Source: Bacteroidia bacterium (GTDB lineage Bacteria; Bacteroidota; Bacteroidia; AKYH767-A; 2013-40CM-41-45). Taken from it: a stretch of DNA of 32,411 nucleotides. The stretch lies in assembly GCA_020852075.1 (NCBI GenBank), contig JADZBN010000044.1:1-32411 (forward strand), read 5' to 3'. A program made the position numbers and the translations under genes. Positions within the stretch are counted from its first letter, which is position 1, and the number at the start of each line of letters is the position of its first letter. Below, in pieces: positions 1 through 32,411 of the stretch. The notes beneath the pieces are model-generated. The model was given only the letters and a program-made list of their open reading frames with translations, did not search any database and had not been told where the DNA came from.

Positions 1-3000
1 CTCTGGTTTTTAACCCAACTTAATCCTGTGGTTTCAGTGATCCTTGGGTTTTCAATTTCAAATCCGGCCGGAAGCATATCCGTGATTATTATATTGTCCA
101 GCCTGGAGCGTTCAAGGTTTGTAAGGGTCAGCTTAACAATAATCAAATCACCTTGCTTAAAACGCATTGACGTGACCGGTTGTCCAAACCGGTTATAAAA
201 TGATTTGCGTATTTGAAGAAACTTATCTTCTTCTTTCACATTTCCCGAAGAACTAAGTCCTTCGGCCTCCCAAAAATAATATAAATTACCCGGGCCGGTT
301 ATACTGACATCCACCGGCTTCCCGTTGATTCCATTCGTAAGAATCACATCTTTTCCTGAAAATTTTTCTGCAGGCAGGCCCTCCGCCGTTATGGTTGCAG
401 AAATTTTTTCCATGGCATTCTTCCTTGAAAATTTTCCAAGAGCGAGGAAGGAAAACGCTGCCTCCTGTGTATTCAGATACGGTGCATCACTTACAGCTTT
501 TGACAGGTGACGGACCATTTGGGGAATTGCACGGTTTCCGGGATCTGTTTCCAGAAGAGCGTTCAGGGCTATGGCTTCGTCCCGGATATAACTGTAAAAG
601 CTTCCACCGGTAACGGAGATGGATCGCTCTCCCTGAAATGATGTGGGAACCAGCAATTCATAATTATTCCTGTCGCCTGATGCAAGATATGAACAGGCAA
701 GCAGGTACCTTCCATCCAGTGCAACACGGTCAAGATGCGCCTTATAATAGTTCATGGTACTGATGTCGGGCTTTCCGTAAACAGCAAGTAGATAAAGCGC
801 ATAAAAATTTTCTTTTGAAAAAACACTTCTTTCCTCCAATACACCCGATCCATCCAGATAACGGTAGTTCTTCTCCACATTGTGTTCCTTCACCTTCTGG
901 GCTATGTATGACAAAGCACGTTGTACCACCTGATCCCGGACTTCATAACCGGCTTTCCTTGCCTCTGCGAGAAAATGCAGCGCATAATTACTTCCCCACC
1001 AGGAAACCTGGTCGCCTCCCGGCCAGAAAGAAAATCCTCCATTGAATACCTGCATCCCCTCGATTTTACGAATGGCCGTCTGGACATTGGCGGCAGGGTT
1101 CATATCGGAAGAGGCGGCATATTTCATGTTTCGGGCGAGATCGGAAAAATATATCTGGGGAAAAGCTTTTGACACGGTCTGCTCCAGGCATCCGAAAGGA
1201 TATCCAAGAAGGTAACTGAGCGGACGTGAAAACTGAACCACGGGATTTTGACTTATGACCAGTTTTGCCCTGACCGTTGAAGGAATGAAATCATTTGTAA
1301 CCTGTATCCTGCCCATTCCGCTTACCGTACCCGATCCGTTGGTTTTTAGAAGCGAGGTAACCGGGCGAACCGAAATATCTGTATGATCAGAAAATGTTTC
1401 ATTCATTGCCTTAACCTGAATATCTACCGCCCCTGCTCCCCATACACCATCCGCAACAATCCGGAATACAACTTTCTGTTCCAACCCGCCATCAAGCTTT
1501 GTTGCTACGGTATTGCTGCCTGCCATTTTAAGCGGCCCGGACAGCCTGACTGTAGCAACCGCATCCGAAGACTTCTTTGTGGTATTCGTAAGAGTAACCG
1601 GCATATTCAGTGTGTCTCCCGGAGAAAGAAACCGGGGTATGGATGGAGAAATTATTACCGGATCCGCAACCCTGATATGTGTATCTGCGCTTCCAAACGC
1701 CTGATCCCTGTAAACACAGGCCATCACACGCAGGTCTCCCGAAAACTGAGGGATATCAAAAGTATAGGTGACGGTTCCATTGTCATTAACGTCAAGAATC
1801 CCGCTCCAGCATGAGACCAGTTTCACCCTTTTATTACTCAGTGGATTGACCCTGCCACTCATCATTTCCCGATCTGCCTGGTCACCTCCGGTTGAGGATT
1901 TTTGCAGCTTCAGGTCAGGAAACAGATACGGATATACATCGGATGCCTGCACGGTCAGCGCTTTTTTCTGGTAAAAATACCCGTACGGATCCGGCGTTTT
2001 ATACTGCCGGATCGCCAGTATTCCCTCATCCACGACTGCTATGGTTGCTTTGATATTTTTCCCGGGAAGCGTTTTTAATGTTACCGTCTGTTTTGTTTTG
2101 CTCCTTGAAACGCTATTTACCGTCAGTGATACAGGCATCCTGCAGGAGGATTTATCCACTTTTAATGAGAGGAAACCGTGTGCAACCGTAAGAGGAATGG
2201 ACTGGTCATCAAGGGATCTGAACAAGGTAGCAGTAATGTAGATATTGGGCATATAGCTTTCCTTCAGGGGAACTTCAATACGTGCCGTTTTGCTTTCTGT
2301 ATTTATGTACCGGTATTCAATAACCTTATCACATTCCATGGTAATCAGCAGCCGGCCATTGAATGGTGTTTTGAAAATAAGAATAGCATTTTCACCCATC
2401 TGATACGCATCCTTGTCCGCCACAATATCAACCTGGCCCTCCGGATTCACCTGAAAGGAAGTATTGCTGGTATAGCCCCATCCAAAGGCATAAAAATCAG
2501 ACGTGACATACGCTTTACTCCCTGGCGTCGAAATACGGATTTCATATTCACCGGATTCCCCGGGCGTAAAATCATAATTTGTTCCGCCTGCTGCAATATC
2601 CAAATTTTGTTCCTGCAGTATCACTTCCTTTTTCCTGGATACATATCTTACCCTGCTGCCGTATTCATCTTTTTCAAGTGAAGTGTACCAGTCGAACCTG
2701 ACCACTTTTACAAGAGCCTTCGCGGCAACCCCTTTACCTGAATGATTTACCGCTGCGAGCGGAATTCGTAAAGCTTCACCGCGGTTCACATACCTGTCAT
2801 CCATCCGGATTCCGAAAAAAGTATTTTGGGTAAAAACGGGAAATTCCTTTACCCGGTTTACGGGCCTGCCCGTCTCATCAAAAACGGTGGCGTGAACACT
2901 GCATGACAACAGTCCCTGGTCTTTCCATTCAGGAGGTGCTTTGAATACTTCTCCGGCTTTTCCCTCCGCATTTGTCGTTCCTTCCCTGACATCATTGGTC

Positions 3001-5228
3001 GTAAACTGAAGATTGTTTCCCGTTGTTATGTCAAATGAATATCCCGGAAAATTCTTTGCGTTAAATGCCTTCCGGGTAACGGAAAAATCCATTTCATACT
3101 TTCGGCCGGCAGCCGGCGGGCCAAAATAATTGAGTGCTGCAATTTCTGCTCTCAGGGAATCTCCGGTTTCCAGACTTTCGCGCGACAGGGAGAGCCTGAG
3201 ATCTATTCTGTCGGGCAGGAATTCCTCAACACTTATATATTTAGATGCAATCAGGACCTCGTTTGAGGTCAGCAGTTCCAAGGAATAATTTCCGGTCAAT
3301 GCAGAACCGGGCAGTTCAAAGGAAGATTCGAGTGATCCCTGTGCGTCGAGGTTTCCCCGCACACTTCTGAATTCTTTACCGTTCGGCATGATGAGACGTA
3401 TTTTCACAGGCAGTCCTGACTGTTTCATCCAGGTTTCAGTCCTCACGATGCTGTTCATCCGGATCGTTTCACCGGGCCGGTAAATTGACCGGTCGCCATA
3501 CATAAATGCCATTAATCCCGAAGATCCTGGCCTCCGTCCGCCTACATCAAACCTGCTGTTATTCACCCTGGAATCCCGGAATGAAATAAAATTGAAATCC
3601 TTCTCCGAAGTCACGGTAATCATGGACGGGGTAAAATCCGGTTTCCGGTTCCGTATCTCCGAAAACTTAGCAACCCCGTCCCTGTCTGACCGTGCAGTCA
3701 TCATAACCTGATTGTTATTGCTGACCAATGACACTTTTACCCCTTCGAGTGGCTGTGTGGAAAGAATAGAATTCAAAAAAACATAAACATCGTTTTCTCC
3801 CTGTTTTACGATCATCCCGATATCAGAAACCGCAATGAGTCTTGTGTCACTGAGCCATTGTCTGTCATCCGAAGCTACCTGAATCAGATAAACTCCATGA
3901 TAAGCGCCTGTTTCATCGAAGTTGAGGTTCAGCAGTTTTGTTCCGTTGGATACTGCAAGGTCCCTGGTCTGGTAAACCTTATCCATTATCTTGTCTCCAA
4001 ATTCTGAAATTTCATATACGCTGTAATTGTATCCGCCGGTATTGTATTCTCCTTCGTCGTCGTACCAGGAATCCGTGTACCGGTTATTTTTCAGAAAATG
4101 CTGAATATTGTTTTCATAGATTTTCCAGATGGTAACTCTGACTTGGGGAAGGCTGCTGATTCGTACAGCAATGTTTTTCGATCCCCTGGATGACAGGTAC
4201 ATGGCCTTCTGGCTGACAAAAGAAATGGACGGTTCCATTTCACCAAAAGAGAGCGATGTGGAATAATCCGAATGCAGGAATCCTCCCAGAAGGCCCTTCA
4301 TATTCTTTGTTATAGTAACCTGATAGGCAGTTCCTGAAGAAAAATCACCGCCAATGATAAAGCCATTATACACCGGCCGTATGGTAAAGGGAAGTTGCGG
4401 ATCCAGCTTAATGTGTTCTTTAATCTCAGTTGCATCAACTGACTGGTTTGTATAGACATGAATGAAGCTTTCCGAATTTTCATATTCCGCAAGAACCTGG
4501 GAAATTTCCAGTTGACCGGGAGACGGAACCGAAACGGATCTGGTGATTTTCCCGGTAGTGTGATAATCACTGTTGAGACAGGAAAGGCCTGGATTGATTT
4601 CAACACTGACCGGCATTGTTTCTACCCTGTCGAGAGGAATATTGTCTATCAGGTATGTGACATTTTCTGAGGCAGTATTACTTTTCAGGGTAAATTCCGT
4701 TGCTTTGCCGCCCAGTGAAACAGAAGACAACTGTGACACCACAACGGGGTCAACCGGATAATTAAATGTCAGGGTTACCAGTAATGCGGCGGCATTCTGG
4801 TAACTTTCTGAAACCGTCCAGAAAGCAGTTCCGTCTTCCAGATCCAGGTAGGGGGTATGTGTTTTGAATGAAACACCCTCCCATATATCCAACAGGGGGG
4901 AATTGTATTTCAGAATGTTCTTTGTGAGAGAAATGGTATAACCGGTACTCGGACTGAATCCGTTTACCGGTGAGAACACCAACTCCCTTGGGCTGTTCCA
5001 TTTGTATTTTCCCTGAACAGCCGGTGTTATGGAAAGATAAGAAAGGGTATCCCAAATACCCGTAAGCGAATCGGGAACAAGATCCCTGTTGAAAGTGAAG
5101 CTCAGATTTTGCTGTACGCCAATTTCATCGCCGAAGTTTCTGTTTTCCACCTTTACATGATGCTGATTGATACAGGAAACGGTGATGCAATACAGCAGCA
5201 TCAAAAAAATGACGGGTTGATTTCTCAT
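1..5228 (-). CDS. Alpha-2-macroglobulin family protein (bacterial A2M), 3' end truncated by window edge
   Basis: My translation of the minus strand from ATG at 5228..5226 (MRNQPVIFLMLLYCITVSCINQHHVKVENRNFGDEIG...) stays in frame at the points I checked across the region to position 3. It contains A2M landmarks: AVVDEGIL, the thioester motif GYPFGCLEQT (CLEQ at 1179..1190) and GGFSFWPGG. It is absent from the ORF track because no stop lies inside the window. Confidence 0.9.
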   Translation of the reverse strand, partial: MRNQPVIFLMLLYCITVSCINQHHVKVENRNFGDEIGVQQNLSFTFNRDLVPDSLTGIWDTLSYLSITPAVQGKYKWNSPRELVFSPVNGFSPSTGYTISLTKNILKYNSPLLDIWEGVSFKTHTPYLDLEDGTAFWTVSESYQNAAALLVTLTFNYPVDPVVVSQLSSVSLGGKATEFTLKSNTASENVTYLIDNIPLDRVETMPVSVEINPGLSCLNSDYHTTGKITRSVSVPSPGQLEISQVLAEYENSESFIHVYTNQSVDATEIKEHIKLDPQLPFTIRPVYNGFIIGGDFSSGTAYQVTITKNMKGLLGGFLHSDYSTSLSFGEMEPSISFVSQKAMYLSSRGSKNIAVRISSLPQVRVTIWKIYENNIQHFLKNNRYTDSWYDDEGEYNTGGYNYSVYEISEFGDKIMDKVYQTRDLAVSNGTKLLNLNFDETGAYHGVYLIQVASDDRQWLSDTRLIAVSDIGMIVKQGENDVYVFLNSILSTQPLEGVKVSLVSNNNQVMMTARSDRDGVAKFSEIRNRKPDFTPSMITVTSEKDFNFISFRDSRVNNSRFDVGGRRPGSSGLMAFMYGDRSIYRPGETIRMNSIVRTETWMKQSGLPVKIRLIMPNGKEFRSVRGNLDAQGSLESSFELPGSALTGNYSLELLTSNEVLIASKYISVEEFLPDRIDLRLSLSRESLETGDSLRAEIAALNYFGPPAAGRKYEMDFSVTRKAFNAKNFPGYSFDITTGNNLQFTTNDVREGTTNAEGKAGEVFKAPPEWKDQGLLSCSVHATVFDETGRPVNRVKEFPVFTQNTFFGIRMDDRYVNRGEALRIPLAAVNHSGKGVAAKALVKVVRFDWYTSLEKDEYGSRVRYVSRKKEVILQEQNLDIAAGGTNYDFTPGESGEYEIRISTPGSKAYVTSDFYAFGWGYTSNTSFQVNPEGQVDIVADKDAYQMGENAILIFKTPFNGRLLITMECDKVIEYRYINTESKTARIEVPLKESYMPNIYITATLFRSLDDQSIPLTVAHGFLSLKVDKSSCRMPVSLTVNSVSRSKTKQTVTLKTLPGKNIKATIAVVDEGILAIRQYKTPDPYGYFYQKKALTVQASDVYPYLFPDLKLQKSSTGGDQADREMMSGRVNPLSNKRVKLVSCWSGILDVNDNGTVTYTFDIPQFSGDLRVMACVYRDQAFGSADTHIRVADPVIISPSIPRFLSPGDTLNMPVTLTNTTKKSSDAVATVRLSGPLKMAGSNTVATKLDGGLEQKVVFRIVADGVWGAGAVDIQVKAMNETFSDHTDISVRPVTSLLKTNGSGTVSGMGRIQVTNDFIPSTVRAKLVISQNPVVQFSRPLSYLLGYPFGCLEQTVSKAFPQIYFSDLARNMKYAASSDMNPAANVQTAIRKIEGMQVFNGGFSFWPGGDQVSWWGSNYALHFLAEARKAGYEVRDQVVQRALSYIAQKVKEHNVEKNYRYLDGSGVLEERSVFSKENFYALYLLAVYGKPDISTMNYYKAHLDRVALDGRYLLACSYLASGDRNNYELLVPTSFQGERSISVTGGSFYSYIRDEAIALNALLETDPGNRAIPQMVRHLSKAVSDAPYLNTQEAAFSFLALGKFSRKNAMEKISATITAEGLPAEKFSGKDVILTNGINGKPVDVSITGPGNLYYFWEAEGLSSSGNVKEEDKFLQIRKSFYNRFGQPVTSMRFKQGDLIIVKLTLTNLERSRLDNIIITDMLPAGFEIENPRITETTGLSWVKNQ

Positions 5229-5368
5229 AGTGACGGATGATTGACAGACATCAAAAATTTTTCAGGTTCCGGCATGTACATTGGATACATGGTGTCCGGA
5301 TGTATAAATGTAATGATTGAAAGAAAAAATAATACTGTTTTTGAAAAAAGTAAATAAAAACCCGTCTG

Positions 5369-7150
5369 CTATATCACCTGTGAAGATCCGGAAGCGTTGG
5401 TCCCCGGTTCGGGAACGGCAATACCGAGTTCTTTCAGTTGGTCCGTGGAAAGGGGGGCCGGTGAATCAATCATGACATCGCGGCCGGAGTTGTTTTTGGG
5501 AAAAGCAATAAAATCCCTGATGGAATCAGCACCTCCGAAAAGCGCACAGATCCTGTCAAAGCCAAATGCGATACCTCCGTGCGGCGGTGCTCCGTATTCA
5601 AAGGCATTCATAAGGAAGCCAAACTGGGTCACCGCCTCTGTCTCGGAGAAGCCCAGTAACGCGAACATTTTCTGCTGGAGATTACGGTTATGAATCCGAA
5701 CGGAGCCTCCGCCCACCTCCACGCCGTTTATTACCATATCATACGCGTTGGCGCGGACATTCCCCGGATCGGTGTCAAGCAGTGATGTGTCTTCCGGCTT
5801 TGGAGAAGTAAACGGGTGATGCATGGCATGCCACCTTCCTGTTTCATCATCCCATTCCAGCAGTGGAAAATCCGTTACCCACAAGGCTGAAAAAATATCC
5901 TTATTTCTAAGACCCAGCCGTGATCCCATCTCAAGCCTCAGTTCACTCATGGCTTTCCTTGTTTGTTTTTCCGGACCAGCCAGAACGAGGATAAGGTCTT
6001 CTTTACCGGCCTGGCATACCTCCGCCCAGCCGGCAAGGTCGGCTGGCGAATAAAATTTATCTACGGAAGATTTTACGGAACCATCCACCTGCACCCTGGC
6101 ATACACCAGTCCTGTCGCGCCGATCTGTGGCCGCTTCACCCAATCCGTCAGTTCGTCCAGTTGTTTTCGTGTATAAGAAGCTGCGCCTTGGACTGCAATG
6201 GCAAGAATTACCTCTGCATCTTCAAATACTTTAAATCCCCGTCCCTTAACCTGCATGGAAAGATCCCTGATCAGCATGGCAAACCGTGTATCGGGTTTGT
6301 CGTTACCGTAATTTTTCATGGCATCAGCATAACTCATCCTGGGCAACTCTCCGATCTGAATACCCTTAACTTCCTGAAAGAGGTAACGAACCAATCCTTC
6401 GAATGTGTGGAGAATATCATCCTGGTCAACAAAACTCATCTCACAATCAATCTGAGTAAATTCGGGTTGTCTGTCTGCACGAAGGTCTTCATCGCGAAAA
6501 CACTTTACGATCTGATAATACTTATCCATTCCCGCAACCATGAGTAATTGCTTGAAGGTTTGGGGCGATTGCGGCAGTGCGTAAAATTCACCGCGGTTCA
6601 TCCGGGAGGGAACAACAAAATCCCGTGCCCCTTCAGGTGTGGACTTGATGAGTACCGGTGTTTCCACCTCCACAAAACCCATGGAACGAAGACAGGTCCT
6701 TGTTGCCGCCGCCATTTCAGAACGAAGCATGAGAGCATCACGTACAGGTGTCCTTCTGATGTCGAGGTAACGGAATTTCATCCTGAGGTCATCACCCCCG
6801 TCGGTATGTTCCTCAATGGTAAATGGGGGTACCCTGGATTCATTCAGTATTTCCAGTTCTGTCACTCTGATTTCTATCTCTCCGGTAGGAATCTTAGGAT
6901 TCTTACTGCTGCGTTCTGTGACAATGCCTCCGACTCTGACAACAAACTCCCTTCCCAGTTTTCGGGCCTTTTCACACAGCAGCGCATCCGTCTCCATATT
7001 AAAAACAAGCTGCGTAATACCGTACCTGTCACGGAGATCGGTGAATGTCATGCCTCCCAGATCACGCGAACGGTGAATCCATCCACAAAGAAAAACGGCA
7101 TTTCCGGTATTCTTCAGATTCAATTCGCCACAGGTATGGGTTCGTAACAT
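5369..7150 (-). CDS. aspS: Aspartyl-tRNA synthetase
   Basis: 593 aa: [11 protein letters not shown]...[40 protein letters not shown], and C-terminal [16 protein letters not shown] class II motifs. Confidence 0.97.
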
Positions 7151-7180
7151 AGAATTCCGGATTGATGAAAATCAGGTTTG

Positions 7181-7188
7181 CAAAGGTA
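7181..7188 (-). promoter_or_regulatory. Putative Bacteroidota -7 element (TACCTTTG) upstream of aspS
   Basis: Plus strand CAAAGGTA reads TACCTTTG on minus, about 30 nt upstream of the aspS ATG. The -33 region is weak (TTTC). Confidence 0.5.
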
Positions 7189-7211
7189 GAAAAACGAAAA
7201 AACCGTGAAAT

Positions 7212-7238
7212 AAAAAAAGCGGCCCTTGAGCCGCTTTT
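7212..7238 (-). terminator. Intrinsic terminator hairpin after the OMP gene
   Basis: AAAAGCGGC (7215-7223) pairs with GCCGCTTTT (7230-7238), followed on the minus strand by a T tract; lies just downstream of the stop at 7266. Confidence 0.75.
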
Positions 7239-7265
7239 GTAAATGCAATAGGAAAACGCTTCCTG

Positions 7266-7829
7266 TTATTTTCCGCCAAATACGTACGCTGCCCGTATCC
7301 CGAAATAGGATGAGGTGCTTCCAGTGGTTGAAATCATCTGGTAGCGCGCACCAATGTCAATATTGGCAAGGTGATAACCGATTTCAGGAGCATAGCTGAA
7401 ATCGCTGGAAGATGCGGTATTGGACACTTCCGTTCCCATAATAGTGACCGTAGATTTTGCTGAAGAGGCATGAATGCCGAGTTCAACTGCTCCATAAAAC
7501 CCATTCATCATTTCTGAAAAATAATATTTAGCTCCCACCTGAACGGGTATCATTGACCAGGTAAATTTATATTCAAATCCTGGTACACTTTCTGTTTTTG
7601 ATCCGAAGGTGATATACCCTACGGTTCCTGTCAATGCAATATTATCACTCACCGGGTGTTCATAGCGGACACTTGCACCAAAACCGGTACCTGCCGCGTC
7701 CCCAAAGTCCCCTGTGGGGAATGCTCCTTCAAGGCCTATGGAGAATCTGCCGCTCTGCGAAAATGCAGGTGTAGTTCCCAATAAACATACTGCCGAAAGA
7801 ACCAATACATTCAATACAATTTTTTTCAT
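7266..7829 (-). CDS. Outer-membrane beta-barrel family protein with signal peptide
   Basis: Signal peptide MKKIVLNVLVLSAVCLLGTTPAFSQ, then RFSIGLEGAFPTGDFGDAAGTGFGASVRYEHP...YFGIRAAYVFGGK. Start moved from the track's 7874 to 7829 because the signal peptide begins there and a TACATTTG -7 element lies between the two. Confidence 0.7.
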   Translation of the reverse strand: MKKIVLNVLVLSAVCLLGTTPAFSQSGRFSIGLEGAFPTGDFGDAAGTGFGASVRYEHPVSDNIALTGTVGYITFGSKTESVPGFEYKFTWSMIPVQVGAKYYFSEMMNGFYGAVELGIHASSAKSTVTIMGTEVSNTASSSDFSYAPEIGYHLANIDIGARYQMISTTGSTSSYFGIRAAYVFGGK

Positions 7830-7853
7830 GGAATTTGGTTTTTTGATTATGCA

Positions 7854-7861
7854 CAAATGTA
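7854..7861 (-). promoter_or_regulatory. Putative -7 element (TACATTTG) for the OMP gene
   Basis: Plus strand CAAATGTA reads TACATTTG on minus, about 25 nt upstream of the MKKIV start. No clear -33 TTG. Confidence 0.45.
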
Positions 7862-8020
7862 CGAAAGGTTCCATATAGGGTTTCTTATTCAGGTCATTTT
7901 CTAATTATTTTTCAAAATTTGTAACTTTATTCGATGGGATGTTGCGTTATACCCGGAACAACGACTACTCCATTAGTTGTATAAAATTCATCTAATTAAA
8001 AATAAAGTGTCAGGAATACC

Positions 8021-8458
8021 ATGGAACCATCCGATGAACATTTTATGAAGGCGGCCCTTGCAGAAGCCCATAAAGCCTTTGAAATTGACGAAGTTCCGGT
8101 GGGCGCCGTAGTGGTTTCAAAAGGTAAAATCATAGGCAGGGGACACAATCTGACCGAGCGCCTGAATGATACAACCGCACATGCGGAAATGCAGGCCATT
8201 ACAGCCGCCTCAAATTACCTGGGAGGAAAATACCTTGATGAATGTACGCTTTACGTAACCCTTGAGCCCTGTGTAATGTGCGCAGGTGCCACCTTTTGGG
8301 CACATCTGGGAAGAATTGTATATGGTGCAAGGGATGATAAAAGAGGATTTCTGAAAATGTCGGGGGATATTCTTCACCCGAAAACTGTGTTGGCCGGTGG
8401 AATTCTTGAAAAAGAATGCAGCAACCTGATTACTGATTTTTTCCGGAAGAAACGTTAA
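8021..8458 (+). CDS. tadA: Nucleoside deaminase, tRNA(adenine-34) deaminase type
   Basis: 145 aa with HAEMQAI and PCVMCAGA zinc-binding cytidine/deoxycytidylate deaminase motifs, plus EVPVGAVVV. Confidence 0.85.
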   Translation: MEPSDEHFMKAALAEAHKAFEIDEVPVGAVVVSKGKIIGRGHNLTERLNDTTAHAEMQAITAASNYLGGKYLDECTLYVTLEPCVMCAGATFWAHLGRIVYGARDDKRGFLKMSGDILHPKTVLAGGILEKECSNLITDFFRKKR

Positions 8459-8873
8459 GTTTTTCAGGTACCTGTTTCAGTGTAAGCAGTGCTTCCCGTG
8501 TCAGAGGTTTGTCGATCTGGTCGAACATGAATTCATATTGAAAAACTTTTTTCAGTTGTTCCGGATTAGGCATCACCGAGAGAATAATAATCCGGGTTTT
8601 CCCGGTAATAAATCCGGGAAGATTCCGGAATTCTTCAATGAAATCATAGCCATTCATCATAGGAAGATGCATATCCAGAAAAATCCAGTCGGGGGCTGAG
8701 GAGGCTGAACCACATTCTTCCCTGAGGTAATGCAAGGCCTCTTCGCCGCTGCTGGTAACTGTAATACGTGCAGCAAAGGATGTCAGTTCCATCAGACGCC
8801 GATTCACCAGAACGTCTATCTCGCTGTCGTCCACAAGGAGTACACTGTTATACGTAAATCCGGAATCAGTCAT
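8430..8873 (-). CDS. Stand-alone response regulator receiver-domain protein
   Basis: MTDSGFTYNSVLLVDDSEIDVLVNRRL...DWIFLDMHLPMMNGYDFIEEF...IILSVMPNP...IDKPLTREAL. The track start of 8912 lies upstream of a strong promoter, so 8873 is preferred. Confidence 0.85.
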   Translation of the reverse strand: MTDSGFTYNSVLLVDDSEIDVLVNRRLMELTSFAARITVTSSGEEALHYLREECGSASSAPDWIFLDMHLPMMNGYDFIEEFRNLPGFITGKTRIIILSVMPNPEQLKKVFQYEFMFDQIDKPLTREALLTLKQVPEKLNVSSGKNQ

Positions 8874-8899
8874 TGGGGGAAGCGCCGAAAGATCTATGG

Positions 8900-8929
8900 C
8901 AAAAATAGGCAAACAGAGGCAGAACTCAA
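8900..8929 (-). promoter_or_regulatory. Bacteroidota-type promoter TTG-N19-TATTTTTG for the second response regulator
   Basis: Plus strand CAAAAATA (8900-8907), 19 nt, CAA (8927-8929). Minus reading is TTG-N19-TATTTTTG; spacing matches the consensus. Confidence 0.65.
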
Positions 8930-9327
8930 ATATGCAAAGCGTCCAGAACGGCCTTGTTCAGCGGCTTATTCAGGAACTTGTACACGTATTTATTCTGATT
9001 TGCTTTGTTAAGATCCTTGAAACTTTCAGAGGTTGACAGCATCACCACCCTGCATTTGCCCTTCACTGCGTCATTCAGTTTTTCAAATTCTTCAAGGAAT
9101 CCAAATCCATCCATGTTGGGCATCATGATATCCAGGAAAATAACAGACGGCAGGGTATCGGGGTTGACAGCCCTGTTCTTCAGGTCTGCAAGAGCCTGGA
9201 CTGCACCCTGGTGAACAATAACTTCTGAAGAGAAATTCTCGTTCTCCAGGAGTTTCTTATTGATGAAATTATCGAGTTCATTATCATCAACAAGCATGAC
9301 ATTTTTAAAGCGGGGGGAGGCACTCAT
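8926..9327 (-). CDS. Stand-alone response regulator receiver-domain protein
   Basis: 133 aa: MSASPRFKNVMLVDDNELDNFINKKLL...SVIFLDIMMPNMDGFGFLEEFEKL...VVMLSTSES...FLNKPLNKAVLDAL. Confidence 0.85.
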   Translation of the reverse strand: MSASPRFKNVMLVDDNELDNFINKKLLENENFSSEVIVHQGAVQALADLKNRAVNPDTLPSVIFLDIMMPNMDGFGFLEEFEKLNDAVKGKCRVVMLSTSESFKDLNKANQNKYVYKFLNKPLNKAVLDALHI

Positions 9328-9390
9328 TGGGAGTTATGTTTGCCGGTAAAAATAAAAATTATCGGGTGAACAGAACTTATTGAAAAAGAA

Positions 9391-9418
9391 AAAGGGCTGA
9401 TGATTTATCAGCCCCTTT
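9391..9418 (-). terminator. Intrinsic terminator downstream of CHU_C protein
   Basis: GGGCTGAT (9394-9401) pairs with ATCAGCCC (9407-9414). On minus, the stem is followed by TTTTTC and more T-rich sequence. Gene stop is at 9441. Confidence 0.8.
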
Positions 9419-9440
9419 TATGTTTATGTTCTTCGGGTAA

Positions 9441-9878
9441 TCAGCGTATCAGGGTAACAGATCCTGTCTTTTCATGGCCCGGAAAGCCGAGGGCAAAAAC
9501 CTGATACACATAGGTTCCTGCCTGCACGGGCTGGCCTTTGTATTTTCCGTCCCACTGTGCCTGTGGGTTCACAGAATCAAACAGTACCGCTCCCCAGCGG
9601 TCGTAGATGTAAAGGTGATAATCCCGTATGCCCTCGCCTTTTACACCAAACGTGTCATTCATTCCGTCGCCATTGGGAGTGAAGGCATTGGGAATATAAA
9701 TTCTGAGCGGAGGAATGACCTCGGCATAATTGGAGGTGCTGGTGATCTGGTTGTCTCCCTGTTTATAGGCAGTAACCCTGTATACCTTGTTGGGTAATAT
9801 ATCCTGCGCGGAAGCCCTGATCCCCAGGGAAAGCATCCATGCTGACAGGATGATAAAAATTGCGCTGGTCCGGTTCAT
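9441..9878 (-). CDS. Short secreted protein consisting mainly of a gliding-motility-associated/CHU_C (T9SS type B) sorting domain
   Basis: Signal peptide (MNRTSAIFIILSAWMLSLGIRASAQ), about 30 aa linker, then IYIPNAFTPNGDGMNDTFGVKG...LYIYDRWGAVLFDS...WDGKYKGQPVQAGTYVYQVFA...GSVTLIR. Confidence 0.85.
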   Translation of the reverse strand: MNRTSAIFIILSAWMLSLGIRASAQDILPNKVYRVTAYKQGDNQITSTSNYAEVIPPLRIYIPNAFTPNGDGMNDTFGVKGEGIRDYHLYIYDRWGAVLFDSVNPQAQWDGKYKGQPVQAGTYVYQVFALGFPGHEKTGSVTLIR

Positions 9879-10110
9879 GCAGAAAATCGGGTCTTTATTA
9901 ACTCCTGCAAAATATCCCGGCGTAATGGCTCAGGGGCGGGAAAACAGGCTCTATTCTCTCATTTGTAAGGATTTTTTCATTTTGCGAACCTACGGGGATG
10001 GGAGGGTTTGGGAAATCACACAGAACGCAACAAAATTCAGGCATGAGGAATAATTTGTTTCATTTCATTGTATTTTTGCATCAGCATTCAACCAATAAAT
10101 TTCAATAAAA

Positions 10111-10527
10111 ATGCCTTATCCTGAATACATCTGTGCGCCAATGCGCCAGGAACTGACCAATGTGGGTTTTGAAGAACTGAAAAACCCGCAGGACGTTGAC
10201 CAGACCATACCTAACAGTAAGGGTTCCTTATTACTGGTGCTAAATTCCGTTTGCGGATGTGCGGCCGGAAGTGCCCGTCCCGGAATCCGAATGTCTCTTG
10301 ACAACAATAAGCGTCCTGAAAAGCTTACGACCGTTTTTGCGGGCCAGGACCTTGAGGCCACGGCACAGGCAAGGAAATATACACTTCCCTATCCGCCCTC
10401 CTCTCCCTCGATTGCTCTTTTCAAGGACGGGAAACTTGTACACTTCATAGAGCGCCATAATATTGAAGGCAAGACGCCTGAAATGATTGCCGAAAACCTG
10501 AAACTGGCTTTCGACCAATTCTGCTGA
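10111..10527 (+). CDS. YphP/YqiW (BrxA/BrxB)-type bacilliredoxin
   Basis: 138 aa: MPYPEYICAPMRQELTNVGFEELKNPQDVD...LLLVLNSVCGCAAGSARPG. CGC motif at 10252-10260. Confidence 0.85.
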   Translation: MPYPEYICAPMRQELTNVGFEELKNPQDVDQTIPNSKGSLLLVLNSVCGCAAGSARPGIRMSLDNNKRPEKLTTVFAGQDLEATAQARKYTLPYPPSSPSIALFKDGKLVHFIERHNIEGKTPEMIAENLKLAFDQFC

Positions 10528-10531
10528 TGTA

Positions 10532-11314
10532 TCAGCGGCTGAAATAATCGGGATACCCCGATTTCAGCGGGCTATTCATCGCCTCGTACACTTTATTCTT
10601 TAGTGTATCCAGGTCGGATTCAGTCATTCCGGCGGTTGCCACCGGTTCATGAATAATCACTTTTGAAATACCCGGGTGTCCGGGATGCCTGTTGAAATCA
10701 TCCGGCAGGATACGCCAGTTATTCATAAACGTCACCGGAACCACCGGAACCTGTTTTTCAATAGCAAGCCGGAAGGGTCCATTCTTAAACCGTCCCATGA
10801 CAGGCCCGTTGTGGTGGATGGTCCCTTCAGGAAAAAGTGCGATGCTTATGCCTTTTTCAATATCTGAGGCTGCACGCAGATAGGCCCTGTGGGAATCCAT
10901 TTTGCTTTTTCTGTTTACGGGGATATTCATCCGTTCAAAAAACTTTCTGAAAAGCGGCACCTTTCTTAATTCCGCTTTTCCCATGGTATGAAAATAATTG
11001 GGGAAGGCAATATAAATGAGCAGGATATCCAGGTATGAGGTATGATTCGGGCACAAAACATAGGCCTTGTCATTTTCGATTTTTCCCCGTCTCTCGATCC
11101 GGTAAAAGATCAGGGGAATGAAGAGCATGAAGTGTCCCCACACTTTTTTTAGTTTGAAGACCAGGGGAAACCATTTCTCTCTGGTTAAAAAAATATAGAA
11201 AAGCGGGAAAAATAGAAAAAACGTGACTACGGCATTGATAAAAAAGAAAGACCTCCAGATCCATTGGATGGGTAAGAGAAAGTAAGAAAACGGATTTTTG
11301 GGCTGAATTCTCAT
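10532..11314 (-). CDS. 1-acyl-sn-glycerol-3-phosphate acyltransferase (PlsC-like)
   Basis: 260 aa with NHTSYLD (HX4D) and FPEGT acyltransferase motifs and N-terminal hydrophobic segments. Confidence 0.85.
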   Translation of the reverse strand: MRIQPKNPFSYFLLPIQWIWRSFFFINAVVTFFLFFPLFYIFLTREKWFPLVFKLKKVWGHFMLFIPLIFYRIERRGKIENDKAYVLCPNHTSYLDILLIYIAFPNYFHTMGKAELRKVPLFRKFFERMNIPVNRKSKMDSHRAYLRAASDIEKGISIALFPEGTIHHNGPVMGRFKNGPFRLAIEKQVPVVPVTFMNNWRILPDDFNRHPGHPGISKVIIHEPVATAGMTESDLDTLKNKVYEAMNSPLKSGYPDYFSR

Positions 11315-11538
11315 ATTTCGGAACGCGAAGGTACTAAAAGAGGGAGGACTTCCTACCTGATTCGGTCCGTGTGGAAAATTGGACTCTTTACTCTAATATA
11401 TTGATATTTAGTATATTATCATATAATAAATCCATGTAATAGTACGGAAATCGGGCGAAGGATAATTCAGTATCCTTGTCAAAGTCCCTTTTTTCCTTTG
11501 AATTCCAAGGATTATTGATACTCAACTGCTTAACAGGC

Positions 11539-11568
11539 TTGAAGAGAAGGCAATAATTATTACCTTTG
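11539..11568 (+). promoter_or_regulatory. Bacteroidota-type promoter TTG-N19-TACCTTTG for the DUF177-rpmF-plsX-fabH cluster
   Basis: TTG 11539-11541, 19-nt spacer, TACCTTTG 11561-11568, 25 nt before the ATG at 11594. Confidence 0.7.
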
Positions 11569-11593
11569 TCCCCCATTTTAAGAAAACCGGGAG

Positions 11594-12130
11594 ATGGCTG
11601 GAAAGGGAGATTTTATCGTGAATTTTGGAAGCCTGCCAGTGGGAGAACATGAGTTTGAGTTTCATGTCAGCGATGCGTTCTTTCAACAGTTTGAAAATTC
11701 CATACTTGAAAAAGGGGAAGCAGATATTCTGGTGGTATTGAATAAAAAGGAGGGCCTGATGCTGCTTGATTTTACCATTCAGGGGATGCTGCACCTGCCT
11801 TGTGACAGGTGTCTTCAGGATATTCCGTTTGAGGTGGAAAATTATTTTGAACTGATTCTGAAAGCCGGAATTTTATCCGGTGATGAGGAAACATCCGAAA
11901 CCATCATTTCCATTTCTCCGAAAGAGCATGAAATTGATCTGGCTCCATACATATATGAATTTCTCACGGTGAGTGTGCCACTGCGGAAAATTCATGAGGA
12001 TGCAGACGGAAACCCGACATGTGATCCTGAAGTCCTGAAAGAATTAGAAAAATACGCACCACATGAGGAACAGGGAGAAGAAAATCATGATCCGCGGTGG
12101 GAAATGCTTAAAAAAATCCATCTGAACTGA
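11594..12130 (+). CDS. DUF177 (YceD-like) family protein
   Basis: 178 aa with LPCDRCLQDIPFEVE signature; immediately upstream of rpmF, the usual DUF177 context. Confidence 0.85.
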   Translation: MAGKGDFIVNFGSLPVGEHEFEFHVSDAFFQQFENSILEKGEADILVVLNKKEGLMLLDFTIQGMLHLPCDRCLQDIPFEVENYFELILKAGILSGDEETSETIISISPKEHEIDLAPYIYEFLTVSVPLRKIHEDADGNPTCDPEVLKELEKYAPHEEQGEENHDPRWEMLKKIHLN

Positions 12131-12176
12131 CGGTTCAGTTTTATACGAACACAAATCCTATCAATAGTACACTAAG

Positions 12177-12368
12177 ATGCCGAATCCTAAACACAAACAC
12201 TCAAAATCAAGAAGAGATAAGAGAAGGACACACTGGAAAGCCGAAGTACCAACCGTTGCTACTGATCCTGCTACCGGTCAGCCACATTTATTCCATCGCG
12301 CGCACTGGCATGAAGGAAAACTCTATTACAAGGGCAAGGTGGTGATGGAAAAAGAAAATGCATCCTGA
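12177..12368 (+). CDS. rpmF: 50S ribosomal protein L32
   Basis: [56 protein letters not shown]; between DUF177 and plsX. Confidence 0.95.
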
Positions 12369-12483
12369 GGGTAATTAACACCTGGTACATCCCATGCAGT
12401 TGACAACCCATTCCGGGCCATGTCAGGTGCTTTTCCATACTGTGTATTTTTCCTCTTCCGTCATTGCCCTATAACCGGCTCGT

Positions 12484-13440
12484 ATGAGACTTGGAGTTGA
12501 CATTATGGGAGGCGATTTTGCTCCCGAACAAACCACCCTGGGCGCCATTCAGGCTCTGGATGAAATCCCCGAAACAGTAAGGCTGGTATTGATCGGCGAC
12601 AGCAAGGCCATCCTGCCAATACTTGACAGGGAAAATATTTCTCCTGACCGTTTTGATATTGTTCATGCGCCTGAGGTTATCGGCATGAGTGAGCACCCCA
12701 CAAAAGCATTTCAGCAAAAAACCAGGTCCAGCCTTGCGGTAGGTTTTCAACTGCTGAAAGAAGAACAACTGGATGCATTTTCATCCGCAGGTAATACCGG
12801 CGCCATGCTGGTAGGTTCCATGCTGACGGTAAAGGCGATTCCGGGAATCCTCAGGCCGGCCATTGCATCACTGCTGCCAAAAGAAAAAGGCGGCTGGGGA
12901 CTCATTCTCGATGTGGGAGTGAATTCCGACTGTAAACCCGAAGTCCTGCTGCAGTTTGCATTGCTTGGCTCCGTATATGCAAGACATATTCTCCACCTGG
13001 AAAATCCCAGGGTAGCCCTGATGAGTATCGGAGAGGAGGAGGAGAAAGGGAATCTTCTGGTGAAGGAAACCCATCAGATGTTAAAGGAATCAAAAGAAAT
13101 TCGTTTTACAGGAAATGTTGAAGGACGGGATCTCTTTAATGATAAAGCAGATGTAATAGTGTGTGACGGATTTACCGGGAACGTGATTCTCAAGGAAGCC
13201 GAATCATTTTATTATCTGATTCGCAAACGAGGAATCCGGGATCCCTATTTTGACAGGTTTGATTACGAAGATTACGGCGGTACTCCCATCCTGGGAGTAA
13301 ACTCCACGGTCATTATCGCACACGGAATCAGCAGGGCAAAAGCTATAAAGAATATGATCCTCCAGAGCAGGGAGGTGGCAGAGGCTCAACTAAGCAAAAA
13401 AATCATGCAGGCGCTTAGCAGTGAAATTGTGGGGAGTTGA
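12484..13440 (+). CDS. plsX: Phosphate acyltransferase PlsX
   Basis: MRLGVDIMGGDFAPEQTTLGAIQAL...SAGNTGAMLVGS...VIVCDGFTGNVILKEAE...GVNSTVIIAHGIS. Confidence 0.96.
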   Translation: MRLGVDIMGGDFAPEQTTLGAIQALDEIPETVRLVLIGDSKAILPILDRENISPDRFDIVHAPEVIGMSEHPTKAFQQKTRSSLAVGFQLLKEEQLDAFSSAGNTGAMLVGSMLTVKAIPGILRPAIASLLPKEKGGWGLILDVGVNSDCKPEVLLQFALLGSVYARHILHLENPRVALMSIGEEEEKGNLLVKETHQMLKESKEIRFTGNVEGRDLFNDKADVIVCDGFTGNVILKEAESFYYLIRKRGIRDPYFDRFDYEDYGGTPILGVNSTVIIAHGISRAKAIKNMILQSREVAEAQLSKKIMQALSSEIVGS

Positions 13441-13473
13441 GAATACACTTTACCCCTCATTCAATAGAAAATT

Positions 13474-14463
13474 ATGGGAAACGTAAAAGCAGCAATAACT
13501 TCCGTTGGCGGATATGTTCCGGACTTTGTCCTTAGTAACGGGGATCTCGAAAAAATGGTTGAGACTACCGATGAGTGGATTACAACCCGGACCGGGATCA
13601 AGGAGCGCCGTATTCTGAAAGGAGAAAGAAAAGGCACTTCCGATCTGGCAGCCCCTGCTGTTCTTGAACTTTGCAAAAAGCGGGGCATTGATCCTTCCGA
13701 AATTGAATTGCTGATATGCGCCACTACCACACCGGACTACGTATTTCCGGCTACCGCAAATATTATTTGTGAAAAAGTCGGGGCAAAGAATGCTTTTGGT
13801 TTCGACCTCCAGGCAGCCTGCTCAGGCTTTATGTTTGCATTGGTAACAGGCTCTAAATATATCGAGTCCGGTCAGTATAAAAAGGTGGTAGTAGTGGGTG
13901 GCGACAAAATGTCGAGTATAGTCAATTATCAGGACCGGACAACCTGTGTTCTGTTTGGTGATGGTTCGGGAGCCGTATTGCTTGAACCCAACACAGAAGG
14001 TTTTGGTATCCTGGATTCTATCCTCAGGAGCGACGGCAGCGGACTGGAATACCTTCATCAGAAAGCGGGAGGATCTGTGAATCCGCCGTCACACAAAACC
14101 ATTGACCGGCAGGAACATTTTGTATTTCAGGAAGGCCAGCAGGTTTTCAAGTTTGCCGTGACCAAAATGGCAGATGTCTCCGCCGAGATAGTCGAACGTA
14201 ACGGACTGAAAGGCGAAGACATCGCCTGGCTGGTACCTCACCAGGCAAATAAAAGGATCATTGATGCCACTGCGAAAAGGATGGGTATCGGCCGGGAAAA
14301 GGTGATGCTCAATATTGAACGCTACGGCAACACCACCAACGGAACCATTCCCCTTTGTCTTTGGGAATGGGAAAAGAAACTGCGTAAAGGCGATAATCTG
14401 ATCATTGCAGCTTTCGGCGGGGGGTTTACCTGGGGTAGTATCTGGCTGAAATGGGCCATTTAA
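13474..14463 (+). CDS. fabH: 3-oxoacyl-ACP synthase III
   Basis: [15 protein letters not shown]...[16 protein letters not shown]...[13 protein letters not shown]...[14 protein letters not shown]...[13 protein letters not shown]...[10 protein letters not shown]. Confidence 0.96.
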
Positions 14464-14683
14464 TTGATATGCACATCCATTCTTTTTTTGCCATCCCAAA
14501 TTTAAAGTGGGATTATCTTCGCAGTTTGTCATTGAAATCCTAACCATTTCCACTGATTAACCTGTTTACAGTCATTATTTTCTTTTTTTTCAATGACTCA
14601 TATTGTAAGGTACCATGCTGCTTTTCATAAACCGAAGCAGGGAGCCACAGTTTAACAGCAGATAACCTTTAATTCATATTAGG

Positions 14684-15991
14684 ATGAAAATCACCCTGCG
14701 AATTTTTATAACTGCCATCCTGATTGCTTCCGGAATAGGAGCGTCAGCCCAGATGGACAATCTTGCCAACCTGAGCGCAGAATGGATCAGGACCGGCGCA
14801 CGAAATGCGGCTATGGATGCTACCGATATTGTTGTTTACAATCCCGCAGCCACCTGCAGGCTGAGTGACGGTTTTCACGCACAGATCAGCAACCAGACAC
14901 TGTTCCGCAAGCCAACCCATTCCTATGACCTTGGAATAGGGCAAGGTCAGCATACCTATTCCCAGTATGGATCGGATCCTTTCCTGCCGAATTTTTATGC
15001 TGCCTATAAGAAAAACCGAATGGCGGTCTTTACCGGATTGTATGTAGCCGGCGGCGGGGCAACCATGAACTATCCAACCGGATCCATTACGACCGATCTG
15101 ATCGCCAATCAGGTACTAATGTCAGCCGGCGGGGCCTACGGTGAAATGAGTGATCAGCATCTCAAGGCAACCTCCTATTACATGACCTCAACCCTTGGCG
15201 CGTCTTATGCCGCAAATGATTTTCTTTCTTTCTCGGCAGCCATCCGTTATATCAATGCAAAAAACACTGTAAACGCCGGCATGACGATGACATCCTCTCC
15301 ATTCGACCTGCCCGATGAAACCCTGGAACTGAAAACAGAAGACCATGCCTCAGGAATCAGTGCTGTATTCGGAATAAATATAAATCCTTCGGAAGATCTG
15401 AATCTGTCGCTCAGGTATGAATCCAATACCAGCCTGGAATTTAAAACAAAACAAATCACCGATGACTTTGGTCTTACCACCGACGGGGAACTGCATCACA
15501 GGGATCTTCCTGCTCTTCTTTCGTTTGGTGCCGGTATCAAACTCAACACACACCTGAGGTCGTTCGTTGATTTCAACTATTATTTCCAGACACTTGCAGA
15601 CTGGGGCACTTCAGGAGCTGCTACCCAGAATAAAAAATGGTCATCCATGGCCGGAGACGCCTATACCTTCGGGCTGGGATTCCGCTATGAAATAAATCCG
15701 AAATTCTCAGCAAGCCTTGGTGGCGGTTACACAGACTATGCATACAATGATAAAGACGGTTACTATACCAGTCTCGGAACGTACGAGGTGATACAGGATG
15801 ACAATGTTAACCTCAACACCGGTATCGCGTTCCGTGCCACGCAGCACATCACGGTAAATGCGGGATACATGCATACCTTCTGGGCAAAAGACAATACGGT
15901 AAAAGCCCTGAATGCACAGCCTCTGGATGTTGACGTAAAAATCAATAATTCACTCCATGCCCTTGCTCTTGGTGTAGATTTCGCATTCTGA
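14684..15991 (+). CDS. OmpP1/FadL/TodX-family outer membrane protein
   Basis: 435 aa; signal peptide ending GASAQ, AEWIRTGARNAAMDATDIVVYNPAATCRLSDGFH, GAGIKLNTHLRSFVDFNYYF, C-terminal HALALGVDFAF. Confidence 0.75.
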   Translation: MKITLRIFITAILIASGIGASAQMDNLANLSAEWIRTGARNAAMDATDIVVYNPAATCRLSDGFHAQISNQTLFRKPTHSYDLGIGQGQHTYSQYGSDPFLPNFYAAYKKNRMAVFTGLYVAGGGATMNYPTGSITTDLIANQVLMSAGGAYGEMSDQHLKATSYYMTSTLGASYAANDFLSFSAAIRYINAKNTVNAGMTMTSSPFDLPDETLELKTEDHASGISAVFGININPSEDLNLSLRYESNTSLEFKTKQITDDFGLTTDGELHHRDLPALLSFGAGIKLNTHLRSFVDFNYYFQTLADWGTSGAATQNKKWSSMAGDAYTFGLGFRYEINPKFSASLGGGYTDYAYNDKDGYYTSLGTYEVIQDDNVNLNTGIAFRATQHITVNAGYMHTFWAKDNTVKALNAQPLDVDVKINNSLHALALGVDFAF

Positions 15992-16013
15992 CACAAAAAC
16001 ATTTTTTCCCACA

Positions 16014-16050
16014 CTACGCCTGCCGGAGTATTCCGGCAGGCGTAGGCATT
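16014..16050 (+). terminator. Perfect 14-bp-stem hairpin after the FadL-family gene; probable terminator or dispersed palindromic repeat
   Basis: CTACGCCTGCCGGA (16014-16027) GTAT TCCGGCAGGCGTAG (16032-16045), then GCATTTTTC; 22 nt after the stop codon. Confidence 0.7.
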
Positions 16051-16167
16051 TTTCAGAGGATTTGGCAAGAGGGATACGGCGGATGATGTTTCTCGTAATA
16101 ATCTAAATATCAGTTTATTAGAATTTATTAATGGCAGTTTCTTTGATCCGGCGAAATGCCTTTTATT

Positions 16168-16197
16168 TTGCCTTTTTTGAAATTTCGTGTAGGTTTG
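16168..16197 (+). promoter_or_regulatory. Bacteroidota-type promoter TTG-N19-TAGGTTTG for accBC
   Basis: TTTTG with TTG at 16168-16170, 19-nt spacer, TAGGTTTG 16190-16197, upstream of ATG 16253. Confidence 0.7.
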
Positions 16198-16252
16198 AAT
16201 TCCTTTACCTGCGGGGTCAGTACCAGAAAAAGGGAATCCCAACCCGAAACCT

Positions 16253-16798
16253 ATGAGCAAAAAGAAATCCTCAGATCCCAATCCAAAAAATTCATCCAGT
16301 CCTGTACCCATGAACCTGAAAGAAATTGAAAGTCTGATAAAATTTGTACAGCAAAGTGGCGTCAGTGAAGTCAGCCTGGAGCAAAAAGACTTTAAGATTA
16401 CCATTAAGACCACGCACGGCGCTGCACCTGTAACCATAGCAGCAGTTCCCTCTCCGGTTTCCCCGTTTATTCAGCCGCAGGTTAGTGCCGTTGCGCCTCC
16501 CGCTGCAGCTCCGCCACCGGCTGCATCCGAAAAGCCGGCAGCGAAGGATGAATCCCGCCTGGTCACCATCAAATCTCCTATGATAGGTACATTTTACCGT
16601 TCATCGGGGCCCGACAAGCCTGTGTTTGTAAACGTCGGTGATGAAATTAAATCCGGCAAGGTGCTGTGTATCATTGAGGCCATGAAACTATTTAATGAGA
16701 TTGAATCGGAAGTCTCCGGTAAAATTGTGAAGGTGCTGGTGGACAATGCGTCTCCCGTTGAGTACGATCAGCCGCTTTTCCTGGTGGACCCCAGTTAG
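16253..16798 (+). CDS. accB: Acetyl-CoA carboxylase biotin carboxyl carrier protein
   Basis: [24 protein letters not shown]..., Pro/Ala-rich linker, [15 protein letters not shown], and biotinylation motif [10 protein letters not shown]. Confidence 0.95.
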
Positions 16799-16885
16799 AA
16801 AGCCCTTCCCGATACCGGAACATAAAACAGGCACACAAGTCTGTCCTGAAGAATGACCGGTTCAGATCCAAATGAAAGCCCAAGA

Positions 16886-18226
16886 ATGTTTAAGAAAATC
16901 CTGATAGCCAACCGAGGTGAAATTGCCCTTCGCATCATACGAACCTGTAAGGAGATGGGTATTCATACTGTCGCGGTTTACAGTACGGCAGATAAAGACA
17001 GCCTTCACGTTCGTTTTGCGGATGAAGCCGTCTGCATCGGGCCGCCACCCAGCCGGGACTCTTACCTGAATATCCCCCGTATTATGGCTGCAGCCGAAAT
17101 AACCAATGCAGATGCAATTCATCCGGGATATGGCTTCCTCAGCGAGAACTCAAGATTCAGTGCTATTTGCGCCGAACACGGGGTAAAATTTATCGGAGCA
17201 ACACCGGAACAGATAGATGCCATGGGTGATAAATCCAATGCAAAGGAAACGATGAAAAATGCGGGCGTTCCAACTATTCCCGGAAGTGAAGGGCTGGTGG
17301 GCGACCTCAAGTCGGGCCTTAAAACAGCCAAACACATTGGATATCCTGTCATGCTGAAAGCTACTGCCGGAGGCGGTGGAAAGGGAATGCGCATCATCTG
17401 GAAGCCAGAGGATTTTGAAGACGCCTGGGAATCGGCACGCCATGAGGCCAGTGCTGCTTTTGGAAACGATGGCATGTATCTGGAAAAATATATTGAAGAA
17501 CCGCGACACATTGAAATTCAGATTGCAGGGGACCAGATGGGGAAAGTTTGTCATCTCAGTGAGCGGGATTGTTCCATCCAGCGTCGGCATCAGAAATTGT
17601 TTGAAGAAACTCCCAGTCCGTTCATGACCGCTGAACTACGGGATAAAATGGGTGACGCTGCAGTCAAGGCTGCCACAACCGTAAAATATGAAGGTGTCGG
17701 TACCATTGAATTTCTTGTTGACAAATACAGGAATTTCTATTTCATGGAAATGAATACGAGGATTCAGGTAGAGCACCCCATTACCGAAGAAGTAATCAAT
17801 TACGATCTGATCAAGGAACAAATCAAGATTGCCTCCGGGATCCAGATTACAGGGAAAAATTACTATCCCAATCTTCACGCCATTGAATGCAGGATTAATG
17901 CAGAGGATCCATACAACGGGTTTCGGCCTTCCCCGGGGAAAATCACCACCCTTCACGTTCCGGGAGGCCATGGTGTCAGGGTGGATTCACATATTTATGC
18001 CGGCTATGTGATTCCTTCCAATTACGATTCTATGGTGGCAAAACTGATTACGGTGGCTCAGACGCGTGAGGAGGCCATTAATACCATGGAAAGAGCCTTG
18101 AGTGAATTTGTCGTTGAAGGAGTAAAAACCACCATCCCGTTTCATCAGCAACTCATGCGCAACCCTGATTTTCAAAAGGGAAATTACACAACAAAATTCA
18201 TGGAAACCTTCAAACTTGAGGATTGA
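16886..18226 (+). CDS. accC: Acetyl-CoA carboxylase biotin carboxylase subunit
   Basis: [25 protein letters not shown]...[13 protein letters not shown]...[17 protein letters not shown]. Start set at MFKK rather than the track's 16853. Confidence 0.95.
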
Positions 18227-18239
18227 AGGCTACGCTGCT

Positions 18240-20123
18240 TTAATAATTCCGGTATTGATTGTACAGTTCCTGTACAAATGATTGTGCATGGTGAAATAAT
18301 GTGTCCCTGGGCTGTATGTGCGTACTGTCAACCACAAAATCTTTTTTTGCATACGAGTACGCAAACCAGTCTTTCCCTTCAATCCATCCCAGTACCTGCT
18401 CCACCTGGTAATATGCAAAGTCCTTTGCAGTGGGATTCAGCAGGTTTTTACTCCACGAGAACCCCGATGCAGGCAAACCCAACTGGGGCATTAAGGTGGC
18501 AGGAATGTCATGGTGTCCGCCCAGTTTAGTATTTCTTGTGTCTTTGAATTCATGCTTCAGTACATCCCCGTATAGCAGTATGGGTATATGCCTGCTGTTT
18601 GGGAAGACCTCATCGCGGTGGAAAGGCAACTGGTGGCCATGGTCTGCAACCAGGATAAACAACGTATTCCCATACCATGAAGTGTTCCTGGCTATCCTGA
18701 AATATTCGCCGAGACATGCATCCATATAAGCTGCAGAATTCAGAAATCTTGCCGCTTCATCCTTTCCGGGAATCCGTTTGGGTCCCGGGACATCAAAAGG
18801 TTCATGATTGGACAAGGTCATCAATACCGATACAAATGGGGGCGATTCCGTGTTGAGATCACGGATCTGCCTGTCAAGAACATACTCATCATAAACACCC
18901 CAGCGGCCCTGTGGTATATCCGAGGGAAAATCCCTCTCGTCAATGATCCGGTCAAATCCCTGATTGATCAGGTAGGCATCAAGGTTTGAAAAGTTGTTTT
19001 CCCCTCCATAATAAAAGGAATTGCGGTAGTTGTGATTTCGCAGTTCCTTTATCAGGGAAGGAAGTCTGGAGGACTTATCCATGGAACGCATAATGGAATG
19101 AAACGGCGTAGCGGGAAATCCGTTGAGGACAGAGACAATGCCCTGATCGGTTCTGCTTCCGCTTGAATAGATGTTTGAAAAAAGAAGGCCGTCACAAATC
19201 AACTGGTCAAATACCGGAGTGACACCCTGTTTACCTCCCATCTCGCCAATCAGGTCTGCAGTAAAGCTTTCCAGTATAAGTATGACAATATTGGGTTGGC
19301 GGTTGCTCAGGATTTCGGGAAATGAATCACCCGGGCAACGGAAAAGTTGATTTACGGTTTGTCTTGCCTCTTGCTCCGGTATGGTATTGAAAAGATTTCC
19401 GTCAGAAAGCCTGGCCTGATGAATATCATAGGCAAGGTGCCAGGCAGGATTGAGGGCTGTCATATTCAGAAGCTGTACCGGTGAATAATACACGGTGCTT
19501 TCATTCATCGGATTTAATTGCAGTCCACCCCTCATTGCCAGAACAAGTATTCCGGACATTACAGGAATAATTACTGTTTTGTATCTCAGGTTAACAGGAT
19601 TCTCAAATGATAAATTTTTTCCGGCAAGCAGACGAAACATTTTCCATTCCAGCCAGACAGTCACGGTTAGGCCTGCGATGAGTACAACAACCTGCAATGC
19701 TGTAAGTGAAACAAAAATTTCAGCAGGATCCGAAAGGTAGGTCAACGCCCGGTAGTTGATCATACTGCCCCAAAAATGAAAGACCAGGATGTTCCCTGCC
19801 AGCAGCAATGTCAGCAGTAAAATCAAAACCTGGTGATAGCGGTACCAGACCTTATAGATTCTTGAAATTCCGGTAAAAAGGAAAATAATAAAAATCAATG
19901 CCGGAATTAAAAATACATATCCCAGTACGGATATGTCCATACGAATCCCGTGCGCAAATGCGGGAAGGATTTGTGGCAATGAAACGTGCTCCGGCGCGGG
20001 CCTGTTGGTAAAAAGAAACACCAGTCGCCAGCAGAAAAAAAAGATCACATAAAACAATATGATCTTTAAAATATGTTTCAGGTATTCTTTCACTTCCGGT
20101 GGATAGTATCCGGCCGGAATCAA
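18240..20123 (-). CDS. LTA synthase/sulfatase-family (alkaline phosphatase superfamily) membrane protein, phosphoglycerol-transferase type
   Basis: N-terminal multi-TM region, then NIVILILESFTADLIG, GSRTDQGIVSVLNGFPATP, YYGGENNFSN, LILVADHGHQLP. Track start is TTG at 20123, overlapping the preceding stop; the true start is uncertain. Confidence 0.85.
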   Translation of the reverse strand: MIPAGYYPPEVKEYLKHILKIILFYVIFFFCWRLVFLFTNRPAPEHVSLPQILPAFAHGIRMDISVLGYVFLIPALIFIIFLFTGISRIYKVWYRYHQVLILLLTLLLAGNILVFHFWGSMINYRALTYLSDPAEIFVSLTALQVVVLIAGLTVTVWLEWKMFRLLAGKNLSFENPVNLRYKTVIIPVMSGILVLAMRGGLQLNPMNESTVYYSPVQLLNMTALNPAWHLAYDIHQARLSDGNLFNTIPEQEARQTVNQLFRCPGDSFPEILSNRQPNIVILILESFTADLIGEMGGKQGVTPVFDQLICDGLLFSNIYSSGSRTDQGIVSVLNGFPATPFHSIMRSMDKSSRLPSLIKELRNHNYRNSFYYGGENNFSNLDAYLINQGFDRIIDERDFPSDIPQGRWGVYDEYVLDRQIRDLNTESPPFVSVLMTLSNHEPFDVPGPKRIPGKDEAARFLNSAAYMDACLGEYFRIARNTSWYGNTLFILVADHGHQLPFHRDEVFPNSRHIPILLYGDVLKHEFKDTRNTKLGGHHDIPATLMPQLGLPASGFSWSKNLLNPTAKDFAYYQVEQVLGWIEGKDWFAYSYAKKDFVVDSTHIQPRDTLFHHAQSFVQELYNQYRNY

Positions 20124-22465
20124 TCTTTCACCAGTCGTGCCTTCCGGATATCCGTACCGATTTCCAAAGTTACAAAATAGACGCCTTTTGCCATGCCGGT
20201 CAGATCAACGGAAATCCGGTTAATCCCTTTTTCCAGTTCCTTGCTTGTTTCAAATACTTTCTGACCCTGAGAACTAATGATGGTTATGATTCCCGGTACA
20301 TGGTCCTGAGAATATACAATAACAGAAAGATCATCGTGTGCAGGATTTGGATTCAGGACAACCAGGCCTGCCTGTGATTCAAATTTTATGGGGACCAGGT
20401 CTGAATAGGTATATTTCCCGTCATAATCCGTTTGTTTCAGGCGATAATAGGATACTCCCTGATAGGGTTCTTCATCCACTGCTTTATAAGACAGTGAGAA
20501 GGTACTGTTTCCGGCTCCGGGAACTGAAACCACGGGGGTAAAATTCCTGCCATCCCTGCTCTTTTCAACCGTGAAATAATTGTTATTGATTTCAGTGGCT
20601 GTTGTCCAGGCCAGGTTTACCTGCGTATTATCAGAAACTGCCGTGAAATTCAGCAGCTCAATGGGTGTAGGTACCACGGAGCAATCCAGGGAAGCTCAGC
20701 CTGACAGAAGCCAGCTAAGGAAAAAGCCGCTTCCTCCGGGAGACCATTTATTTACACAAAGCATGTAGGTCTGACCTGTTGTGACGTTTAGTTCATTGGT
20801 CCAGCCATTACCACAGGCATCCTCGCTGTTATCAGAACCGCTGTTATTAAACCCGCAACTGTTGGTATTGGTGGAAATATTCAGAGCACTGTTCATTCCG
20901 GTTGAGGGCGATGAAGAAAGGTTGGCCGCGAAGGAGCAACGAACAGGACTGCCAAGGCTACCACAACCCGAAGTCGGGCCATACAGGGCAAAATCATAAT
21001 CATCGGTGTTGACAGCAGGTGCCAGGTTAAACCCAAGGGTTCCGGAAGAAGCTATGGTAATGGTGTACCAGTTGGAATAATTTTCCGTTGGAATACAACC
21101 CGAAGAGACATCCGATGACAGCCCCGGGCCGGTGCTGGCATCGCTGAAGCTTTGGTTGCTGCATATACCTGTTGACTGCTGACAATCATTGTTGTCTGTT
21201 CCGTTTGGGCCGGCAGCATAGGGGACACAATCAAAGGTAGCTACCCAACCCGGATAGGTTATACTGAAATCTGAAGAAAAGCGGAAGGTCAGGCAACCAC
21301 TCTGATCGGTAGATACAAATGGACCCAGGCCGGCGGCCATACAATTCTGATAGGATGTGCATGTTCCTGAAAAGGTGGAACCCGTCCCGAATTCAGGACT
21401 GTTTTGGGTAGCGCCATTCAGGATACTTAAGCCGTCATAACCACTCTCCGTGGAGAACGAATAAAACTGAACCCTCAGAGCTGTTCCCGGTGTATTGGGA
21501 CAGAAGGTCCGGTAAATGTTGTTGATGTTGGTAGAATAATTGGATCCTGTACCTCCGTTATCCGCATACGTTCCGCCGCAGGTATTGACCATAGAAGCTC
21601 CGACATAATAACCGCCAATCCCTGTAACGGGATGTATATAAGTAGCGGAACCCGAAGGTGGTGTCGGGCAGTTTACACAGGAAATTATGGCCGACCACCC
21701 GGCGCGGACGGTACTGCTGTTGGAAACAAAACGAAAGGTCAGGCAACCGGTGGAGGAAACCAGGGTAGGTGGAAGCGTGGTACCGCTGTACACACCGATT
21801 CTGACAGAGGAAGTATTGGGCCCGTCAAAAACAGTAAGCGTGTCACGGTTTGATTGAGTATTGAATGCGGTAAATACTACCTGGAGGCAGGAACCGGCAC
21901 CTCCGTTTGAACAGAACGTGTGCACCCTGTTTTCATTGTTGGTGTAATTGCCCGAAGGCCCTCCGCTGTCATAAAAAATACCCGCACAGGTATTCGTTAC
22001 CGCTCCGTTTGTCATATTATAATTGCCACTGCAACTTACACAGGAAATGGAAGCCGCCCATCCGCTTCTTGTATTGTTGCCGTTTGAAACAAACCGGATG
22101 GTAATAGAACCTGACATAGCAATAACAGATCCGGGCGATGTGGTTCCGGAAAAATTTCCAATAAGCGGTGCCGCAACAGATGTCCCATCATACAAATAGA
22201 GGTAATCATTTCCTCCCTGCGTCCTGAATGCAGTAAAATTCAGCTGGATGCAGTTCCCCGAGGAAGATGAAAATGTGATGGTATAGTTTTCATTATTTGT
22301 ATAGTTCCCTCCATTGCCGCCTGAATCATAAAATGTTCCGGAGCAGGTTGAAACGGTGGTGCCGTTTGTGGATGCATTCAATAGGTAGGTCTGTGCATGA
22401 GATCCGTAATAACTGAACATCAGGGCAGAGACCAAAGCAAATCTGAAAAGATAACACCTGTTCAT
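20120..22465 (-). pseudogene. CUB-domain repeat protein with T9SS type A sorting domain, interrupted by an in-frame TGA at 20696-20698 (two ORFs: 20696..22465 and 20120..20677)
   Basis: Both ORFs share the same minus frame (22465 and 20677 are congruent mod 3). Reading across the junction gives ...GGSGFFLSWLLSG*ASLDCSVVPTPIELLNFTAVSDNTQVNLAWTTATEINNNYFTVEKS..., the continuous architecture expected of a T9SS cargo. The second ORF starts only at GTG. Signal peptide lies at 22465, three CUB-like repeats follow, and the type A CTD ends LNPNPAHDDLSVIVYSQ...MAKGVYFVTLEIGTDIRKARLVKD. Confidence 0.8.
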
Positions 22466-22706
22466 GGGGTAATGAATTAGTATTCAAACAGCCGGAAAAG
22501 CCCGGCAACAGCCATATCCGGCTGACCCTTTGTTCTAAGAAATATAAGAAAAATAGTTGAGTAAAATACTTCCTGAATCCTACATGCCGAATTTGGTCTG
22601 CTTTAAACGGGTACCCGATTCCAGGTAAAAAGCCCCCATCCGCCCTGCTGTTTTCTCAAAAAATCCCGAAATCATACAGTTTGCACGAAAAAAAAGCAGG
22701 TTCCTG

Positions 22707-24626
22707 TCACACAATAACCGATTCTCCAACCAGTTGGCGGACGGCATTTTTTATTGCTTCGGTATTAAAATGACATTCCTGGTAGAGTTCCTTCTGCTCC
22801 CCATGTTCTATAAAACGATCCGGAATACCCAGCCTTTGAAGAGAGATGGAATAATTATTGTCCAATATAAACTCCGCCACAGCACTGCCAAAGCCTCCCA
22901 TGATGCAACCATCTTCCACTGTAATAACTTTTTTGAACCTGCCGAAAATTTCATGCAGTAGTTCATGATCAAGAGGCTTGACAAACCTCATGTCAAAATG
23001 TGCAGGGAAAAATCCTTCCGGTGCAAGGTCTTCGCTTGCCTGTATTGCAAAATTACCCGGATGCCCGATCGTAAGAATGGCCACTTCTTCACCGTCACGG
23101 ATCATTCTTCCTTTTCCAACCTGGATTTTTTTGAACGGGGTTCTCCAATTCACCATCACACCATTGCCTCTGGGATACCTGATAGAAAATGGTGAGCGGA
23201 TGTCGTCGAGTTGTGAGGTAAACATCAGGTTTCTGAGTTCCTCTTCGTTCATGGGTGCGCTCACAATCATATTGGGAATACACCGGAGATACGCGATGTC
23301 AAACGCACCATGGTGTGTCGGACCATCAGCGCCTGCAAGTCCTCCCCGGTCCAGACAGAACACCACATGAAGGTTTTGCAGGGCCACATCATGTACCAAC
23401 TGATCATACCCTCTTTGCATAAAAGAGGAATAGATATTGCAGAACGGAATCATTCCGCGGGTTGCCAGTCCTGCGGAAAACGTCACCGCATGCTGCTCTG
23501 CGATACCGACATCGAATGCTCTGTCCGGCATTGCTTTCATCATTATATTCAGGGAACAGCCTGAAGGCATGGCCGGGGTTATGCCAAGGATCTTAGGATT
23601 CATTTCAGCCAGTTCGACAATACTGTGCCCGAACACATCCTGATACTTCGGCGGCTGTGGCTGCGCCGGCACCGGCTTGAAAATTTCTCCGCTGATTTTA
23701 TCAAACAAACCGGGAGCATGCCACTTGGTCTGGTCTTTTTCTGCCAGATCAAAGCCTTTGCCCTTTACCGTAAGGCAGTGCAATAATTTGGGACCGGGAA
23801 TACCCTTCAGGTCACTCATGACTTTAACCAGGCGGTTTACATCATGACCGTCAACCGGCCCGAAATACCTGAACCGCAACGATTCAAACAGATTGCTTTG
23901 TTTAAGTAATGAGGTTTTAATCGCATTTTCAATATTGGAAATAATCTCCTGGGCGTTTGGCCCAAACCGGGAAATTTTACCGAGAATCTTCCAGACCTCA
24001 TCTTTCACCTTATTATAGGTATGCGAGGTAGTAATGTCGGTGAGGTATTCCCTGAGGGCGCCCACATTCGGATCAATACTCATGCAGTTGTCATTCAGAA
24101 CCAGCAGCAGGTTTGAATTTTCAACCCCGGCGTGGTTTAGGCCTTCAAAGGCAAGTCCTGCCGTCAGTGCCCCGTCGCCAATCACCGCAATGTGCTGGCG
24201 ATCCGTTTCGCCCTTCAGGCGTGAGGCAACAGCCATGCCGAGAGCTGCCGATATGGAAGTGGATGAATGTCCCACACCGAAAGTATCGTACTCACTTTCG
24301 CTTCTTTTCGGAAAACCACTGATGCCTTTGTACATCCGGTTCGTATGGAAAATATTTTTCCTTCCCGTCAGAATCTTGTGGCCGTATGCCTGGTGGCCAA
24401 CATCCCATACCAACTGGTCGTAAGGTGTATTGAAAACATAATGAAGAGCGACAGTGAGTTCTACCACCCCCAGGGAAGCGCCAAAGTGCCCGCCATTTAC
24501 GGATACAATATCAAGGATAAAATCCCTCAGTTCCCGGCATACGATGGCAAGGTCCTTTTCCGGGATTTTTCTTAAATCTTCTGGAAAATTAATGTTTTTC
24601 AGCAATTTACCTTGCTTTTGATCCAT
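22707..24626 (-). CDS. dxs: 1-deoxy-D-xylulose-5-phosphate synthase
   Basis: MDQKQGKLLKNINFPEDLRKI...GGHFGASLGVVELTVALHYVF...WDVGHQAYGHKILTGR...GDGALTAGLAFEGLNHAG...DVGIAEQHAVTFSAGLA...RGGLAGADGPTHHGAFD. Start set at MDQK (24626) because a TATCTTTG -7 element is at 24644-24651. Confidence 0.96.
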   Translation of the reverse strand: MDQKQGKLLKNINFPEDLRKIPEKDLAIVCRELRDFILDIVSVNGGHFGASLGVVELTVALHYVFNTPYDQLVWDVGHQAYGHKILTGRKNIFHTNRMYKGISGFPKRSESEYDTFGVGHSSTSISAALGMAVASRLKGETDRQHIAVIGDGALTAGLAFEGLNHAGVENSNLLLVLNDNCMSIDPNVGALREYLTDITTSHTYNKVKDEVWKILGKISRFGPNAQEIISNIENAIKTSLLKQSNLFESLRFRYFGPVDGHDVNRLVKVMSDLKGIPGPKLLHCLTVKGKGFDLAEKDQTKWHAPGLFDKISGEIFKPVPAQPQPPKYQDVFGHSIVELAEMNPKILGITPAMPSGCSLNIMMKAMPDRAFDVGIAEQHAVTFSAGLATRGMIPFCNIYSSFMQRGYDQLVHDVALQNLHVVFCLDRGGLAGADGPTHHGAFDIAYLRCIPNMIVSAPMNEEELRNLMFTSQLDDIRSPFSIRYPRGNGVMVNWRTPFKKIQVGKGRMIRDGEEVAILTIGHPGNFAIQASEDLAPEGFFPAHFDMRFVKPLDHELLHEIFGRFKKVITVEDGCIMGGFGSAVAEFILDNNYSISLQRLGIPDRFIEHGEQKELYQECHFNTEAIKNAVRQLVGESVIV

Positions 24627-24643
24627 ACCCTGTGCAGAGAATA

Positions 24644-24651
24644 CAAAGATA
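24644..24651 (-). promoter_or_regulatory. Putative -7 element (TATCTTTG) for dxs
   Basis: Plus strand CAAAGATA, about 20 nt upstream of the proposed ATG. No clear -33. Confidence 0.4.
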
Positions 24652-25005
24652 AGATTTTCGATAAAACCCGGCATTAGGCGGTTCCGGAATAAGAGTCATA
24701 TAAGGACAGTCATCATTTGGTAGCCGGACAGGAACGAAAGACTCTTTCCCGAATTGCCATGTTTCTGATTTTTTTATACCTCGTTAAACCAACCACCCGG
24801 CCCGTCATCCAATTCCCGCAAATTCCGGTATGAGCCTTGAGGCCATTATATATGTTACAGTTGTATATCCTTGGGAATCCTACTTGTCAAAATACCCCCC
24901 CTGTTGTCACATTCCTGAATAATATTCCCCAATTCATCCTGAAATCAATGTCTTCACCATACCTTCAAGTGATCTGTTGAAATTCGCTTAATTATCTGAC
25001 AAAAA

Positions 25006-26754
25006 ATGAAAACGACCCTTACCCCTGTTTCCCGAAAGTTGCATTTCGTGTTTCCCCTTGCCGGTATTCTTTTGCTGTATTCATTGAACGCCGTCGCCCA
25101 GCCGGGAAATTGCACCGCTCATTTTAATCATGGCCCTTCACAGGGCATTTATTCCGAATCCTTTCATGCTGCCTCCATGAATATTGCAGCAACCTATGAC
25201 TGGGATTTTGGTGATGGTACCTCAGGAATTCACCCGAATGTGAATCATGTATATCCGGGACCTGGTGTTTATCTTGCATGCCTGACAATAACCGTCCATG
25301 ACAATACAGGTGCCGTCCTTTGTACGGATACTTGGTGCGATTCTGTTCATATCGGTGTGCCGGTACCTCATTGTGACGCGCATTTTATGCATCAGGGAGG
25401 TTTCAACTCATTGACAGTTGGTTTTCATGCCGCCAATAATCCTCCCGGAACCACGTATGCCTGGGATTTCGGAGATGGTGCTACCGGCAGCCAGATGAAC
25501 GAAACGCATGTTTACAATGCACCCGGAACCTATAATGTATGTTTAACCGTAAACGCCCACGATTCATCAGGTACAGTAATCTGTACGGACACCTGGTGTG
25601 ATTCCATTCATGCCGGACCTCCTGCCCCGCATTGCGATGGTCATTTTATGCATCAGGGAAACCCCGGCACCCTGATTGTCGGATTTCATGCAGCCAATAA
25701 TCCGCCAGGTACCACCTACGCATGGGATTTCGGAGATGGCACAACCGGCAGCCAGATGAACGAAACGCATGTTTATACTGCACCCGGAGCCTATTACGTA
25801 TGTCTTAACGTAAGCGCTCATGATTCCACCGGTGCAGTGATCTGTACGGATTCCTGGTGTGATTCAGTGCATACCGGCGGACAGTCGCCTGTTTGCAACG
25901 CGCATTTTGGTCATCAACAGGACCCCCATTCATTGAATGTGTTCTTTGGAATTCCTTCCATAGGTATAGGGACTGTATATTCCTGGGATTATGGTGATGG
26001 AACTGCGGGAAATTCCACCGTCCATTTTTATCCTGCACCGGGCGTTTATTATGCATGTCTGACAGTGACCCGTTCAGATACTGCAGGGAATGTAGTTTGT
26101 ACGGATACCTGGTGTGACAGTGTGCGTGTCCATCTTCCTGCTCCCATTCATCCTGTTTGCAATGCCCGGTTTCATGCATTCCGGGTTGGAAATGATTCCA
26201 CGATGCAATTTATTGCCTGGGGTTCGGCTCATACGACCTTTGCCTGGGATTTTGGTGACGGTACGACCTCCACTGATCCTTCACCGGTTCATACCTATAA
26301 TTCGCCCGGAAGCTATTTTGTCTGTCTTACTGTGACAGCAACCGATTCAACAGGGGCCATAATCTGCACCGACTCGCGTTGTGACAGTGTCCGTACCCGA
26401 TTCCGCCCGCCTCATTGGCACCATCCTCACCACCAGCACTTCAGTCCGCTCTCCAATGATGAAACAGTCGCACCGGGGGTTGAGGAACGGACCATGAATA
26501 TTATTCCATCAGGAAAAGAACTTTCGGTAATGATTTATCCGAATCCCGTTCAGGATTATGCGACCATAGTTGTATCCAACACATCGGGGAATGCCCTGTT
26601 CAGGGTTACGGATCTTACAGGCAGCATTCTGTTCAGCAGTAATGTAACCGATGAACCCATTAGCATGGATTGCAGTTCCTTGGCTACAGGAATATATTTT
26701 TATACCGTGCAGGATAATAACGGTATTCTTACAGGAAAAATGCTTGTAAAATAA
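25006..26754 (+). CDS. Secreted PKD-repeat protein with T9SS type A sorting domain
   Basis: Signal peptide; five tandem PKD units (WDFGDGT/WDYGDGT cores) each with four conserved Cys; His-rich linker HWHHPHHQHF; C-terminal IYPNPVQDYATIVVSN...GIYFYTVQDNNGILTGKMLVK. Confidence 0.9.
   Translation: MKTTLTPVSRKLHFVFPLAGILLLYSLNAVAQPGNCTAHFNHGPSQGIYSESFHAASMNIAATYDWDFGDGTSGIHPNVNHVYPGPGVYLACLTITVHDNTGAVLCTDTWCDSVHIGVPVPHCDAHFMHQGGFNSLTVGFHAANNPPGTTYAWDFGDGATGSQMNETHVYNAPGTYNVCLTVNAHDSSGTVICTDTWCDSIHAGPPAPHCDGHFMHQGNPGTLIVGFHAANNPPGTTYAWDFGDGTTGSQMNETHVYTAPGAYYVCLNVSAHDSTGAVICTDSWCDSVHTGGQSPVCNAHFGHQQDPHSLNVFFGIPSIGIGTVYSWDYGDGTAGNSTVHFYPAPGVYYACLTVTRSDTAGNVVCTDTWCDSVRVHLPAPIHPVCNARFHAFRVGNDSTMQFIAWGSAHTTFAWDFGDGTTSTDPSPVHTYNSPGSYFVCLTVTATDSTGAIICTDSRCDSVRTRFRPPHWHHPHHQHFSPLSNDETVAPGVEERTMNIIPSGKELSVMIYPNPVQDYATIVVSNTSGNALFRVTDLTGSILFSSNVTDEPISMDCSSLATGIYFYTVQDNNGILTGKMLVK
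25108..26400 (+). repeat. Five tandem PKD-encoding repeats, period 261 bp (starts 25108, 25369, 25630, 25891, 26155)
   Basis: Unit starts derived from the conserved [N/H/V]C-x2-[H/R]F motif; spacings 261, 261, 261 and 264 bp. Repeats 2 and 3 share long exact runs, e.g. ACCGGCAGCCAGATGAACGAAACGCATGTTTA. Confidence 0.85.
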
Positions 26755-26776
26755 TCCTTCCATCTGCTAAAGCTGT

Positions 26777-26810
26777 AAAACCCGGTTTCTGTGAGAAGCC
26801 GGGTTTTCTT
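26777..26810 (+). terminator. Intrinsic terminator after the PKD gene
   Basis: AAAACCCGG (26777-26785) pairs with CCGGGTTTT (26799-26807), followed by CTTTTCT. Confidence 0.8.
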
Positions 26811-26968
26811 TTCTCCAATTGATCCCAAACCGGTACCGGGAGCGTTTCCTGCTGAAGGTGGCAGGAATGAAAAGGCATACGTTTCTCTCTGCATTTCGCC
26901 CTGACCTGTTTCACCCCGATGAATCCTTGTCCACCCCGGACAAATTTTGCATTTTTGAGCCCGGTAAA

Positions 26969-28360
26969 ATGACCAATATGATTCCGATTCGAGTGGCTGA
27001 ACTCTTTGGTATCCCAGGTGATGGACGTGTGGTTACGGTGAAGGGGTGGGTAAGGACCAAAAGAGGAAACAGGCAGATTTCCTTTATCGCATTAAACGAT
27101 GGATCCGTAATCCATTCTGTACAAGTTGTGGTGGATATCGCCAGACACGGGGAAGAATTTCTCAGGAAAATAAACACAGGAGCCTGCATATCGGTCACCG
27201 GAAAACTGGTAACATCCCAGGGGCAGGGGCAGGCTTTTGAAATTCAGGCAGACCACATTGAAGTTCTTGGCGGTGCAGATGAAACCTATCCGTTGCAAAA
27301 AAAGGGACACTCACTGGAATTTCTCAGGGAGATTGCTCATCTCAGGCCGCGAACCAATACATTCGGAGCGGTATTCCGTATCCGGCACCACCTTTCGTTT
27401 GCCATCCACAAGTATTTTAATGACAATGGATTTTTCTGTCTTCATGCGCCGATAATTACAGGATCGGATGCAGAGGGCGCGGGAGAAATGTTTCAGGTTA
27501 CTACCCTGAATATTTCGAATCCTCCAAGGAATGAAGACGGCAGTGTTAATTTCAGGGAGGATTTTTTCGGGAAGCCGGCTAACCTGACCGTATCGGGTCA
27601 ACTTGAGGCAGAACTTGCAGCGCTCGCTTTGGGTAAGGTATATACATTCGGCCCGACATTCCGGGCAGAAAATTCAAATACCCCGAGGCATCTTGCCGAA
27701 TTCTGGATGATAGAACCGGAAGTGGCTTTTAATGACATCTGGAATAACATGGATCTGGCGGAAGATTTTTTAAAATTTCTGGTAAAATATGCCCTTGAGC
27801 ATTGTCATGATGATCTTGAATTTCTTAATAACCTTTATGATAAAGAACTTCTGACCCGGCTGAGGTTCGTGGTTGAAAATCCTTTTGAACGTTTGTCCTA
27901 TTCCGAAGCCACCAACGTGCTTATTAAATCCGGAAAAAAATTCGAGTTCCCGGTCCGGTGGGGCACTGATCTTCAGAAGGAACATGAAAACTTTCTTGTG
28001 GATTATTTCAAACGTCCGGCAATCCTGACCGATTATCCAAAGGAAATCAAGGCGTTTTACATGAAGCAAAATGATGATGGAAAAACCGTTCGGGCAATGG
28101 ACATTCTGTTTCCCTGGATTGGTGAAATTATCGGCGGATCCCAGCGGGAGGAAAACTATGATGCGTTATTGGGAAGAATTCATGAATTGCAAATTCCGGA
28201 AAAAGACCTCTGGTGGTACCTTGACACACGGAAATTCGGCAGCTGTGTACACAGCGGGTTCGGGCTTGGATTTGAAAGGCTGATACTTTTTGTAACCGGA
28301 ATGACCAATATCAGAGATGTCATTCCGTTTCCACGAACACCTAAAAATGCAGAGTTTTAA
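26969..28360 (+). CDS. asnS: Asparaginyl-tRNA synthetase
   Basis: [14 protein letters not shown]...[21 protein letters not shown]...[28 protein letters not shown]...[34 protein letters not shown]. Start moved from the track's 26819 to 26969. Confidence 0.95.
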
Positions 28361-28391
28361 TTCCTGCTGAAAGTCAGGCCCTGAGAAATTT

Positions 28392-28910
28392 TTATTGTAT
28401 TTTGAATCGTACGGTAATACCGACATCAAGCCATTCAGGGCCCGGGTTTAACAGGCTGTAATACGGATTGACATCAAGCCCAACCGTAAAGGGAAGTTTT
28501 CGGGTATTGTATTCCAGGGCGAACATGGCATCCACCCCCGCTGCAAGGGTATTCACGTCATAATAAAGGGGATTACCCGATTCAATCCGGTAATAGCGAT
28601 CACGGAAAAGTCCGGCATGGCCACCCACACCGAAAACTATATCCACAGGTATCTGGAGCATGGAATTGAAAATGGGAAGTTGTTTTACAAAATATCCTTT
28701 AGTCATCCATCCTCCGTTTGCTTCCCGGGTAAACCCTCCGAATAACTGGATACCCACATTACTCCGCGCATCAAAAAAATGTTTTATATCAATTCCTGAT
28801 GCAAATTTTCCTGCCCGTCCTCCAACGGCTGAGGTATATTGTGCATGTGCTTTTGAAATCAAAAGTGTCAGGAGCGTACCAAGGCAAAGAACCAGCAATA
28901 ATCTTTTCAT
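28392..28910 (-). CDS. Small secreted or outer-membrane protein of unknown function
   Basis: 172 aa; signal peptide MKRLLLVLCLGTLLTLLISKAHAQ; alternating beta-like segments ending DVGITVRFKIQ. Confidence 0.6.
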   Translation of the reverse strand: MKRLLLVLCLGTLLTLLISKAHAQYTSAVGGRAGKFASGIDIKHFFDARSNVGIQLFGGFTREANGGWMTKGYFVKQLPIFNSMLQIPVDIVFGVGGHAGLFRDRYYRIESGNPLYYDVNTLAAGVDAMFALEYNTRKLPFTVGLDVNPYYSLLNPGPEWLDVGITVRFKIQ

Positions 28911-29111
28911 GTCAGGGGAATTTTTCCCTTGTTACGCAAAATTTGCCGTTACGGACTATTTATCCGCGGGCCATTTGATGCCCGCATTACGCTTGTAAGA
29001 ATCAGACGGAATTAATAATAAAATCTTCGCTTCTTACTAAATAGGAGGCTACGGAAGCCCACACCGGAATAAAACCGTTGTAAGGTTTTATACTAATAAA
29101 AAATAAATCAC

Positions 29112-29134
29112 CCAAAAAGCGCCTGAATCAGGCG
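29112..29134 (-). terminator. Hairpin-plus-T-tract terminator overlapping the stop codon of the YdeP-like gene
   Basis: On minus CGCCTGATTCAGGCG then GCTTTTTGG; the stop TGA (29130-29128) lies within the hairpin. Confidence 0.5.
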
Positions 29135-31455
29135 GATGTGGCGGGAGTATGCCTCCGGAGATGAATCACAACCGACTTGGAGACAGGAGTATTGCTCTTG
29201 TCTGCAACACTTTCAACCGGAACAAGAACATTGGCTTCAGGAAAATAGGTAGCAGCACATTGTTCGGGAATACTGTATGGTATAACAATAAATTTATGTG
29301 CCACTCTTTCCCTTCCGGATGCATTGCTGAAAAGGTCCACAACATCTCCCTGTTTAAAGCCCAGTGAAGCCGCATCCTTTTCATTCAGAAAAATCACGCG
29401 GCGTTCGTTATACACACCACGGTACCTGTCGTTCAGGCCGTAAATTGTTGTGTTAAACTGATCGTGGCTGCGGATGGTCATCATAAGAAGTTCTCCAGGT
29501 TTCAGGGCAACGGGTTCCAGTTCGGCAATTCCTAATTCGGCTTTGCCTGACAAGGTGTTGAATTTCCCTTCCCGTGAGGAATTGGGCAGATAGAATCCTC
29601 CCAGCTTCCTGACCTTTTCATTGTAATTCTCAAAACCGGGAATGGTTTTTTCAATGGCAACCCTTATATGATCGTAATGCTGAAGAAAAGAGTCCCAATT
29701 TACGGGAGATGCATCTCCAAAAAGCGCCTTTGCCATCCGGCATACAATCACAGGTTCACTCAACAGGTGCTCCGACACCGGTTTAAGATTCCCCCGCGAA
29801 AGCTGCACCACGCCCATAGAATTTTCACAACTGACAAATTGCTGTTCACCATTCAGCATATCTGAATCACTTCGGCCATAGGTAGGAAGTATGATGGCTT
29901 CCCGGCCATGAACCAGGTGGCTTCGGTTCAGCTTGGTTGAAATTTGTACTGTCAGGCTGCACTTTCTCAGCGCATCCGCCGTATATAAAGTATCGGGTGT
30001 GGCAGAGAGGAAATTTCCCCCCATGGCAATAAATACTTTTGCCTTTCCGGAATACATTGCATGAATACAGTCCACCGTATCGTATCCGTGTTTACGGGGA
30101 GGTTCAAAACCAAATACATTTTTAATACTGTCAAGGAATTTCTCCGAAGGTTTTTCATATATACCCATGGTGCGGTCACCCTGAACATTGCTATGACCCC
30201 TGACAGGGCATGTTCCGCTGCCGGGCTTCCCTATACTCCCCTTGAGTAAGAGCAGGTTCACCAGTTCGCGGATGGTGTTTACCGCATTCTTATGCTGGGT
30301 AAGGCCCATCGCCCAGCAGGCAATAATTCTTTTGCTGTTCCTCAGAATATCTGCCGTTTCTTTTAATTGTTTCTCCGGGATGCCGCAACAGGCCATGAGG
30401 TCAGACAGGTGATATTTTTTCAGATGGTTCACATATTCCTCATATCCCTTAACATGATCGCGGATAAAATCGTTGTCGAATACAGTTCCCGGATGTTTTG
30501 CTTCTTCATCCAGAAGAATTTTTATCAGGGCTTTTATCAGAGCAATATCTCCGTTGATTTTCACCTGCAAAAACAGATCCGTAAGCCGGGACTTGATGCC
30601 CAGAATTCCTTTGACAGTCTGGGGGTTATTGAATCCCATCAGTCCGGTTTCCGGCAGCGGATTTATGGAGATAATTTTTGCGCCATTTTCTTTTGCCTTC
30701 TGAAGTGCTGTCAGCATTCGCGGATGATTCGTACCGGGATTTTGTCCAAGAATCATGATTACTTCCGCCTTGTAAAAATCATCCAGGGTCACACTGCCCT
30801 TTCCGATACCAAGCGATTCATTCAGTGCCACACCGCTGGATTCATGGCACATGTTTGAACAATCGGGCAGGTTGTTGGTTCCATATTGCCTCGCAAACAA
30901 CTGGTACAGGAAGGCCGCTTCATTACTGGTTCTTCCTGAAGTATAAAATACTGCCTCATCGGGAGATGCCAGGGATTTAAGGTGGTATGAAATTTTTGTA
31001 AACGCCTCCTCCCAGGACAGGGGCTGATAATGTGTGGCACCGGCAGGAAGATACAATGGTTCGGCAATTCTTCCCTTTTTCCCGATTTCATAGTCATTCA
31101 GCCTGGATAATTCTTCCACACTGTGTTGGGCAAAAAATGATGCGGTAAGTCTTTTGGTAGTGGCTTCTTCAGCTACGGCCTTTGCGCCATTTTCACAATA
31201 TTCAGCAATGGGAGATCTGTGATCATCGGGGTCCGGCCATGCACAGCTTGGGCAATCATAGCCGCCTTTCTGGTTAAGTCTGAGCAGGGCTTTCATCCCC
31301 CTGAGGGCATTCATTTCACTGAATACATGTTCTGCCGATACAATAACAGCCTGCGTTCCCGCGGCAGCATGTTTCAGTTTACCCAGTTTCAATCCCGTAA
31401 ACCGTTCCGGATTTTCGGCATTGGACAACGTACTATCTGATTGATCTTCGGTCAT
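29128..31455 (-). CDS. FdhF/YdeP-family molybdopterin oxidoreductase (formate dehydrogenase alpha-like)
   Basis: GGYDCPSCAWPDPDDHRSPIAEYCENGAKAVAEEATTKRL, YTSGRTSNEAAFLYQLFARQYGTNNLPDCSNMCHESSGVALNESLG, IIILGQNPGTNHPRML-type region, CPVRGHSNVQGDRTMG. Start set at MTEDQ (31455). Adjacent to fdhD. Confidence 0.88.
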   Translation of the reverse strand: MTEDQSDSTLSNAENPERFTGLKLGKLKHAAAGTQAVIVSAEHVFSEMNALRGMKALLRLNQKGGYDCPSCAWPDPDDHRSPIAEYCENGAKAVAEEATTKRLTASFFAQHSVEELSRLNDYEIGKKGRIAEPLYLPAGATHYQPLSWEEAFTKISYHLKSLASPDEAVFYTSGRTSNEAAFLYQLFARQYGTNNLPDCSNMCHESSGVALNESLGIGKGSVTLDDFYKAEVIMILGQNPGTNHPRMLTALQKAKENGAKIISINPLPETGLMGFNNPQTVKGILGIKSRLTDLFLQVKINGDIALIKALIKILLDEEAKHPGTVFDNDFIRDHVKGYEEYVNHLKKYHLSDLMACCGIPEKQLKETADILRNSKRIIACWAMGLTQHKNAVNTIRELVNLLLLKGSIGKPGSGTCPVRGHSNVQGDRTMGIYEKPSEKFLDSIKNVFGFEPPRKHGYDTVDCIHAMYSGKAKVFIAMGGNFLSATPDTLYTADALRKCSLTVQISTKLNRSHLVHGREAIILPTYGRSDSDMLNGEQQFVSCENSMGVVQLSRGNLKPVSEHLLSEPVIVCRMAKALFGDASPVNWDSFLQHYDHIRVAIEKTIPGFENYNEKVRKLGGFYLPNSSREGKFNTLSGKAELGIAELEPVALKPGELLMMTIRSHDQFNTTIYGLNDRYRGVYNERRVIFLNEKDAASLGFKQGDVVDLFSNASGRERVAHKFIVIPYSIPEQCAATYFPEANVLVPVESVADKSNTPVSKSVVIHLRRHTPATSA

Positions 31456-31667
31456 TTTTTCCCGGTTAAATATTATTAACACCGCTGCAGATCCTGTCTC
31501 CGTTCCGGGTAATCAGCCGGTGAGAAGCTATTCCGGTAATACCTGCCGGCATTGCAGTACCCCGGATGGATGATATACAAACCCGGTCATGCAGAAGGGT
31601 GCGTATAGTATCCGCGGATCATCTCCCAAAAAATCATGGTATGCGTTATCTCCGGTTCTTACGATTT

Positions 31668-32411
31668 TCATGAATGAATCCGATGATTTCCGGTGTACAC
31701 ATTACAACGGTTTCCGCGAAGGAATCCCACGAGTGATATGCCTGTTTCCTTTGCCATTTGAACGGCCAGGTTAGAGGGTACGCCAACCGATGCGACCACA
31801 GGGATGCCGGCCATGGCGGCTTTTTGAACAAGATCAAAACTTGCTCTGCCACTCAAAAGTAACAAATAGCGGCTCAGCGGCAAAATGGATTTTCCCATTG
31901 CGGCCCCGATAACTTTATCAAGTGCATTATGCCGGCCGATATCTTCCCTGATGAGTACCACATTCCCCGTTTCGTCGAACAGGGCGGAAGCATGCAGCCC
32001 TCCGGTATAATCAAAAACATTCTGTGATTTACGGAGTTTATCCGGCAATGTAAGGAGAGTAGAAAGAGAGATACTGAAATTGCTGGTGGCAACAGGGTTA
32101 GCTGAAATAGACTTTACTGCTTCAATGGATGTTTTTCCGCATACTCCACAACCTGAAGTAGTATAAAAATTCCGTTTTAACCTGCCGATATCCGGTATCA
32201 GCCCTTCCCTGAGTTTCAGCTTTACTATGTTTTCCGCTTCGTCGGCTTTTCCTCTGTCGTTACAATAGCGGATAGAAACAACATCACCGGTATCTCTGAT
32301 TATTCCTTCCGTAAACAAAAAACCCAGGCAAAGTTCAAAGTCATTTCCGGGTGTTCTCATCGTTACAGAAATACCTGTTTCTTCCCGGTCACCGGCGTTC
32401 CAGGCCTGAAG
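31668..32411 (-). CDS. fdhD: FdhD, formate dehydrogenase accessory sulfurtransferase (5' end beyond window)
   Basis: SVTMRTPGNDFELCLGFLFTEGII, YTTSGCGVCGKTSIEAV, GGLHASALFD, REDIGRHNALDKVIG, LLLSGRASFDLVQKAAMAGIPVV. The frame stays open upstream of the track M to the window edge (LQAWNAGDREETGISVTMRTPG). Confidence 0.93.
   Translation of the reverse strand, partial: LQAWNAGDREETGISVTMRTPGNDFELCLGFLFTEGIIRDTGDVVSIRYCNDRGKADEAENIVKLKLREGLIPDIGRLKRNFYTTSGCGVCGKTSIEAVKSISANPVATSNFSISLSTLLTLPDKLRKSQNVFDYTGGLHASALFDETGNVVLIREDIGRHNALDKVIGAAMGKSILPLSRYLLLLSGRASFDLVQKAAMAGIPVVASVGVPSNLAVQMAKETGISLVGFLRGNRCNVYTGNHRIHS

Follow-up and report, generated by a model that had tools for sequence, protein, structure and literature searches.

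An in-frame TGA within a predicted type IX secretion cargo gene of a draft Bacteroidia assembly is probably a consensus base error

The window, a 32,411-nucleotide stretch of DNA analysed in this work, carries a gene for a predicted cargo of the type IX secretion system (T9SS) that is broken once by an in-frame TGA, and this TGA is probably a wrong consensus base in a fragmented draft assembly. The assembly evidently includes faulty bases that introduce stops into genes whose function is required, and the simplest account of the window TGA, which we infer, is an error of this kind. If so, the cell itself would have an unbroken gene that carries a sense codon at the site, probably for Gly, and its product would be an ordinary Sec-exported, T9SS-secreted CUB protein.

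Layout of the interrupted gene and its relatives

The open frame, at 20120-22465 on the minus strand, comprises 781 codons with the TGA counted as one; it starts with the ATG at 22465 and ends with a TGA at 20122..20120 (minus strand). The interrupting TGA (20698..20696, minus strand) shares its frame with the ORFs 20696-22465 and 20120-20677, and between it and the GTG chosen as start codon by the ORF caller lie six sense codons (A S L D C S). Part 1, before the TGA, encodes 589 residues with a signal-peptide-like N-terminus followed by CUB domains, and part 2, after the TGA, consists of 191 codons for an Ig-like stretch and a T9SS type A sorting domain. Pfam matches part 1 to CUB and part 2 to Por_Secre_tail, and in the latter the sorting domain reaches 38 bits (cut-off 23) and 37 bits (cut-off 27) with TIGR04183/PF18962; with the TGA between them, the sorting domain and the CUB body do not stand on the same translated polypeptide in the record. 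The chance of 190 open codons from composition alone is P ~3e-5, and full-length relatives can be aligned with both flanks over their whole extent, so the continuity of the frame is not due to chance. The sulfatase-family gene downstream has a called TTG start overlapping the cargo frame at its end.

Table 1 Features of the cargo locus and in-frame stops in other genes of the same assembly. Bare coordinates are those of the window.
Feature	Position	Strand	Evidence or remark
Interrupted gene, predicted T9SS cargo (signal peptide, CUB domains, further extracellular region, Ig-like region, type A sorting domain)	20120..22465	-	ORFs, domain matches, five uninterrupted relatives
In-frame TGA	20696..20698	-	aligned residue in relatives: Gly (4), Asn (1)
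Putative signal peptide MNRCYLFRFALVSALMFSYYGSHAQ	22391..22465	-	read by eye from the sequence
Best-scoring CUB domain PF00431, 86 bits; second stretch also matched	22052..22348	-	Pfam
Por_Secre_tail, T9SS type A sorting domain PF18962 / TIGR04183	20153..20350	-	profile matches
dxs (1-deoxy-D-xylulose-5-phosphate synthase), upstream neighbour, conserved	22707..24674	-	gene-order comparison
Sulfatase-family membrane protein, downstream neighbour, conserved	18240..20123	-	gene-order comparison
Alanyl-tRNA synthetase, TAG at invariant Lys, LGNWSFGDYF-K-KEAI	L232:15017 (G000:C60)		PF01411 runs across stop; Lys in 9/9 aligned relatives
Phosphofructokinase, TAG	L154:1434 (G000:C3)		Tyr, Phe or Val in relatives; profile positions 129 and 131 flank stop
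Enoyl-CoA hydratase, TAG	L200:4155 (G000:C100, base 24155)		Ala or Gly in relatives
HlyD/CusB-type membrane-fusion protein, TGA	L169:4887 (G000:C18)		Gly in 3/3 relatives

Five relatives have been found, spread over four genomes of the same family (G004, G008, which has two copies in tandem, G009 and G010, whose copy is cut by its contig end), and all of them hold both parts in one frame with no stop. Their identity to the cargo is 50-63% over the aligned length, the nearest one showing 63%. The residue opposite the TGA is Gly in four of the five (codons GGC, GGC, GGA and GGA) and Asn in the fifth. The order dxs-CUB-sulfatase is common to the window and three of these genomes (G004, G008 and G009). 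It was also observed that G008 carries two tandem CUB-cargo paralogs between dxs and the sulfatase-family gene (L118:2620-7565) and the window genome shows one.

The uninterrupted relatives, the conserved gene order, and a part 2 that has no ATG before codon 168 and no signal peptide of its own indicate that the cargo frame is one gene with the TGA inside it. A split into two genes, with GTG 20677 opening the second, can draw on the presence of that GTG six codons past the TGA, but all five relatives are single genes, and a part 2 lacking both a signal peptide and an early ATG could not reach the periplasm; this arrangement is therefore considered wholly improbable. The ORFs and the alignment to relatives have confirmed the in-frame TGA, its coordinates and the junction as they were given in the original prediction, together with the proposals that the two ORFs belong to one T9SS cargo gene and that the TGA had probably been a Gly codon. 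The comparison with orthologs that it had called for was carried out, and the naturally separate genes that it had named as a refutation do not occur, the relatives being fused.

In-frame stops elsewhere in the same assembly

The window assembly (G000) is a draft of 250 contigs, about 85% complete, two of which (L170, G000:C19, and L188, G000:C37) read as N throughout, being masked or withheld. We scanned 0.96 Mb of it for stops with an open frame of coding character on both sides and no nearby downstream ATG, and found, besides the window, four conserved genes each cut by a single in-frame stop (Table 1). The scan candidates L198 and L209 were left outside these four sites; L152, L178, L192, L226 and L233 were rejected as they look like ordinary gene boundaries, and in L211 the frames on the two sides belong to an ABC transporter and a NUDIX gene. 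In the enoyl-CoA hydratase gene the codon preceding the TAG encodes Asp, whereas ten relatives have Ala there. A first comparison of G000 with G008 by homology was swamped by antisense ORFs; repeated with genes filtered by coding score, it recovered the window stop, and its other stops lay in start-side extensions or at weak or short alignments.

The alanyl-tRNA synthetase gene carries the argument. Its match is the sole one in the genome (phosphofructokinase likewise has a single match at E <= 1e-40), and a cell cannot live without its only alanyl-tRNA synthetase, hence the TAG in alaS is almost certainly a base error and not a real stop. A second alanyl-tRNA synthetase gene could still lie in the 15% or so of the genome that the assembly lacks. 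A control scan of 0.80 Mb of the relative G008, well assembled in 6 contigs, gave six candidates, none of them with a Pfam domain crossing the stop. The contrast of four sites (besides the window) with none in the control is small, about 0.08 by length alone, which speaks against the error reading; the weight of the assembly argument lies on alaS. The stops fall at unrelated residues and one of them in an essential gene, which favours base errors over recoding.

Nonsense mutation, phase variation and readthrough

The part of the gene after the TGA was compared with the body by the ratio of their identities, since in pairwise dN/dS of the tail the synonymous sites were saturated against most relatives and silent on recent relaxation. 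The tail/body identity ratio of the window gene against each relative is 0.69-0.79, within the range for pairs of intact relatives (0.54-0.90), and outside the TGA no second stop or frameshift was found in the gene. With no extra decay of the tail and no further lesion, the stop either arose recently or is an artefact, in line with what the original prediction had held. It had mentioned an error only in passing, as one option among others, and error has now become the leading reading on account of the interrupted conserved genes elsewhere in the assembly. The phase variation that it had also considered is not supported: the change is a substitution, and the site has no repeat tract at which slippage could occur.

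The main rival is a true nonsense mutation of recent date, whether fixed or still segregating, which would have turned the gene into a pseudogene, with a 589-residue product exported to the periplasm and an untranslated tail; type IX secretion requires the sorting domain, which also suffices for it (PMC10202324), so this product would be stranded in the periplasm and not carried across the outer membrane. The undamaged remainder of the gene, with tail ratios like those of intact pairs, fits a young pseudogene, GGA to TGA is a change of one base, and an authentic nonsense allele is more credible in a cargo gene, which is dispensable, than in alaS. Nonetheless, stops of the same type lie in an essential gene and in other conserved genes of the assembly, so that a real mutation is not needed, and we regard it as possible but rather doubtful. 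A real TGA that is read through, by means of a suppressor tRNA, selenocysteine or a leaky context, would still allow some full-length cargo to be made. Conserved in-frame stops under purifying selection have been reported in bacteria (PMC7918605), and both TGA sites, in the window and in the membrane-fusion protein, are at Gly positions. Against this, none of the five relatives has a stop at the site, as programmed readthrough or recoding conserved in orthologs would require, and the RNA around it folds no better than shuffled sequences (z -0.96). The search for a suppressor proposed in the original prediction found no tRNA with a TCA anticodon among the 31 tRNAs of this 85% complete genome, and neither SelB nor tRNA-Sec, the pair expected with a selenoprotein, scored over the cut-off in it, for which selenocysteine was rejected. 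TGA is a common stop of this genome, ending 153 of 321 open frames of at least 300 codons, which agrees with the earlier view that there is no genome-wide TGA reassignment, and the TAG sites replace Lys, Tyr/Phe and Ala/Gly, which a single decoding rule does not fit. Readthrough of the window TGA is thus very unlikely. Still less credence is given to a lineage tolerating in-frame stops by efficient readthrough (for example through an unseen suppressor), with the alaS, pfk and cargo stops all real and decoded; this would amount to an unusual tolerance of stop codons, and nothing found supports it.

With the TGA most probably a wrong base, the case illustrates that one base of a draft assembly is enough to mimic a split of biological origin. 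Before an interrupted gene is interpreted, the essential single-copy genes of the same assembly should be checked for similar stops.

Comparison with known systems

The protein resembles T9SS type A cargo (Por_Secre_tail, TIGR04183 / PF18962) in its putative signal peptide, read by eye, its extracellular CUB domains and its C-terminal sorting domain, which is found in the part after the TGA. The translocon is represented in the genome by a SprA match over the cut-off, with 580 bits but covering only positions 1588-2318 of 2319. Unlike in such cargo, body and tail are separated by a TGA in the present record. With the conserved in-frame stops for which readthrough has been suggested (Belinky et al. 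2021, PMC7918605) it shares a stop in a coding frame whose sequence is otherwise intact; however, those stops were counted when common to orthologs of at least two species, and the window stop occurs in no relative. No report of premature stops in metagenome-assembled genomes was found in the literature searched. The gene has the marks of the interrupted coding sequences (ICDS) and pseudogenes of bacterial genome records, that is one frame, one in-frame stop in this copy and intact orthologs (PMC1852416). The causes of ICDS are mixed, partly sequencing errors and partly true mutations, and resequencing in M. smegmatis has shown that 28 of 73 interrupted genes were sequencing errors (PMC1852416); in contrast to these, the present case comes from a fragmented draft assembly and is known from its consensus alone.
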